A DNA stretch of 64,000 nucleotides from Lutibacter maritimus (GTDB taxonomy: Bacteria > Bacteroidota > Bacteroidia > Flavobacteriales > Flavobacteriaceae): contig NZ_FOZP01000005.1 in NCBI RefSeq assembly GCF_900116115.1, positions 1 to 64,000 of the forward strand. The letters are read 5' to 3'. The position numbers and the translations under genes were made by a program. The notes beneath the pieces were generated by a model, which saw only the letters and a program-made list of their open reading frames with translations, searched no databases and was not told the DNA's origin. This document shows, in pieces, positions 1-64,000 of this stretch; position 1 is the stretch's first letter; the number at the start of each line of letters is the position of its first letter.

Positions 1-2
1 AA

Positions 3-1043
3 ATGAGTAAAGTAGTAACATTTGGTGAGATTATGTTGCGATTATCACCACAAGGATTTTTAAGATTTTCACAAGCGGACAATTTTGATGTTGTTTATGG
101 AGGCGGAGAATCAAACGTAGCAGTTTCTTTAGCCAACTATGGTGTTTCAGTAGATTTTGTAACACGTTTACCAAAAAATGACATTGGAGAATGTGCGATG
201 ATGGAAATGCGTAAAAGAGGCGTTGGAGTAGATAAGATTGTTTGGGGAGGAGATCGTTTAGGAATTTACTTTTTAGAGACAGGCGCAGTTAGTAGAGGTT
301 CAAAAGTTGTGTATGATAGAGCACATTCATCTATGTCTGAAATTCAATTGGGCATGATAGATTGGGAGGAAGTTTTTGCTGGAGCCGAGTGGTTTCATTG
401 GACAGGCATTACTCCAGCAATTTCACAAAGTTCAGCGGATGTTTGTTTAGAGGCAGTAAAAGCAGCCAGCAAATTAGGATTAACCATTTCCACAGATTTA
501 AACTATAGAGCAAAACTTTGGAAATATGGTGGAGATAGAGAAGCAATTATGACCGAGTTAACATCGTATTGTGATGTTATTTTAGGCAATGAAGAAGATG
601 CAGAAATGCACTTTGGCATTAAGCCAGAAGGAGCAGCAGTTCAAACACACGGACATGATGTAAAGGCAGAAGCGTTTTTATCGGTTTGTCAGCAAATGAT
701 GGCGAAATTCCCAAGAGCTAAAAAAGTAATTACTACGTTAAGAGGTTCAATTTCAGCATCTCATAACACTTGGGCCGGCGTTTTATATGATGGAAAACAA
801 CTATTGCAAACACGTCAGTATCAAATTACTGATATTGTAGATAGAGTTGGAGGTGGAGATAGTTTTATGGGCGGATTGATTTACGGATTATTAACGTATC
901 CAGATGATGATCAAAACGCATTAGACTTTGCAGTAGCAGCCTCTTGTTTAAAACACACCATAAAAGGAGATGCCAACTTAGTAACTGTAGATGAAGTAAC
1001 TAAATTAATGGGTGGTGATGCCTCAGGAAGAGTAGCACGATAA
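3..1043 (+). CDS. kdgK: 2-keto-3-deoxygluconate kinase (PfkB family)
   Basis: Phosphorylates 2-keto-3-deoxy-D-gluconate to KDPG in the cytoplasm, the step feeding the aldolase encoded next. The 346-residue protein has the usual length for PfkB sugar kinases. It opens with a GEIMLRLSP strand, has the GGGESNVA glycine-rich sugar-binding segment near residue 35, and carries near residue 280 the PfkB signature in the form DRVGGGDSF, whose Asp is the catalytic base (the usual GAGD is GGGD here). Context with eda, uxaA and uxaB makes KDG the likely substrate rather than fructose or ribose. The ATG is only two bases from the window edge, so its promoter and any upstream operon partner cannot be seen. 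Confidence 0.92.
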   Translation: MSKVVTFGEIMLRLSPQGFLRFSQADNFDVVYGGGESNVAVSLANYGVSVDFVTRLPKNDIGECAMMEMRKRGVGVDKIVWGGDRLGIYFLETGAVSRGSKVVYDRAHSSMSEIQLGMIDWEEVFAGAEWFHWTGITPAISQSSADVCLEAVKAASKLGLTISTDLNYRAKLWKYGGDREAIMTELTSYCDVILGNEEDAEMHFGIKPEGAAVQTHGHDVKAEAFLSVCQQMMAKFPRAKKVITTLRGSISASHNTWAGVLYDGKQLLQTRQYQITDIVDRVGGGDSFMGGLIYGLLTYPDDDQNALDFAVAASCLKHTIKGDANLVTVDEVTKLMGGDASGRVAR

Positions 1044-1081
1044 CAAAGAAGTATTATAATTAAGTTTGGTTAAATCGGAAA

Positions 1082-1108
1082 GTTGAGTCGTAGAAAACAC
1101 GACTCAAC
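1082..1108. promoter_or_regulatory. Intergenic hairpin between kdgK and eda
   Basis: A perfect 10-bp inverted repeat (GTTGAGTCGT / ACGACTCAAC) with a 7-nt loop AGAAAAC sits in the 109-bp gap between the two genes. No T-run follows, so it is not a normal intrinsic terminator. It is more likely an RNA processing or stability element that uncouples kdgK from eda. Confidence 0.55.
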
Positions 1109-1152
1109 AATCCATTTTAAGAAAAGCTTCATTAAAAAAAGATAAATAAAAA

Positions 1153-1821
1153 ATGGCACAATTTACAAGAATAGAAGTTGCAACAGCAATGAAAGAAACA
1201 GGGATGATTCCTTTATTTTTCAGTAATGATTTAGAAGTAAGTAAACAAGTATTAAAGGCATGTTATGATGGCGGAGCAAGATTGATGGAATTTACGGCAC
1301 GAGGTGATTTTGCACACGAAGTTTTTGGAGAGTTAACCAAATATGCGATTAAAGAATTACCAGGAATGATTATGGGAGTTGGATCCGTAACCGATGCTGG
1401 CGCAGCTTCATTATATATGGCTTTAGGGGCAAACTTTATAGTAACACCTGTTTTAAGAGAAGATATCGCAGTAGTTTGTAATAGACGCAAAGTATTATGG
1501 TCACCAGGCTGTGGAACATTAACAGAAATTGCTAGAGCAGAAGAATTGGGCTGTGAAATTGTAAAATTATTCCCTGGAGATATTTACGGACCACAATTTG
1601 TAAAAGGAATAAAAGGACCACAACCTTGGACGAGTGTAATGCCAACAGGAGGTGTTTCACCTACAGAAGAAAACCTAAAAAGCTGGTTTAGTGCAGGAGT
1701 AACTTGTGTTGGAATGGGATCACAATTAATATCAAAAGAAATATTATCAAGTAAAAATTATACAAAGCTAACAGAAGATGTAAAAAGTGCTTTGGAAATT
1801 ATTGAAAAAGTAAGAAAATAA
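1153..1821 (+). CDS. eda: KDPG aldolase (2-dehydro-3-deoxyphosphogluconate aldolase)
   Basis: Cleaves KDPG into pyruvate and glyceraldehyde-3-phosphate. The 222-residue protein is a single class I aldolase TIM barrel. Glu46 in MEFTARG matches the family's catalytic Glu, the SPGCGTLTE segment is the substrate phosphate/carboxylate loop, and Lys138 in EIVKLFPG is the Schiff-base lysine. MPTGGVSP and GVTCVGMGS near the C-terminus complete the family pattern. It follows kdgK on the same strand and precedes the transporter gene by about 40 bp, so it belongs to the galacturonate unit. Some family members also act on 2-keto-4-hydroxyglutarate, but the neighbours favour KDPG. Confidence 0.93.
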   Translation: MAQFTRIEVATAMKETGMIPLFFSNDLEVSKQVLKACYDGGARLMEFTARGDFAHEVFGELTKYAIKELPGMIMGVGSVTDAGAASLYMALGANFIVTPVLREDIAVVCNRRKVLWSPGCGTLTEIARAEELGCEIVKLFPGDIYGPQFVKGIKGPQPWTSVMPTGGVSPTEENLKSWFSAGVTCVGMGSQLISKEILSSKNYTKLTEDVKSALEIIEKVRK

Positions 1822-1864
1822 TATATCCATTCTATTGAAAATAAATATAAATAAACATTTAATT

Positions 1865-3316
1865 ATGAATGAAACAACAACAACGACAAAAGCAACAAAG
1901 TATAGATGGACAATAACTGGTTTGCTATTCATGGCTACAACTATAAATTATTTAGATAGGCAAGTCCTTTCTTTAACATGGAAAGATTTTATTGCTCCTG
2001 AATTTCATTGGACCAACAATGATTACGGAAACATAACAGCTTTGTTCTCTATTTTTTATGCTGTTTCATTATTATTTGCAGGTCGTTTTGTAGATATTAT
2101 GGATACCAAAAAAGGATTTCTTTGGGCTATTGGTGTATGGTCAGTTGGAGCTTGTTTACATGCTTTTGCAGGTATTGCAACTGCAGGTTATTTAACAGGA
2201 GAATGGTTTTTAGGTTTCGAAGGTTCAAAAGAAATTATTAGTACAGTTAACGATACAGGTTTAGTAATTTCTATAAGTGTTACTTTATTTATTTTTGCTC
2301 GGTTTGTTTTAGCTTTAGGAGAAGCTGGTAATTTTCCAGCAGCAATAAAAACTACTGCAGAATATTTTCCAAAAAAAGACCGAGCTTTTTCTACAAGTAT
2401 TTTTAATGCAGGAGCAACTGTTGGAGCATTAGCTGCACCAATTTCAATTCCTTTTATTGCAAAAGCCTACGGTTGGGAAATGTCTTTTATTATTATTGGA
2501 GCATTAGGTTTTATTTGGATGGGTTTTTGGGTATTTATGTATGAAAAACCTGAAAAACACTCAAAAGTAAATGCAGCAGAATTAGAATACATTCAGCAAG
2601 ATATCATTGCAGATAGTAAAATAGAAGGATATGTTCCAGAAAGCACAAAAAAAATCTCTTTATTAGATTGTTTCAAGTACAAACAAACGTGGGCTTTTGT
2701 ATTTGGTAAATTTATGACTGATGGGGTTTGGTGGTTTTTCTTATTCTGGACACCAGCTTATTTAAGTTCAGTTTACGGAATGGATTCTGCACAAGCAGCG
2801 TTACCATTATTTGTTTTATATGCAATAACATTGCTTTCAATTATCGGCGGATGGTTACCAACTTATTTTGTAGATAAAAAAGGAATGAATCCGTATGAAG
2901 GGAGAATGAGAGCAATGTTGATTTTTGCATTTTTTCCATTATTAGCTCTAATTGCTCAACCTTTAGGACATTATACCTATTGGATTCCTGTAATAATTAT
3001 TGGAATTGCAGGAGCAGCACACCAAGCTTGGTCGGCAAATATTTTTACAACAGTGGGAGATATGTTTCCTAAAAAAGCAATTGCAACTGTTACAGGTATC
3101 GGAGGTTTGGCTGGAGGATTAGGTTCAACGGTTATTAATAAAGGTTCTGGAGTTTTATTTGATTTTAGCGAAAGTACAAATATGGCGTTTATGGGATTTA
3201 AAGGAATTGAAGCAGGGTATTTTATAATCTTTTCAATATGTGCTGTTTGTTACTTAATAGGTTGGGTGGTTATGAAAACTTTAGTCCCAAAATACAGACC
3301 AATTACAGATTTATAA
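1865..3316 (+). CDS. MFS hexuronate transporter (ExuT-like)
   Basis: A 12-helix major facilitator of the anion:cation symporter group that would carry galacturonate or another hexuronate across the inner membrane. After a short T-rich cytoplasmic tail the first helix leads into NYLDRQVLS, the signature of ExuT and related sugar-acid porters. A second recognisable segment is the GEAGNFPAA stretch near residue 150. I start it at the ATG at 1865 (483 aa); the frame extends ten codons upstream to a TTG at 1835 without a plausible protein. The genes on both sides are galacturonate catabolism, so the substrate assignment rests on family plus context. Confidence 0.88.
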   Translation: MNETTTTTKATKYRWTITGLLFMATTINYLDRQVLSLTWKDFIAPEFHWTNNDYGNITALFSIFYAVSLLFAGRFVDIMDTKKGFLWAIGVWSVGACLHAFAGIATAGYLTGEWFLGFEGSKEIISTVNDTGLVISISVTLFIFARFVLALGEAGNFPAAIKTTAEYFPKKDRAFSTSIFNAGATVGALAAPISIPFIAKAYGWEMSFIIIGALGFIWMGFWVFMYEKPEKHSKVNAAELEYIQQDIIADSKIEGYVPESTKKISLLDCFKYKQTWAFVFGKFMTDGVWWFFLFWTPAYLSSVYGMDSAQAALPLFVLYAITLLSIIGGWLPTYFVDKKGMNPYEGRMRAMLIFAFFPLLALIAQPLGHYTYWIPVIIIGIAGAAHQAWSANIFTTVGDMFPKKAIATVTGIGGLAGGLGSTVINKGSGVLFDFSESTNMAFMGFKGIEAGYFIIFSICAVCYLIGWVVMKTLVPKYRPITDL

Positions 3317-3344
3317 AAAATAATTTATTATTTATTAAATATTG

Positions 3345-4790
3345 ATGAAAAAATTAAATAGAAAAAATATAGGTTTAGAAAAAAAACTTCCAATTAAAAT
3401 TGTACAATTTGGGGAAGGTAATTTTTTAAGAGCTTTTATAGATTATGCAATTCAGCAATTGAATAAGAAAGTTGATTTTAATGCAGGAGTAGCTGTTGTT
3501 CAGCCAATTGAAAGAGGTTTAATACACATGCTTAATGAACAGGATGGCTTATACACACTTTTTATGAAAGGTGTGAAAAAAGGTCAAGTAATTCAGGATG
3601 TAGAGCTGATTTCTAATATTGTAAAAGGTGTAGATCCGTATTCAAATTTTGCTGAATATGTAAGTTTGGCAAAAGAACCTTCGTTAGAATTTATTATTTC
3701 TAATACTACAGAGTCTGGTATTGCTTATGTTAGTTCTGATACTATAGAAATGCAACCACCAAGTTCATTTCCTGCAAAATTAACAGTTTTGTTATTTGAA
3801 AGATTTAAGCATTTTAATGGCGATTCAAAAAAAGGACTTACAATTATTCCTTGTGAACTTATCAATCATAATTCTGAAACATTAAAAGAAATAATTCTTC
3901 AATATATAGCCGATTGGAATTTAGGTGATGATTTTAAATCTTGGTTGCTTCAAAATAATTCATTTCATAGCACATTAGTTGATAGAATTGTACCTGGTTA
4001 TCCAAAAGATGAAATTGAAAGTTATAATTCTCAATTAGATTATCAGGATAATTTAATTGTTGCTGCTGAAACATTTTTTTTATGGGTGATTGAAGGTGGA
4101 GAAGATTTAAAACAAAAATTACCATTTCATAAAACAGATTTAGATGTTAAAATTGTGAGCGATATGCAACCTTACAGAACTAGAAAGGTGCGTATTTTAA
4201 ATGGTGCGCATACTGCAATGGTTCCTTTTTCACTTCTTTACGGAAATACCACTGTAAAAGAAACTGTAGACAATAGTTTTACAAGTAGTTTTATTAATAC
4301 AGCAATTTTTAATGAAATTAATGAAACGCTAAAAATGGATAGAGATGAGTTAAATAGCTTTGCCGATGAAGTTTTAGACCGTTTCAGGAATCCATTTATC
4401 AAACATAAATTGTCGGATATTGCTTTAAATTCAATTTCAAAATTTAAAGTACGTGTATTGCCTAGTTTATTAGAATATACAGCAGTATATAACAAAATAC
4501 CTACAAATTTAACGTTCTCTTTTGCTTGTTTAATCCGTTTTTACAAAGGTGTGTGGCAAGGAAAATCATTACCAATAAATGATAGTGAAGAAATTGTTGC
4601 AGCATTTAAAGAAATTTGGAGTTTAAATGATTACAATAAAATTACCCAAGCTGTTTTAGAAAATGAAAATTTTTGGGATCAAGATTTAACAAAAATAAAT
4701 TCATTGTCAAAAGCAATTGAAATTGCCTTAAAGGAAATTGATGAAAACGGAATTGAAAATGGTTTCACTAATTTTAACAAACAATTTTAA
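3345..4790 (+). CDS. uxaB: Tagaturonate reductase (altronate oxidoreductase)
   Basis: NADH-dependent reduction of D-tagaturonate to D-altronate, the second step of the galacturonate isomerase pathway. The 481-residue protein belongs to the mannitol dehydrogenase family: IVQFGEGNFLRAF near residue 20 is its nucleotide-binding start, and the VRILNGAHTA segment near residue 285 is the conserved substrate/catalytic region, preceded by VDRIVPGYP. I use the ATG at 3345 rather than the TTG three bases earlier. It lies 28 bp after the transporter and 20 bp before uxaA, which supports co-transcription. UxaC, which would supply tagaturonate, is not in the window. Confidence 0.92.
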   Translation: MKKLNRKNIGLEKKLPIKIVQFGEGNFLRAFIDYAIQQLNKKVDFNAGVAVVQPIERGLIHMLNEQDGLYTLFMKGVKKGQVIQDVELISNIVKGVDPYSNFAEYVSLAKEPSLEFIISNTTESGIAYVSSDTIEMQPPSSFPAKLTVLLFERFKHFNGDSKKGLTIIPCELINHNSETLKEIILQYIADWNLGDDFKSWLLQNNSFHSTLVDRIVPGYPKDEIESYNSQLDYQDNLIVAAETFFLWVIEGGEDLKQKLPFHKTDLDVKIVSDMQPYRTRKVRILNGAHTAMVPFSLLYGNTTVKETVDNSFTSSFINTAIFNEINETLKMDRDELNSFADEVLDRFRNPFIKHKLSDIALNSISKFKVRVLPSLLEYTAVYNKIPTNLTFSFACLIRFYKGVWQGKSLPINDSEEIVAAFKEIWSLNDYNKITQAVLENENFWDQDLTKINSLSKAIEIALKEIDENGIENGFTNFNKQF

Positions 4791-4810
4791 AATACATAAA
4801 AGCAGTTATA

Positions 4811-6421
4811 ATGCAAAAAAAGTTAATAAAAGTACATCCATCTGATAATGTTGCAGTTGCTTTAGTAAATTTAGCTGCAGGTGAAATAGTTTCTTTTGAA
4901 AATAATTCAATTACTATTGTATCTGATGTAAAAGCTAAGCACAAAATTTCATTAACTAAATTTAATGAAGGAGATAGAATTATTATGTACGGTGTTTTAG
5001 TTGGAAAAGCAAATTGCATTATAGAAAAAGGTGATGTGCTTACTATTAATAATGTAAAACACGAAAGCGAAAAAGTATATAAAAAAACCGGTAATATAGG
5101 TTGGAGCACTCCAAATGTTGAAAAGTGGAAAGAAAAAACTTTTTTAGGTTATCATAGAGAAGACGGACAAGTTGGTACAGAAAATGTTTGGTTATTTTTT
5201 CCATTGGTTTTTTGTGAAAATAGAAATATAGAAATATTAAAAGATATTTTCGAAAAAGAATTATTAAAACAAAAAGAAAATCCTCATCAATTATTGCTTC
5301 GATCTCTAATTAATAATGGGCAGGAAGAAGCAACAAAAAGTAATAATTCAGCCGACTTTTTCGATAATATTGATGTGAAATTTATCACACATCCAGGTGG
5401 TTGTGGAGGAATTAGACAAGATTCTGAAGCGCTTGCAAAACTTTTGGCAGGTTATGTAAATAATCCGAATGTAGCTGGAGCAACGGTTTTAAGCTTAGGA
5501 TGTCAGAATTTGCAAATAGATATTTTTAAAAATGCATTAAACGCTATAAATCCAAATTCAACAAAACCCGTCCTAATTTTTGAACAACAACAAATGGGTA
5601 CGGTTGACCAAATGTTAAGTGCCATTGTTAAAGATTCATTTGAAGCAATAAAAAAAGCCAATAATATTAAAAGACAACCAGCACCATTATCTAAATTAAA
5701 TGTTGGTTTAGAGTGCGGTGGATCTGATGGATTTTCTGGAATTTCGGCAAATCCTACTTTGGGTTATACATCAGACTTATTGGTTGCATTAAAAGGGACA
5801 GCAATTTTATCTGAATTTCCAGAATTGTGTGGTGTAGAGCAAGAATTAGTTAATAGATGTGTAAATGAAGCATCTGCAAATAAATTTTTAGCTTTAATGA
5901 AAGCATTTGAAAAATCTGTTGTTGATGCAGGTTCAGGATTTGATATGAATCCTTCACCAGGAAATATTAAAGATGGACTAATTACTGATGCAATGAAATC
6001 TGCTGGAGCGGCTAAAAAAGGAGGAACTTCTCCAGTTGTTGATGTATTAGATTACGGAGAATATATTACAAAATCTGGATTAAATTTATTATGTACACCA
6101 GGAAATGATGTTGAAAGTACAACGGCCATGGTTGGTTCTGGAGCAACAATAGTTTTGTTTACTACAGGTTTAGGAACACCAACAGGTAACCCAATTACAC
6201 CAGTTATTAAAGTTTCCTCAAACACTGAATTGGCAAATAAAATGAGCGACATTATTGATATTGATACAGGTGCTGTTATTAGAGGCGAAAAAACGATTGA
6301 AGAAATGGCTGAAGAGATGCTTAATTTTATAATAGATGTGGCTAGTGGTAAAATTCAAACAAAAGCAAAAAAATTAAATCAAAATGATTTTATTCCTTGG
6401 AAAAGAGGAGTATCATTATAA
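4811..6421 (+). CDS. uxaA: Altronate dehydratase
   Basis: Dehydrates D-altronate to 2-keto-3-deoxygluconate, the substrate of the kinase encoded at the left edge. The 536 residues comprise an N-terminal SAF domain (about residues 1-90) and the large UxaA/GarD catalytic domain. Within the latter, HPGGCGG, SLGCQN and LECGGSDGFSG carry the conserved cysteines expected of the iron-dependent family. It is the last gene of the rightward unit and ends just before a strong hairpin. GarD (galactarate dehydratase) shares the fold, but the adjacent uxaB makes altronate the better call. Confidence 0.93.
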   Translation: MQKKLIKVHPSDNVAVALVNLAAGEIVSFENNSITIVSDVKAKHKISLTKFNEGDRIIMYGVLVGKANCIIEKGDVLTINNVKHESEKVYKKTGNIGWSTPNVEKWKEKTFLGYHREDGQVGTENVWLFFPLVFCENRNIEILKDIFEKELLKQKENPHQLLLRSLINNGQEEATKSNNSADFFDNIDVKFITHPGGCGGIRQDSEALAKLLAGYVNNPNVAGATVLSLGCQNLQIDIFKNALNAINPNSTKPVLIFEQQQMGTVDQMLSAIVKDSFEAIKKANNIKRQPAPLSKLNVGLECGGSDGFSGISANPTLGYTSDLLVALKGTAILSEFPELCGVEQELVNRCVNEASANKFLALMKAFEKSVVDAGSGFDMNPSPGNIKDGLITDAMKSAGAAKKGGTSPVVDVLDYGEYITKSGLNLLCTPGNDVESTTAMVGSGATIVLFTTGLGTPTGNPITPVIKVSSNTELANKMSDIIDIDTGAVIRGEKTIEEMAEEMLNFIIDVASGKIQTKAKKLNQNDFIPWKRGVSL

Positions 6422-6443
6422 TATTTATGTTTATTTTAGTTTT

Positions 6444-6475
6444 AAAGCCTTAAAAAATTAATTTTTTAAGGCTTT
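6444..6475. terminator. Bidirectional terminator between uxaA and LacI gene
   Basis: A perfect 32-bp palindrome: AAAGCCTTAAAAAATT followed directly by its complement, giving a GC-containing outer stem with A- and T-runs on both sides. It lies between the convergent uxaA and LacI genes and should stop transcription from either direction. Confidence 0.85.
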
Positions 6476-6488
6476 TTAATTATAGGGT

Positions 6489-7508
6489 TTAATTTTTTAA
6501 AGATGATTTTCTAACAAGTAATTTAGGCGGTAAAACAATTTTTTTGTGTATTTCTATGTTACTTGAATTATTTACTTGTTCTAAAAAAACACTTGCAGCA
6601 ATTTTTCCCATTTCTACTGGCGATTGATCAACTGTAGTTATAGAAAGTTCCATAAATTTTGTAAATGGCTCGTTTGAAAAACCTACAATACTAATATCAT
6701 TTGGAATATGTAAATTATGTTTTTTAATTTCTTGAATTGCCCCTAAAGCTACAAAGTCACTTGAAGAAAAAATGGAGTCTGGCGGATTTTTTAAGTTCAA
6801 CAATTTTTTAGTACTATCTTCTCCTTGTTCAACTTTGCTAATTGTTTCAATTAAGTAATTTTCATTAAATTTAATTCCATTGTCAAGCAAAGCTTGTTTG
6901 TAACCATTGCATCTATCTTTGTAAATTTCAACCGATAAATCACCAGCAAGATGTGCAATTTTTTTGCATCCTTGATCAATTAGATGTTGTGTTGCTTGAT
7001 AACCTCCATCAAAATCATTGATAGTTACACTGCTTACGCCATCAATATTTTTTTTCCTATCAAAAAAGATTAAAGGAACTTTTTTTTGAAGAATTTTATT
7101 TATGGCATCATTTTTTTCAGTTGTACCATTAATAGACATTAAAATACCATCAACCTGAGCATTTAATAACGCTTCAATATTTTGCATTTCTAAATTTTCA
7201 TCATCATGTGTTTGGCAAATGATAACTTGATAACCTTCAGGGTACAAGCATTCTTCAATACCGCGAATTACAGATGAAAAGAAATTTCTATCAATTCTAG
7301 GAACAAGAACTCCAACATTATTACTTTTTCCACTTTTTAGAGCTAATGCAAGTCTATTTTGTGTGTAATTCATTTCATTAGCAGTGTCATTTACCAATTT
7401 TCTTGTTTTCTCACTAATTTTAGGATTATTATTTAACGCTCTTGATACTGTTGCTGCAGAAATGTTAAGTTTTTTAGCAATATCGTAAATAGTTGATTTC
7501 TGGTTCAT
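6489..7508 (-). CDS. LacI-family transcriptional regulator (distal copy)
   Basis: Sugar-responsive DNA-binding protein, probably one of two repressors of the pectin locus. The 339 residues show the LacI helix-turn-helix at the N-terminus (TIYDIAKKLNI followed by AATVSRALNN) and a periplasmic-binding-protein-like effector domain with VGVLVPR at its start, the IFSSSDFVALGA segment and the C-terminal VDQSPVEMGKIA. It is clearly a paralogue of the next gene, about two thirds identical by eye, with the recognition helix unchanged, so both probably read the same operator. Its start is 82 bp downstream of the other copy's stop, on the same strand. Confidence 0.9.
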   Translation of the reverse strand: MNQKSTIYDIAKKLNISAATVSRALNNNPKISEKTRKLVNDTANEMNYTQNRLALALKSGKSNNVGVLVPRIDRNFFSSVIRGIEECLYPEGYQVIICQTHDDENLEMQNIEALLNAQVDGILMSINGTTEKNDAINKILQKKVPLIFFDRKKNIDGVSSVTINDFDGGYQATQHLIDQGCKKIAHLAGDLSVEIYKDRCNGYKQALLDNGIKFNENYLIETISKVEQGEDSTKKLLNLKNPPDSIFSSSDFVALGAIQEIKKHNLHIPNDISIVGFSNEPFTKFMELSITTVDQSPVEMGKIAASVFLEQVNNSSNIEIHKKIVLPPKLLVRKSSLKN

Positions 7509-7590
7509 TAAATAGGTGATAGTAATTTTTAAAAAGTATGTAAAAGTACTATAATTATTTTAAAAATATAGATACTGTTTTTATTTAAAA

Positions 7591-8622
7591 CTATTCGTTT
7601 GAATTTTTAGAAGATGATTTTCTGATTAGTAATTTAGGTTTTAAAATTACCTTTTTTTCAATTTTAATAGTATCGTTATTTCTAACTTGTTCTAAAAATA
7701 CTTTAGCAGTCATTTTACCCATTTCTAAAGGAGATTGGTCAACAGAAGTGATTGAAAGTTCCATAAATTTAGTAAAAGGTTCGTTTGCAAAACCCGCAAC
7801 ACAAATATCTTGCGGGATTTTAAGACCTTGTGCTTTAATTTCTTGAATTGCCCCCAGTGCAGTAAAATCACTTGATGAGAAAATAGCATCTGGAGGATTG
7901 TCCATATTTAGTAAAATTTTAGTAATTTTTCTACCTTCTTCAACCTTACTAATAGTTTCAATTACAATGCTTTCATCAAACTCAAGTCCGCTATCTAAAA
8001 TGGCTTGTTTATAACCGAGATATCGATCTCTAAAAATTTCAATTAGTCTATTGTTTGATAAATGTGCAATACGCTTACAACCCTGATTAATTAAGTGTTT
8101 TGTTGCTTCATAAGCTCCATGAAAGTCATTTATTGTTACGGTACTTACTCCATTAATATTTGCTTTTCTATCGAAAAAAATTAGCGGTACATTTTTTTTA
8201 AGAATTCTTTTAAAACTTTCGTTTTGTTCAATAGAAACATTTGAAATAGACATTAAAATTCCATCAACTTGTGCATTTAATAAAGCATCAATATTTTCAA
8301 TTTCTAAATTTTTATCATCTCTAGTTTGGCAAATGATGACATGAAAACCGTGCGGATACAATTCTTCTTCTATTCCTCTAATAACTGTTGCAAAAAAATT
8401 ACTATCTAAACGAGGAACAATTACACCAATATTATTACTTTTTCCACTTTTAAGTGCTAAAGCAAGTTTGTTTTGCTTGTAATTCATTTGTGCTGCGGTT
8501 TCCATTACTAATTTCCTAGTAGCTTCACTAATTTTAGAGTTATTATTTAATGCTCTTGAAACTGTTGCAGCTGTTATGTTTAGTTTTTTAGCAATATCAT
8601 AGATTGTTGTTTTACCGCTCAT
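7591..8622 (-). CDS. LacI-family transcriptional regulator (proximal copy)
   Basis: The second of two tandem LacI-type regulators, 343 residues. The HTH reads TIYDIAKKLNITAATVSRAL and the effector domain begins at IGVIVPRLDSNFF. Differences from its paralogue concentrate in the effector domain (for example the residues around the NDFHGAYEA segment), which would fit recognition of different pectin-derived inducers. It is transcribed divergently from the GH28-SusCD unit across a 311-bp region that contains a perfect LacI-type palindrome at 8855 and a degenerate copy at 8671, so it likely controls that promoter and perhaps its own. Confidence 0.9.
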   Translation of the reverse strand: MSGKTTIYDIAKKLNITAATVSRALNNNSKISEATRKLVMETAAQMNYKQNKLALALKSGKSNNIGVIVPRLDSNFFATVIRGIEEELYPHGFHVIICQTRDDKNLEIENIDALLNAQVDGILMSISNVSIEQNESFKRILKKNVPLIFFDRKANINGVSTVTINDFHGAYEATKHLINQGCKRIAHLSNNRLIEIFRDRYLGYKQAILDSGLEFDESIVIETISKVEEGRKITKILLNMDNPPDAIFSSSDFTALGAIQEIKAQGLKIPQDICVAGFANEPFTKFMELSITSVDQSPLEMGKMTAKVFLEQVRNNDTIKIEKKVILKPKLLIRKSSSKNSNE

Positions 8623-8670
8623 CCTAATTTTTTTTGTAAAAGTACAAATTAATATTATTTTTTTTACTGA

Positions 8671-8684
8671 TGTTATCGATTACC
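8671..8684. promoter_or_regulatory. Degenerate LacI-type operator
   Basis: TGTTATCGATTACC differs from the perfect palindrome at 8855 at two of 14 positions. It lies about 50 bp upstream of the start of the proximal LacI gene, which fits autoregulation. No experimental support; based on similarity to the perfect site only. Confidence 0.5.
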
Positions 8685-8823
8685 TTAATTAAGTAAAAGT
8701 AGATTAATTTAGATATTTAAAGCAAGTTTTATTAAAAAAAATTGTTTTAATCACTTAAAAAATTAATTGAACTATCATTTTTGTCCTATATTGAGTTAAT
8801 TTAACATTTATTTTAGAAATTGT

Positions 8824-8854
8824 TTGTTTATATGGATGTAAATATTTACTTTCG
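8824..8854 (+). promoter_or_regulatory. Promoter of the GH28-SusCD unit
   Basis: TTG at 8824-8826, a 20-bp spacer and TACTTTCG at 8847-8854 match the Bacteroidetes housekeeping pattern TTG-N(17-23)-TAnnTTTG with one mismatch. The predicted transcription start falls inside the palindrome that follows immediately. Confidence 0.55.
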
Positions 8855-8868
8855 TGTAATCGATTACA
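8855..8868. promoter_or_regulatory. Perfect LacI-type operator TGTAATCGATTACA
   Basis: A 14-bp perfect palindrome with the central CG typical of LacI-family sites, placed directly after the -7 element, where a bound repressor would block initiation. Two LacI genes with identical recognition helices are encoded next to it. The link between site and protein is inferred. Confidence 0.65.
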
Positions 8869-8933
8869 TTTATGAATGTATAAATTAAAATTATTGAAAA
8901 TTCTTGTTTAATTAAATTGTAAAATAAGTAATA

Positions 8934-10364
8934 ATGTCTGTTTTAAAACCTAAAATACTTTTCTCAATACTAATGTTAGCTATCATATTTTCTTGTAATA
9001 ACAAAAGAGATGAAGTTAATGTTGTAAATCATTGGAGCAAAATGCAGCAAATAATTGATAGTATATCAGTTCCTGTTTTTTCAGATAAAGTGTTTTCTGT
9101 AATTGATTATGGGAGTGTTGCAGATGGAGTTTTTGATAATACAAAATCCTTTAAGGATGCTATAAAAGCTTGTTCGCAAAATGGCGGAGGCAAAGTTTTA
9201 ATACCAAAAGGGAAATATTTTTCAGGGCCTATTCATTTGGAAGATAATGTAAATCTTCATTTAGAAGATGGTGCTGAAATTTTATTTAGTACCAATCCAA
9301 AAGATTATTATCCACTAGTTCATACGTCGTATGAAGGTACTGAACTTATGAACTATTCACCTTTAATATATGCTTACAAAAAAAAGAATATTGCTATAAC
9401 TGGTAAAGGTATTTTAAATGGACAAGCTAGTAACGATAATTGGTGGCCTTGGTGCGGAAAAGATTTTTACGGTTGGAAAGAAGGTATGGGAAATCAAAAA
9501 GATAGTTTAAATCTGCCAGTTTTGATGGAAATGGGAGAAAACAATACACCTGTAAATGAGCGAGTTTTTGGAGAAAATCATTTTTTAAGACCAAGTTTTA
9601 TTCAACCTTTTGAATGTGTTGATGTAATGATTAAGGATGTGAAAATTATAAATGCACCTTTTTGGGTAATGCACCCAATAAAATGTACCAATGTAATTAT
9701 TGATGGCGTAACAGTAGAAAGTCATGGGCCAAATAATGATGGTTGTGATCCTGAATATTCTAAAAATGTTTGGATAAAGAATTGCACTTTTAATACAGGT
9801 GATGATTGTATTGCAATTAAATCAGGTAGAAATGGTGATGGTAGAAGAGTGGCTATAAAAAGCGAAAATATTGTTATTCAAAATTGTAAAATGATTGATG
9901 GTCACGGTGGAGTTGTAATTGGAAGTGAAATATCTGCAGGTGTTAGAAATGTATTTGCCGAAAATTGCACGATGGATAGCCCAAATTTAGATAGAGCTAT
10001 TAGAATAAAAACAAACTCAAAAAGAGGTGGAGTAGTTGAAAATATTTATGTAAGAAATATAGAAATAGGACAGGTGAAAGAATGCGTTTTAAAAGTAAAT
10101 ATGTTTTACGGAATTTATGGAGTTCAATCGGGAGATTTTATTCCAGTAGTAAAAAATATTTATTTAGAAAATATTACAGTTAAAAATGGTGGTGAGTTTG
10201 GAATTTTAGCTAAAGGATATAAAGAATCTCCAATAAGTAATATCAATTTTAAAAACGTAAGTATTGAAAAAGTAGGACAACCTTACTCGTTAGAAAATGT
10301 TGAAAACATCAATTTTGAAAACACTTATATAAACGGAAATCTAATGACAAGTATAAAAAATTAA
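8934..10364 (+). CDS. GH28 polygalacturonase, lipoprotein
   Basis: Inverting glycoside hydrolase cleaving alpha-1,4-galacturonosyl bonds in homogalacturonan or its oligosaccharides. A lipoprotein signal ends in IIFSC (Cys21), so the enzyme is anchored in the periplasm or on the cell surface. The GH28 beta-helix motifs appear in order: NNDGCD near residue 267 and GDDCIAIKSG near 288 (the three catalytic aspartates), GHGG near 322, and RIKT near 357. It opens the susCD unit and is 50 bp from susC. Exo- versus endo-action cannot be told from sequence alone. Confidence 0.93.
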   Translation: MSVLKPKILFSILMLAIIFSCNNKRDEVNVVNHWSKMQQIIDSISVPVFSDKVFSVIDYGSVADGVFDNTKSFKDAIKACSQNGGGKVLIPKGKYFSGPIHLEDNVNLHLEDGAEILFSTNPKDYYPLVHTSYEGTELMNYSPLIYAYKKKNIAITGKGILNGQASNDNWWPWCGKDFYGWKEGMGNQKDSLNLPVLMEMGENNTPVNERVFGENHFLRPSFIQPFECVDVMIKDVKIINAPFWVMHPIKCTNVIIDGVTVESHGPNNDGCDPEYSKNVWIKNCTFNTGDDCIAIKSGRNGDGRRVAIKSENIVIQNCKMIDGHGGVVIGSEISAGVRNVFAENCTMDSPNLDRAIRIKTNSKRGGVVENIYVRNIEIGQVKECVLKVNMFYGIYGVQSGDFIPVVKNIYLENITVKNGGEFGILAKGYKESPISNINFKNVSIEKVGQPYSLENVENINFENTYINGNLMTSIKN

Positions 10365-10414
10365 TTTAAACACAATTATCAAATTAGAATATAAACCAAA
10401 TTTAGTATCAAATT

Positions 10415-13400
10415 ATGAATATCAAAGTTTTATTAAAAAGAGTCTTAAAATGGACTTGTGCTATTTTCCTTTTTTTGGGCGTGCTCATAGGGAATGATAT
10501 TTTTGCACAAAATGGATCTGAAATAAGCGGGATAATTACAGATGAAGGAGGCCTGCCTTTACCAGGAGTTAATATTATAGAAAAAGGAACTAAAAATGGA
10601 GCTTCAACTGATTTTGATGGAAAATTTTCTATGAAAATCACAAGCCAAAACGCTAAGTTAGTTGTAAGCTATTTAGGTTTTCAGACTCAAGAAGTTAGCA
10701 TTGATGGAAAAAAAGTGCTAAATATTGTACTTAAAACAAATTTAGAATCTTTAGATGAAGTAGTTGTTATTGGTTATGGAACAGCGCGTAAGTCAGATTT
10801 AACAGGTTCAGTTACAGCTATTTCTGGTGATGCTTTAAAAAAAGTAGCAATTTCAAATGTTGCTGAAGCATTAACAGGTAGAATGGCAGGGGTACAAGTT
10901 TTATCTACAGAAGGTTCGCCTGATGCTGAAATTAAAATTAGAATTCGTGGAGGAGGTTCTTTAACCCAAGATAGCTCTCCATTAGTAATTGTAGATGGAT
11001 TCCCAGTAAATAGCATGAGTGATGTTTCACCATCTGATATTGAAAATATTACAGTTTTAAAAGACGCTTCCTCTACAGCTATTTATGGGTCTAGAGGTGC
11101 AAATGGTGTTATTATTATAACTACTAAAACAGGAAAAGACGGAAAAATAGTAGTGAGTCTTAATACATATTATGGGGCTAAAAAAATTGCAAAAACAATT
11201 GATGTTCAAAATCCTGAAGATTTTGTAAAATGGCAGTATGAATATGCATTACTTGAAGATGATTTAATTTCTTATGAAAAAATATTTGGTCAATGGCAAG
11301 ATTATGACCAATACATTGGCATGAAAGGTAATAACTGGCAAAAACAGATTTACGGTGAAATGGGTGAAGTTAGAAGCCATGATTTAGGAATACGTGGTGG
11401 ATCAGAAAAAGTTAATTACAACTTTAGTTATGCTAATTATGATGAAAAAACAATTATGTTAGGTTCTGACTATAAAAGAAATAACATATCATTTTCATTA
11501 AAAAATAAAGCTTCTGAAAAAGTAGATTTATCTTTAACTTTCCGTTATTCTGATACGGAAATAAATGGAGGTGGAGCGAATGAACAAAATGAAATTTCTT
11601 CAGCAGATGCGCGCCTTAGACACAGTGTTGGTTATTCACCAATTCCTTTACCTGGTTTAACAACCGATAATACAGATGAAGCGCTTTCAAGTTATTTAGT
11701 AAATCCATTTGTTGCTGTTGCTGATAATCAACGTAAACAACTTAGAAAAAACTTTAATGTACTTGGTAGTTTTTCTTGGGAAATTATAGAAAACCTTAAA
11801 TTTAAAACCGATTTAGGTATAGATAATTATAATAATTTAGATTATCGTTTTTATGGACGTTCTACTTATTATGCAAACAATAGACCCGCAGCAGAAAATC
11901 AAGGACTACCTTCATTGGTATTTAGTGATAGAAAAAGAGATCGTTTTAGAAATGCTAACACGTTAAATTACGATTTTAAAAATATATTAGGTGATGATCA
12001 TAGTTTAAAGCTTTTAGTGGGTGAAGAAATGCTTATTAACAAAAACAATGAAGTAACTACAGAAATTCAAGGTTTTCCAAAGTTTTTTGATTTTGCAACT
12101 GCAAGAAATTTAACAACACAAGGTATTCCTCAGGCAGTTGATAATTATTACAGTCCTGATGATAAATTATTATCGTTTTTTGGTCGTGTAAACTATGATT
12201 ATAAAAACCGTTACCTTTTAACTGCAACGTATCGTGCAGATGGTTCAAGTAAATTTTTAGGAGACAACAGTTGGGGATATTTTCCGTCAGCAGCTGTGGC
12301 TTGGAAAATTACTGAAGAAGATTTTATGAAAGATATATCTTGGATAAACTCATTAAAATTAAGATTAAGTTATGGTCAGGCAGGAAACAACAATATTCCT
12401 TCTGGACAAACAGTTCAAAATTTTGAATCTAGAAACACAACATATCTTAACGGTATAACTAACTATTGGGCAGCATCAAATACTTTAGCTAACCCAGATT
12501 TAAAATGGGAAACAACAGTTACTCAAAACGTAGGGCTTGATTATGATCTTTTCAAAGGAAAAGTTACAGGTTCATTAGAAGCATATAAAAATGTTACTAA
12601 AGATTTATTAATCAATTTCCCAGTACCAGGAACAGGTTACACAAGTCAATATAGAAATATGGGGGAAACTCAAAATATGGGAGTTGAAGCTTCATTAAAT
12701 TATGCAGCAATAGAAAAAGAAAATTACGGTTTAAATTTTTCTGTAAATATTGGTATAAACAAAAACAAAATCAATTCTTTAGGAGTTATGGATGATTTTG
12801 GACAAAATACCAATTGGGCTTCTTCTCAAATAGGAAATGATTATGTGATTAATGTTGGAGAACCTTTAGGATTAATGTACGGATATCAAAGTGATGGACG
12901 TTATGAAGTTTCTGATTTTAATTACGATCCAACAACTGGTAGCTACACTCTAAAAGATGGAGTTGTTGATAACACAGCAGTTGTAGGTACTGTTATGCCA
13001 GGTACCATGAAATTAAAAGATATTACTGATGATGGTAAAGTTACAGTAAGTGATAATACAATTATTGGAAATTCTAATCCAAAACATACAGGAGGTATGG
13101 TAATTAACGCTTATGCTTATGGTTTTGATCTTTCAGCAGGTTTTAACTGGAGTGTTGGAAATGATGTTTATAATGCAAATAAAATTGAGTTTACAACTTC
13201 TAATCCAAACGGACAATACAGAAATTTAAGTACAGAAATGGCGGATGGTATTAGATGGACAAATTTAGATCCAACATCTGGACAATTAGTAACAGATCCT
13301 ACGCAATTAGCTGCGCTTAACGCAAATACTACAATGTGGTCTCCATATATGCAACGTTTTGTTTTTAGTGATTGGGCAGTTGAAGATGGCTCATTTTTAA

Positions 13401-13633
13401 GATTGAACACACTTACTTTAGGTTATACAGTTTCAGAATCATTAATATCACAAGTTGGTATTTCTAAACTAAGATTTTACCTTACAGCTAATAATGTTTT
13501 TATTCTTACAAACTATTCAGGTTTAGATCCTGAAGTTTCTACAAGAAGAAAAACACCACTAACGCCTGGAGTTGATTATTCACCATTTCCACGTAGTAGA
13601 CAATTGGTTTTTGGTTTAAACCTTACTTTTTAA
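10415..13633 (+). CDS. susC: SusC-type TonB-dependent outer-membrane transporter
   Basis: Imports pectic oligosaccharides across the outer membrane, powered by TonB. The 1072 residues comprise a signal peptide (cleavage near DIFAQ), a carboxypeptidase-D-like domain (about residues 35-110, containing GLPLPGVNI and STDFDGKFS), a plug domain starting at LDEVVVIGYG with the segments GRMAGV, IRIRGGGS and STAIYGSRGANGV, and a C-terminal beta-barrel ending in an aromatic strand (LVFGLNLTF). It has no N-terminal STN domain, so it is not expected to signal through a FecR-type anti-sigma factor, in line with LacI control. Followed 20 bp later by its SusD partner. Confidence 0.96.
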   Translation: MNIKVLLKRVLKWTCAIFLFLGVLIGNDIFAQNGSEISGIITDEGGLPLPGVNIIEKGTKNGASTDFDGKFSMKITSQNAKLVVSYLGFQTQEVSIDGKKVLNIVLKTNLESLDEVVVIGYGTARKSDLTGSVTAISGDALKKVAISNVAEALTGRMAGVQVLSTEGSPDAEIKIRIRGGGSLTQDSSPLVIVDGFPVNSMSDVSPSDIENITVLKDASSTAIYGSRGANGVIIITTKTGKDGKIVVSLNTYYGAKKIAKTIDVQNPEDFVKWQYEYALLEDDLISYEKIFGQWQDYDQYIGMKGNNWQKQIYGEMGEVRSHDLGIRGGSEKVNYNFSYANYDEKTIMLGSDYKRNNISFSLKNKASEKVDLSLTFRYSDTEINGGGANEQNEISSADARLRHSVGYSPIPLPGLTTDNTDEALSSYLVNPFVAVADNQRKQLRKNFNVLGSFSWEIIENLKFKTDLGIDNYNNLDYRFYGRSTYYANNRPAAENQGLPSLVFSDRKRDRFRNANTLNYDFKNILGDDHSLKLLVGEEMLINKNNEVTTEIQGFPKFFDFATARNLTTQGIPQAVDNYYSPDDKLLSFFGRVNYDYKNRYLLTATYRADGSSKFLGDNSWGYFPSAAVAWKITEEDFMKDISWINSLKLRLSYGQAGNNNIPSGQTVQNFESRNTTYLNGITNYWAASNTLANPDLKWETTVTQNVGLDYDLFKGKVTGSLEAYKNVTKDLLINFPVPGTGYTSQYRNMGETQNMGVEASLNYAAIEKENYGLNFSVNIGINKNKINSLGVMDDFGQNTNWASSQIGNDYVINVGEPLGLMYGYQSDGRYEVSDFNYDPTTGSYTLKDGVVDNTAVVGTVMPGTMKLKDITDDGKVTVSDNTIIGNSNPKHTGGMVINAYAYGFDLSAGFNWSVGNDVYNANKIEFTTSNPNGQYRNLSTEMADGIRWTNLDPTSGQLVTDPTQLAALNANTTMWSPYMQRFVFSDWAVEDGSFLRLNTLTLGYTVSESLISQVGISKLRFYLTANNVFILTNYSGLDPEVSTRRKTPLTPGVDYSPFPRSRQLVFGLNLTF

Positions 13634-13653
13634 TTAAAAAAATTTATTAGAAG

Positions 13654-15441
13654 ATGAAACATAAAATAATAATTTTAGGAATAATAATAGCTGGAATTTT
13701 TGCTTCTTGCCAAGACTTGAGTGATGATTTTTTAGAAGCACCAGCACAATCAACCTTAGATGAATCCATAATTTTCTCAACACCAGGATTAGCAAAAGGT
13801 GCTGTTGATGGAATTAAAGAACCTTTTGGACAAACAAACTCTTATAGAGGTCGTTTTATTCCATTCTATGGATTTAATACTGATACTGAATGGAATCTTA
13901 ATTCAGATAAATTAAACGATTCTCAAGCAGATTTGTGTGTGTATAATGCTATGCCAAACAATTCTCAAATGAATACAGAAAATAATGCTTGGGCAATGAT
14001 GTATTTAGGTATAGAGCGCGCAAATATCTGTATTAGAGGTTTACGTACTTTTGGAAATCCAACACCTGGAACTGAACTTGGACAATTATTAGGTGAAGCA
14101 TTAACATTACGTGCAATTTACTATGCAGATTTAACGAAAGCTTGGGGAGATGTTCCAGCTCGTTTTGAACCAATCAATTCTGAAACTATTTATTTAGAAA
14201 AATCTAGTAGAGATGTAATATATAAACAAATAATTCAAGATTTAGGTGAAGCTGCAACATTAGTTGCTTGGCCCAATGAAACTGCAGCTACTTCAAGTGT
14301 AGAAAGAATTAATAAAGCTTTTGTAAAAGGTTTTAGAGCGCGTTTAGCAATGGTAGCAAGTGGTTATCAACAATATCCTGATGGTGTTAGAAGAAGCAAT
14401 GATCCAGAACTTACCGTTGATAAAATGTACAAATTAGCTTTAGATGAATGTCGTGATGTAATTGAAAGCGGATCAGCACGTTTAGAAACAACTTTTGAAA
14501 CATTATGGAAAAAATATAATCAAGAAAATATAACAGCTGGTGGTGAATCACTTTGGGAAATTCCATTTTCTGATGGTAGAGGAAGAGTGTTATTCTCTTT
14601 TGCAGTAAGACACACTGCTGCAGATCAATTTACTGGGCAAGGTAGAGGAGGTTTAGCAGGACCACTTCCAACAGTTTTTTATGATTTTGATGAATCTGAT
14701 ACTCGTAGAGATATAACTTGTGTTCCTTATAGATTTGGTACTCCATCAAATGGAATAGCAAAACAAGAATTAGGAAGTTTAGATACTTGGTATTTTGGAA
14801 AATACCGTTACGAATGGATGAATCGTTATGTAACATCAACCAATGATGATGGTGTAAACAAAATTTACATGCGTTACGCTGAAGTTCTTTTTATAGCAGC
14901 GGAAGCAGCTAATGAGTTAGAGGGACCAGGAGCGGCAGCACCATATTTAAAAGAAATTCGTAGAAGAGCATTTAAATCTGCAGACCATGCTCAAAAAGTA
15001 GATGCGTATGTGAATGCTTTATCAAGTAAAGAAAGCATGTTTAATGCTTTAGTTCTAGAACATAAATATGAATTTACCGGAGAAATGGAGCGTAAACAAT
15101 CGCTTATTCGTTGGAATTTGTTAAAAACAAAACTTGATGAAGCTAAAGCTAAAATGGTAAATTTAAAAAACCGTACTGGTGAATATGCAAATGTACCAAC
15201 TACTTTATATTTCAAGTATGCAGAAGACAACGTAACATTAGATATTTATGGATTGAATAGAAATGAAAACCAAAACCCTGGAATTGAATATTCAGCGGTT
15301 ACATGGGAAAATTTGGTTGATGATAAAATCAACTCTCTTTTCAAAACTGGAGTAAATCCTGATGACAGACAATTTTGGCCAATTTGGCAAGTATTTATTG
15401 ATGGAAGTAATGGTAAATTGGTTAACGATTATAACTATTAA
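13654..15441 (+). CDS. susD: SusD-type glycan-binding lipoprotein
   Basis: Surface lid of the SusC transporter that captures glycan chains. The 595-residue protein has a lipoprotein signal ending in FASC (Cys19), the SusD N-terminal domain with a characteristic YYADLTKAWGDVP segment near residue 155, and the C-terminal SusD/RagB domain where IYMRYAEVLFIAAEA and YLKEIRRRAF fall. Length and order are typical of the family. It is specific to the SusC encoded upstream by pairing rule; the ligand (pectic oligosaccharide) is inferred from the enzymes around it. Confidence 0.95.
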   Translation: MKHKIIILGIIIAGIFASCQDLSDDFLEAPAQSTLDESIIFSTPGLAKGAVDGIKEPFGQTNSYRGRFIPFYGFNTDTEWNLNSDKLNDSQADLCVYNAMPNNSQMNTENNAWAMMYLGIERANICIRGLRTFGNPTPGTELGQLLGEALTLRAIYYADLTKAWGDVPARFEPINSETIYLEKSSRDVIYKQIIQDLGEAATLVAWPNETAATSSVERINKAFVKGFRARLAMVASGYQQYPDGVRRSNDPELTVDKMYKLALDECRDVIESGSARLETTFETLWKKYNQENITAGGESLWEIPFSDGRGRVLFSFAVRHTAADQFTGQGRGGLAGPLPTVFYDFDESDTRRDITCVPYRFGTPSNGIAKQELGSLDTWYFGKYRYEWMNRYVTSTNDDGVNKIYMRYAEVLFIAAEAANELEGPGAAAPYLKEIRRRAFKSADHAQKVDAYVNALSSKESMFNALVLEHKYEFTGEMERKQSLIRWNLLKTKLDEAKAKMVNLKNRTGEYANVPTTLYFKYAEDNVTLDIYGLNRNENQNPGIEYSAVTWENLVDDKINSLFKTGVNPDDRQFWPIWQVFIDGSNGKLVNDYNY

Positions 15442-15479
15442 GTTTCAAAAGTTAATAATAAATAAAAGTTATTAAAATT

Positions 15480-17030
15480 ATGAAAACAAAGAATATATTA
15501 AATAAATTATTAGTGATGCTATTCCTGACATTTACAGTCCTAAGTTGCGACTATGATGTTGATGTAATAGATCAACTATTAGTAGATAGAGAATTTGCTC
15601 CAGTTGATTTAACTGCTAGAGTAAGAAATCAAACAACTGTTGAATTAAACTGGATTGTAAAAAACGGAGTAGATTATTATGTAGTTGAATTTAGTGCAGA
15701 TGATCCTACTTTTGCAACTATTTACAAATCTATTGAAGTTAGAGGAGATGAATTACCTGTTCAAGTAGCATTAGAAGGAGAAACAGTTTATTCTATAAGA
15801 GTAAAAGCAATTAGTGCTGTAGGATTAGAAGATTCTAAATGGGCAGTTGGAGAAGCAACTACTTTAACAGAGCAATTAATGTTGTCTCCTGAATTGGGTG
15901 ATATAAAAGCACTAGAAGCTACTTTTAGATGGGTTCCAAATAGCAATGTAACTCAAATTGTTATTAATCCAGGTAATATTAAACATGATATTACAGCGCA
16001 AGAAAAAATAGACGGAATTGCTACTGTTACAGGATTAACTAGTGAAACTAATTATACAGCTTTATTATTAAACAACACAAAAACTAGAGGTACCGCATCT
16101 TTTACAACTGGAATTGACGTAGGAGATAATACGCTAGTAACTGTTGATGATGATTTATTTCAAATGATTGCGGATGCAGCTCCTGGAGATATCTTACTTT
16201 TAGAAGCTGGTGACTATACTGCACAAACAGGTACAATAAAGTTAAATAAATCAATTACAATTCAAGGATTAAGAAATTATAATAAGCCGCTTTTAAAAGT
16301 GAATTTTGAAATTAATACAGGTGCAGTTGATGTTAGTTTAGTTGACTTAGATTTATTAGGTGATGATGGCACAAGTTTATCTGATGTGATAAGATATACC
16401 GAAGTTGGAAATTATAATTCACTTTTAGTTAGTGGTTGTGTAGTTCATGATTTTGCGCGCTCATTTATTGCCGGTAATGTTACTGGAGCTATTGTTCAAT
16501 CAGTAACTGTTGAAAATTGTGTTGTTACCAATGTGTTAACGAATGGAGGTGATTTTATTGATTTTAGAAATTCAGATGTTTTAAATCTTACTGTTAAAAC
16601 AAGTACATTTAACAACTGTGCACCAGGACGTGACTTTTTCAGATTGGATGATGCAGGAACATCAACACAATCAGGTTTTACTTGTAACGTTCTGTTAGAA
16701 AGTTGTACGTTATTTGGTGTTTCTAATACGAATGATAGAATTTTATATGTTAGATTCCAAGCAAATAAAATAACAGTTAAAAACAATTTGTTTGCTGAAA
16801 CATCAGCCTATTATTCAAACCAAAGTAGAACAGACCCAAGCCCTACATTTTTAAATAATAATTATTTTAATGCACCTGGATTTTTTGATTCTTCTCAATT
16901 AATTTATGATGGTTCAGGAACTCATACTGATTTAGATCCTGGTTTTGTAGATGCAACTATAGGTAATTTTAAAATAACAAATCAAACTTTATTAGATAAT
17001 CAAGTTGGAGACCCACGTTGGCTTCAATAG
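15480..17030 (+). CDS. DUF4957/DUF5123 surface lipoprotein with Fn3 domain
   Basis: Probably a surface glycan-binding protein in the position that SusE/SusF-like proteins occupy. The 516 residues start with a lipoprotein signal ending in VLSC (Cys23), followed by a fibronectin type III-like domain (about 35-125), a second beta domain, then a right-handed beta-helix with the DUF4957-type entry (DDLFQMIADAAPGDILLLEAG near residue 220) and a C-terminal DUF5123-type tail ending in VGDPRW. The helix resembles pectate lyase folds, but I see none of the clustered catalytic Asp/Arg motifs, so binding is favoured over catalysis. Last gene before a strong terminator. Confidence 0.78.
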   Translation: MKTKNILNKLLVMLFLTFTVLSCDYDVDVIDQLLVDREFAPVDLTARVRNQTTVELNWIVKNGVDYYVVEFSADDPTFATIYKSIEVRGDELPVQVALEGETVYSIRVKAISAVGLEDSKWAVGEATTLTEQLMLSPELGDIKALEATFRWVPNSNVTQIVINPGNIKHDITAQEKIDGIATVTGLTSETNYTALLLNNTKTRGTASFTTGIDVGDNTLVTVDDDLFQMIADAAPGDILLLEAGDYTAQTGTIKLNKSITIQGLRNYNKPLLKVNFEINTGAVDVSLVDLDLLGDDGTSLSDVIRYTEVGNYNSLLVSGCVVHDFARSFIAGNVTGAIVQSVTVENCVVTNVLTNGGDFIDFRNSDVLNLTVKTSTFNNCAPGRDFFRLDDAGTSTQSGFTCNVLLESCTLFGVSNTNDRILYVRFQANKITVKNNLFAETSAYYSNQSRTDPSPTFLNNNYFNAPGFFDSSQLIYDGSGTHTDLDPGFVDATIGNFKITNQTLLDNQVGDPRWLQ

Positions 17031-17060
17031 AAAAATCTGATGCATAAGTTTATTAGAATT

Positions 17061-17094
17061 AAAGAGGTATGCATTTTAGCATACCTCTTTTTAT
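17061..17094 (+). terminator. Intrinsic terminator after the SusCD unit
   Basis: A perfect 12-bp stem (AAAGAGGTATGC / GCATACCTCTTT), 6-nt loop, then TTAT. It separates the GH28-susCD-DUF5123 unit from the PL9 gene, implying separate transcription of the enzyme block. Confidence 0.88.
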
Positions 17095-17144
17095 TATCAA
17101 CTTAAAATTAAATTTTTTTAAAAAAAAGTAACCATACATTAAAA

Positions 17145-18596
17145 ATGAGATTATTATACCTATTTCTTTTAATTGGACTTATTGCGTGCTCAAAAGATGA
17201 GGACAATTCAGATACTGCTATATATGTTCAATCAATAGCTATTAGTGGTACTAATATTAATTTAGGTATTACTGGGCAAATGACAGCAATTGTTTTACCT
17301 CAAAATGCAACTGATAAATCTATTCTTTGGGAAGTTTCGGATAGTTCAATTGCTGAAATTTCAAATACTGGATTATTGACAGCTAAAAAAAATGGAACTG
17401 TAATTGTACAAGCAACAGCTAATGATAAAGGAACGGTGAAATCAACAAAAGAAATAACAATTTCAAGTTTTGCCTCTGGACCATCCTATAATTATGTGGT
17501 TTCTACTTCTTCTGAATTGTTATCAGCTTTAAATAATGTGAAGGCAGGGGAAATAATTTTTTTAAATGGTGGAAATTATATAATCAATGATAAAATAACA
17601 TTAAGTAAATCAGGAACCTCGGGCAATGAAATTACTTTAATCGGTCAAACAGAAGGTACAAGAGCTAAACTTGATTTTTCAGCAATGTCAGAAAATTCAG
17701 CAAATAGAGGTGTAACCATAACTGGAAATTATTGGCATATTAAAGGAATAGACATATTTGCGGCGGGTGATAATGGAATGTTTATTAGCGGAAATAATAA
17801 TTTAATTGAGTTTTGTACTTTTAGTGAGAATGCAGATACTGGGCTTCAAATTGGAAATGGTGCAGCAAATAACACTATTTTAAATTGTGATTCTTTTTTT
17901 AATGCAGATTCATCCATTGAAAATGCTGATGGATTTGCTTGTAAATTAGATGCAGGCACTGGAAATAAATTTATTGGTTGTAGAGCTTGGCAAAATTTAG
18001 ATGACGGTTGGGATGGTTACTTAAGAGGGACAGATAATATTACAACTACCTATGAAAACTGTTGGGCTATAAAAAATGGTTATTTAAAAAATGGCACTAA
18101 AGGTTTAGGAGATGGAAACGGATTTAAAACTGGAGGAAGTGATGATAAGTTGTTAAGACACAATGCAATTTATAAAAACTGTTTAGCTGTTGGAAATGTG
18201 TATGATGGTTTTGATCATAATAGTAATAGAGGAAATGTTACAATGTACAACTGCTCGGCGTATGATAATGGAAAAAATTATTCATTTAGCAACACCAACC
18301 CTTTAGAAAAACTAACTATTAAAAATAGTAGTGTATTAGGAATTTTAGGAAGTGTAAGTGCTTCAAATATCGATATTACTAATAATAGTTGGCAAAATGG
18401 AATTGTTACTACTTCAGAAGATTTTATAAGCATTGATTACAGTGAATTAATAAGCGCAAGAAACGCAGACGGAAGTTTACCAAACATAACCTTTTTTCAT
18501 TTAAAAGCAGGAAGTGATTTAATTGATAAAGGAATTGATGTGGGATTATCTTTTAATGGAAGTGCACCAGATTTGGGTCCTTTTGAAAGCAATTAA
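17145..18596 (+). CDS. PL9 family pectate lyase with Big2 domain, lipoprotein
   Basis: Calcium-dependent lyase cleaving polygalacturonate (or the RG-I backbone) by beta-elimination to unsaturated products. The 483 residues have a lipoprotein signal ending in LIAC (Cys15), a bacterial Ig-like (Big2) domain at about 28-108, and a right-handed parallel beta-helix. PL9 features are visible: ADGFACKLDAG near residue 268, the aspartate cluster NLDDGWDGYL near 286 that binds catalytic calcium, and GNGFKTGG near 325 holding the lysine base of the Pel9A type. It starts 55 bp after the terminator, so it heads a new unit. Confidence 0.88.
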   Translation: MRLLYLFLLIGLIACSKDEDNSDTAIYVQSIAISGTNINLGITGQMTAIVLPQNATDKSILWEVSDSSIAEISNTGLLTAKKNGTVIVQATANDKGTVKSTKEITISSFASGPSYNYVVSTSSELLSALNNVKAGEIIFLNGGNYIINDKITLSKSGTSGNEITLIGQTEGTRAKLDFSAMSENSANRGVTITGNYWHIKGIDIFAAGDNGMFISGNNNLIEFCTFSENADTGLQIGNGAANNTILNCDSFFNADSSIENADGFACKLDAGTGNKFIGCRAWQNLDDGWDGYLRGTDNITTTYENCWAIKNGYLKNGTKGLGDGNGFKTGGSDDKLLRHNAIYKNCLAVGNVYDGFDHNSNRGNVTMYNCSAYDNGKNYSFSNTNPLEKLTIKNSSVLGILGSVSASNIDITNNSWQNGIVTTSEDFISIDYSELISARNADGSLPNITFFHLKAGSDLIDKGIDVGLSFNGSAPDLGPFESN

Positions 18597-18614
18597 TTAT
18601 TTTAGCTACAGTTT

Positions 18615-19568
18615 ATGAACTTTAAGAAAGTACATATTATTATATTCTTTTTAGTTTTTACACTTAACGTAAATTCTCAACAGATAAAAACTATAGATAC
18701 CAGTTATACAGTTTATAGTTCTTATAAAAAATATGTGAAAAAATTCCCTCAAATTAGCATTGTAAAGCCTCAAAAATTTGAAAATATTGCTGAAAAAAGG
18801 AATATAGTTTATAAGAAAATTGGAAAGCGAAAATTACATTTAGATGCCTTTTATCATAAAAGGCAACAATTAAAACCAGCTGTTGTTTTAGTTCACGGTG
18901 GTGGTTGGAAATCTGGGAATAAATCACATATGGAGCCAATGGCTCAACATATAGCTTCAAAAGGTTATGCTTGTTTTTCTGTTGAATACAGATTATCGCC
19001 TGAAGCAATTTTTCCTGCTGGAATTTTTGATCTTAAAAATGCAATTCAGTTTATAAAGGCACAATCAAACCAATTTAATATTGATACAACAAAAGTAGCA
19101 ATTATAGGTTGTTCATCAGGTGGACAAATGGCAGCTTTGGTTGGAACAACCAATAAAAATGTAAATTTTGAAGAAAAAAATAATACATTCACTCCGTCAG
19201 CTTCAGTGCAATCAATTATAGATATTGATGGTATTTTAGCATTTAAACATCCAGAATCAGAGGAAGGAGCAATGGCAAGTTTGTGGTTAGGAGGAAATTC
19301 TGAGGATAAACTTGAAACTTGGTTGGAAGCATCAGCTTTAACTCATACAGATAAAAATACACCACCAATTTTATTTATTGGAAGTCAATACCCACGTTTT
19401 TTAGCAGGTAAAGATGATATGATTGAAATTTTAAATAAATATGGTATTTATAATCAAACAGAAATAATACAAAATAGTCCACATTCTTTTTGGTTATTTC
19501 ATCCTTGGTTTGAAATAACACTTAAAAAAGTAACAGACTTTTTAGATAAAACATTAAAAGAAAATTAG
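18615..19568 (+). CDS. Secreted alpha/beta-hydrolase esterase (pectin acetylesterase-like)
   Basis: Probably removes acetyl or other acyl groups from pectin. A signal peptide precedes a 317-residue alpha/beta-hydrolase with the oxyanion motif HGGGWKSG near residue 94 and the nucleophile elbow GCSSGG near 185. A His in SPHSFW near residue 295 is the likely third member of the triad. It follows the PL9 gene by 18 bp. The exact esterase family cannot be fixed by eye; the acyl specificity is inferred from context. Confidence 0.8.
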   Translation: MNFKKVHIIIFFLVFTLNVNSQQIKTIDTSYTVYSSYKKYVKKFPQISIVKPQKFENIAEKRNIVYKKIGKRKLHLDAFYHKRQQLKPAVVLVHGGGWKSGNKSHMEPMAQHIASKGYACFSVEYRLSPEAIFPAGIFDLKNAIQFIKAQSNQFNIDTTKVAIIGCSSGGQMAALVGTTNKNVNFEEKNNTFTPSASVQSIIDIDGILAFKHPESEEGAMASLWLGGNSEDKLETWLEASALTHTDKNTPPILFIGSQYPRFLAGKDDMIEILNKYGIYNQTEIIQNSPHSFWLFHPWFEITLKKVTDFLDKTLKEN

Positions 19569-19595
19569 AATCGGTAAATAAAATTCAAACATAAA

Positions 19596-20606
19596 ATGAA
19601 AACATTAAAATTTATAGCAATTTTATTTTTTATGAGTTTTGTAGCTTGTAAAAATCAGAATGGGGGAAAAATGGAAAATCAAGTTTTAAAACCTGACACA
19701 ACATATACTATTGAAACTGCTAAAAACTACGCCGAGTTATCAATTAAAGAAGGAGGATATTGGGAAGGAAGAGAATATATAGGTGGAACTTTTAAAAATG
19801 TAACGGAGTTAAAAGTGCCTACTGAACATACAGATCATTCATGGTATATTAGATACGAAGGACCAGGATGGGAAAGTAATAAAGTTGCCTATAGATTGTA
19901 TTTAGATTGGAGAAATTGTATTGATATTTTTGGAAAAGTTACAGATAGTATTATCCTACCAAAAGTAGGACAAGATGGTTTTGATTCATATCATGAAAAA
20001 TCAGAATGGGGACAAGATATTTTAAAAGCTGGAAAAGGATTGGGAATTGGCGCTATTGGAAGGTATGTAAATAAAGAAGTTTTACATTTTAATGATGTGG
20101 ATTCAACATTTGCAAAAGTTGAAAATAGCTTAAATAAATCAACCGTTTCAGTAAATTATTATGGATGGGAAACTTTAAATGATAAAACAGATTTTAATTC
20201 GGTTTTAACAATAACTCCAAATCAACGATATACAAAACATACTATTGAGGCTTCAAAACAAATTGAAGGTATTTGTACAGGTATTGTAAAGCATGGCGTT
20301 AACTATTTTACTAAAGAAAGCGAGAATAAAAAATGGGGATATATTGCTACTTATGGTATACAAACTTTAGCTGCTGAGCCTGATAATTTAGGAATGGCAA
20401 TTTTTTATGAAATAGCAACTGTTTCAGAAGTAACTGAATGGGAACATGACCATTTAATAGTTTTTAAGCCATCAACCAAAGAAATTTCTTTTTACTTTTT
20501 AGGAGCTTGGGAACAAGAAAAAGATGGCATTAAAACAGAAGCTGATTTTCTAAGTTATTTAGATGAAAAATTGCAGGAATTAAATGATACAAACGTATTA
20601 AAATAG
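19596..20606 (+). CDS. DUF4861 family lipoprotein
   Basis: Function not established to my knowledge. The 336-residue protein has a lipoprotein signal ending in FVAC (Cys18). Family-like features are the EGGYWEGREYIGGTF entry near residue 53, a HSWYIRYEGPGWES segment near 83 and the YRLYLDWRN strand. The fold looks like an all-beta sandwich of the kind found in sugar-processing proteins. It sits between an esterase gene and a cupin gene in the middle of the pectin enzymes, so it probably acts on, or binds, pectin fragments in the periplasm. Confidence 0.7.
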   Translation: MKTLKFIAILFFMSFVACKNQNGGKMENQVLKPDTTYTIETAKNYAELSIKEGGYWEGREYIGGTFKNVTELKVPTEHTDHSWYIRYEGPGWESNKVAYRLYLDWRNCIDIFGKVTDSIILPKVGQDGFDSYHEKSEWGQDILKAGKGLGIGAIGRYVNKEVLHFNDVDSTFAKVENSLNKSTVSVNYYGWETLNDKTDFNSVLTITPNQRYTKHTIEASKQIEGICTGIVKHGVNYFTKESENKKWGYIATYGIQTLAAEPDNLGMAIFYEIATVSEVTEWEHDHLIVFKPSTKEISFYFLGAWEQEKDGIKTEADFLSYLDEKLQELNDTNVLK

Positions 20607-20611
20607 ATAGT

Positions 20612-21070
20612 ATGAAAACGTTTAAAATAAATTTTATTTTCTTTAGTCTATTATGCGGTTTTATGTTCCTATCATATCAATCAATTGTTGCTCAAGAAAA
20701 TCAAAAACCAATTGATTCTGTAAAAGTTTATACTATCGAAAATTGTGTAAATCAATTTTCTACAAATAAAACAGTTGAAACTAAAGTTGGTTATCAATAT
20801 TGGTTTGCTGACAAAGATTTTATTGATGGGCGAACTTTAAAAATGAGTGTTGTTGCACCACAACAATCTACGCACGCACCGCATAAACATATTGAAGATG
20901 AATTCTTTTTTGTTTTAGAAGGAACAGCAAAATTCTATTTAAATGGTGAAACACAAATTGTAAAGCCTTATACCAGTTTGTATTGTCCATCTATGCAAAT
21001 GCACGGAATTAGTAATGTGGGTGATACTGAATTGAAATATCTAGTTATAAAAAAATATCAAAAAAAGTAA
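20612..21070 (+). CDS. Secreted cupin-domain protein
   Basis: A 152-residue protein with a signal peptide (cleavage near IVAQ) and one cupin barrel. The metal site reads HAPHKHIEDEFFFVLEG, giving His-x-His plus an acidic residue, with the final His in QMHGISN. Cupins in pectin loci include KdgF, which helps convert 4,5-unsaturated galacturonate to its linear keto form. This protein could do the same in the periplasm, but KdgF enzymes are usually cytoplasmic and smaller, so the assignment is only a suggestion. Its start is 5 bp after the DUF4861 stop, so the two are tightly coupled. Confidence 0.7.
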   Translation: MKTFKINFIFFSLLCGFMFLSYQSIVAQENQKPIDSVKVYTIENCVNQFSTNKTVETKVGYQYWFADKDFIDGRTLKMSVVAPQQSTHAPHKHIEDEFFFVLEGTAKFYLNGETQIVKPYTSLYCPSMQMHGISNVGDTELKYLVIKKYQKK

Positions 21071-21089
21071 ATAATAAAATTATAATAGT

Positions 21090-22322
21090 ATGAATACGTA
21101 CAAAAGTAACTCACTTATTTTATTAATGTTATTTCTTGGATTTGCAACTTTTGTAAGTTGTAAACAAGAAAAAAAAGAAGCTCAGCAAGTTGAAACAATT
21201 CAAGAAACTGGAATTTCAGATTCTTTAAAATGGTCGGAGCGAATGGCATTAACATTAATGAAACATCATCCTGAAGCTTATCAAATAGATGATAAAACAG
21301 AACCAAAATGGGATTATGTTCACGGCTTGGTATTAACTTCGTTTGAACAGTTGTACAAAAAAACAGGAAATGAACAATATTTTAATTATATCAAAGGTTA
21401 TGCTGATGACTGTATTGATAGTACAGGAGCAATACCAAGTTATAAATTTAAAGATTATAATATTGATATGATTGAAGCTGGGAACATACTTTTTAATTTA
21501 TACAACACTACCAAAGAGGAGAAATATTTAAAAGCTATGCAGCTGTTGCGTAAACAATTAGATGAGCATCCAAGAACTAGTGAAGGTGGATTTTGGCATA
21601 AAAAAAGATATCCAAGTCAAATGTGGTTAGATGGTTTATATATGGGAGAACCATTTTATGCAAGGTATACAGTTGAATATGAAAACGGTAAAAATTTAGA
21701 TGATGTTGCCAAACAATTTGAATTAATTCAAAAGCATGCTTTAGATTCAAAAACAGGATTGTTATACCACGGTTGGGATGAAAGTAAAGCAATGGATTGG
21801 GCTGATAAACAAACGGGTTGTTCCCCTAATTTTTGGTCGCGTTCTTTAGGTTGGTATGCAATGGCTTTGGTAGATGTGTTAGACTATTTTCCACAAGAAC
21901 ATCCAAAACAGAAAGAATTGGTTCAGTATTTAAATCAGTTGGCAGTTGCACTTACAAAAGTGCAAGATACTTCAGGGCTTTGGTATCAGGTTACGGATAA
22001 GGGAGATAAAGGAGGAAATTATTTAGAGGCTTCTGGATCAGCAATGTTTGCCTATGCATTTGCAAAAGGTGCTAATAAAGGTTATTTACCAGCTGAATAT
22101 AAAGACGTTGCAAATAAGGCTTTTGAAGGATTAACTAGAGATCTTATAAAAATTGGTGAAAACGGTGAAGTGATAATTACACAGGCTTGCGCTGTAGCTG
22201 GTTTAGGAGGAAACCCATACAGAGATGGTTCATTTGAATATTATGTAAATGAACGTAAAAAAGATAATGATCCAAAAGCAACTGGACCATTTATTTTAGC
22301 AGCTTTAGAGTTAAATAAATAA
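21090..22322 (+). CDS. GH105 unsaturated rhamnogalacturonyl/galacturonyl hydrolase, lipoprotein
   Basis: Removes the 4,5-unsaturated uronic acid left at the non-reducing end by pectate lyases. The 410 residues begin with a lipoprotein signal ending in FVSC (Cys24) and form an (alpha/alpha)6 barrel. MWLDGLYMGEPF near residue 177 carries the Asp that hydrates the enol ether in the YteR/YesR family, and WSRSLGWYAMAL and YLEASGSAMFAYAF are also conserved there. The stop codon overlaps the ATG of the oxidoreductase gene (TAATG), indicating coupled translation. Confidence 0.9.
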   Translation: MNTYKSNSLILLMLFLGFATFVSCKQEKKEAQQVETIQETGISDSLKWSERMALTLMKHHPEAYQIDDKTEPKWDYVHGLVLTSFEQLYKKTGNEQYFNYIKGYADDCIDSTGAIPSYKFKDYNIDMIEAGNILFNLYNTTKEEKYLKAMQLLRKQLDEHPRTSEGGFWHKKRYPSQMWLDGLYMGEPFYARYTVEYENGKNLDDVAKQFELIQKHALDSKTGLLYHGWDESKAMDWADKQTGCSPNFWSRSLGWYAMALVDVLDYFPQEHPKQKELVQYLNQLAVALTKVQDTSGLWYQVTDKGDKGGNYLEASGSAMFAYAFAKGANKGYLPAEYKDVANKAFEGLTRDLIKIGENGEVIITQACAVAGLGGNPYRDGSFEYYVNERKKDNDPKATGPFILAALELNK

Positions 22323-23371
22323 TGAATTATACACCAATAAATACAGCCTTATGTTCTTTTGGAATGAGTGGATGGGTATTTCACGCACCATTTATTTCGG
22401 CAAATCCAAAATTTAATTTGTATGGTGTTTTAGAAAGAACTAAAAATCTAGCTCAAGAAAAATATCCGAATGTAAAAACATTTCGAACTTTAGAAGAAAT
22501 GCTTGCCGATAAAAGCATTGAACTAATAGTTGTAAACACACCAAGTGTCACGCATTTTGAATTTGCTGAAAAGGTTATAAAAGCTGGAAAGCATATTATT
22601 GTTGAAAAACCTTTTACAGCAACTGTAAAACAGGCTGAAAAACTTATTGAATTAGCAAAAGAAAAAAATAGAATGCTATCTGTCTATCAAAACAGAAGAT
22701 ATGATAGTGATTTTAAAACGGTAAAAAAAGTTTTAGATGATAATTTACTTGGAGAGATTGTTGATGTTGAAATTCATTATGATCGTTATAATTCAAATTT
22801 AAGTTATAAAGCCCATAAAGAAACGCAAACGCCAGCAACAGGAAGTTTATATGATTTAGGAGCTCATTTAATTGATCAGGCGTTAGTTTTATTTGGTTTT
22901 CCAAATGCTATTTATGCTAGTTTAGATAATATTCGTCCAAATTCAAAAGTTATAGATTATTTTGATGTTAAATTGTATTACAATTCACATCGGGTAACTT
23001 TAAAGTCTAGTTATTTTGTTAGAGAAGCATTACCGGCTTTTATTTTCCATGGAAAAAAAGGTTCTTTCTTAAAATCCAGAGGAGATGTTCAAGAAGCGGA
23101 TCTTCAAGCAGAAAAAAATCCCAAAACAAAACTTTGGGGAATAGAACCTGAAACAGAAAAAGGATTGTTGCATACAGATAAAGATGGTAAAATCATTAAA
23201 GAATATATAAATTCTCAAAATGGAAATTATATGGAGTATTATGATGAAATTTATGAAGCCATCAGAAATAAAAAATCTTTGCCAGTAACAGGAATAGAAG
23301 GTATGAATGTGATAAAAGTTATTGAAGAAGCTATAAAAAGTAATAAAGAAAAAAAGGTGATTTACTTATGA
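22322..23371 (+). CDS. Gfo/Idh/MocA family NAD(P)-dependent oxidoreductase
   Basis: A cytoplasmic sugar or sugar-acid dehydrogenase; substrate unknown. The 349 residues have an N-terminal Rossmann fold with the GMSGWVFHAPFI start, the EKPF segment near residue 97 (whose Lys is a family catalytic residue), and the C-terminal substrate domain with GSLYDLGAHLIDQAL near residue 175, where the His is the usual proton relay. There is no signal peptide, unlike all its neighbours. Its start overlaps the GH105 stop by 1 base and its TGA overlaps the GH43 ATG by 4 bases (ATGA), so it is locked into this operon and likely handles a released monosaccharide. Confidence 0.85.
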   Translation: MNYTPINTALCSFGMSGWVFHAPFISANPKFNLYGVLERTKNLAQEKYPNVKTFRTLEEMLADKSIELIVVNTPSVTHFEFAEKVIKAGKHIIVEKPFTATVKQAEKLIELAKEKNRMLSVYQNRRYDSDFKTVKKVLDDNLLGEIVDVEIHYDRYNSNLSYKAHKETQTPATGSLYDLGAHLIDQALVLFGFPNAIYASLDNIRPNSKVIDYFDVKLYYNSHRVTLKSSYFVREALPAFIFHGKKGSFLKSRGDVQEADLQAEKNPKTKLWGIEPETEKGLLHTDKDGKIIKEYINSQNGNYMEYYDEIYEAIRNKKSLPVTGIEGMNVIKVIEEAIKSNKEKKVIYL

Positions 23372-24990
23372 GAAAATGCAGTATCATATTATTTTTATTA
23401 AGTTTCATTTCAACTTTCGGACAGAAAAATACTGAAATTTCAAAAGTTTGGGTAGCCGATAATGGAGATGAAACCTATAAAAATCCAATTTTACATGCAG
23501 ATTATTCGGATCCAGATGTGATAAGAGTTGGTGAAGATTATTACATGACAGCATCTTCTTTTAACTGCGTTCCTGGATTACCAATCCTACATTCAAAAGA
23601 TATGGTAAACTGGGAATTGGTTAATTATGCACTTCAAAAACAACTTCCTTTAGATGTTTTTAATAAGCCACAACATGGAAATGGTGTTTGGGCACCTTGT
23701 ATCAGATTTCATAACAACGAATTTTATATTTATTATCCTGATCCGGATTATGGAATTTATATGGTGAAAGCGAAAGATCCAAAAGGAGTTTGGTCAAATC
23801 CAATTTTAGTAAAAGAAGGAAATGGCTTAATTGATCCTACTCCATTATGGGACAATGATGGGAAAGTGTATTTGGCTTATGCGTTTGCTGGTAGCAGAGC
23901 AGGAATTAAAAGTTTGTTGGTTGTTTGTACTATGAATAAAGAAGGCACCGTTGCAAATAATGACGAGGTATTAATTATTGATGGTCATTTTGATGAATCA
24001 ACAATTGAAGGACCAAAGTTTTATAAACACAATGGTTATTATTACATTTTTGCACCGGCAGGAGGTGTTGCTACTGGTTGGCAAACAGTATTAAGGTCTA
24101 AAAATATTTACGGTCCGTATGAAAAGAAAAAAGTAATGGAACAAGGGAAAACCGCTATAAATGGTCCTCATCAAGGAGCTTGGGTGCAAACTCAAACTGG
24201 TGAAGATTGGTTTTTTCATTTTCAGGATAAAGGTGCTTATGGTAGAATTGTCCATTTACAACCAATGAAATGGATAAATGACTGGCCAATTATTGGAAAT
24301 GATGATGTTGGAAATGGAATCGGTGAACCTGTTGCAACTTATAAAAAACCCAATGTAGGTAAAGAATATTCAATTGTTACACCTTTTGAAAGTGATGAAT
24401 TTAACAAGCCAAAATTAGGTTTACAATGGCAATGGCATGCAAATAAACAAGTATATTGGGGATTTCCATCAACTTTAGGGCACTATACAATGTATTGTCG
24501 TCCAATGCCTGAAGGAAGCATAAATTTATATGATGTACCAAACTTATTACTTCAAAAATTTCCAGCAGAAGAATTTAAAGCAACAGCAAAAATAACTTTC
24601 AACGCACGTTTTAATGATGAAAAAACGGGACTTTTAATAATGGGTTTGGACTATAGTTATTTAAATGTAAAAATGAATAATGGCGAATTGTATCTTTCCC
24701 AAGTTATTTGTAAAAATGCCGATAAACTGGGAGAAGAAAAAGAAGGAAAATCGATTAAATTAAAAAATAATACAATTTACCTTCAAGTAACAACAAGAAA
24801 AGGTGGAATTTGTGATTTCTTTTATAGTGAAAATGGAGAGAAATTTAAACCTATTGGTTCCAGTTTTGTTGCTAAAGAAGGAAAATGGATTGGCGCTAAA
24901 ATAGGATTTTTAGCATTAAGAAACGGAATTGTAAATGATGCTGGAAGTGTTGATATTGATTGGTTTAGAATAAATAAATTAAATATATAA
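23368..24990 (+). CDS. GH43 family glycoside hydrolase with C-terminal lectin-like domain
   Basis: Likely alpha-L-arabinofuranosidase, beta-xylosidase or exo-galactanase acting on pectin side chains. A signal peptide (cleavage near TFGQ) precedes a five-bladed propeller with the three GH43 acids: Asp in HADYSDPDVIR near residue 49, Asp in LIDPTPLWD near 154, and Glu in TIEGPKFY near 213. From about residue 330 a beta-sandwich of the beta-xylosidase C-terminal type follows (GLQWQWHANK, MYCRPMP). Total 540 aa is normal for this architecture. It precedes the PL10 gene by 2 bp. Subfamily, and so linkage, cannot be decided by eye. Confidence 0.88.
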   Translation: MRKCSIILFLLSFISTFGQKNTEISKVWVADNGDETYKNPILHADYSDPDVIRVGEDYYMTASSFNCVPGLPILHSKDMVNWELVNYALQKQLPLDVFNKPQHGNGVWAPCIRFHNNEFYIYYPDPDYGIYMVKAKDPKGVWSNPILVKEGNGLIDPTPLWDNDGKVYLAYAFAGSRAGIKSLLVVCTMNKEGTVANNDEVLIIDGHFDESTIEGPKFYKHNGYYYIFAPAGGVATGWQTVLRSKNIYGPYEKKKVMEQGKTAINGPHQGAWVQTQTGEDWFFHFQDKGAYGRIVHLQPMKWINDWPIIGNDDVGNGIGEPVATYKKPNVGKEYSIVTPFESDEFNKPKLGLQWQWHANKQVYWGFPSTLGHYTMYCRPMPEGSINLYDVPNLLLQKFPAEEFKATAKITFNARFNDEKTGLLIMGLDYSYLNVKMNNGELYLSQVICKNADKLGEEKEGKSIKLKNNTIYLQVTTRKGGICDFFYSENGEKFKPIGSSFVAKEGKWIGAKIGFLALRNGIVNDAGSVDIDWFRINKLNI

Positions 24991-24992
24991 AA

Positions 24993-26117
24993 ATGAATTA
25001 TTTAAATAAAATTATAACCATTGTATTGGTTACTTGCATAACAAGTATAACTGTTAAAGCACAAGTTTTAGATAAATCTTGGGATAAAATTACAGACTTG
25101 GATGAAGGAGCTTGGTTTGGAACTCAAGAGGCTAAAGATATTGCTGAAAATGTATTGTTATATCAAAGAGATATTGGCGGATGGCCAAAAAATATTCAAA
25201 TGCAAAACCCTTTGACTAAAGAACAAATAAAAGAGCTAAAACTTTTAAAAAGTGATGATCATAATGTTACAACAGATAATGGTGCAACGTATAATGAGAT
25301 GGTTTTTCTTTCTAAAATGTTCAGACAAGTGCCAGATGAACGCTATAAAACTGCGTTTTTAAAAGGCTTAAATTATATTTTAGAAGCACAATATGAAAGT
25401 GGAGGTTGGCCTCAATTTTATCCTTTAAAAAAAGGATATTATACACATATAACATTTAATGATGATTCTATGGTAAACATTTTAAATGTGCTGAAAGAAA
25501 TTAAAGATAAAACTAATTTCTTTTCAATTCAGCCATCTGAAGATGTTATAGAAAAAGTAAAAGTAGCATTTAATAAGGGAATTGATTGTATAATAAAAAC
25601 ACAATACAAACAAAATGGTGTTTTAACAAGTTGGTGTGCGCAACACGATGAAAAAACATTTTTACCGGCGAAAGCTAGAGCTTATGAATTACCTTCATTA
25701 AGTGGTAAAGAATCTGCAAAAATTGTATTGTTATTAATGGAAATAGAAAATCCATCAAATGAAATTATTACAGCAGTTAACAGCGCTGTGGCTTGGTTTG
25801 AAAAAGTTAAAATTACAGGACTTAGAGAGGATAGAACGTATAATGATAAAGGAAAAGTTATTGATAAAAAAATGGTTGAAGATGAAAATGCACCTGCCAT
25901 TTGGGCTCGTTTTATGGAGTTAGAGGACAATACTCCATTTTTTTGTGATAGAGATGGAGTAAAAAAACGAACCTTGGCCGAAATTGGTTCAGAAAGAAGA
26001 AATGGTTACGCTTGGTATACAGATCAACCAAAGGAAGTACTTAAAAAGTATCCAAAATGGATTAAAAAAAATAAAATTCTTTCAACTGTACAAACAGTAG
26101 TAAAAAAAAAACAATAA
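24993..26117 (+). CDS. PL10 pectate lyase (upstream half of a frame-split PL10-CE8 gene)
   Basis: Cleaves polygalacturonate by beta-elimination. A signal peptide ends near TVKAQ, and the catalytic domain runs to about residue 350. PL10 features are the IGGWPKN and GGWPQFYPL segments, the LTSWCAQHDEKTF stretch, and KARAYELPSLSG near residue 228, whose Arg matches the catalytic base region of the family. The frame ends in VVKKKQ-stop right after a run of ten A residues. With one extra A it would continue without a stop into the pectinesterase frame, so the last two residues and the stop may not reflect the functional protein. Confidence 0.9.
   Translation: MNYLNKIITIVLVTCITSITVKAQVLDKSWDKITDLDEGAWFGTQEAKDIAENVLLYQRDIGGWPKNIQMQNPLTKEQIKELKLLKSDDHNVTTDNGATYNEMVFLSKMFRQVPDERYKTAFLKGLNYILEAQYESGGWPQFYPLKKGYYTHITFNDDSMVNILNVLKEIKDKTNFFSIQPSEDVIEKVKVAFNKGIDCIIKTQYKQNGVLTSWCAQHDEKTFLPAKARAYELPSLSGKESAKIVLLLMEIENPSNEIITAVNSAVAWFEKVKITGLREDRTYNDKGKVIDKKMVEDENAPAIWARFMELEDNTPFFCDRDGVKKRTLAEIGSERRNGYAWYTDQPKEVLKKYPKWIKKNKILSTVQTVVKKKQ
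26102..26111 (+). other. A10 homopolymer at the PL10/CE8 frame junction (slippage or frameshift site)
   Basis: Ten consecutive A residues mark the exact point where the PL10 frame must move back by one base to enter the CE8 frame. A transcript or genome with eleven A residues reads K-K-K-T-I-N-E-Y-N and continues to the CE8 stop at 27031. RNA polymerase is known to slip on A runs of nine or more. A sequencing or recent replication error in the homopolymer would look the same. Confidence 0.75.
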
Positions 26118-27031
26118 ACGAATATAATGTTGTTGTATCAAAAGATGGAAATGGCGATTATAAAACAATTCAAGAGGCTATAAATGCTTCAAAAGCTTTT
26201 CCTTACAAAAGAGTTATTATAAATATTAAAAATGGTATTTATAATGAAAAAGTTCACATATATTCTTGGAATACAAAAGTTTCATTAATTGGTGAAAGTA
26301 AAGAAAATACAATTATTTCATTTGATGATTATTTCAAGAAAATTAATTTTGGTAGAAATAGTACTTTTCATACATCAACGGTTTTGGTTGAAGGCAATGA
26401 TTTTATAGCGAAAAATTTAACAATTGAAAATTCGGCTGGTGAAGTTGGACAAGCTGTAGCTTTAACTGTAAATGCTAATAGAGCTTTATTTGAAAATTGT
26501 TCATTTTTAGGTTTTCAAGACACGCTTTATTTAACTGGTGAAGGGTTTAAACAATATTTTAAGAACTGTTATATTGAAGGAAGTACCGATTTTATTTTTG
26601 GAGAAGCAACTGTTTTATTTGAAAATTGTAAAATACACAGTAAAGCCAATTCGTATATAACTGCAGCTTCAACTCCAAATAATATTGAATTTGGTTTTGT
26701 GTTTAAAAATTGTGAATTAACTGCAAATAAAGATGTTACACAAGTTTATTTGGGACGACCTTGGCGAAAATATGCTAAAACTGTATTTATTAATTGTGAA
26801 ATGGGCAAACATATAAAACCTGAAGGCTGGCATAATTGGTCTAATGTTGAAGCTGAAAAAACAACATTTTATGCTGAATATTTGTCAACTGGTGAAGGAG
26901 CAAATTCTGAAAATAGAGTTGTATGGTCTTATCAATTAAAAAAATCAAAAGCTAAAAAGTATACACATAAAAATATACTAGGATCTCAATTTAACGATTT
27001 AAATAAAAACTGGTATTCAATCACAAACTAA
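26111..27031 (+). CDS. CE8 pectin methylesterase module, split by frameshift from PL10
   Basis: Would remove methyl groups from homogalacturonan, making it accessible to the lyases. The frame from 26111 encodes a complete CE8 beta-helix of about 306 residues: a SKDGNGDYKTIQEAI start, GQAVALTVN, FQDTLY (codons from 26513) and STDFIFGEA (Asp at 26588-26590) with the catalytic acids, then LGRPWRKYA with the Arg at 26756. No ATG occurs in this frame before the domain begins. The first usable start, a TTG at 26384, would remove about 90 residues. It also lacks a signal peptide. It therefore only makes sense as the C-terminal module of the PL10 protein. Confidence 0.8.
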   Translation, partial: TINEYNVVVSKDGNGDYKTIQEAINASKAFPYKRVIINIKNGIYNEKVHIYSWNTKVSLIGESKENTIISFDDYFKKINFGRNSTFHTSTVLVEGNDFIAKNLTIENSAGEVGQAVALTVNANRALFENCSFLGFQDTLYLTGEGFKQYFKNCYIEGSTDFIFGEATVLFENCKIHSKANSYITAASTPNNIEFGFVFKNCELTANKDVTQVYLGRPWRKYAKTVFINCEMGKHIKPEGWHNWSNVEAEKTTFYAEYLSTGEGANSENRVVWSYQLKKSKAKKYTHKNILGSQFNDLNKNWYSITN

Positions 27032-27098
27032 TTTAAATTAGTGTAAATTCAAAAAACAACAATAAAATAACTTGCAGTAAATTAAAAATTTAAAAAAT

Positions 27099-27845
27099 AT
27101 GAGAATTAAAAGCATTTTTGTAGTTACAATATTACTTTTAGTTATAAGTAGTTCGGCAGCTCAACAAATTACAATTTATACCATTGGAGATTCTACAATG
27201 GCAAATAAACCAAACCCCGAAGAAAACCCAGAAAGAGGGTGGGCACAAATGTTGCCAAATTTTTTTAGTAAAAATGTTAAAATTATTAATAAAGCTGTAA
27301 ATGGTAGAAGTACAAAGAGTTTTATAGAAGAAAACCGTTGGGAAAATGTATATGATTCTTTAAAAAAAGGCGATTATGTATTTATTCAATTTGGGCATAA
27401 TGATCAAAAAGTGAATGATCCAAAACGATATACAAATCCGCATACTGCATATAGATATAATTTAAAAAAATTTGTTGAAGAAACATTAAAAAAAGGAGCC
27501 TACCCAGTGTTGTTTTCATCAATTGCAAGAAGAAATTTTAATGAAGAAGGAACTTTGGTTGATTCACATGGTGCTTATCCCATGGAAGCCAGATTGGTTG
27601 CTGATGAAATGAATATTCCTTTTATAGATTTGCAATATTTATCTGAAAAATTAGAAGAATCGTATGGAGTTGAAGAATCAAAAAAATTACATTTACATTA
27701 TCTGCCAGGAGAATTGCCTTATTATAAAGATGGTAAAAATGATGATACACATCTTTCGGTAATTGGAGCTACAGAAATAGCTAAATTGGTGGTTAATCAA
27801 ATTAAATTATTAAATCTTAAAATAAAAAATGAAATCAAATTTTAA
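27099..27845 (+). CDS. CE12-type rhamnogalacturonan acetylesterase (SGNH hydrolase)
   Basis: Removes acetyl groups from rhamnogalacturonan or galacturonan in the periplasm. A signal peptide (cleavage after SSAAQ) precedes an SGNH domain with all four blocks: GDSTMA (Ser nucleophile) near residue 31, NGRSTKSF (Gly) near 67, QFGHNDQK (Asn) near 97, and DDTHLS (Asp and His) near 217. The 248-residue length is typical of CE12. Its 3' end overlaps the following esterase gene by 17 bp, so the two are co-expressed. Confidence 0.9.
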   Translation: MRIKSIFVVTILLLVISSSAAQQITIYTIGDSTMANKPNPEENPERGWAQMLPNFFSKNVKIINKAVNGRSTKSFIEENRWENVYDSLKKGDYVFIQFGHNDQKVNDPKRYTNPHTAYRYNLKKFVEETLKKGAYPVLFSSIARRNFNEEGTLVDSHGAYPMEARLVADEMNIPFIDLQYLSEKLEESYGVEESKKLHLHYLPGELPYYKDGKNDDTHLSVIGATEIAKLVVNQIKLLNLKIKNEIKF

Positions 27846-28761
27846 AATAGTAGAATTTTTATGGTTAATTTTTAATTTAGGGAATATAGGTTTGTTTTAT
27901 GCTCAAAATCAGACAATTCCACTTTGGTCAGGTGAAATTCCAAATGCTAAAATAGTAACAAATTACAATGAAATTAAAGTATTTAAAGATTCAATATTTT
28001 ATAGTACAAGTAATGTAACTTTGCCAACAATATCAGTTTTTTTACCTAAAGAAGTAAAATCAAACGGAACATCAATAGTTATTTGTCCAGGAGGAGGTTA
28101 TTCTCATTTAGCTATCGATAAAGAAGGTTTTAAAGTGGCTAAATGGTTAAATAAATTAGGTATTACAGCATTTGTTTTAAAATATAGATTACCAAATGAT
28201 TTAATAATGAAAAACAAGATTGTTGGTCCTTTACAAGATGCACAAGAAGCAATTCGCTATGTGAGAAGAAATGCAATAAAATGGAATTTAAACAGTGAAA
28301 AAATTGGTATCATGGGTTTTTCGGCAGGTGGTCATTTAGCTTCAACACTTTCAACTCATTATATGGATAAGGTTTATGATGTTACTGATACGGTAAGTGC
28401 AAAACCTAATTTTTCAATTTTAATTTATCCGGTAATTTCAATGAACTCTAAAATTACTCACAAAGGTTCTAGAAACAATTTATTAGGTGAAAAACCTACG
28501 AATGCACTAATTGAAAAATACTCAAATGAATTACAAGTGAATTCAAATACGCCTAAAACTTTTTTAATTCATGCAACTGATGACAAGGTAGTTCCAGTTG
28601 AAAATAGTATAAATTATTACTTAGCACTTAAAAATAATCAGGTTTCGGCAGAATTACATTTATTTGAAAATGGAGGTCATGGCTTTGGCTTGGGTGTTGA
28701 AGAAACCTCAAAAGGTTGGACAACTTTATTACAAAATTGGCTTGTATTTAATAATTTGTAA
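27829..28761 (+). CDS. Secreted alpha/beta-hydrolase esterase (acetyl xylan esterase-like)
   Basis: A 310-residue secreted carboxylesterase, probably removing acyl groups from pectin or attached hemicellulose. After the signal peptide (near LFYAQ) the domain shows the oxyanion segment CPGGGYSHLA near residue 87, the DAQEAIRYVRRN helix, the nucleophile motif GFSAGGH near 160, the Asp in HATDDKVVP near 248 and the His in GGHGFG near 284. It is distinct from the esterase at 18615 and belongs to the BD-FAE-like group. Start is inside the end of the CE12 gene. Confidence 0.82.
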   Translation: MKSNFKIVEFLWLIFNLGNIGLFYAQNQTIPLWSGEIPNAKIVTNYNEIKVFKDSIFYSTSNVTLPTISVFLPKEVKSNGTSIVICPGGGYSHLAIDKEGFKVAKWLNKLGITAFVLKYRLPNDLIMKNKIVGPLQDAQEAIRYVRRNAIKWNLNSEKIGIMGFSAGGHLASTLSTHYMDKVYDVTDTVSAKPNFSILIYPVISMNSKITHKGSRNNLLGEKPTNALIEKYSNELQVNSNTPKTFLIHATDDKVVPVENSINYYLALKNNQVSAELHLFENGGHGFGLGVEETSKGWTTLLQNWLVFNNL

Positions 28762-28878
28762 TCTATATAATATTAAAAAAAATAGTTTTTTACTAATTTT
28801 TGTTTTTGGTGAATAAAATTTGAATGCAATAAGCTAAGTTCAATGGTTTTTTAAATGTAAAGATAACGCTTTAAATAG

Positions 28879-28909
28879 TTGAATATAGCTTAGAAATAAT
28901 TTACCTTCG
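28879..28909 (+). promoter_or_regulatory. Promoter of the GH2 gene
   Basis: TTG at 28879-28881, a 20-bp spacer, then TACCTTCG at 28902-28909. The arrangement, including the TTCG variant of the -7 element, is the same as at the GH28 promoter. The rest of the 178-bp gap (28762-28939) shows only an AT-rich imperfect hairpin near 28780. Confidence 0.55.
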
Positions 28910-28939
28910 AAAACTGATTTAATTCTTAAAAATTATACA

Positions 28940-31366
28940 ATGAAATTATCCAGCGCTTTACTTTTTATATTTTTAATATTTGTTCAATATTCCTTTTCAC
29001 AAAATAGAATAGTTAAAGAATTAGATTCAAATTGGAAATTTCAAAAAGGAGATTTTCAAAATGCTAATGCAATTAATTTTGATGATTCAAAATGGGAAAC
29101 CGTCACAGTTCCTCATGATTGGGCTATAAAAGGACCTTTTAATAAAGAAATTGATAAACAAACTGTTGCAATTGTTCAAAATGGTGAAGAGGTGGCATCA
29201 GAAAAAACTGGTAGAACAGGTTCTTTACCTCATATTGGTACAGCGTGGTATCGTAATAAATTTACAGTTCCAACTTATAAAAAAGGCAAAAAAGTAATTT
29301 TGTTGTTTGAAGGCGCTATGAGTGAGCCTCAAATTTATGTAAACGGTAAAAAAGTAGGAGAGTGGGCTTATGGGTATAGTTATTTTTATTTTGATGTTTC
29401 AGATTTTGTAACTGAAGGTGAAAATACCCTAGCTGTTCAATTAACAAATAAAGCGTTTGCTTCGCGCTGGTATCCTGGTGCTGGATTGTACAGAAAAGTA
29501 AGTGTTATTGTTAAAAATAAAGAAAGTGTCAACCAATGGGGAACGTTTATAACCACTCCATTTATTTCTGATACTGAAGCTAAAGTGAATATTAAAACCA
29601 AAACTTCAGGAGAAAATACGCATTTAGTAACAACTATTTTTGATGCTGAAGGAAATCAATTGGAAACTAATAAAACAACTGAACAATTTGGTCATGAATT
29701 TGAGCAAAATATAAAAGTTGAAAATCCTAAATTGTGGAGTCCTGAATCGCCGTATTTGTATACTGCCAAAACGGAACTTTATGTGGGTAATGAATTAAAA
29801 GATGAAGTTTCAACCCGTTTTGGAATTAGAGAAATAAAATACGAGGCTGCAACTGGTTTTAGTTTAAACGGCAAAGTAACCAAATTTAAAGGTGTTTGTT
29901 TACATCACGATCTTGGTCCATTAGGTGCAGCGGTTAACAAAGCTGCATTAAGAAGACAGTTAACTATTTTAAAGGATATGGGTTGCAATGCTGTTAGAAG
30001 CTCACACAATATGCCATCTATAGAACAATTAGAATTGTGCGATGAAATGGGCTTTTTGTTTTTAGCTGAAAGTTTTGACGAATGGAAAAAACCAAAAGTT
30101 GAAAACGGATATCATCGTTTTTTTGATGAATATGCTGAAAAAGATATTGTAAATTTAGTACAAGCAACTAGAAATCATCCATCAATTGTAATGTGGAGTT
30201 CTGGAAATGAAGTGCCTGATCAATGGGGAGCTGAAGGTGTAAAACGCGCAAAATGGTTACAAGATATTTTTCACAGAGAAGATCCAACAAGGCCAGTAAC
30301 GGTTGGTATGGATCAGGTTAAAGCAGTTATGGAATCAGGTTTTGGCGCATTGTTAGATGTTCCAGGATTAAATTATAGAGTGCATTTATATGAAGAAGCT
30401 TTTGAAAAATTTCCTCAAGGATTTATTTTAGGATCTGAAACTGCTTCAACAGTGAGTTCAAGAGGAATTTATAAATTTCCTGTTGTTCAAGAAAAAATGA
30501 AACAATATGATGATTTTCAAAGCTCATCCTACGATTTGGAAGCATGCAGCTGGTCTAACGTTCCAGATGAAGATTTTGTTTTACAAGATGATAAACCTTG
30601 GGTAATTGGAGAATTTGTTTGGACTGGATTTGATTATTTGGGTGAACCAACACCTTATGATGAAATGTGGCCATCACGTAGTTCTTATTTTGGAATTTCA
30701 GATTTAGCAGGTTTGCCAAAAGATCGTTTTTATTTGTATAGAAGTAGATGGAATACAAAAGATGAAACGTTACATATTTTACCACATTGGAATTGGGAAG
30801 GTAGAGAAGGAGAAGTAACGCCAGTTTTTGTGTACACAAATTATAATAGTGCAGAGCTTTTTGTAAATGGTAAAAGTATGGGTGTTCAAAAAAAGAATAA
30901 TGCCACACCACAAAACAGATACAGATTAATGTGGATGGATGTAAAATATGAGCCAGGAACTTTAAAAGTTATTGCATTTGATGAAAATGGAAATCCTGCT
31001 GCAGAAAAAGAACTAAAAACTGCGGAAAAACCTTATAAAATTGTATTAAATCCAGATAAAAAAACTTTAAAAGCGGATGGAAAAGATTTATCATACGTTG
31101 AAGTTTCTGTTGTTGATAAATTTGGAAATTTTTGTCCAAAAGCCACCAATCAATTAAAATTTAAAGTAACAGGAAACGGATCATTTAAAGTAGCCTGTAA
31201 TGGAGATGCTACATCTTTGGAGTTATTTCATTTACCAACAATGAAATTATTTAGCGGGAAATTGGTAGTCACTGTGGAATCAACAACTAAAGTAGGTGAA
31301 ATACAACTTGAAGTAACAGGTAAAGGATTGAAAAAAGGAAAATTAAATTTAACCTCAGTAGATTAA
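28940..31366 (+). CDS. GH2 beta-galactosidase-type glycoside hydrolase
   Basis: Retaining exo-hydrolase, likely releasing beta-linked galactose from RG-I side chains. The 808-residue protein has a signal peptide (near YSFSQ), an N-terminal sugar-binding sandwich with VPHDWAI, an immunoglobulin-like domain, and the TIM barrel with KGVCLHHD near residue 315, NHPSIVMWSSGNE near 413 (acid/base Glu) and ILGSETAS near 497 (nucleophile Glu). A DUF4982-like and a further Ig-like domain complete the C-terminus. The family also contains glucuronidases and mannosidases. GEFVWTGFDYLGEP is a motif common in Bacteroidetes beta-galactosidases. Confidence 0.88.
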   Translation: MKLSSALLFIFLIFVQYSFSQNRIVKELDSNWKFQKGDFQNANAINFDDSKWETVTVPHDWAIKGPFNKEIDKQTVAIVQNGEEVASEKTGRTGSLPHIGTAWYRNKFTVPTYKKGKKVILLFEGAMSEPQIYVNGKKVGEWAYGYSYFYFDVSDFVTEGENTLAVQLTNKAFASRWYPGAGLYRKVSVIVKNKESVNQWGTFITTPFISDTEAKVNIKTKTSGENTHLVTTIFDAEGNQLETNKTTEQFGHEFEQNIKVENPKLWSPESPYLYTAKTELYVGNELKDEVSTRFGIREIKYEAATGFSLNGKVTKFKGVCLHHDLGPLGAAVNKAALRRQLTILKDMGCNAVRSSHNMPSIEQLELCDEMGFLFLAESFDEWKKPKVENGYHRFFDEYAEKDIVNLVQATRNHPSIVMWSSGNEVPDQWGAEGVKRAKWLQDIFHREDPTRPVTVGMDQVKAVMESGFGALLDVPGLNYRVHLYEEAFEKFPQGFILGSETASTVSSRGIYKFPVVQEKMKQYDDFQSSSYDLEACSWSNVPDEDFVLQDDKPWVIGEFVWTGFDYLGEPTPYDEMWPSRSSYFGISDLAGLPKDRFYLYRSRWNTKDETLHILPHWNWEGREGEVTPVFVYTNYNSAELFVNGKSMGVQKKNNATPQNRYRLMWMDVKYEPGTLKVIAFDENGNPAAEKELKTAEKPYKIVLNPDKKTLKADGKDLSYVEVSVVDKFGNFCPKATNQLKFKVTGNGSFKVACNGDATSLELFHLPTMKLFSGKLVVTVESTTKVGEIQLEVTGKGLKKGKLNLTSVD

Positions 31367-31375
31367 TTTTTAAGT

Positions 31376-32092
31376 ATGAGTGAGAAGCCTTTTCAATTTA
31401 AACAGTTTATAATTCATCAAGATAAAACTGCTATGAAAGTTGGTACCGATGGTGTTTTATTAGGTGCTTGGGCAGAAATTAAATTAGATGTTTTTAGTAT
31501 TTTAGATATTGGCGCTGGAACCGGTTTAATTGCTTTAATAATGGCGCAAAGAAGCAATGCTGAAGTTATTGATGCCGTAGAGCTAAATGATGATGCGTAT
31601 GAGCAAACCGTTAATAATTTTGAATTGAGTGATTGGGGAGATCGATTATTTTGTTATCATGCATCTTTACAAGAATTTACTAATGAAATTGATGATACAT
31701 ACGATTTAATAATTTCTAATCCTCCATTTTATACATCAACATATAAAGATTTACCGGAAGATAGAGCCATGGCACGTCATTCAGAAAGTTTATCATATTC
31801 AGATTTATTAAGTGGCACAGCTAAATTATTATCTGAAATTGGAAGTTGCGCATTTATAATTCCATATACAGAAGAGGAAAATTTTATAGAGATAGCTAAA
31901 TCAAATAAATTATTTATCAATAGAATTACCAGAGTGAAAGGAACTAATGAGGCTCTAATAAAAAGAAGTTTGTTGCAATTTTCATTTGTTGAAAAACCTA
32001 TTTTAACAAATGAATTAGTTATTGAGATTGAACGTCATTTATATACAAATGACTATAAAAAACTAGTGCAAGATTTTTATATTAAAATGTAA
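31376..32092 (+). CDS. trmN6: tRNA1(Val) (adenine-37-N6)-methyltransferase
   Basis: SAM-dependent methylation of A37 in tRNA-Val. The 238-residue protein starts with the KPFQFKQFIIHQDKTAMKVGTDG block of the YfiC family, has the SAM-binding DIGAGTGLIAL motif near residue 43 and the NPPF motif (SNPPFYTS) near residue 118 that binds the adenine base. It lies 9 bp after the GH2 gene but belongs to housekeeping, so it marks the right edge of the pectin locus. It is convergent with the next gene with only 2 bp between stops. Confidence 0.9.
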   Translation: MSEKPFQFKQFIIHQDKTAMKVGTDGVLLGAWAEIKLDVFSILDIGAGTGLIALIMAQRSNAEVIDAVELNDDAYEQTVNNFELSDWGDRLFCYHASLQEFTNEIDDTYDLIISNPPFYTSTYKDLPEDRAMARHSESLSYSDLLSGTAKLLSEIGSCAFIIPYTEEENFIEIAKSNKLFINRITRVKGTNEALIKRSLLQFSFVEKPILTNELVIEIERHLYTNDYKKLVQDFYIKM

Positions 32093-32094
32093 AC

Positions 32095-33465
32095 TTACCC
32101 ATTTACATTTTCAGGATTATAACCTAAATACGCAACTTTTTTTTCAGTAAAAATAATACCATTTTCTTCAAGTTCTTTTAAAATTGGCTCATAAATTTCT
32201 TTTTTAATTGGTAACTGTACCCCTGGAGTATTAATTTCACCATTTAATATTTTTAAAGTTGCAATTGCAACAGGTAAACCAACAGTTTTAGCCATTGCAG
32301 TATAAATTTGGTTATCTCCTATGCAAACCATACTACTTACAATTTGATGTTTTTCATTATTTAGTTCATATCCAAAAAGATGTTGCATAACTATCATGTC
32401 TTTATCATCTTCCTTTAGAGTCCAACTATCGCTTAATATTTTTTCTAAAATTTGAGCAGGCGTAGCATTTTTTAATCCAACTTTTTTATTTTTATTGAAG
32501 ATATCAAGTTCTACTAATTTTTCCCAAATAATATCATCTTGATCAATTTTTAAATAGTGGCGTAATTTTAATTCTACAGAATCATTAGGATTGTAGGCTA
32601 AAAAAGAGTTGGTGAAATCGCGATAACTCATGTGTTCAGAATTTTCCATTGTATAGCTGTCATCGGTCATTCCTAATTGTACAAAAACATTCCAAGCTCT
32701 TGAAAATCCTACACGTCTAATAGTACCTCTGTATAAAGTTAAAATAGTGTCTAAACCATAAACTTCCTTATATTTTAGTGAATCTCGGTTTGCGTATCCT
32801 TCAAATTTTCCATAGCCATCTATTTTTAAGATTTCGGTTCTTCTAAAGAGTTTGTGATAAGGAATATACTTGTAAGAACCTTCTTGTAAAAATTGTGCAG
32901 CACCACCTTGTCCAGCCAACACAACATTTCTTGGATTCCAAGTAAATTTATAATTCCATAAGTTATTATCACTTTCTGGAGCTACTAAACCACCTGTAAA
33001 AGATTCAAAAAGAATTATTTTTCCTCCTTTGGCTCTAATTGCATCTAAAACTTTCATGGCGCTCATATGATCAATACCCGGATCTAATCCAATTTCATTC
33101 ATAAAAATTAGATTTTTTGTAATGGCTTCTTCATTTAAGGCTTTCATTTCATTTGAAATATAAGAAGCAGTTACCATGTTTTTTTTAAATTTAAGGCAGT
33201 CTTTAGCTATATTTAAATGTAAATGAGCAGGAAGCATAGAAACAACAATATCTGCGTTTTCAATTGCTATTGTTCTTTCATTGTCATTAAAAATATTTAA
33301 AGCAATTGCATTTCCATTCGCATGGTTTTTAATTTTATCTTTAGCTAATTTTAATGAAACATCTGCTACGGTAATTTTTAAATTTTCAGTAAATGATTTT
33401 TCAAGTAAATAGGTAATTAATGATGATGAAGATCTGCCGGCTCCAATAACCAAAATGTTTCTCAT
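32095..33465 (-). CDS. Saccharopine dehydrogenase family protein
   Basis: A 456-residue NAD(P)-dependent oxidoreductase of the Lys9 type: Rossmann start NILVIGAGRSSSSLI, VVSMLPAHLH near residue 75, GLDPGIDHMSA near 126 and the C-terminal saccharopine dehydrogenase domain with SFTGGL and GGAAQFL. In lysine catabolism the family converts saccharopine to glutamate and aminoadipate semialdehyde. The lysine-ketoglutarate reductase partner is not in the window, so the pathway role is inferred. The C-terminal half is about the length of yeast-type enzymes, supporting more than a generic short-chain role. Confidence 0.8.
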   Translation of the reverse strand: MRNILVIGAGRSSSSLITYLLEKSFTENLKITVADVSLKLAKDKIKNHANGNAIALNIFNDNERTIAIENADIVVSMLPAHLHLNIAKDCLKFKKNMVTASYISNEMKALNEEAITKNLIFMNEIGLDPGIDHMSAMKVLDAIRAKGGKIILFESFTGGLVAPESDNNLWNYKFTWNPRNVVLAGQGGAAQFLQEGSYKYIPYHKLFRRTEILKIDGYGKFEGYANRDSLKYKEVYGLDTILTLYRGTIRRVGFSRAWNVFVQLGMTDDSYTMENSEHMSYRDFTNSFLAYNPNDSVELKLRHYLKIDQDDIIWEKLVELDIFNKNKKVGLKNATPAQILEKILSDSWTLKEDDKDMIVMQHLFGYELNNEKHQIVSSMVCIGDNQIYTAMAKTVGLPVAIATLKILNGEINTPGVQLPIKKEIYEPILKELEENGIIFTEKKVAYLGYNPENVNG

Positions 33466-33536
33466 TTTAAATTTTTTTAAATGGGGTTTGATTAAATGAA
33501 AATAGATGTAAGTAACTTATTAATGTTAAAAAAATA

Positions 33537-33770
33537 TTAATTATTTTCTTCATTTATATCATCTAAAATTTTTTTTGCTTTATCAAAATCTGCAGCATCC
33601 ACTTTTAGTTTATACCCTTCAACAAAAGCAGTTCCAATTGTTGTAGCAATATTCTCATCAATAATATATGAGTCAATATCGTAATTGGCTAACAATGTTT
33701 TTGCAATATGAACTTCGTGAATTAAACTAGCAGTTAAAAGCGTAACTAAACTATCTGAATTATTTTCCAT
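33537..33770 (-). CDS. DUF2007 small protein
   Basis: A 77-residue protein with the DUF2007 pattern: an N-terminal helix-strand (TASLIHEVHIAKTLLANYDIDS), a central VEGYKLKV strand, and a C-terminal helix DFDKAKKILDDI. Family members are described as putative signal-transducing proteins, with no firm biochemical role. It precedes the saccharopine dehydrogenase gene by 71 bp on the same strand and is divergent from the DUF423 gene. Confidence 0.75.
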   Translation of the reverse strand: MENNSDSLVTLLTASLIHEVHIAKTLLANYDIDSYIIDENIATTIGTAFVEGYKLKVDAADFDKAKKILDDINEENN

Positions 33771-33834
33771 ATTTTTGATTTTTTATTAAATATACAAAAT
33801 AGATAATTATTTTTTCTTAATAAATTTATAATTT

Positions 33835-34224
33835 ATGAATATGAATAAATATTTAGCAATTTCAGCATTTCTAGGAGCCATTACAATTGTTTTAGGCGCT
33901 TTTGGCGCACATGCTTTAAAAGATATTTTATCAGCAAATCAGCTAACAAGTTTTGAAACTGCTGTGCGCTACCAAATGTACCATGTAATTGTGTTGCTAT
34001 TTGTAAATATATATAATGGTTTTAGCGAAAAACAAAAACATAGAATTAGCACCTTATTTATTATAGGAATTTTATTTTTTTCAGGATCAATATATGCAAT
34101 TACTTTAGGTGTGAGTGCAAAAGCAATTTGGTTTATTACTCCATTTGGTGGTTTAATATTAATTTTAGGTTGGTTATTAATGGGAATGTATTTTTTTATT
34201 AATAATAAAAATGTTATTAAATAA
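33835..34224 (+). CDS. DUF423 inner-membrane protein
   Basis: A 129-residue protein with four predicted membrane helices. The start MNMNKYLAISAFLGAITIVLG followed by GAFGAHALKD, and the later RYQMYHVI segment, are the DUF423 (YwdK/YgdD) hallmarks. Function is unknown. It stands alone between divergent and downstream transcription units, with a 199-bp gap before the pckA gene. Confidence 0.8.
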   Translation: MNMNKYLAISAFLGAITIVLGAFGAHALKDILSANQLTSFETAVRYQMYHVIVLLFVNIYNGFSEKQKHRISTLFIIGILFFSGSIYAITLGVSAKAIWFITPFGGLILILGWLLMGMYFFINNKNVIK

Positions 34225-34306
34225 GAAAAAAAGGAAAACGATTTCGCAAATAAATCACATTTAGTTTTTATAGTTAATATTTTGATATTTAGCGGTTTAA
34301 ACTATG

Positions 34307-34316
34307 AAAACGTTTT
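34307..34316. promoter_or_regulatory. AAAACGTTTT palindrome in the pckA promoter region
   Basis: A 10-bp palindrome with central CG lies about 115 bp upstream of pckA. The same core occurs in the two promoter blocks at 48454 and 49641. A possible -7 element TAAATTTG is at 34372-34379. A LacI- or catabolite-type regulator could act here; this is inference from the repeated core only. Confidence 0.35.
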
Positions 34317-34429
34317 AGTAAATAGTTGTTTTTTACTGATAAATGTCATAAACGTACGAAGCTATTAATGGTAAATTTGTTAAAGAAAATTAAATAAAAG
34401 ATTACTAATACATAATTAAAACAGTGAAT

Positions 34430-36028
34430 ATGAAAAACATTAAAATTATTCAGGAATTACACAATCTAGGAATTACAGGATATCACGAAGTAGTTTATAA
34501 TCCTTCTTATGAAGAATTGTATCAGGCAGAAACTTCTATACACAGAAAAGGTTTTGAAAAAGGTGCCGATACAGATACAGGTGCAGTTGCTGTTAAAACA
34601 GGTGTTTTTACAGGGCGTTCTCCTAAAGATAGATACATTGTAAAAGATGATATCACCAAAGATACTATTGATTGGAATTCTGTAAATGTAGCAACTACCA
34701 ACGAAATTTATCAAGATTTGAAAGGATTGGTTTTAAAACAACTTTCTACTTCAAAAAAATTATATGTAGTTGATGCATTTTGTGGATCTAATGAAGATAC
34801 TCGTTTAAAAGTACGTTTTGTTATGGAAGTAGCTTGGCAAGCACACTTTGTAACTAATATGTTTATCAGACCTTCTGTTCACGAATTAGAAAATTTTGGA
34901 GAACCAGATTTTGTTGTAATGAATGGTTCAAAAACTGTGAATCCAAACTGGAAAGCTCAAGGATTAAATTCTGAAAATTTTGTTGTATTTAATTTAACTG
35001 AAAAAATTCAAATTATTGGAGGTACTTGGTATGGTGGTGAAATGAAAAAAGGTATGTTTGCTATGATGAACTACTACTTACCATTAAAAGGAATGGCTTC
35101 TATGCACTGTTCTGCAAATGTAGGTGAAAAAGGTGATGTTGCAGTATTCTTTGGTTTATCAGGAACGGGAAAAACTACACTTTCTGCCGATCCAAAACGT
35201 TATTTAATTGGTGATGATGAGCACGGTTGGGATGATAACGGAGTATTTAACTTTGAAGGTGGATGTTATGCAAAAGTAATTGACTTAAGTGAAGAAAATG
35301 AGCCAGATATTTGGAGAGCAATTAAAAGAGATGCTTTATTAGAAAATGTTGTTGTTAATGAGTATGGAGAAGTAGATTACTACGATCATTCAATTACAGA
35401 AAACTCAAGAGTATCTTACCCAATTTATAACATTAATAAAATTGTATTGCCATCAAAAGCTGGTCATGCAAGTAAAATTATTTACTTATCAGCTGATGCA
35501 TTTGGAGTATTGCCTCCAGTTTCAGTTTTAGATGATGCACAAGCACAATACCATTTCTTATGTGGATTTACATCTAAATTAGCTGGTACTGAAAGAGGAA
35601 TTACAGAACCTCAACCATCATTCTCACCTGCATTTGGTGAAGCATTCTTAACTTTAAAACCAACAATGTACTCTTCTACATTAGTTGCTAAAATGAAAGA
35701 ACACAATGCAAAAGCTTACTTAGTGAACACAGGATGGAACGGAACAGGAAAAAGAATTTCATTAAAAGATACACGCGCAATTATTGATGCAATTTTAGAT
35801 GGATCTATTGAACAAGCTGAAACTGTTAAAATTCCTTACTTAAATTTAACAGCTCCAAAAGCTTTACCTCAAGTAAACGATATTTTAGACCCAAGAAACA
35901 CTTATAGTGATGTGAAAGAATGGGAAGAGAAAGCTAAAAAATTAGCTGCATTATATATCAAAAACTTTGAACAATATTGCGATACTGAAGAAGGGAAAGC
36001 ATTGGTCCCTGCTGGACCACAATTATAA
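34430..36028 (+). CDS. pckA: Phosphoenolpyruvate carboxykinase (ATP)
   Basis: Converts oxaloacetate to PEP in gluconeogenesis, useful when sugar acids feed the TCA cycle. The 532-residue protein has the substrate loop [10 protein letters not shown] near residue 62, the [14 protein letters not shown] metal-binding stretch near 203, the P-loop [11 protein letters not shown] near 244 and the LIGDDEHGW motif near 263, all typical of ATP-dependent PckA. I prefer the ATG at 34430 over the GTG two codons upstream. A strong terminator follows the stop codon. Confidence 0.95.
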
Positions 36029-36040
36029 GAAACAATTTTT

Positions 36041-36083
36041 ATAAAAAGAAAAAGCCTCCAATTTGGGGGCTTTTTCTTTTTAT
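36041..36083 (+). terminator. Terminator after pckA
   Basis: A 19-bp stem (left arm from 36041, right arm to 36083, one G-U pair) with a 5-nt loop AATTT. The core is AAAAAGCCTCC / GGGGGCTTTTT followed by more T residues. Confidence 0.88.
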
Positions 36084-36131
36084 AAAAATAAATAAAAATG
36101 TATCTTTCAAACCTAATAAAAAAAAGAATCA

Positions 36132-37442
36132 ATGAAATTTATAAGTAATTCAATAAATAGGTTTATCAACCTAGAAACATCTTCTAGTATTATATTATTT
36201 GTAGTATCAATAGTAGCAGTTATTTGGGCAAATTCATCTTTTGGATACTTGTATGAAGAACTTTGGAACCGAGAGTTTACAATTGGATTTGCAAATACAA
36301 ATTTTCATTTAGCGAAGCCTTTAATTTTATGGATTAATGATGGTTTAATGGCTATTTTCTTTTTTGTAATTGGTTTAGAGGTAAAACGTGAAATTTTAGA
36401 AGGTGAACTTACAACTATACGAAAAGCTTCGTTACCAATTTTTGCCGCAATAGGAGGTATGTTATTTCCAGTATTAATTTTTTCTGGTTTAAATTTTGGT
36501 AAAATTGGAGCTGAAGGTTGGGGTATACCAATGGCAACCGATATCGCCTTTACTTTAGGAATATTAAAATTATTAGGAAAAAGAGTCCCTATTGGATTAA
36601 AAATATTTTTAACTGCTTTTGCAATTGTTGATGATATTGGAGCGGTATTAGTAATTGCCATTTTTTACAGTACTAATATTCAGTGGGATTTAATTATGTA
36701 TGCAATGTTATTGTTTGGAGTTGTTATATTTTTAAGTTATAAGCAAGTATATTCCAAGTATTTTTATTTTGTTATAGGTTTCATTGTTTGGTTACTATTT
36801 TTAAAATCGGGTGTGCATCCAACAATTGCTGGTATTTTAATGGCATTTACAATTCCAATTCAAAGAAAAGTAGATTGTATGTCTTACTTTAAATCTGTTA
36901 CAAATGAACTTAATTTTTTTAAAGAAAATAGCACTCCATCAAATACGCTAATGAGTAAACAACAAATTGAGGCTGTTGGCAATATTGAAAACTTAACAGA
37001 AGAAGTTTATTCTCCACTACAACAATTAGAGCATAATTTACATGGATGGGTTTCATATATTATTATGCCAATTTTTGCACTAGCTAATGCTGGTGTTATT
37101 TTAAGTTTTGATGGTTTAGGAAACGCAAGTCATATTACTGCAAATATAGCTTTAGCTTTGGTTTTAGGGAATACTATTGGTATTATTACCATGTCTTTAA
37201 TTGGAATTAAATTAAAATTAGCCGATTTACCTGATGGTGTAAATTATAAACAACTGATAGGTGTTAGTTTTCTGGGTGGATTAGGTTTTACAATGTCGTT
37301 ATTCATTGCCAATCTTGCATATAATGATGTAGCATTAGTAACTGCTGCAAAAATGGGAGTTATTATCGGATCCTTAGTTGCCGGAATTTTGGGTTATTTA
37401 ATATTAAAATTTAGTTTAAAAGAAAAAATAGTTATAAAATAG
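36132..37442 (+). CDS. nhaA: Na+/H+ antiporter NhaA
   Basis: Inner-membrane exchanger that expels Na+ in return for H+, important at high salt or pH. The 436-residue protein has the family's 12-helix pattern. The segment DGLMAIFFFVIGLEVKRE near residue 73 is conserved, MATDIAF near 135 holds one functional Asp, and AIVDDIGAVL near 164 has the pair of aspartates that bind the ion. Its hydrophilic loop at about 255-295 is longer than in the E. coli protein. It stands alone between two terminators. Confidence 0.94.
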   Translation: MKFISNSINRFINLETSSSIILFVVSIVAVIWANSSFGYLYEELWNREFTIGFANTNFHLAKPLILWINDGLMAIFFFVIGLEVKREILEGELTTIRKASLPIFAAIGGMLFPVLIFSGLNFGKIGAEGWGIPMATDIAFTLGILKLLGKRVPIGLKIFLTAFAIVDDIGAVLVIAIFYSTNIQWDLIMYAMLLFGVVIFLSYKQVYSKYFYFVIGFIVWLLFLKSGVHPTIAGILMAFTIPIQRKVDCMSYFKSVTNELNFFKENSTPSNTLMSKQQIEAVGNIENLTEEVYSPLQQLEHNLHGWVSYIIMPIFALANAGVILSFDGLGNASHITANIALALVLGNTIGIITMSLIGIKLKLADLPDGVNYKQLIGVSFLGGLGFTMSLFIANLAYNDVALVTAAKMGVIIGSLVAGILGYLILKFSLKEKIVIK

Positions 37443-37461
37443 TAATTGAATTATTATAAAT

Positions 37462-37498
37462 AAAAAAAGTAGTATCGGTTTATGATACTACTTTTTTT
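37462..37498. terminator. Bidirectional terminator between nhaA and infB
   Basis: A perfect 15-bp stem (seven A residues plus GTAGTATC and its complement) with a 7-nt loop, flanked by A- and T-runs so that it works in both directions for the convergent genes. Confidence 0.9.
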
Positions 37499-37518
37499 AT
37501 GGTTATTTTTTAATAAAA

Positions 37519-40425
37519 TTATCTTTTCAATTTCTTTTTAACTTCAACTTCTTGATAAGCTTCTATAATATCACCAACTTCAATATCATTATAGTTTTTA
37601 ATTTGAAGTCCACAATCATAACCTTTAGCAACTTCTTTAGCATCATCTTTAAAACGTTTTAATGATGATAACTCTCCTGAGTGTACAACAACACTATCTC
37701 TAATAATTCTAATTTTAGAATTTCTATATATTTTTCCACTAGTTACCATACAACCAGCAATATTACCAACTTTAGAAATTTTATAAACTTCTCTAATTTC
37801 AACATTACCAGTAACTTCTTCTTTCAACTCTGGAGATAACATACCTTCCATTGCGTCTCTAAGGTCGTTAATTGCATCATAAATAATAGAGTAAGTTCTT
37901 ACATCAATTTCTTCATTATCGGCTAAAATTCTAGCATTTCCTGAAGGTCTTACGTTAAATCCAACAATAATAGCATCAGATGCTGAAGCTAACAATACAT
38001 CAGATTCTGTAATTGCACCAACTCCTTTGTGAATTATATTTACTTGAATTTCTCCAGTTGATAGTTTTTGGAACGAATCAGTTAATGCTTCAACAGAACC
38101 ATCCACATCACCTTTTAAGATAATATTTAATTCTTTAAAGTCTCCTAATGCAATTCTTCGTCCAATTTCATCTAAAGTAATATGACGTTGTGTTCTAACA
38201 GATTGTTCACGTTGTAATTGAGATCTCTTTGAAGCAATTTGTTTTGCTTCTTTTTCATCTTCAAAAATATGGAATTTATCACCTGCCTGAGGAGCTCCAT
38301 CTAAACCTAGTATTGATACTGGTGTTGATGGTCCTGCTTCTTTCATATTTTTACCTCTTTCATCAAACATAGCTTTTACTTTTCCGCTATGTTTACCAGC
38401 TAACATATAATCTCCAATTTTAAGAGTTCCTTCTTGTACTAAAATTGTTGAAACATATCCTCTACCTTTATCTAGCAAAGCTTCTACAACAGTACCAACG
38501 GCATGTTTATTAGGGTTTGCTTTTAAATCTAGCATTTCAGCTTCTAACAATACCTTTTCTAGTAATTCTTCAACACCTTGTCCTGTTTTTGCTGAAATTT
38601 CATGCGATTGTATTTTACCACCCCAATCTTCAACCAGCAAGTTCATTTGAGAAAGTTGTTCTTTAATTTTCTCAGGATTAGCAGCAGGTTTATCTACTTT
38701 GTTAATTGCAAATACAATTGGTACGCCAGCAGCTTGTGCGTGACTGATAGCTTCTTTTGTTTGAGGCATTACATCATCATCCGCAGCAATAACAATAATT
38801 ACTAAATCGGTAACTTGAGCACCACGAGCACGCATTGCTGTAAATGCTTCGTGACCAGGAGTATCTAAAAATGCAATTTTTTGTCCGCTTTTTAATTCTA
38901 CTCCATAAGCACCAATATGTTGTGTAATTCCTCCAGATTCACCGGCAATTACGTTTTCTTCTCTAATATAATCTAATAATGAAGTTTTACCGTGATCTAC
39001 GTGACCCATTACTGTAATAATTGGAGCTCTTGGTTCTAATTCAGCTTCAGTATCAACATGTTCTTCAATAGATTCTTCTACTTCAGCACCTACAAAATCA
39101 ACAGTATAATCAAATTCTTCTGCAACAATAGTTAATGTTTCAGCATCTAAACGTTGATTCATTGTAACCATCATTCCTAAAGACATACATGTAGAAATAA
39201 TTTTAGTTACAGGAATGTCCATCATTGTTGCAATTTCACTTACAGTAACAAACTCTGTTACTTTTAAAATTTTGCTTTCTGCTTCTTGTTGTTCTAAATC
39301 TTTTTCAGATTGTTGACGGTGCATATCTCTTTTATCTCTACGATATTTAGCACCTTTTCCTTTTTTAGATTTTCCTTGAAGTTTTTCTAAAGTTTCGCGT
39401 ACTTGTTTTTGTACATCTGCTTCAGATGGTTCTTCTTTTACAATAGGCTTTCTTCCACCACCACGTTGAGCGTTTCCACCTCTTGCACCAGCATTTCTGT
39501 TTTGGTCAGTTCCAGGGGTTCCTGGTTTTCTGTCATTTCCAAAAGGTGTTTTTTTAATTCTTCTACGTTTCTTTTTGTTAGCATCAGATGCAGCATCTCC
39601 TTCTTTTTTTGCAGCAGAATTTTGAGCTTGTGGTTCAGGTTTTTTCTTTTTAGGTCTTTCAAACTGTTTTAAATCGATAGTTTTTCCAGTAATTCTAGGA
39701 CCTTCTAATTTTTTATATTTTGTCTCAATAGTTTGAGGCTCACTTGGTTCAATAACTTCTTCTACTTTCTTTTTGGTTTCTTGAACTTTTGGAGCAACAT
39801 GTTGTTGCTTTTCTGGTTTTGTAAACTCTTTTTTAGGGAGAGAAGGAGTAGAAGCAACCGGAGTTTTTGGTTTTTCAGTTTCAGGAGCTTTACTAATTGT
39901 TTCGGTTTCTTTTTGTTTTTCCTCAACTATTGGAGCCTTCTCTTCAACTTTTTCAGGTTGAATTTTTACTTCCTCAATTTCTTTAGGTTTTGTTTCAGTA
40001 ATTGGCTTTTCTTCTTCTTTTTCTTGAATTTTTTCTTGAATTGGTGGTGTTGAAATTATTTCCTTTTTAGGTTCAATATCAATTTTACCAACTGTTTTTA
40101 ATTCAAGTTTATCAGCTTTTGCTTTAACAACAACTTTTTTAGCCTCTTCCTCAAGGCGTTGCTTTTCTTGCTTTTCTTCTAAAGCAATACGTAACGCTTC
40201 TTTTTCTTTTCGTTTTTCTTCACCTACTTCTTTAGAAGCAGCTTTTTTGCTTCTATCAGTTTGAAAACCATCCAATAATATTTCGTATTCTTCATTAGAA
40301 ATTTTGGTTGTTGGTCTAGCTTCAATATCAAAGCCGTGACTTGTTAAATGCTCAACAGCCCTGTCTAATGAGATATTTAATTCTCGTAATACTTTGTTTA
40401 GTCTCAATGTTTTGTTGTCAGCCAT
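37519..40425 (-). CDS. infB: Translation initiation factor IF-2
   Basis: GTPase that places initiator tRNA on the ribosome. The 968 residues start with the IF-2 N-terminal domain ([22 protein letters not shown]), then a long charged, low-complexity linker rich in E, K and P (about residues 60-350) ending in a basic Gly/Arg patch, a second IF2_N motif ([17 protein letters not shown] near 390) and the G domain with GHVDHGKT near 473, DTPGHEAF and NKVDKP. Domains II-IV follow. It is the last gene of the rimP-nusA-infB operon. Confidence 0.97.
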
Positions 40426-40469
40426 ATAGTTATTTTTTAGCCAATTATTTTGTGAAGTTTTAAAGGTTT

Positions 40470-41729
40470 TTAGTCTTCAAATTCTTCTCTTAATATTTTT
40501 TGAACCTCAATAATAGTTTCTTCTTCTAAATCGGTTCTACTTAAAAGTTCAGCTACATCTTTTTCAAGTACGCTACGCGCAGTATCTAAACCTATTTTTT
40601 TAAATTCTTGAATTACCCAAGCATCTATTTCATCAGAGAATTCTGTTAATTCAACATCATCTTCTGCTTCAACACCTTCTCTTTGAACATCTAGTTCATA
40701 ACCTGTTAATTGAGAGGCTAATCGGATGTTTACACCATTCTTTCCAATTGCTTTTGAAACTTCTTCTGGTTGTAAAAATACATCAACTCTTCCTTTTTTG
40801 CCATCTTCTCTTCCTTCTTCTTCATGAATTTTCATTGAAGCTACTTTTGCAGGACTTAAAGCACGTGCAATATACAATTGGGTATTTTTTGTAAAATTAA
40901 TTACATCAATATTTTCGTTTCCTAATTCACGAACAATTCCATGAATACGAGATCCTTTCATTCCAACACACGCTCCAACAGGATCAATTCTATCATCGTA
41001 AGAATCAACGGCTACTTTTGCTTTTTCACCAGGTATTCTTGCAACACCTTCAATAGTAATTAAACCATCAAATACTTCTGGAATTTCTTGTTCAAATAAC
41101 TTTTCTAAAAATTGTGGTGATGTTCTTGAAAGAATTATAACAGGTTTGTTTCCTCGTAATTCAACAGTTTTTACAATTCCTCTTACTGAATCACCTTTTC
41201 TAAAATAGTCTGAACGTATTTGTTCGCTTTTTGGCAAAACTATTTCATTTCCATCATCATCCAACAAAATTACAGCATTATGACGAATATGATGTACTTC
41301 TGCGCTATAAAGATCGCCTTCTAAATCTTTAAAGTGTTTAAAAGTGTTTGTACTGTCATGTTCGTGAATTTTTGAAATTAGATTTTGACGTAAGGCTAAA
41401 ATTGCTCTTCTCCCTAAGTCAATTAATTTAACTTCTTCCGAAACATCTTCACCAATTTCAAAATCTGGTTCAATTTTTCTAGCTTCGCTAAGCTCAATTT
41501 CTTCATTATCATCTTCCGACATACCATCAGCAACAACAACTCTGTTTCGCCAAATTTCTAAATCTCCTTTATCTGGATTTATAATAATATCAAAGTTATC
41601 ATCTGATCCAAATTTTCTTTTTAAAGCTGCTCTAAAAACTTCTTCTAAAATTGCCATTAAGGTAACTCTATCAATATTTTTATCTCCTTTAAATTCTGAA
41701 AATGATTCAATTAATGCTAAATTTTCCAT
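40470..41729 (-). CDS. nusA: Transcription termination/antitermination factor NusA
   Basis: RNA polymerase-associated factor controlling pausing and termination. The 419-residue protein has the N-terminal RNAP-binding domain, an S1 domain ([15 protein letters not shown]), then two KH domains: [11 protein letters not shown] near residue 255 and the second with [13 protein letters not shown] near 325. It ends with a short acidic tail and lacks the C-terminal acidic repeats of E. coli NusA, which is usual in this phylum. It starts 13 bp after rimP. Confidence 0.96.
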
Positions 41730-41741
41730 TCACTCTCTTTA

Positions 41742-42206
41742 TTAAAATATTATTTTCACTTTTGCTTCTGCAATATCGTCAAATGATACTGTTGTTGTTT
41801 TTACTACGGTAATTTTTCCTTTACCAATAGGTTTTGGTTCTCGTGTTTTCCATTCTAACTCAATACCGCTAGGTAAAACTTTTTTAAGTATACCTTCAAG
41901 TTTTGAATTATCTTTTAACCTAATTGTTAATGTTCTGTTTATATTTTTTACAAACTGTCTGTTAACTTTAATAGGTTGTGCTACATCAGGTGTAGTTACT
42001 TCTAATGAGAAATCTTCTTCTTCTCTATCTAAATTATGTTCTACACCTCTACTAACTCTAATGCATTCATTTAGCGAAACTCCTTTATCACCATCAATTT
42101 CTACATAAATTTTATTTTCAGGTAAGAATTGAAGGTCAATTAAGAACAATTCACTATTTTCAGCAATAGCAATGTCTACTAAATTTTTAATTTTCTCTTT
42201 ATCCAT
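41742..42206 (-). CDS. rimP: Ribosome maturation factor RimP
   Basis: Assists 30S subunit maturation. The 154-residue protein has the RimP N-terminal alpha/beta domain (FLIDLQFLPENKIYVEIDGDKGVSLNEC, containing the conserved acidic residues) and the C-terminal SH3-like domain starting near EVTTPDVAQPIK. It is the first gene of the rimP-nusA-infB operon, and its ATG stands 12 nt downstream of the stem of a terminator-like hairpin. Confidence 0.93.
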   Translation of the reverse strand: MDKEKIKNLVDIAIAENSELFLIDLQFLPENKIYVEIDGDKGVSLNECIRVSRGVEHNLDREEEDFSLEVTTPDVAQPIKVNRQFVKNINRTLTIRLKDNSKLEGILKKVLPSGIELEWKTREPKPIGKGKITVVKTTTVSFDDIAEAKVKIIF

Positions 42207-42210
42207 TTTT

Positions 42211-42238
42211 ATAAAAAGAGGGGACTTATTGTCCCCTC
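42211..42238 (-). promoter_or_regulatory. Terminator-like hairpin in the rimP-nusA-infB leader (candidate attenuator)
   Basis: On the - strand GAGGGGAC, a 5-nt loop AATAA, GTCCCCTC and then TTTTTAT form a textbook intrinsic terminator. It lies between the promoter and the first gene, with no - strand gene upstream whose transcript it could end, so its role should be in controlling this operon. A purine-rich AAGGAGG lies inside the left arm. Confidence 0.65.
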
Positions 42239-42266
42239 CTTATCCTCTAAATCGTAATAATTCTGT

Positions 42267-42275
42267 GCAAATATA
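42267..42275 (-). promoter_or_regulatory. Promoter -7 element of the rimP operon
   Basis: On the - strand TATATTTGC matches TAnnTTTG exactly. A TTG at the right distance upstream is not evident. Initiation about 7 nt downstream gives a leader of about 55 nt that contains the hairpin. Confidence 0.5.
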
Positions 42276-42366
42276 GTAACAATTTTTTAATTGATAAAAA
42301 ATCATCCATATTATTAATTTAAAATTATTAACTTTACATTAAACGGAATAATATTAAATAGCTAAT

Positions 42367-43197
42367 ATGAAGAGTATTTTAGTCCCTGTAGATTTTTCAA
42401 AGCAAGCAGAATATGCTGCTAAAGTTGCATCGGTAATTGCCAAACAAACAAATGCAAAAATATTTTTATTGCATATGTTAGAGTTGCCTACTGGTATTAT
42501 TGATCCAGCTAGTTTTGGATCAGCCAATAATTCTCCAACAGCTTTATTGTTTTTGAAAAGAGCTCATGAAAAATTTGAAGATTTTAAGAAATCATCTTTT
42601 TTAAAAGGTGTTAAAGTTGAAGATTCTGTACAATTTCATAAGGCATATGATGGAATTATTGACGAAAGTGTGAAACAAGGAGCTGATTTAATTGTTATGG
42701 GATCTAAAGGAGCTTCAGGTATTGAAGAAATGTTAGTTGGTTCTAATACTGAAAAAGTGGTTAGAAATTCTGAAATCCCTGTGTTAGTTGTTAAAGAAGA
42801 TATTTCTAATTTTAAAATTGAAAATATTGTTTTTGCTTCAAACTTTAAATATGATAAAAGATCGGCATTTCAAAAAATATTGAATTTTGCGCAACTTTTT
42901 AATGCTAAATTACATTTATTAAAAATTAATACTATTCATAATTTTGAAACTACTAAAGATTCAAGTGATGCAATTCGTAATTTTATAAATGATTTTGATT
43001 TGGGTGATTTTTCACTAAACATATATAATGATGTTTCTATTGAGTTAGGAATTTTAAATTTCTCAAAGGTTATAGATGCAGATATTATTTTACTAAATAC
43101 TCATGGAAGAAGAGGATTAGCTCATTTATTTAATGGAAGTATTGGTGAAGACTTAACAAATCATGCCAAGTTACCTGTGCTAACATTTAAATTATAA
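42367..43197 (+). CDS. Universal stress protein, two UspA domains
   Basis: A cytoplasmic protein of 276 residues made of two tandem Usp domains. The first starts MKSILVPVDFSKQAEYAA and has the GSKGASGIEEMLVGSNTEKV nucleotide-binding segment near residue 118. The second starts at IENIVFASNF near 155 and ends in LLNTHGRRGLAHLFNGSIGED. Function is generic stress survival; the partner is unknown. It stands alone, divergent from rimP, with its own terminator. Confidence 0.9.
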   Translation: MKSILVPVDFSKQAEYAAKVASVIAKQTNAKIFLLHMLELPTGIIDPASFGSANNSPTALLFLKRAHEKFEDFKKSSFLKGVKVEDSVQFHKAYDGIIDESVKQGADLIVMGSKGASGIEEMLVGSNTEKVVRNSEIPVLVVKEDISNFKIENIVFASNFKYDKRSAFQKILNFAQLFNAKLHLLKINTIHNFETTKDSSDAIRNFINDFDLGDFSLNIYNDVSIELGILNFSKVIDADIILLNTHGRRGLAHLFNGSIGEDLTNHAKLPVLTFKL

Positions 43198-43242
43198 AAA
43201 GTAAAAAAAGGGAGATTTTAAAATCCCCTTTTTTTACTTTTT
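43196..43242. terminator. Bidirectional terminator between usp and nadE
   Basis: A long, nearly perfect stem of more than 20 bp with one bulged A at 43213; core GGG...GATTTT / AAAATCCCC, with A-rich left and T-rich right arms. It serves the convergent genes on both sides. Confidence 0.88.
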
Positions 43243-43257
43243 ATAATTTATTGGATT

Positions 43258-44046
43258 TTATTTTAATTCTTTTGGAATCTCACACACTGGAATTGGATCC
43301 ATTTTATGTTTGTTTGCTTTGTTGCGTTGTTTGTAAATTTTAAATACTTCTTTTTCTCTACTAGTAAAATCAGATTCTGTTTTGCCTAATTCATCTTGTA
43401 TCATTGCCCATTCTAATTCGTCATAACTAGCACCAATTTGGTCTTCATCGGTTCTGCTATCACCAAATAATCCGTCGGTAGGTTGTGCAATTTGGATAGA
43501 GTTTGGAACATTTAAAAAGGCTGCAATTTTGTATACTTCAGACTTCATTAAATCGGCAATCGGACTTAAATCTACGCCGCCATCACCATATTTTGTGTAA
43601 AATCCAACACCAAAATCCTCTACTTTATTACCAGTTCCGGCAACTAAATAACCGTGTAAACCTGCCAAATAATACAATGTTGACATTCTTAAACGCGCAC
43701 GTGTATTTGCTAAACTCATGGCAACAGTAGCTTCATTTTCAATTGTTGGAACAGCCTTTTTAAAATTATCAAAAGTTGTGGTTAAATTTATTTCAACAGA
43801 TGCAACGTTATTAAAATTGTTTTTTAATTGAGTAATATGTTCTCTCCCTCTTGAAACCTGATTTTCGGCTTGGTGTATTGGCATTTCAACACATAATACA
43901 GGAAATCCAGTTTTTGCACAAAGTGTTGATGTTACTGCAGAATCAATTCCTCCAGAAATTCCAACAACAAATCCGTTTACTTTTGCATTTGTTGCATAAT
44001 CTTTTAGCCAAGTAACAATATATTCAACAACTTTTTCAGTATTCAT
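43258..44046 (-). CDS. nadE: NH3-dependent NAD+ synthetase
   Basis: Converts deamido-NAD to NAD with ATP and ammonia. The 262-residue protein has the PP-loop motif GISGGIDSAV near residue 28, the substrate-binding segment GTGNKVEDFGVGFYTKYGDGG near 138 and the C-terminal QPTDGLFGDSRTDEDQIG. It has no glutaminase domain, so it needs free ammonia. It is divergent from gldB across a 60-bp spacer. Confidence 0.95.
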   Translation of the reverse strand: MNTEKVVEYIVTWLKDYATNAKVNGFVVGISGGIDSAVTSTLCAKTGFPVLCVEMPIHQAENQVSRGREHITQLKNNFNNVASVEINLTTTFDNFKKAVPTIENEATVAMSLANTRARLRMSTLYYLAGLHGYLVAGTGNKVEDFGVGFYTKYGDGGVDLSPIADLMKSEVYKIAAFLNVPNSIQIAQPTDGLFGDSRTDEDQIGASYDELEWAMIQDELGKTESDFTSREKEVFKIYKQRNKANKHKMDPIPVCEIPKELK

Positions 44047-44106
44047 AATTAAACTTTTTTAGTAATTTTAGCGTTTTAAAAAAATAGAATGTAAATATAA
44101 AAATTA

Positions 44107-45066
44107 ATGAATAAAATTTTTGGTATTATAGTTATAATATTCACAATTGTTTCTTGTAAAAATGATACAAAACCCTTTGTAGATGTATCTAATATTAATG
44201 TTGATGTGAAAATTGATAGGTTTGAACAGCAGTTTTATACAGAAAATGGCACTAATTTAGATAAGTTAAAAAATAAATATTCGTATTTATTTCCTGCTCA
44301 AAATCCAGATAGCATTTGGCTTCAAAAAATTAATGATAGTGAAGAGCAAATATTGTATAAAAAATCTCAAGAGGTTTTTAAAAATTTTGACGATGAAGAG
44401 GCTCAAATAGAAAACCTTTTTAAGCATATTACATATTATCATCCAACTTTTAAATCACCAAAAATAATTACGTTAATTACCAATTTAGATTATAATAATA
44501 AAATAATGTATGCAGATAGTTTATTGTTTATTTCATTAGATATGTATTTGGGTAAAAAGGATGAAGTTTACAAAGACTTTCCTGAATATTTATCTAAAAA
44601 TTACGATAAATCTCAATTAATAGTAGACATTGCCAAAGCAATAAGCGAACGTTTTTTAATATCAAATAGAAATAGGCAATTTATTGATGAAATGATTAAT
44701 GAAGGAAAAAAATTATATTTATTGGATAGTTATTTACCTGATGTTTCTGATGCTCAAAAAATTGGATATTCAAATGATGAAATAGAATGGGTTACTTTAA
44801 ATGAAACCCAAATTTGGACCTATTTTATAGAAAATAATTTACTATATAGTGCTGATGATCAATTAAATAAACGCTTTATTGAAAATGCGCCATTCTCAAA
44901 ATTTTATATAAATATTGATAAAGAATCGCCTGGAAGAGTAGGTGTTTGGCTTGGTTGGCAAATAGTGCGTTCTTATATGAATAATAATAATGTAACTTTG
45001 CAGCAACTTTTGCAAACAAATGCAAACGAAATTTTTAAAAAATCTAAATACAAACCAAAAAAGTAA
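44107..45066 (+). CDS. gldB: Gliding motility lipoprotein GldB
   Basis: Required for gliding in Flavobacterium; located in the cell envelope. The 319-residue protein has a lipoprotein signal ending in TIVSC (Cys17). FERFEQQFY-like text appears as DRFEQQFYTENG near residue 37, and the PGRVGVWLGWQIVRSYM segment near 280 is a strong GldB signature. Its stop codon overlaps the gldC ATG region by one base, the known gldB-gldC arrangement. Confidence 0.92.
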   Translation: MNKIFGIIVIIFTIVSCKNDTKPFVDVSNINVDVKIDRFEQQFYTENGTNLDKLKNKYSYLFPAQNPDSIWLQKINDSEEQILYKKSQEVFKNFDDEEAQIENLFKHITYYHPTFKSPKIITLITNLDYNNKIMYADSLLFISLDMYLGKKDEVYKDFPEYLSKNYDKSQLIVDIAKAISERFLISNRNRQFIDEMINEGKKLYLLDSYLPDVSDAQKIGYSNDEIEWVTLNETQIWTYFIENNLLYSADDQLNKRFIENAPFSKFYINIDKESPGRVGVWLGWQIVRSYMNNNNVTLQQLLQTNANEIFKKSKYKPKK

Positions 45067-45404
45067 TGGCTGTAAAACAAACTTCAAAAATTGAATTTAT
45101 TGTAGGATTAGATGAAAATAAAGTTCCAGAAAAATTAAATTGGACAGCCAATGATGGAGCTATTAAAAATGAAGAAGCAAAGGCTTTATTAATTGCTGTT
45201 TGGGATCATAAAGCTAAGGAAACTTTGCGTATGGATTTATGGACAAAAGATATGCCTGTTGATGAAATGAAACAATTTTTTCATCAAACTTTAGTCACTA
45301 TGGCCGATACTTTTGAAACAGCTACCAATGATGCAAAAATGAGTGCAACTATGCGTGATTTTTGTGATTATTTTGCAGAAAAATTAGAACTTAAAAAAAA
45401 CTAA
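45066..45404 (+). CDS. gldC: Gliding motility protein GldC
   Basis: A 112-residue cytoplasmic protein that assists gliding. KIEFIVGLDENKVPEKLNW and the DLWTKDMPVDEMKQFFHQTL segment match GldC. It follows gldB with a one-base overlap. Its TAA stop overlaps the stop of the convergent HPPK fusion gene, leaving no space for a terminator between the two. Confidence 0.93.
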   Translation: MAVKQTSKIEFIVGLDENKVPEKLNWTANDGAIKNEEAKALLIAVWDHKAKETLRMDLWTKDMPVDEMKQFFHQTLVTMADTFETATNDAKMSATMRDFCDYFAEKLELKKN

Positions 45405-46528
45405 TTAGCAGTTTTAATTAAATCAATAATTTCTTTGTAATCAGTTGGGTTTGCAAGAAAATCTTTATCAGAAACATCAATAATTAATGTGTTTAAATTT
45501 TCTTCGGTATTTATAAAAGTGGCATATCCTTTATGAATTTTATCTAAATATTCTGGAGCAATATTTTGTTCATAATCACGACCTCTTTTTTTAATGTTCT
45601 CAATTAAACGTGGTGTGTTTTGGTATAAATAAATGTATAAATCTGGTTTAGAAATTTCTTTATACATAATATCAAACATTTTTCTGTATAAAAAATATTC
45701 TTCTTTTTGCAACGTAACTTGCGCAAAAATTAAGGATTTAAATATGTAATAATCAGATACGATAAAGTTTTTAAATAAATCAAATTGTGCCAAATCATCC
45801 GATAATTGTTGATATCTATCAGCCAAAAAACTCATTTCTAGCGGAAAAGCGTAACGTTCATTATCTTCATAAAATTTTGGTAAAAACGGATTGTCTGCAA
45901 AACGTTCTAAAACTATTTTAGCATTAAAATCTTCAGCAATCTTAGTAGCCAACGTAGTTTTTCCCGCGCCAATATTTCCTTCAATAGCTATGTAGTTATA
46001 TTTTTCCGATAAACAAATTGGTCGGGTAAGTTTTAAGTCTAATTTTTCAATTGCACTTTCATCATCGCAATTGCTTAAGCAAACCTGAATGCGTTGTTTT
46101 TCAATAGGATGAATAAAATTTGGAGCTATTTCAGAAAGCGGAACCATCACAAATTTTCTTTTTAACATTTCTTTATGAGGTACCATTAATTCTTGAGAAA
46201 TAATTATTTCAGTATCAAAAAGTAAAACATCAATATCTATAGTTCTAGCTTGGTAACCAGCTTCCGTTTTTCTATTTCTTCCTAACTCTAATTCAATTTT
46301 TTGAATAGCAATTAGTAAATTTTCTGGATTTAAACCAGTAGCAACTTGTATACATATATTATAAAATTCATCACTATTAAAACCCCAGGCAGCAGTTTTA
46401 TAAACCGATGAAATTTTAACAACATTTCCAATTTTTTCAGCTACTAAATTAACTGCAAGCTGTAAATTTTCAGCTTTATTACCAAGGTTACTTCCCAGAG
46501 ATAAATATGTAGTTCTAACTATTTGCAT
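45401..46528 (-). CDS. folK: Fusion of HPPK (FolK) and deoxynucleoside kinase
   Basis: A 375-residue bifunctional protein. Residues 1-165 are 6-hydroxymethyl-dihydropterin pyrophosphokinase: TYLSLGSNLGNKAENL at the start, ELELGRNRKTEAGYQARTIDIDVLLF near 95 and PHKEMLKRKFVMVPL near 130. From about residue 170 a deoxynucleoside kinase follows, with the P-loop IEGNIGAGKTTLA, ERFADNPFL, and KKRGRDYE. The first half makes the folate precursor, and the second salvages deoxynucleosides. The fusion seems real, as there is no stop or start between the halves. A separate deoxynucleoside kinase is encoded at 63243. Confidence 0.93.
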   Translation of the reverse strand: MQIVRTTYLSLGSNLGNKAENLQLAVNLVAEKIGNVVKISSVYKTAAWGFNSDEFYNICIQVATGLNPENLLIAIQKIELELGRNRKTEAGYQARTIDIDVLLFDTEIIISQELMVPHKEMLKRKFVMVPLSEIAPNFIHPIEKQRIQVCLSNCDDESAIEKLDLKLTRPICLSEKYNYIAIEGNIGAGKTTLATKIAEDFNAKIVLERFADNPFLPKFYEDNERYAFPLEMSFLADRYQQLSDDLAQFDLFKNFIVSDYYIFKSLIFAQVTLQKEEYFLYRKMFDIMYKEISKPDLYIYLYQNTPRLIENIKKRGRDYEQNIAPEYLDKIHKGYATFINTEENLNTLIIDVSDKDFLANPTDYKEIIDLIKTAN

Positions 46529-46568
46529 AAAGTGAGTACAAAGAAAAGAAAAGTATTATTTAAAAATA

Positions 46569-46576
46569 TATCTTTG
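46569..46576 (+). promoter_or_regulatory. Promoter -7 element of sppA
   Basis: TATCTTTG matches TAnnTTTG about 50 bp upstream of the sppA ATG, within the 100-bp divergent spacer. No TTG occurs at the usual distance, so this is a weak call. Confidence 0.4.
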
Positions 46577-46628
46577 CCTCTCAACTTATAAACATTTGTG
46601 TTTTTTTACACAAGAAAATTAATTTACT

Positions 46629-48383
46629 ATGAATTTTTTAAGAAATTTAATCGCATCAATATTTGGAACCCTTATTGCATTAGGAATTATCTTTATATTA
46701 ATTGTTTTACTTGCCTCAGCAATTGGCGAAACAGATAAAATTAGCGTTAAAGAAAATACTGTTTTAGAAATTAAATTAGAAAAAACAGTGAAAGATTTTG
46801 CACCTAAAAGTGACAATCCTATTGATGAAATTTTAGGTTTAAATGATGATAAAATAGCATTAAACGAAATAATTAATGCTATAGAAAATGCTAAAGATGA
46901 TGCTAATATTAAAGGAATTAGCATTAATACAATGGGGGTTGGAGCTGGAATTGCGCAGACACAAACCATTAGAAATAAATTAGAAGAATTTAAAGCATCT
47001 GGTAAGTTTATAAATGCGTATGCAGATGTTTACGATCAAAAATCATATTATTTAAGTTCGGTTGCTGATTCTATTTTTTTAAATCCTGCAGGTTCAGTTG
47101 ATTTTAAAGGATTATCTTCAGAAGTACTTTTTTATAAAGATTTGGAAGATAAATCTGGAGTTACCATGGAAGTCATTCGTCATGGAAAATATAAAAGTGC
47201 AGTTGAACCTTTTTTATATAACGAAATGAGTGATGCTAATAGAGAACAAATAGCATCATTTTTAAATGCAATTTGGGGTGAAATTTTAGACGATGTAGCT
47301 AAAAGTAGAAATATAATTGTTGACGAATTAAATAATATTGCTGATAATTTATTAGGAAGAAATGCAGATTTAGCAGTGCAAAACAATTTAATTGATGCAG
47401 CCATTTATGCCGATGAATATGAAAGTAAATTAAAACAAGCTATTGGAGTTGCAACTGATGATAATTTAAATAAAATTTCTATTGAAGATTATATTTCTAC
47501 AGGTAAAGGGAGAATATATTCGTCAGCTTCAAATAAAATTGCGGTTATTTATGCACAAGGAGAAATAATGTATGGCAAAGGCGATGAAACTTATATTGGA
47601 CAAGATATGATAATTAAAGCTTTAAAAGCTGTAAGAAAATCTAAAGATATAAAAGCCATTGTTTTACGAATTAATTCGCCAGGAGGAAGCGCATTAGCAT
47701 CTGAATTAATTTGGAGAGAAATTGAAATTACAAAAAAAACGCTACCAATTGTTGTGTCTATGGGTGATGTTGCGGCTTCCGGAGGTTATTATTTAGCTTG
47801 TAATGCAGACAAAATTATTGCTGAACCAACTACAATTACTGGGTCTATTGGTGTTTTTGGTGTTATTCCTAACATTAGTAAATTAGCGAGTAATATTGGT
47901 ATTAATGCTGAGCAGGTAAGTACAAATAAAGGAGCTAATTATAGTATTTTTGAACCAATGAGTGAGGATTTTAGAGCGGTTACAACAGATGGAGTTGAAC
48001 AAGTTTATAACACATTTTTAGATAGAGTTTCTAATGGTAGAAATATGAGTTTTAGCGCTGTTGATAGTATTGCGCAAGGTAGAGTTTGGAGTGGTGTTGA
48101 AGCTAAAAAAATTGGATTGGTTGATGATCTTGGAAATTTAGAAGATGCTATTGCAGCAGCAGCCGAATTAGCAGAAATTACTGATTATAAAATTAGAAAC
48201 TACCCAGATTATAAATTGGACTTAGAAGATAGATTTAACGGATTTCCTTTTATGAAAACAAAAGAAAAACTATTAATTGAAGAATTTGGAGAAGAAAACT
48301 ATAAAATATATAAAACTGTTAAAAGCTTTTCAAATTTAAAAGGAATTCAGGCAAGAATGCCGTATGTAATTGATATTCATTAA
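46629..48383 (+). CDS. sppA: Signal peptide peptidase SppA, 67-kDa type
   Basis: Membrane-bound serine protease that degrades cleaved signal peptides. The 584-residue protein has one N-terminal membrane helix (about 10-33) and two tandem peptidase S49 domains. The Lys general base is in VIRHGKYKSAVEPF near residue 190 (first domain) and the Ser nucleophile in DVAASGGYYLA near 383 (second domain), the dyad layout of long SppA enzymes. It is divergent from the HPPK fusion. Confidence 0.93.
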   Translation: MNFLRNLIASIFGTLIALGIIFILIVLLASAIGETDKISVKENTVLEIKLEKTVKDFAPKSDNPIDEILGLNDDKIALNEIINAIENAKDDANIKGISINTMGVGAGIAQTQTIRNKLEEFKASGKFINAYADVYDQKSYYLSSVADSIFLNPAGSVDFKGLSSEVLFYKDLEDKSGVTMEVIRHGKYKSAVEPFLYNEMSDANREQIASFLNAIWGEILDDVAKSRNIIVDELNNIADNLLGRNADLAVQNNLIDAAIYADEYESKLKQAIGVATDDNLNKISIEDYISTGKGRIYSSASNKIAVIYAQGEIMYGKGDETYIGQDMIIKALKAVRKSKDIKAIVLRINSPGGSALASELIWREIEITKKTLPIVVSMGDVAASGGYYLACNADKIIAEPTTITGSIGVFGVIPNISKLASNIGINAEQVSTNKGANYSIFEPMSEDFRAVTTDGVEQVYNTFLDRVSNGRNMSFSAVDSIAQGRVWSGVEAKKIGLVDDLGNLEDAIAAAAELAEITDYKIRNYPDYKLDLEDRFNGFPFMKTKEKLLIEEFGEENYKIYKTVKSFSNLKGIQARMPYVIDIH

Positions 48384-48443
48384 TTAAAGAAATAAATTTC
48401 AATTTAGTTATAATTAACTTTAAAATAACACAATTTATATATT

Positions 48444-48560
48444 AAATTAACCTAAAACGTTTTCGTAAAAAGGTTATGTGTTAAAATAATACATAAACTA
48501 GAAAAATTTGATGTGTTTTAAACTCATAATCCGTCATATATTTGCAGTATAATAATTAAG
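48444..48560 (+). repeat. Promoter-block repeat, copy 1 (no gene downstream)
   Basis: By my hand alignment it matches 49631-49747 without gaps at 86 of 117 positions. Shared landmarks at the same spacing are CCTAAAACGTTTTCGTAA, ACATAAA, GAAAAATTTG, and the -7 element TATATTTG (48537-48544). It also holds an inverted pair TTATGT-N11-ACATAA. It lies downstream of araC's stop and reads rightward towards the terminator at 48613. It lacks a TTG at normal distance, hinting at activator dependence. Confidence 0.75.
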
Positions 48561-48648
48561 GTTTAGAAAAAACGTATACATAATTATTACTATTATATAT
48601 TTGGTTAACGTTAAAATGAGGCTCTCATAAGGCCTCATTTTATTTTTT
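48551..48648 (+). ncRNA. Candidate small RNA between promoter block copy 1 and terminator
   Basis: A transcript starting about 7 nt after the -7 element would run about 95 nt to the T-run of the hairpin at 48613. No reading frame longer than a few codons starts in it. The call rests only on a promoter-like and a terminator-like sequence at suitable distance; the alternative is a promoter left behind after loss of a gene. Confidence 0.35.
48613..48648 (+). terminator. Intrinsic terminator downstream of copy 1
   Basis: A 10-bp stem AAAATGAGGC / GCCTCATTTT with a 9-nt loop, followed rightward by TATTTTTT. The better T-run is on the + strand, so it mainly ends rightward transcription (from sppA or the candidate small RNA), although it could also serve araC. 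Confidence 0.8.
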
Positions 48649-48684
48649 ATAACGTTTTTTAAACCAAAAAGCACTCATTAAAAA

Positions 48685-49563
48685 TTATTTTTGAACCACT
48701 AATTGTTTCATTTCATTTCTATACTTCAGCGGGCTTTTTCCAGTAAACTTTTTAAATAGTTTATTAAAGTGAGAGAAGTTATTAAAGCCGCTTTCAAAAC
48801 AAATGTCAGTAATGCTTGTTGGATTTTCAGCTAATAGTTTTGTGGCGTGTACAATTCTAAACTCATTTACAAATTGGGTAAAAGTTTTACCAGTAACTTT
48901 TTTAAAGTATCTGCAAAATGCCGGAACTGTCATACTTACTTTTTCAGCAATTTCATCTAAAGGAATAGATTGTTTAAAATTTTTGCTTACATGACCAAAA
49001 ACAATATCAATCTTTTTATTGTCTTGTGGTTCAACTTCAAAAGCAAAACCATCAACATTTAATAATGAGTAATTATTTGTGGTTGCTAAATCTTTTAAAA
49101 CATCTAAAAATTTAATAATTCTATCAATACCATCATATTGTAATAGTGCTTCAATTTTTGGTCCTATAACTTTTTTAGCTTCTATATTATAAATAATTCC
49201 TTTTTTAGCTCTGGCAAATAATGCTTTTACTTGTTGCATTTCTGGTATTTCTAAAAAGCTTTCTCCTAAAAAATCTTCTTTAAATTGAACAATAACTTCG
49301 GTTCCGTTTGTTGAAAAACGATCTGTAAAGCCACTGTGTGGTAAATTTGCACCAATTAAAATAAGTTGACTATTGTTGAAATATGAAAGATGACTACCTA
49401 TATGTCTTTTTCCTTTAGCTTTATTAACATATACAAGCTCTAATTCAGGGTGAAAATGCCAAAAGGGTAAGTTTATTTCAATTTTTTCATTATGTTCCCT
49501 AACATTAAGTGAGCTTCCAAATGATGGATTAATTTTTCTAAATGCTGGTTTCGTTTTGTTCAT
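48685..49563 (-). CDS. AraC-family transcriptional regulator with cupin sensor domain
   Basis: A 292-residue DNA-binding regulator. The N-terminal half is an AraC-type cupin (WHFHPELELVYV near residue 36, ILIGANLPH near 70), which would bind a small ligand. The C-terminal half has two helix-turn-helix units (IPLDEIAEKVSMTVPAFCRYFKKVTGK, then ITDICFESGFNNFSHFNKLFKK) ending in SPLKYR, the classic AraC signature. It sits between two copies of a shared promoter block and is divergent from the small secreted protein gene, making it the natural candidate to control both. Confidence 0.92.
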   Translation of the reverse strand: MNKTKPAFRKINPSFGSSLNVREHNEKIEINLPFWHFHPELELVYVNKAKGKRHIGSHLSYFNNSQLILIGANLPHSGFTDRFSTNGTEVIVQFKEDFLGESFLEIPEMQQVKALFARAKKGIIYNIEAKKVIGPKIEALLQYDGIDRIIKFLDVLKDLATTNNYSLLNVDGFAFEVEPQDNKKIDIVFGHVSKNFKQSIPLDEIAEKVSMTVPAFCRYFKKVTGKTFTQFVNEFRIVHATKLLAENPTSITDICFESGFNNFSHFNKLFKKFTGKSPLKYRNEMKQLVVQK

Positions 49564-49630
49564 ATTTTTTTTGGTAAAAATAATAAATTGGTTTCAATCA
49601 ACATATATAAAATTTACTCAAAAGTATATA

Positions 49631-49747
49631 AAATTAACCTAAAACGTTTTCGTAACTAATATTTATGTTAAAAAAGAACATAAAGATGAAAAATTTGAAG
49701 TGTAATTTTATCACTATTCACTTTACATTTGCAGTGTACTAATTAAT
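49631..49747 (+). repeat. Promoter-block repeat, copy 2 (promoter of secreted-protein gene)
   Basis: The second copy of the block. It carries AAAACGTTTTCGT (49641-49653), an inverted pair TTATGT-N9-ACATAA, GAAAAATTTG, and the -7 element TACATTTG (49724-49731). The start codon of the following gene is about 24 nt after the predicted transcription start. It lies in the divergent spacer of the AraC gene. Confidence 0.75.
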
Positions 49748-49761
49748 AAAAATCAAAAATT

Positions 49762-50352
49762 ATGAAAAATCTAATTAAAAAAAGTGTGTTAGGGTTACTG
49801 TTAGTTACTGCAACTTTAGCAAATGCAAATGTGAATTTTGAAAATATCAGAATCTTTACTGGAAATACAAAATCATTAAATCTTGAATTAAAAAATAATG
49901 ATGGTGGTTTAGAAATATTTATTAAAGATATTTATGGAGTTGAACTTTATAAAGAGGAATTTAATGGAACTAAATTTTCTAAAAAGTTTGATTTAAACTT
50001 ATTACCAGATGGTAATTATGTTGTTGAAATTGAAGGGCAAACAAAAATTAATTTATTACCATTTAAAGTTACAGGTTCAAAAGTTGAAGTTTTGGAAATG
50101 AAAAAGGAGATAATTTATAAACCAATTATTAGAATAGAAAATGATTTGGTTTTTGTATCAAAATTTTCTTTGAATAAAGAACAATTAAAAATTGCATTTT
50201 ATGATGCCAATGATAATATTTTATTGGAAGAAAAATTAAGCAATGATATTATGCAAGGAAAAATAATTAATATTTCACAACTTTCTAAAGGTGAGTATAG
50301 GTTAGTAGCAAAAGACAGTAACAGAAGATATGTTCATCAAATTGTAAAATAA
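49762..50352 (+). CDS. Small secreted beta-sandwich protein, function unknown
   Basis: A 196-residue protein with a signal peptide (cleavage after ANAN) and two short beta-rich domains. The first (about 28-108) has NLELKNNDGGLEIFIKDIYGVELYKEEF and LLPDGNYVVEIEG, and the second (about 120-196) has the similar KIAFYDANDNILLEEK and LSKGEYRLVAKDS. The two halves look like repeats of one fold, resembling DUF3244 or secretion-system sorting-like domains. It has no catalytic motif that I recognise. It is probably regulated by the divergent AraC protein. Confidence 0.7.
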   Translation: MKNLIKKSVLGLLLVTATLANANVNFENIRIFTGNTKSLNLELKNNDGGLEIFIKDIYGVELYKEEFNGTKFSKKFDLNLLPDGNYVVEIEGQTKINLLPFKVTGSKVEVLEMKKEIIYKPIIRIENDLVFVSKFSLNKEQLKIAFYDANDNILLEEKLSNDIMQGKIINISQLSKGEYRLVAKDSNRRYVHQIVK

Positions 50353-50389
50353 ACATTTTATATTAATTCAATTAAGTTTAGTTTAGTTT

Positions 50390-50420
50390 AAAAAAGGCGC
50401 TATTTCTAGTGCCTTTTTTT
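50390..50420. terminator. Bidirectional terminator between secreted-protein gene and folA
   Basis: Stem AAAAAAGGCGCTA / TAGTGCCTTTTTT (one G-T pair) with a 5-nt loop. The right arm reaches the folA stop codon at 50419. Confidence 0.85.
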
Positions 50421-50901
50421 ATGATTTTATATAAGTAACAAAACTGTAATTGTAGTGGTTATTTTCATCTGCAGTAAAGTGTTCTCTAGCTACTTCTTTC
50501 CAAATATTTAAATCAATTTTTGGAAAAAAAGCATCAGCATCAAATGTTTGGTGCACAATTGTAAGATCTAATTTATCAGCAATATCAAGTGCTTGTTTAT
50601 ATATTTCTGCACCACCTAAAATATATGGATTTTCATCAACTTTAGCAGCTTCAATAGCTTCTTTTAATGAATGAACTACAATACAGCCTTCAACTTTGTA
50701 ATTTTTGTTGCGTGTAATAATTATAGATGTTCTGTTTGGTAAGGGTTTTCCTAACGATTCAAAAGTTTTACGTCCCATAATTATATGGTGATTTAGTGTT
50801 ATTTTTTTGAAACGTTTTAAATCGGCAGGTAAGTGCCAAATTAATTGATTGTCTTTTCCTAATGCGTTGTTTTCTGCAATGGCGGCAATAATTGTAATCA
50901 T
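50419..50901 (-). CDS. folA: Dihydrofolate reductase
   Basis: Reduces dihydrofolate to tetrahydrofolate. The 160-residue protein has MITIIAAIAENNALGKDNQLIWHLPADLKRFK at the start (Met20-loop region with the acidic active-site residue in place), HIIMGRKTFESLGKPLPNR near residue 40, and YILGGAEIYKQAL near 95. It is the last gene of the nucleoside/thymidylate operon, downstream of thyA, whose product consumes methylene-THF and yields the dihydrofolate. Its ATG overlaps the upstream stop by 4 bp. Confidence 0.95.
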   Translation of the reverse strand: MITIIAAIAENNALGKDNQLIWHLPADLKRFKKITLNHHIIMGRKTFESLGKPLPNRTSIIITRNKNYKVEGCIVVHSLKEAIEAAKVDENPYILGGAEIYKQALDIADKLDLTIVHQTFDADAFFPKIDLNIWKEVAREHFTADENNHYNYSFVTYIKS

Positions 50902-51302
50902 TCTTTGTTTAAACTGTTTTGTTGGTTCTCCTTTTTTTTTGATTCTATTAATTTTTGTTCTTCTTCAATTTTTTTAAGACTTTCTTTTTCTAGTTCGGCA
51001 ATTTTTAATTTTTGTTTTTTCACTAATTTTTCTATTTGTTCTCGTTCCCAATTTCTATCCATAAATTTTTTTGTAACAAAAACATTTATAACGTGTAGTA
51101 TAAATAAGAAAAACCATAAAATTATAGCCCAAACAAACCAATTTTCAATTAAGGTTTCTCCAACTTTAAAAATTTTATTTAAAATAATTAAAAAAACAGA
51201 TCCTACTAAAAAGACGATAAAATGAAAATATAAACGTTTTTTTTGTTTTATTCGGTAGCGTGCATTTTCATACAATTCGTGTTGTTCAATATTTTGGCTC
51301 AT
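50898..51302 (-). CDS. 2TM domain protein
   Basis: A 134-residue inner-membrane protein with two predicted membrane helices (about 25-46 and 58-80) of the 2TM family, then a charged coiled-coil tail rich in K and E. Family members are often fused to histidine kinases. This one is free-standing and its role is unknown. Overlaps folA by 4 bp and follows a 70-aa gene by 2 bp. Confidence 0.75.
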   Translation of the reverse strand: MSQNIEQHELYENARYRIKQKKRLYFHFIVFLVGSVFLIILNKIFKVGETLIENWFVWAIILWFFLFILHVINVFVTKKFMDRNWEREQIEKLVKKQKLKIAELEKESLKKIEEEQKLIESKKKENQQNSLNKE

Positions 51303-51304
51303 AA

Positions 51305-51517
51305 TTACATGTTTTTAACCCATTCTTTAATATAATCAGTAAAATCTTCGGTTTCTTTAAGCTGATCTTCTTGTGCTTTTTCAAATACAAAATTTAAAAA
51401 TTTGGCAATATTTTTATCAGAAGTATTAAAAAGAATTTCAATAGATTTTAACATATTAATGTCATCTATTTCAAGAATTCTTTCAATTATTTTATTCTTT
51501 AGTTCAGGTGAATTCAT
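51305..51517 (-). CDS. Small hypothetical protein, antitoxin-like
   Basis: A 70-residue, mostly helical acidic protein (IIERILEIDDINMLKSIEILF, then DFTDYIKEWVKNM). The start and spacing resemble small antitoxin-type proteins that Bacteroidetes encode next to RelE/ParE toxins, but no toxin gene is beside it. It sits between thyA and the 2TM gene in the same operon. Function not assigned. Confidence 0.55.
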   Translation of the reverse strand: MNSPELKNKIIERILEIDDINMLKSIEILFNTSDKNIAKFLNFVFEKAQEDQLKETEDFTDYIKEWVKNM

Positions 51518-51601
51518 AATTACTTTTTCTTTATAAATTTTAAAGTTATTAAATGTTTATCAAAAAAATTGATTCTAGAACTAATAATTTTTAAATTGAA
51601 T

Positions 51602-52426
51602 TTAAACTGAAACGATTCCTTTAATATGTGGATGAGGATTATAGTTTTTTAATGTGAAATCTTCAAATTTAAAATCAAAAATATTTTTTACTGAAGGGTT
51701 AATTTCCATAATAGGTAATTCTCTTGGCTCACGTGAAAGTTGCAATTTAATTTGCTCACTGTGGTTGCTATAAATGTGTGCATCTCCAAAAGTATGAATA
51801 AAATCTCCAGGTTTTAAATCGCAAACTTGTGCCATCATCATTGTTAATAATGCGTAAGATGCAATGTTAAATGGTACACCTAAAAAAATATCAGCACTTC
51901 TTTGGTATAATTGACAAGACAATTTTCCGTCTGAAACATAAAATTGAAAAAAAGCGTGGCAAGGTGGTAAAGCAGCTTTACCGTTGGCAACATTTTCTGA
52001 AAATGAAACAGAAGTGTCTGGTAATACACTTGGATTCCAGGCGCTTACTAACATTCTTCTACTATCTGGATTGGTTTTAATAATGTTTATTACTTCAGTA
52101 ATTTGGTCAATACCTTCACTGTTCCAGTTTCTCCATTGATGACCATAAACTGGACCTAAATCTCCATTTTCATTAGCCCAAGCATCCCAAATTTTAACAC
52201 CATTTTCTGTTAAATATTTAATATTTGTATCGCCGTTTAAAAACCACAAGAGTTCGTAAATAATAGACTTTAAATGTAGTTTTTTTGTTGTTAACATTGG
52301 AAAACCTTCACTTAAATCAAAACGCATTTGATAGCCAAAAACACTTTTTGTTCCTGTTCCTGTTCTGTCTTCTTTCAAAGTTCCTTTTTCTTGTACGTGT
52401 TTAATTAAGTCTAAATATTGTTTCAT
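51602..52426 (-). CDS. thyA: Thymidylate synthase
   Basis: Methylates dUMP to dTMP using methylene-tetrahydrofolate. The 274-residue protein has [20 protein letters not shown] near residue 20, the catalytic Cys in [12 protein letters not shown] near 158, [19 protein letters not shown] near 178 and the C-terminal closing segment. It is upstream of folA, which recycles its dihydrofolate product. Confidence 0.96.
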
Positions 52427-52476
52427 GTTTAGTTTTAAGTTGAGATTAAACTATTAATTATTTGTTGGATAGTAGT

Positions 52477-53871
52477 TTAGCCAATAATCATTCCAGCAAT
52501 TGTTGCTGATAAAAGCGATGCAATTGATCCTCCAATAAGTGCTTTCATTCCAAATTCTGATAGCGTTTTTCTTTGACTTGGAGCTAATGATCCAATTCCG
52601 CCAATTTGAATTCCAATAGAAGCAAAATTTGCAAAACCACACAACATATATGTTGCCATAATTACAGATTTATTGTAGGTAAAATGTGTAGCACTTGCAA
52701 CGTTTTTTAATTCAGCTAATTGAATATAACCAACAAATTCACTGGCTGCTAATTTTACACCTAATAATTGACCCATTAGCATAATATCTTCTGTAGCTAC
52801 ACCAATTAACCACATTAATGGAGCGAAAATTGTTCCTAAAATAGATTCCAGCGTAAATTTTTGGTACGGTGTATTTGCGGCCATCCAATCGTTTAAATTG
52901 GTAACATCTCCAAACCAACCTAAAATTCCATTTAACATAGCAATTAAGGCTACAAAAACCAATAGCATTGCAGCTACATTTGCAGCTAATTTTAATCCTT
53001 CAGTTGTTCCGTTTGCAATGGCATCTAAAATATTAGATCCAATTTTATCTTGTGATACATTTACGTCAGTATTAATAGATTCTGTTTGAGGATATAGAAT
53101 TTTTGAAATTACAATTGCGCCAGGCGCAGCCATAACAGAAGCAGCTAATAAATGTTTGGCAAATTGTAAACGTAAAACTGGATCGTTTCCACCTAAAAAT
53201 CCTATGTATGCAGCTAAAACTCCACCAGCAACAGTTGCCATTCCGCCAATCATTACCAATAATATTTCGGAACGATTCATGCGTTCTAAATAAGCTTTAA
53301 TCATTAAAGGCGCTTCCGTTTGTCCTAAAAATATATTACCTGCGACTGATAAACTTTCAGCACCTGATATATGTAGTAATTTTGTAAGTACCAAGGCCAA
53401 ACCTTTTACAATAATTTGAATGATACCTAAATAAAATAATAAGGATGTTAATGCGGAAAAGAAAATAATGGTTGGTAGTATTTGAAAAACAAATATAAAA
53501 CCAAATGAATCTCCGTTCATTAAATCTCCAAATAAAAAGATACTGCCAGCCGCAGTATAATCTAAAATATTTGTAAAAATACCACCAATAAATTCAAAAA
53601 TAGCCTGTATAAAAGGGACTTTTAAGACCCCAATTCCAATTAATAATTGAGCCGATAAACCTGCGCCAACAGTTTTCCAGTTGATAGCTTTTCGGTTACT
53701 GCTAAAAATGTATGCAATTAGTAATAATGAAACCATTCCTAAAGCACCACGTAATAAAGAATTTAAAGAAAAACCTTGATTATCTATAATTGGTGTTTGT
53801 ATTGTTTCTTTTGCATTAACGGTAATTATGGTGAAAAGGAATAGGGCAGATAAAGTAATCTTTTTTATCAT
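52477..53871 (-). CDS. nupC: Concentrative nucleoside transporter (NupC/CNT family)
   Basis: Imports nucleosides with H+ or Na+. The 464-residue protein has an N-terminal signal-like helix and an extra hydrophilic stretch before the CNT fold. The CNT motifs GNIFLGQTEAPLMIKAY near residue 180 and CGFANFASIGIQIGG near 415 are both clear and hold nucleoside-binding residues. It lies just upstream of thyA, so salvage and synthesis of thymidylate are linked. Confidence 0.92.
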   Translation of the reverse strand: MIKKITLSALFLFTIITVNAKETIQTPIIDNQGFSLNSLLRGALGMVSLLLIAYIFSSNRKAINWKTVGAGLSAQLLIGIGVLKVPFIQAIFEFIGGIFTNILDYTAAGSIFLFGDLMNGDSFGFIFVFQILPTIIFFSALTSLLFYLGIIQIIVKGLALVLTKLLHISGAESLSVAGNIFLGQTEAPLMIKAYLERMNRSEILLVMIGGMATVAGGVLAAYIGFLGGNDPVLRLQFAKHLLAASVMAAPGAIVISKILYPQTESINTDVNVSQDKIGSNILDAIANGTTEGLKLAANVAAMLLVFVALIAMLNGILGWFGDVTNLNDWMAANTPYQKFTLESILGTIFAPLMWLIGVATEDIMLMGQLLGVKLAASEFVGYIQLAELKNVASATHFTYNKSVIMATYMLCGFANFASIGIQIGGIGSLAPSQRKTLSEFGMKALIGGSIASLLSATIAGMIIG

Positions 53872-53883
53872 ATGTGAAACTTG

Positions 53884-54489
53884 TTATTTTGAAGTTCGTT
53901 TATTTATTTCGTCTCTGATTTTTGCAGCTAATTCATAATCTTCATTTAATACAGCTTGTTCTAATTTTTCGTTTAACTGTTTTAAAGTATCTTTTGAATA
54001 AGTTGCTTCTTTTTTAGGTTTTTCAATTAAATTTTCAATGGTTTTATCTTCTTTTTCAGGAGATAATTCATCTTTAATTTTTAAATAAATTCCTGCTTTG
54101 TCTAGAATGTTTTCATACGTAAAAATAGGTGCATTAAATCTTGTAGCTAAAGCTATGGCATCAGATGTTCTGGTATCAATAATTTCTTCAATATTATCGC
54201 GTTCACAAATTAGACTAGAGTAAAAAACACCGTCAACTAATTTATGAATGATAACTTGTTTAATAATGATATGAAATCTATCAGCAAAACTTTTAAAAAG
54301 ATCGTGAGTTAGTGGTCTTGGAGGTTTTATTTCTTTTTCTAAAGCTATTGCAATTGATTGTGCTTCAAAAGCTCCAATAACAATTGGTAAGGTTCTGTTT
54401 CCTTCAACTTCACTTAAAACAAGTGCATATGCACCACTTTGCGTTTGACTATAAGATATACCTTTTATATTTAAACGAACTAAACTCAT
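53884..54489 (-). CDS. Bifunctional nuclease family protein (DUF151) with UVR motif
   Basis: A 201-residue protein with the DUF151/BFN domain (RTLPIVIGAFEAQSIAIALE near 32, SLICERDNIEEIIDTRTSDAIALATRFNAPIF near 92) and a C-terminal UvrB/UvrC-type motif (EDYELAAKIRDEI). Members have been described as DNases/RNases in plants and Mycobacterium. The role in Bacteroidetes is unclear. It heads the operon with nupC, and its ATG is 14 nt downstream of the etfA terminator. Confidence 0.85.
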   Translation of the reverse strand: MSLVRLNIKGISYSQTQSGAYALVLSEVEGNRTLPIVIGAFEAQSIAIALEKEIKPPRPLTHDLFKSFADRFHIIIKQVIIHKLVDGVFYSSLICERDNIEEIIDTRTSDAIALATRFNAPIFTYENILDKAGIYLKIKDELSPEKEDKTIENLIEKPKKEATYSKDTLKQLNEKLEQAVLNEDYELAAKIRDEINKRTSK

Positions 54490-54503
54490 AAGTTAAATTT
54501 AAC

Positions 54504-54558
54504 AAAAAAGGCTGTCTAATCAAAGGACTTGATGCCCAATTATTAGACAGCCTTTTTT
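54504..54558 (-). terminator. Terminator after etfA, just before the DUF151 gene
   Basis: A perfect 17-bp stem AAAAAAGGCTGTCTAAT / ATTAGACAGCCTTTTTT with a 21-nt loop. It ends etfBA transcripts on the - strand. Because the next start codon is only 14 nt beyond, no promoter fits in between. Confidence 0.85.
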
Positions 54559-54580
54559 AAGAGGCACAATTTAGTAAAAT

Positions 54581-55540
54581 TTATGCGTTATTTGCTTTAA
54601 ATTCTTTTAACTTTTCAACTAATTTAGGAACAACTTCAAAAGCATCACCTACAATTCCATAGTCTGCTGCTTTAAAAAATGGTGCTTCAGGATCAGTATT
54701 AATAACAACTTTTACTTTTGAAGAGTTGATACCTGCTAAATGCTGTATTGCTCCTGAAATTCCAATGGCAATATATAAATTTGCTGCAACTGGTTTTCCT
54801 GTTTGTCCAACATGTTCACTATGAGGTCTCCAGCCTAAATCTGAAACTGGTTTAGAGCAGGCAGTTGCCGCTCCTAAAACGCTTGCTAATTCTTCTATCA
54901 TTCCCCAATTTTCAGGACCCTTTAAACCTCTTCCACCAGAAACTACAATATCTGCATCGGCAATAGTAACTTTTCCTGAAGTTTGTTCTACAGAAACGGA
55001 TGTTAAATTGCTCTCAACAATTGCAGGAGAAAATTCTTCAACAACACCAGAAACTTCATTTTCAACTAATCCAAAAGAGTTTTTAGATAATGAAAGTACT
55101 TTTACATCAGTACTAATTTGGGTAAAATTAAATGCTTTGCTTGAAAATGCTTTTCTTTTTACTGTAAATGGTGAAACTGAACTTGGCGCTGCAACAACAT
55201 TACTGGCGTAACCCGCATTTAAATTAATAGCTGCTATTGGTGCAACGTATAATCCGTTGGCGTTAGAATCAATAATCACTACTTTAGAATTTTCTTTTTC
55301 AACCGCTTGTTTTATAATGTTTGCAACAATTTTTGCATTAAACTTTAAACTTGCATTGTTAACATTTAGTACTTTTTCTGCACCATATTTATATAATAAA
55401 GTAGGTTCACTAGCATTGATAGCTAATACAACTACATTTGTTCCTAATTGTTCTGCAACTTTTTTTCCGTAAGATGTTACTTCAAAAGCTGATTTCTTAA
55501 ATTTTCCTTCCGATGTTTCGGCAAAAACTAAAACTGACAT
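54581..55540 (-). CDS. etfA: Electron transfer flavoprotein alpha subunit
   Basis: Carries electrons from acyl-CoA and related dehydrogenases to the quinone pool with EtfB. The 319-residue protein has the N-terminal domain (SVLVFAETSEG) and the C-terminal FAD-binding domain with GGRGLKGPENW near residue 202, RPHSEHVGQTGKPVAANLY near 238 and the closing VINTDPEAPFFKAADYGIVGD. It starts 30 bp after etfB. Confidence 0.95.
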   Translation of the reverse strand: MSVLVFAETSEGKFKKSAFEVTSYGKKVAEQLGTNVVVLAINASEPTLLYKYGAEKVLNVNNASLKFNAKIVANIIKQAVEKENSKVVIIDSNANGLYVAPIAAINLNAGYASNVVAAPSSVSPFTVKRKAFSSKAFNFTQISTDVKVLSLSKNSFGLVENEVSGVVEEFSPAIVESNLTSVSVEQTSGKVTIADADIVVSGGRGLKGPENWGMIEELASVLGAATACSKPVSDLGWRPHSEHVGQTGKPVAANLYIAIGISGAIQHLAGINSSKVKVVINTDPEAPFFKAADYGIVGDAFEVVPKLVEKLKEFKANNA

Positions 55541-55570
55541 ATTTTTTTGATGTTTTGTATTAGACTTAAA

Positions 55571-56311
55571 TTAAATTACTTTGGCTTCGTTGTGTAATAA
55601 ACTAATTAGTTCATCTACATTATCAACAATTTTACAAGCAGATTTTGCTGCAGGTTTTTCAAAAGAAACACTAGAAGTTGAAGTTTCTTTTACAAAAGAC
55701 TCCACAACGGTTAATTTTTTCTGACGTGCCATCATAATACCACGCATATTAGGGATTTTTAAATCTTTTTCTTCAACCAACCCTTTTTGTCCAGCAATTA
55801 CTAAAGGTAGGTTTGCTGATAAAATTTCTTTACCTCCATCAATTTCTCTTTGAATAGTAGCTTTATCGCCCTCAATTTCTAATCCTACGCAAGCATTTAC
55901 AAAACTATAGTCTAAAAGTCCAGCTAACATTCCAGGAACCATACCGCCATTATAATCTATAGATTCTTTTCCAGCTAAAATTAAATCATAAGCATTAGTT
56001 TTTACAACTTCAGCCAATTCTTTTGCTACAGCAAATCCATCGGTAGCTTCGGTATTAACTCTTATTGCATCATCAGCTCCAATCGCTAAGGCTTTTCTTA
56101 AAGTTGGTTCTGTAGTTGCATTTCCTACAGTAACAACTGTTACTGTTGCTCCTTGTTTTTCTTTAAACCACATTGCTCTTGTTAAAGCAAATTCATCGTA
56201 CGGATTTATAACAAATTGCACGCCGTTGCTATCAAATTTTGAATCATTTTCTGTAAAATTAATTTTTGATGTAGTGTCTGGCACGTGACTAATACAAACT
56301 AATATTTTCAT
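55571..56311 (-). CDS. etfB: Electron transfer flavoprotein beta subunit
   Basis: AMP-binding partner of EtfA. The 246 residues begin MKILVCISHVPDT and include VINPYDEFALTRAM near residue 35, LAGKESIDYNGG near 115 and VEEKDLKIPNMRGIMMARQKKL near 178. Transcribed leftward ahead of etfA and divergent from pdhB. Confidence 0.95.
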   Translation of the reverse strand: MKILVCISHVPDTTSKINFTENDSKFDSNGVQFVINPYDEFALTRAMWFKEKQGATVTVVTVGNATTEPTLRKALAIGADDAIRVNTEATDGFAVAKELAEVVKTNAYDLILAGKESIDYNGGMVPGMLAGLLDYSFVNACVGLEIEGDKATIQREIDGGKEILSANLPLVIAGQKGLVEEKDLKIPNMRGIMMARQKKLTVVESFVKETSTSSVSFEKPAAKSACKIVDNVDELISLLHNEAKVI

Positions 56312-56434
56312 TTTATTATATTTTTGAGTATTTAATTTAAAATTAGTAGTTATTTATTGATATTTTTACGAATGTACTACTTTTTTTTAAAAATATTATG
56401 CACGCATAGTAAAATTTTATAAAACGTAATTTTT

Positions 56435-56465
56435 TTGATAGTAAAATAAGAATTGTTTACTTTTG
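56435..56465 (+). promoter_or_regulatory. Promoter of pdhB
   Basis: TTG at 56435-56437, a 20-bp spacer and TACTTTTG at 56458-56465 match the Bacteroidetes consensus fully. It shows that the frame's upstream codons to 56453 are not translated. Confidence 0.75.
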
Positions 56466-56488
56466 CAAACTGTAAATATTTATATAAA

Positions 56489-57469
56489 ATGAAGACTATA
56501 CAATTTAGAGAAGCCATTTGCGAAGCAATGAGCGAAGAAATGAGAAGAGATGAATCTATCTTTTTAATTGGTGAAGAAGTTGCTGAATATAATGGTGCAT
56601 ATAAAGCATCTAAAGGAATGCTTGATGAATTTGGGCCAAAACGTGTTATTGATTCTCCAATTGCAGAGCTAGGCTTTACAGGTATTGCTGTAGGATCTGC
56701 AATGAATGGTAACCGACCAATTGTTGAATTTATGACGTTCAACTTCTCTTTGGTAGGGATTGATCAAATTATAAATAATGCAGCTAAAATCAGACAAATG
56801 TCTGGTGGGCAATTAAATTGTCCTATTGTTTTTAGAGGGCCAACTGGTTCTGCAGGTCAATTAGGGGCAACGCACTCTCAAGCTTTTGAAAACTGGTTTG
56901 CAAATACACCAGGCTTAAAAGTTATTGTGCCATCAAACCCATATGATGCAAAAGGATTATTAAAAGCAGCCATTAGAGATGATGATCCAGTAATTTTTAT
57001 GGAATCTGAACAAATGTATGGAGATAAAGGTGAAGTGCCAGAAGGAGAATATATTGTGCCAATTGGTGTGGCAGATGTTAAAAGAGTTGGTACAGATGTA
57101 ACAATTGTATCCTTTGGTAAAATTATAAAAGAAGCCTATGCTGCTGCTGAAATTTTAGAAAAAGAAGGAATTTCTGTTGAAATTTTAGATATGCGTACTG
57201 TTAGACCAATGGATTTTGAAGCTATTTTTACATCAGTAAAAAAAACAAACAGATTGGTTATTTTAGAAGAAGCTTGGCCGTTTGCTAGTGTTTCTTCAGA
57301 AATCACATTCCAAGTTCAAGAAAATGTATTTGATTATTTAGATGCTCCAATAAGAAGAATTACAACTGCAGATACACCTGCACCATATTCTCCAGTTTTA
57401 TTGGAAGAGTGGTTACCAAACTTTAACGATGTTGTTAAAGCGGTTAAAGATGTGATGTACATAAAATAA
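56489..57469 (+). CDS. pdhB: Pyruvate dehydrogenase E1 component, beta subunit
   Basis: Thiamine-dependent decarboxylation of pyruvate as part of the PDH complex. The 326-residue protein starts MKTIQFREAICEAMSEEM at the ATG at 56489 (an upstream extension to 56453 lies in the promoter). It has the Glu in EEVAEYNGAYKASKG near residue 28, DSPIAELGFTGIAVG, FRGPTGSAGQLGATHSQ near 120, and EEAWPFASVSSEI near 267. The alpha subunit is not adjacent, so E1 is split in this genome. Confidence 0.94.
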   Translation: MKTIQFREAICEAMSEEMRRDESIFLIGEEVAEYNGAYKASKGMLDEFGPKRVIDSPIAELGFTGIAVGSAMNGNRPIVEFMTFNFSLVGIDQIINNAAKIRQMSGGQLNCPIVFRGPTGSAGQLGATHSQAFENWFANTPGLKVIVPSNPYDAKGLLKAAIRDDDPVIFMESEQMYGDKGEVPEGEYIVPIGVADVKRVGTDVTIVSFGKIIKEAYAAAEILEKEGISVEILDMRTVRPMDFEAIFTSVKKTNRLVILEEAWPFASVSSEITFQVQENVFDYLDAPIRRITTADTPAPYSPVLLEEWLPNFNDVVKAVKDVMYIK

Positions 57470-57495
57470 TTGGTATAAAATTTGCGTTATAAATT

Positions 57496-57525
57496 CCTTT
57501 CAGGTTTTTCCTGAAAGGTTTTTTT
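57496..57525 (+). terminator. Terminator after pdhB
   Basis: A 9-bp stem CCTTTCAGG / CCTGAAAGG with a 5-T loop and a run of seven T residues. The next gene's ATG is only 3 nt beyond the T-run. Confidence 0.85.
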
Positions 57526-57528
57526 ATT

Positions 57529-60024
57529 ATGAGAAATAAGTTAAAAAGTATTTTTATTTTAATTGTACTGTTTTGTATAAACAGTTACGGTCAAGTAAAA
57601 ATTAGCGGAGTAGTAGTTGATGAACAAAATCAGTCAATCCCTTTTGCAAACATTGTGTTTGGGGGTTCAACTATAGGAACAGTTTCTGATGAGAACGGAA
57701 AATTTTATTTAGAATCTGATAATAATTATACTCAAATAGAAGTTTCTTTTTTAGGGTTTCAAAACAAAAAACTACCAATAAAAAGCAGAGATTTTAACTT
57801 AACAATAGTATTAGTTGAAGAAGCGGCTCAACTTGGTGAAGTTTTTATTTATGCCGGAAAGGTTAAGAAAAAAGGAAATCCTGCAATTGCCATTTTAGAA
57901 AAAGTTTGGGCAAGAAAACGTCAAAATGGAATTTATTTATTCGACCAATATCAATATGAAAAGTATGAAAAACTTGAATTTGATATGAATAATGTAGATA
58001 GCACCTTTATGAAGAAAAAGCTTTTTAAAGGAATGGAATTCATTTTTGAAGAAATTGATACTTCTAATATTACTGGAAAAGCCTTTTTACCAATATTTAT
58101 AAACGAATCTGTTTACAATTCTTATGGAAGAAATAAAGGTGGGAAAAAACTTCGTGAAGATTTAATTGCCAATAAAAACTCTGGCTTTAACTCAAACCAA
58201 AACGTAATTGCATTTATTAAAGATTTATATGTAGAATACAATGTGTATGATAGTTATATTAAAATTTTTGATAAAAGCTTTGTAAGCCCAATTTCAAAAA
58301 CTGCAGGAGTTTCAACCTATAATTATGTGTTGTCAGACAGTGCTTTTATTGATAATAAATGGTGTTATAATATAATTTATTACCCAAGAAGAAAAGGAGA
58401 ATTAACTTTTAAAGGAGATTTTTGGGTAAATGATACCACTTTTGCTATTAAAGATATTAATATGAAAGTGAATAAAAGTGCCAATATTAACTGGGTAAAA
58501 GATATTTATATTGAACAAGAATTTGATGTTTTAAATGACTCTATATTTTTATTGAAACGAGATTATATGATGTCCGATTTCAGTATCAATAAAAAAGAAA
58601 AATCAAAAGGTTTGTACGGAAAACGTACAACTATGTATAAAAATTATGAGTTTAATAAACCAAAAGAAGATAATTTTTATGCCAAAGAAAGCAATATTTA
58701 CGAAGAAAGTATTTATAATAAAACCAATGATTATTGGAGTTTAAACAGGCAAGAGAAATTAAACGAAAATGAATTAGGCATTTATAAAATGCTAGATACT
58801 TTAACAACCGTTCCAAAATTTAAACGATTGTATAATTTGGTTTCCATTTTAGGTTCGGGTTATATTGAATTTAATAATTTTGATTACGGACCAATTTTTT
58901 CAACGTTCGGAAAAAATGATGTTGAAGGTTGGCGAATTAGAGTAGGAGGAAGAACCTTTTTAGGAGGGAATGAACCTTGGCGATTGCAAGCATATACAGC
59001 CTATGGTTTAAAAGATAATCAATTTAAATATGGTGTTTCAGGAAAATGGATGTTAGAGCCAAAAAGCAGATTAACTATTGGAGCAGGAAACCGTAGAGAT
59101 ATTGAACAAATTGGTGTTAGTTTAACTACAACTAATGATGTTTTAGGAAGAAGTTTTGCATCATCCTCATTATTTTCTTCAGGAGATAATAGTAAATTAA
59201 CTTCCATAAATTTATCCAATGTATTTATGTCTGTGGAACCTAAACAAAATTTAGAATTAAGGTTAGGTGCATCATATAGAACTTTAAAATCTGCATCACC
59301 AGATACATTTAATTTAGATTATTGGGTTGATGAAGCGCAGACTATTAAAAAGTCTGATGTAGTTCAAAGTGAAATTGATTTTTCAATAAAATATACGCCC
59401 AACAGAAAAACAATTGGGTATGGCGTTGAAAGAAATGAAGTTTCAAGCACATATTCAACATTGTTTTTAAACTATTCTCGCGGAATTAAAGGCGTTATTG
59501 ATAGTGATTTTAATTATGAAAAAATTCAGTTTTATTACAAACAACCTATTTTAATTGGTGGTTTTGGTAGAATGTTTACAACTTTTGAAGTTGGTAAAAC
59601 GTTTGGTGAAGCACCATTAGGATTGTTAAATGTTGTGCCTGGAAATCAATCATATTTTACCATTGATAACACGTATTCTTTATTAGATTATTATGAATTT
59701 GTTACAGATACTTACGCATCTATCCATGTAGAACATAGTTTTAATGGTCGGTTTTTATCAAGAATTCCATTATTAAGAAAATTAAATTTACGAGAAATTG
59801 TAGGTGTAAAAAGTGTTTGGGGAGAAATTTCCGATAAAAACAGGGCTTTAAACGCATCAAATATTAATTACCTAGCCCCAAATAAACCATACATAGAATA
59901 TAATGTTGGTATTGGAAATATTTTTAAAGTTTTTAGATTAGATTTTAGCTGGAGAGGAAATTATAGAGATGTTCCTAATGCAAATAACTTTGCTATAAAA
60001 GGCGCGTTTGGATTCCATTTTTAA
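57529..60024 (+). CDS. DUF5686 outer-membrane protein with carboxypeptidase-like domain
   Basis: A large envelope protein of unknown function. The 831 residues consist of a signal peptide (near INSYGQ), a carboxypeptidase-D-like regulatory domain (about 25-100, with IPFANIVF and TVSDENGKFYL), the DUF5686 region, and a C-terminal half rich in alternating hydrophobic strands ending in KGAFGFHF, which suggests an outer-membrane beta-barrel. It has no TonB plug motifs. It starts directly after the pdhB terminator, so any transcription probably comes by read-through or from an unrecognised promoter. Confidence 0.8.
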   Translation: MRNKLKSIFILIVLFCINSYGQVKISGVVVDEQNQSIPFANIVFGGSTIGTVSDENGKFYLESDNNYTQIEVSFLGFQNKKLPIKSRDFNLTIVLVEEAAQLGEVFIYAGKVKKKGNPAIAILEKVWARKRQNGIYLFDQYQYEKYEKLEFDMNNVDSTFMKKKLFKGMEFIFEEIDTSNITGKAFLPIFINESVYNSYGRNKGGKKLREDLIANKNSGFNSNQNVIAFIKDLYVEYNVYDSYIKIFDKSFVSPISKTAGVSTYNYVLSDSAFIDNKWCYNIIYYPRRKGELTFKGDFWVNDTTFAIKDINMKVNKSANINWVKDIYIEQEFDVLNDSIFLLKRDYMMSDFSINKKEKSKGLYGKRTTMYKNYEFNKPKEDNFYAKESNIYEESIYNKTNDYWSLNRQEKLNENELGIYKMLDTLTTVPKFKRLYNLVSILGSGYIEFNNFDYGPIFSTFGKNDVEGWRIRVGGRTFLGGNEPWRLQAYTAYGLKDNQFKYGVSGKWMLEPKSRLTIGAGNRRDIEQIGVSLTTTNDVLGRSFASSSLFSSGDNSKLTSINLSNVFMSVEPKQNLELRLGASYRTLKSASPDTFNLDYWVDEAQTIKKSDVVQSEIDFSIKYTPNRKTIGYGVERNEVSSTYSTLFLNYSRGIKGVIDSDFNYEKIQFYYKQPILIGGFGRMFTTFEVGKTFGEAPLGLLNVVPGNQSYFTIDNTYSLLDYYEFVTDTYASIHVEHSFNGRFLSRIPLLRKLNLREIVGVKSVWGEISDKNRALNASNINYLAPNKPYIEYNVGIGNIFKVFRLDFSWRGNYRDVPNANNFAIKGAFGFHF

Positions 60025-60063
60025 AAATCAACCAAAATTACAATAATTACATAATGAATTTTG

Positions 60064-60071
60064 TATTTTTG
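60064..60071 (+). promoter_or_regulatory. Promoter -7 element of ppa
   Basis: TATTTTTG matches TAnnTTTG 20 bp upstream of the ppa ATG. A matching TTG is not evident. Confidence 0.4.
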
Positions 60072-60091
60072 CTAAAATTAAAAACAAGAAA

Positions 60092-60628
60092 ATGAGTACG
60101 AAAACTAAAAAAAACAATGTAACTTTTGATGTATTAATTGAAATACCAAAAGGTAGTAGAAATAAATATGAGTACGATTTTGTTTTACACAAAATCCGTT
60201 TCGATAGAATGTTGTTTTCATCCATGATGTATCCTGGAGATTATGGTTTTATTCCTGAAACTCTTGCATTAGATAAAGATCCATTAGATGTTTTGGTTTT
60301 AGGTAGTGAACCAACATTTCCAATGTGTGTTATGGAAGTTAAGCCAATAGGTGTTTTCCATATGACAGATGAAAAAGGGCCAGATGAAAAAATTATTTGT
60401 GTACCAATATCAGATCCTGTTTGGAATCAATTAAATGATATTGCAGATATGAATCCACATCAAGTAAAGGAAATTGAACATTTCTTTCAAGTATATAAAG
60501 ATTTAGAAGAAAAGAAAGTAGATGTTGGCGGTTGGGGAAATGTCAATGAAGCTATTGAATTGGTTAAAACAGCAGTAGAACGTTACGATTTAAGCGAACA
60601 TAAAAAGAAAAGAACTTTTACTATATAG
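60092..60628 (+). CDS. ppa: Soluble inorganic pyrophosphatase (family I)
   Basis: Hydrolyses pyrophosphate to phosphate in the cytoplasm. The 178-residue protein has VLIEIPKGSRNKYEYDF near residue 11, MMYPGDYGFIPET near 46, the metal-binding signature DKDPLDVLVL near 62, and DEKIICVPISDP near 101. It is adjacent to a membrane pyrophosphatase gene, which is notable because the two compete for the substrate. Confidence 0.95.
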   Translation: MSTKTKKNNVTFDVLIEIPKGSRNKYEYDFVLHKIRFDRMLFSSMMYPGDYGFIPETLALDKDPLDVLVLGSEPTFPMCVMEVKPIGVFHMTDEKGPDEKIICVPISDPVWNQLNDIADMNPHQVKEIEHFFQVYKDLEEKKVDVGGWGNVNEAIELVKTAVERYDLSEHKKKRTFTI

Positions 60629-60655
60629 TATTAGTAATATATTATAGAATTTATT

Positions 60656-60689
60656 AAACCATCTTTAAAAATTAAAGGTGGTTTTTTTT
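60656..60689 (+). terminator. Terminator after ppa
   Basis: Stem AAACCATCTTT / AAAGGTGGTTT (one G-U pair), 7-nt loop, then TTTTTT. It separates ppa from hppA. Confidence 0.8.
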
Positions 60690-60758
60690 ATCACCCTTTT
60701 TTTTCTACATTTAGCCAACCAAAAAAATTATAATTAAAACAATCTTAACAATTTTCAA

Positions 60759-63185
60759 ATGGAATTATTAGTGAATTATTTACCCTTATTTGGGGTTTTA
60801 GCGCTCATATTTGTTTTTTTAAAAAACAACTGGGTTTCTAAACAAGATGTAGGGAATGAAAAAATGGCGCGTATTGCAAAAAATATTGCAGATGGTGCTA
60901 TGTCTTTTTTAAAAGCTGAATACAAAATTTTAGCAATTTTCGTTGTAGCTGTTTCAATATTACTATATTTAAAAGGAACGTATGATGTAGGTTCTCACGG
61001 TATGGTTGCCGTTTCATTTATAGTTGGAGCAATTTGTTCAGCTTTGGCTGGTTTTATAGGAATGCGCGTAGCAACTAAAGCCAATGTTAGAACCACACAA
61101 GCTGCAAGAACTTCATTAGGAAAAGCACTAGAAGTTGCTTTTGCAGGAGGCTCTGTTATGGGACTAGGAGTTGTCGGTCTAGGTGTTTTAGGATTGAGTA
61201 GTTTATTTATGCTTTATCAATATCTATGGCCAGGAGCTGAAAATATTCCAACAGTACTAAACGTACTTTCTGGTTTTTCGTTAGGCGCATCATCAATTGC
61301 ATTGTTTGCACGTGTTGGTGGTGGTATTTATACAAAAGCTGCCGATGTTGGTGCCGATTTAGTTGGTAAAGTTGAAGCGGGTATACCTGAAGATCATCCT
61401 TTAAATCCTGCAACTATTGCAGATAATGTTGGAGATAATGTTGGAGATGTTGCTGGTATGGGAGCAGATTTATTTGAATCGTATGTAGGTTCAATTATTG
61501 GTACAATGGTATTAGGAGCATTAATTATTACTCCAAATTTTAATGGCTTAGGGGCTGTTTATTTACCTTTAGTACTTGCTGCTGTTGGAATTGTAATGTC
61601 TATTATAGGAACTTTATTTGTTAGAGTTAAAGATGGTGGAAGTCCTCATAAAGCATTAAATTTAGGTGAATTTGGTTCAGGTTCATTAATGATAATAGCC
61701 TCTTATTTTATAATTACAGCAATGATTCCTGAGACAGTTGAAGGATTACCTTCAGGAGCAATGGGAGTATTTTTTGCAACGCTTGCTGGATTAATTGCAG
61801 GTTTTGGAGTTGGAAAAATAACAGAATATTATACAGGAACAGGAACTAAACCAGTAACTTCAATAGTAAAACAATCTGAAACAGGATCAGCTACTAATAT
61901 TATTGCAGGTTTAGGAGTTGGTATGATGTCAACAGCAATTCCAATAGTAATAATAGCTATAGCAATTATGGTTTCTCATCATTTTGCAGGACTTTATGGA
62001 ATTGCTATTGCTGCTGTGGGTATGTTAGCAAATACAGGTATTCAATTGGCTGTTGATGCTTATGGGCCAATTTCAGATAATGCTGGAGGTATTGCTGAAA
62101 TGGCAGAATTACCAAAAGAAGTGCGTGAGCGTACAGATAAATTAGATGCTGTTGGAAATACAACTGCAGCTATTGGAAAAGGATTTGCAATTGCTTCTGC
62201 TGCTTTAACAGCATTGGCTTTATTTGCTGCATTTATGAAAACAGCCAATGTAACTTCAATTGATGTTTCAAAGCCCGATATTATGGCTGGTTTATTAATA
62301 GGAGGTATGTTACCTTTTGTATTTTCTGCCTTATCTATGAATGCAGTTGGAAGAGCTGCCATGGCAATGATTGAAGAGGTTCGTCGTCAATTTAGAGATA
62401 TTCCTCAACTAACGGCAGCTTTAAAAGTAATGCGTAAATATGATTCAGATATGTCAAAAGCAACTGATGAAGATAGAAAAATATTTGATGCTGCAGATGG
62501 TTATGCTGATTACAGTAAATGTGTTGAAATTTCTACACATGCATCAATTAAAGAAATGATTTTTCCAGGTTTATTAGCTTTAATTGTACCAGTAGTTGTT
62601 GGTTTTGGAGGTAAATTTATTGGAATTGGAGGTCCTCAAATGTTAGGTGGTTTATTGGCAGGTGTAACAACATCGGGAGTGTTAATGGCAATTTTTCAAT
62701 CTAACGCTGGTGGAGCTTGGGATAATGCTAAAAAAATGATTGAAGAGCAAGGTAGAAAAGGTACGGATGCTCATAAAGCGGCTGTAGTTGGAGATACTGT
62801 TGGTGATCCGTTTAAAGATACTTCAGGACCATCGTTAAATATTTTATTAAAATTAATGTCGGTTGTAGCTTTAGTAATTGCGCCAAGTATTGCTTTAGAA
62901 AAAACGGATATTGATGAATATAGTAAAGAAAAAGTTGCTACAGAAGTTGTTACAAATCAAATTTCAAAAGCAGTAAATGTTGAAATGAAAACAAATGAAG
63001 ATGGAACTGTAACTGCAACGGTAATTACTGAAACTACTGAAAATGGCGAAACAGTTATTGAAGAGAAAGTTTTTACAGGAACAGAAACTGAAGTAAGAGC
63101 ACAAATTGATGCTTTAAAAAATGTAGAAGCTAAAACTGATGCTAAAAAAATTATAGTAAAAGAGGTTATTGAAGGAAATCAATAA
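60759..63185 (+). CDS. hppA: Membrane-bound ion-pumping pyrophosphatase, K+-dependent type
   Basis: Uses pyrophosphate hydrolysis to move Na+ and/or H+ out of the cytoplasm. The 808-residue protein has the 16-helix pattern with [26 protein letters not shown] near residue 203, DLFESYVG near 237 (Glu in the position used by Na+ pumps, rather than the DLFGSYAE of plant H+ pumps), and [10 protein letters not shown] near 466 (Ala form, typical of K+-dependent enzymes). After the last conserved helix (VALVIAPSI near 710) there is an extra hydrophilic tail of about 95 residues, rich in E, T and K, which is not in the classic enzyme. Confidence 0.93.
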
Positions 63186-63202
63186 AAAACCTTTACACAT
63201 AA

Positions 63203-63230
63203 AAAAAGCCCACTAATTAGTGGGCTTTTT
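63203..63230. terminator. Bidirectional terminator between hppA and dnk
   Basis: A perfect palindrome AAAAAGCCCACTAA and its complement, flanked by A- and T-runs, between the convergent genes. Confidence 0.88.
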
Positions 63231-63242
63231 TATGCTTTTTTG

Positions 63243-63857
63243 CTAAAATAATCCGTTTATTTGGGCATCTATTTTATCAATAATTTTACCTAAATCCTCT
63301 TGATTTTCAACAAAATCTAAATTGTCAACTTCAATAATTAATAAATTACCTTTATCATATTTAGTAATCCAAGCTTCGTAGCGTTCATTTAATCTGCTTA
63401 AATAATCAATACTTATAGAGTTTTCATAATCTCTTCCTCTTTTATGAATTTGGCCAACTAAGGTAGAAATTGAGGCTCTTAAATAAATAAGTAAATCTGG
63501 TGGTGAAACCAATCGTTCCATTAATTCAAATAAAGATTCGTAATTTGTGTAATCTCTATTTGGCATTAAACCCATTGCATGTAAGTTTGGTGCAAAAATT
63601 CGGGCATCTTCATAAATAGTTCTATCTTGAATAATATTTTTACCACTTTCTCTGATTTCTAATATTTGGCGAAAGCGACTATTTAAAAAATATACTTGTA
63701 AATTAAATGACCAACGCTCCATTTCACTATAAAAGTCATCTAAATATGGATTACCTTCAACAGATTCATAATGTGGTTCCCATTTGTAATGTTTGGCTAA
63801 AAGTTTGGTTAAGGTGGTTTTACCTGCTCCAATATTGCCGGCAATAGCTACGTGCAT
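63243..63857 (-). CDS. Deoxynucleoside kinase (dA/dC/dG type)
   Basis: Phosphorylates salvaged deoxynucleosides. The 204-residue protein has the P-loop IAGNIGAGKTTLT at the start, ESVEGNPYLDDFY near residue 30, the DRTIYEDARIF (DR[ST]) motif near 78 and the lid HKRGRDYE near 138. It is a stand-alone relative of the kinase half of the HPPK fusion at 45401. The specificity (dA, dG or dC) cannot be set by eye. Confidence 0.92.
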   Translation of the reverse strand: MHVAIAGNIGAGKTTLTKLLAKHYKWEPHYESVEGNPYLDDFYSEMERWSFNLQVYFLNSRFRQILEIRESGKNIIQDRTIYEDARIFAPNLHAMGLMPNRDYTNYESLFELMERLVSPPDLLIYLRASISTLVGQIHKRGRDYENSISIDYLSRLNERYEAWITKYDKGNLLIIEVDNLDFVENQEDLGKIIDKIDAQINGLF

Positions 63858-63932
63858 ATTTTAGATTTTAGTGATAATGAAAACGCTAAAATACTTATTT
63901 TTTTTGTGAATTAGCAATACAATTTTAACGGA

Positions 63933-64000
63933 TTAATAAATCAGTTTGTATCCGAATCCTCGCACGTTTATAATTTGTATAGCAGGATCGCTTTTTAATT
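63933..64000 (-). CDS. OmpR/PhoB-type response regulator, 3' end only
   Basis: The last 21 codons before a TAA read ...KSDPAIQIINVRGFGYKLIY, which is the ending of the winged-helix DNA-binding domain of OmpR-type regulators (the VRGxGY motif). The rest, including the receiver domain, lies beyond the right edge of the window. It is encoded upstream of the deoxynucleoside kinase on the same strand. Confidence 0.75.
   Translation of the reverse strand, partial: LKSDPAIQIINVRGFGYKLIY

Follow-up and report, generated by a model that had tools for sequence, protein, structure and literature searches.

A PL10 pectate lyase and a CE8 pectinesterase of Lutibacter maritimus lie in two reading frames that overlap at a run of ten A residues (A10), and a shift of one base reads both as a single two-domain protein. 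The same split arrangement recurs in other Flavobacteriaceae, where it is inherited in clades and where the CE8 frame stays intact. From comparison of these sequences it is very probable that the linker is a genuine conserved recoding site, by one mechanism or another, and the A10 run is probably a programmed slippage site, with RNA polymerase the most likely agent.

The PL10 and CE8 reading frames of Lutibacter maritimus

The window, i.e., the whole 64-kb stretch of DNA that was analyzed, contains the following features at this locus:

24993 to 26117, + strand: PL10 pectate lyase open reading frame, 374 aa (PF09492, E 6e-110; TIGR02474)
26075 to 26117, + strand: 43-nt overlap shared by the PL10 frame and the -1 frame of CE8, containing the A10 run
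26102 to 26111, + strand: slippage-prone A10 run, GT-A10-CAATAA
26111 to 27031, + strand: CE8 pectinesterase in the -1 frame (PF01095, E 2e-81), without a usable start codon

The PL10 N-terminus displays an apparent signal peptide, MNYLNKIITIVLVTCITSITVKAQ, as judged by eye, and the gene ends with the codons GTA AAA AAA AAA CAA TAA. The 43-nt overlap is the only place where a shift can join PL10 with CE8. It holds the sole A10 run of the window, both strands considered, whereas shuffled sequence is expected to have 20. The first possible initiation codon of the CE8 frame (ATG, GTG or TTG) is a TTG approximately 79 codons inside the domain. A preliminary description of the locus, accurate in its coordinates, had the PL10 frame stopping two codons after a ten-A run, the CE8 frame open from 26111 with no ATG start, one added A joining the two frames into about 680 residues, and the CE8 catalytic motifs intact. 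The sequence agrees on each point: the stop is where it was placed, the first ATG of CE8 is codon 218, deep within the domain, the joined reading has 679 residues and two domains, and all five motifs checked are present.

The window CE8 is the only pectinesterase found in the L. maritimus genome. It is located in a pectin utilization region that also encodes a GH28, a SusC/SusD pair, a Pel9A-like protein, a GH88/105, a GH43, a GDSL esterase and a GH2.

Split and fused loci among relatives

Relatives were compared at one genome per species. The PL10-CE8 gene is present in 7 of 38 Lutibacter genomes, the window included. Four of these have in-frame fusions, three with A10 (G021, G013 and G029) and one with A9 followed by G (G022). 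The other three are split, i.e., CE8 is out of frame with PL10. The split junction of G020, GTA AAA AAA AAA CAA TAA ACG AAT, is that of the window, and in G033 the junction is A9 followed by C TAA. Sister pairs such as G013 and G033 differ by one A. Beyond Lutibacter, split loci are found in G323, a genome from a different genus, and in 16 Flavobacterium genomes, and thus there are 20 out-of-frame loci in Flavobacteriaceae, the window and 19 further genomes.

CE8 is in the -1 frame in all 20 split loci. The frame overlaps range from 13 to 61 nt, and an A9 or A10 run is inside every one of them. The position of the run in the linker varies, as it follows TGG, GAA or GTA; the clade of the TGG type has A9 in 6/6 genomes. 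Many in-frame fused relatives also retain an A9/A10 run at the linker, although about 60% of the fused loci read are without a run of nine or more A. A large Flavobacterium clade has lost the run (A5-A8) and carries a plain PL10-CE8 fusion; thus slippage is not essential everywhere. Across these relatives A9/A10 runs are repeatedly kept, which is opposite to the pattern that the preliminary description had set against slippage, AAG-interrupted linkers that never carry ten A.

One split locus is not trusted. G772 (locus L185) is counted among the 20, leaving 19 without it, and it is set aside because it has a second homopolymer frameshift, within PL10. The locus is at G772:C1:1860300-1862900 in a one-contig assembly and shows T7 where T8 is expected, a likely miscall, and frame calls in this genome need caution. 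The remaining split loci of full length show no frame break beyond the one at the linker.

Distribution of the split and fused states on the tree

A tree was made from 124 PL10+CE8 pairs, with each row labeled as split or fused. The state changes at least nine times, and every one of these changes is forced by well-supported branches. When labels are shuffled, 18.8 changes are needed in place of the nine real ones, and none of 500 shuffles is as low; removal of G772 still leaves nine. In two Flavobacterium clades all six rows are split, and the window gene pairs as sister with that of G020, also split. Thus the state follows the tree. Neither random sequencing errors nor fast reversible switching would give such a pattern. 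The presence of a long run changes at least 14 times on the same tree and is therefore not one frozen accident; some clades have also lost it.

Selection on the CE8 frame

Selection on CE8 was estimated as Nei-Gojobori dN/dS, at synonymous differences of about 50-60%. The ratios are 0.047 and 0.101 in two split Flavobacterium clades and 0.15-0.16 (maximum 0.159) in split Lutibacter. Those of fused controls, 0.035-0.131, are close to the split clades, and PL10 in the same genomes gives 0.04-0.12. By these estimates CE8 is under purifying selection in the split clades. The five catalytic motifs are all intact in 19 split loci, with one motif altered in G323, and no other CE8 is found in 14/20 split genomes, L. 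maritimus among them. Since CE8 is under purifying selection, keeps its motifs and is often the sole copy, a CE8 product must presumably have been made.

An internal start for CE8 was considered and rejected, as no ATG, GTG or TTG is found ahead of the CE8 domain in 17 of the 20 split loci. The earliest ATG is at about codon 65 or later in all 20.

The preliminary description had proposed the run as a candidate for programmed slippage and had named a recent mutation or a homopolymer error as the simpler alternative. The candidate gains support from the recurrent A9/A10 linkers, the 19 further split genomes (one unreliable) and the intact CE8, and the simpler alternative is disfavored by the inheritance of the split state in clades and by purifying selection on CE8.

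Over-representation of the A run and position of the next stop

Neighboring genes (399 genes, 149,289 codons) were used as the background set. Here Lys-Lys-Lys is written AAA AAA AAA in only 1 of 81 cases, despite AAA making up 86.5% of lysine codons. In the PL10-CE8 linkers of fused genes it is written this way in 34 of 45 cases, and elsewhere in the same fused genes in 1 of 47. Fisher p values are about 5e-20 (linkers vs. neighbors) and about 2e-14 (vs. the rest of the gene), computed on related and hence non-independent sequences. Runs of nine or more A are approximately 170-fold denser in the linkers than in the remainder of the same genes. In the neighboring genes, A runs fall from 102 at A8 to 2 at A9, a drop at the length where selection against transcriptional slippage has been reported to set in across many bacteria (PMC1088944).

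In fused loci with nine or more A (n=43), a gained A leads to a stop at a median of 4 nt beyond the run; where the run of a fused locus is shorter, the median is 19 nt. The stop is within 5 nt in 74%, against 56.5% in a synonymous-codon null (0/2000 nulls); this null ignores phylogeny, and the test is therefore supporting evidence only. The excess of near stops is only moderate and is partly due to the amino-acid sequence. With this layout, fused genes would thus give free PL10 on slippage, and split genes would give the fusion.

Proposed mechanism and alternatives

The loci display several traits of slippage genes: a homopolymer of about nine or more at the frame transition, a run that is retained though avoided elsewhere, and a downstream frame that is under protein-level selection and has no start of its own. 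RNA polymerase, in copying the A10 run, may insert one more A into some of the transcripts. The mRNA without this insertion would yield free PL10 ending in KKKQ, the default product, and A11 mRNA would yield the secreted 679-residue PL10-CE8 fusion. In-frame relatives would be the mirror image, with the fusion as default and a gained A stopping translation just past PL10. Both arrangements would leave a mixture of free lyase and lyase-esterase in the cell. We infer slippage, and the polymerase as its agent, from these sequences, together with the ratio of the products and any benefit that their mixture may bring.

Slightly favored is a wider reading in which the linker acts as a family-wide dial: Flavobacteriaceae would keep it at A9-A10 to ensure constant production of both forms, and single-base changes would decide whether free lyase or lyase-esterase is in the majority while leaving the gene functional in either frame.

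The same two products could also arise from a uniform A10 mRNA, by programmed -1 ribosomal frameshifting at A_AAA_AAA or A_AAA_AAG in the run. This is unlikely, but several observations agree with it. Such slippery heptamers are in register in the relatives' junctions inspected by reading and in the window, where A_AAA_AAA lies in the 0-frame register for a -1 shift. Also, the direction is -1 in 20/20 loci and through at least nine events, and the authors of GeneTack take a one-way frame direction as a sign of ribosomal frameshifting (PMC3711429). Frames in either direction among homologues, the pattern they use for slippage, are not what is found here; however, theirs is a rule of classification (PMC3711429), and the mechanism itself does not require both directions. 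Against a ribosomal shift, seven bases would be enough for it, yet 9-10 A are present at every split locus; no Shine-Dalgarno-like element is seen upstream of the run on direct reading of the window; and modeling of pseudoknot-free folds gives no stable downstream structure (mean z -0.41). The lack of unusual downstream structure is expected for polymerase slippage. Slippage by the polymerase is favored because the run is never shorter than nine in split loci and no stimulatory structure is seen among those folds, because bacterial RNA polymerases tend to make insertions at A9-A11, as reported for several genes (PMC6260861), and because tssM1/tssM3, mirrored in a similar way, provide a precedent shown by experiment (PMC4256274). 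In E. coli reporters with other poly-A cassettes, values of 40% with A9 and 63% with A11 have been reported (PMC3711429).

Three other explanations were considered. Loss of one A is the likeliest mutation at a long homopolymer, and sister pairs one A apart are what real one-base deletions would leave, with the frame simply broken and CE8 no longer made. This is very improbable, as split clades at about 50-60% synonymous difference still have an intact CE8 with purifying selection acting on it, and no second copy is found in 14/20 split genomes. An undercalled homopolymer would make the gene a plain fusion whose true run is one A longer. Every split locus is indeed short of one A, and G772 with its second frameshift shows that some assemblies carry such errors; but undercalling is hardly credible for a state that tracks the tree, for a TGG-type clade with the same A9 throughout, for a window junction common to two species, and for the other full-length split loci with no further break. 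Phase variation, in which reversible replication slippage would turn CE8 on and off between cells, draws on the proneness of long homopolymers and the repeated flips of state. It is just as doubtful, since the clades are uniform with a single off-frame and lengths fixed at 9-10, and rapid switching would scatter the states among close species. Phase variation and transcriptional slippage can coexist.

If polymerase slippage is the correct reading, free-living Bacteroidota would have a conserved, programmed slippage in enzymes that they secrete to degrade polysaccharides. The frame flips, at least nine, would be natural replicates, each changing the default product without loss of the ability to make both. 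Annotation would call such CE8 genes pseudogenes or miss them, and thus pectin methylesterase capacity may be under-counted. PL10-CE8 would also make it possible to test what a bacterium gains by having free lyase alongside lyase-esterase. Among the papers searched, none joins pectate lyase with transcriptional slippage, and the main text of the GeneTack paper (PMC3711429) has no pectin entry. Slippage at poly-A runs is already known elsewhere; PL10-CE8 is notable for the gene family, the breadth and the repeated frame flips.

Other A runs in the Lutibacter maritimus genome

Homopolymers of A or T reach ten or more at about 20 places in the L. maritimus genome, only some of which are within reading frames. 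One is in dnaX, where an A10 run at G000:C20:59952-59961 (L057) reads GGA GAA AAA AAA AAT AAC and a gained A leads to an immediate stop. In Lutibacter dnaX the run is exactly A10 in 29/29 genes read, and one gained A places a stop 0-3 nt beyond it; this by analogy suggests gamma/tau slippage of the Thermus type. The length and layout of this run match those of PL10-CE8.

An A10 run in the coding sense is found in four more genes of the same genome (L034, L049, L050 and L054), named by eye as a 165-codon frame, an alpha/beta-hydrolase-like gene, a ROK-like sugar kinase and an NRDE-like gene. Outside long frames, an A14 run (G000:C10:94314-94327) and an A13 run (97411-97423 of the same contig) lie about 3 kb apart with nearly identical flanks, in the layout AAATCTTTCTTCAGGTTAAATGTAT-A13/14-GACTTGGCAAA; the pair is perhaps a repeated regulatory element.

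Comparison with known systems

The plain in-frame PL10-CE8 fusions of Flavobacteriaceae have the same two domains in the same order as the window locus; they differ in that about 60% of those read lack A>=9. In Buchnera and Blochmannia, as cited in PMC4256274, frames are broken at poly-A runs, kept, and rescued by slippage, and in being broken at an A run yet kept they are like PL10-CE8. These are, however, AT-rich insect endosymbionts, whereas the hosts of PL10-CE8 are free-living and avoid coding A>=9, and the run is enriched at one linker.

A closer likeness to the mirror arrangement of PL10-CE8 is found in tssM1 of Citrobacter rodentium (A11) and tssM3 of Yersinia pseudotuberculosis. These also have a poly-A run with A insertion, the product of slippage is the longer one in C. 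rodentium or Y. pseudotuberculosis and the shorter one in its counterpart, and no RNA stimulators were found (PMC4256274). The slippage efficiency is 15-25% (PMC4256274). The tssM genes differ in that they belong to Type VI secretion and that slippage is experimentally shown in few genomes, whereas PL10-CE8 is known from sequence in many species with repeated flips.

Transcriptional slippage at A9 is established for dnaX in Thermus, and the same mechanism is proposed for A10 dnaX (PMC1088944, PMC3711429). The A9 dnaX of Thermus thermophilus and the two-ORF A10 dnaX share with PL10-CE8 an A9-A10 run with a near stop and the existence of both defaults. However, dnaX is a replication gene with tau and gamma products, and PL10-CE8 is a secreted two-enzyme protein.
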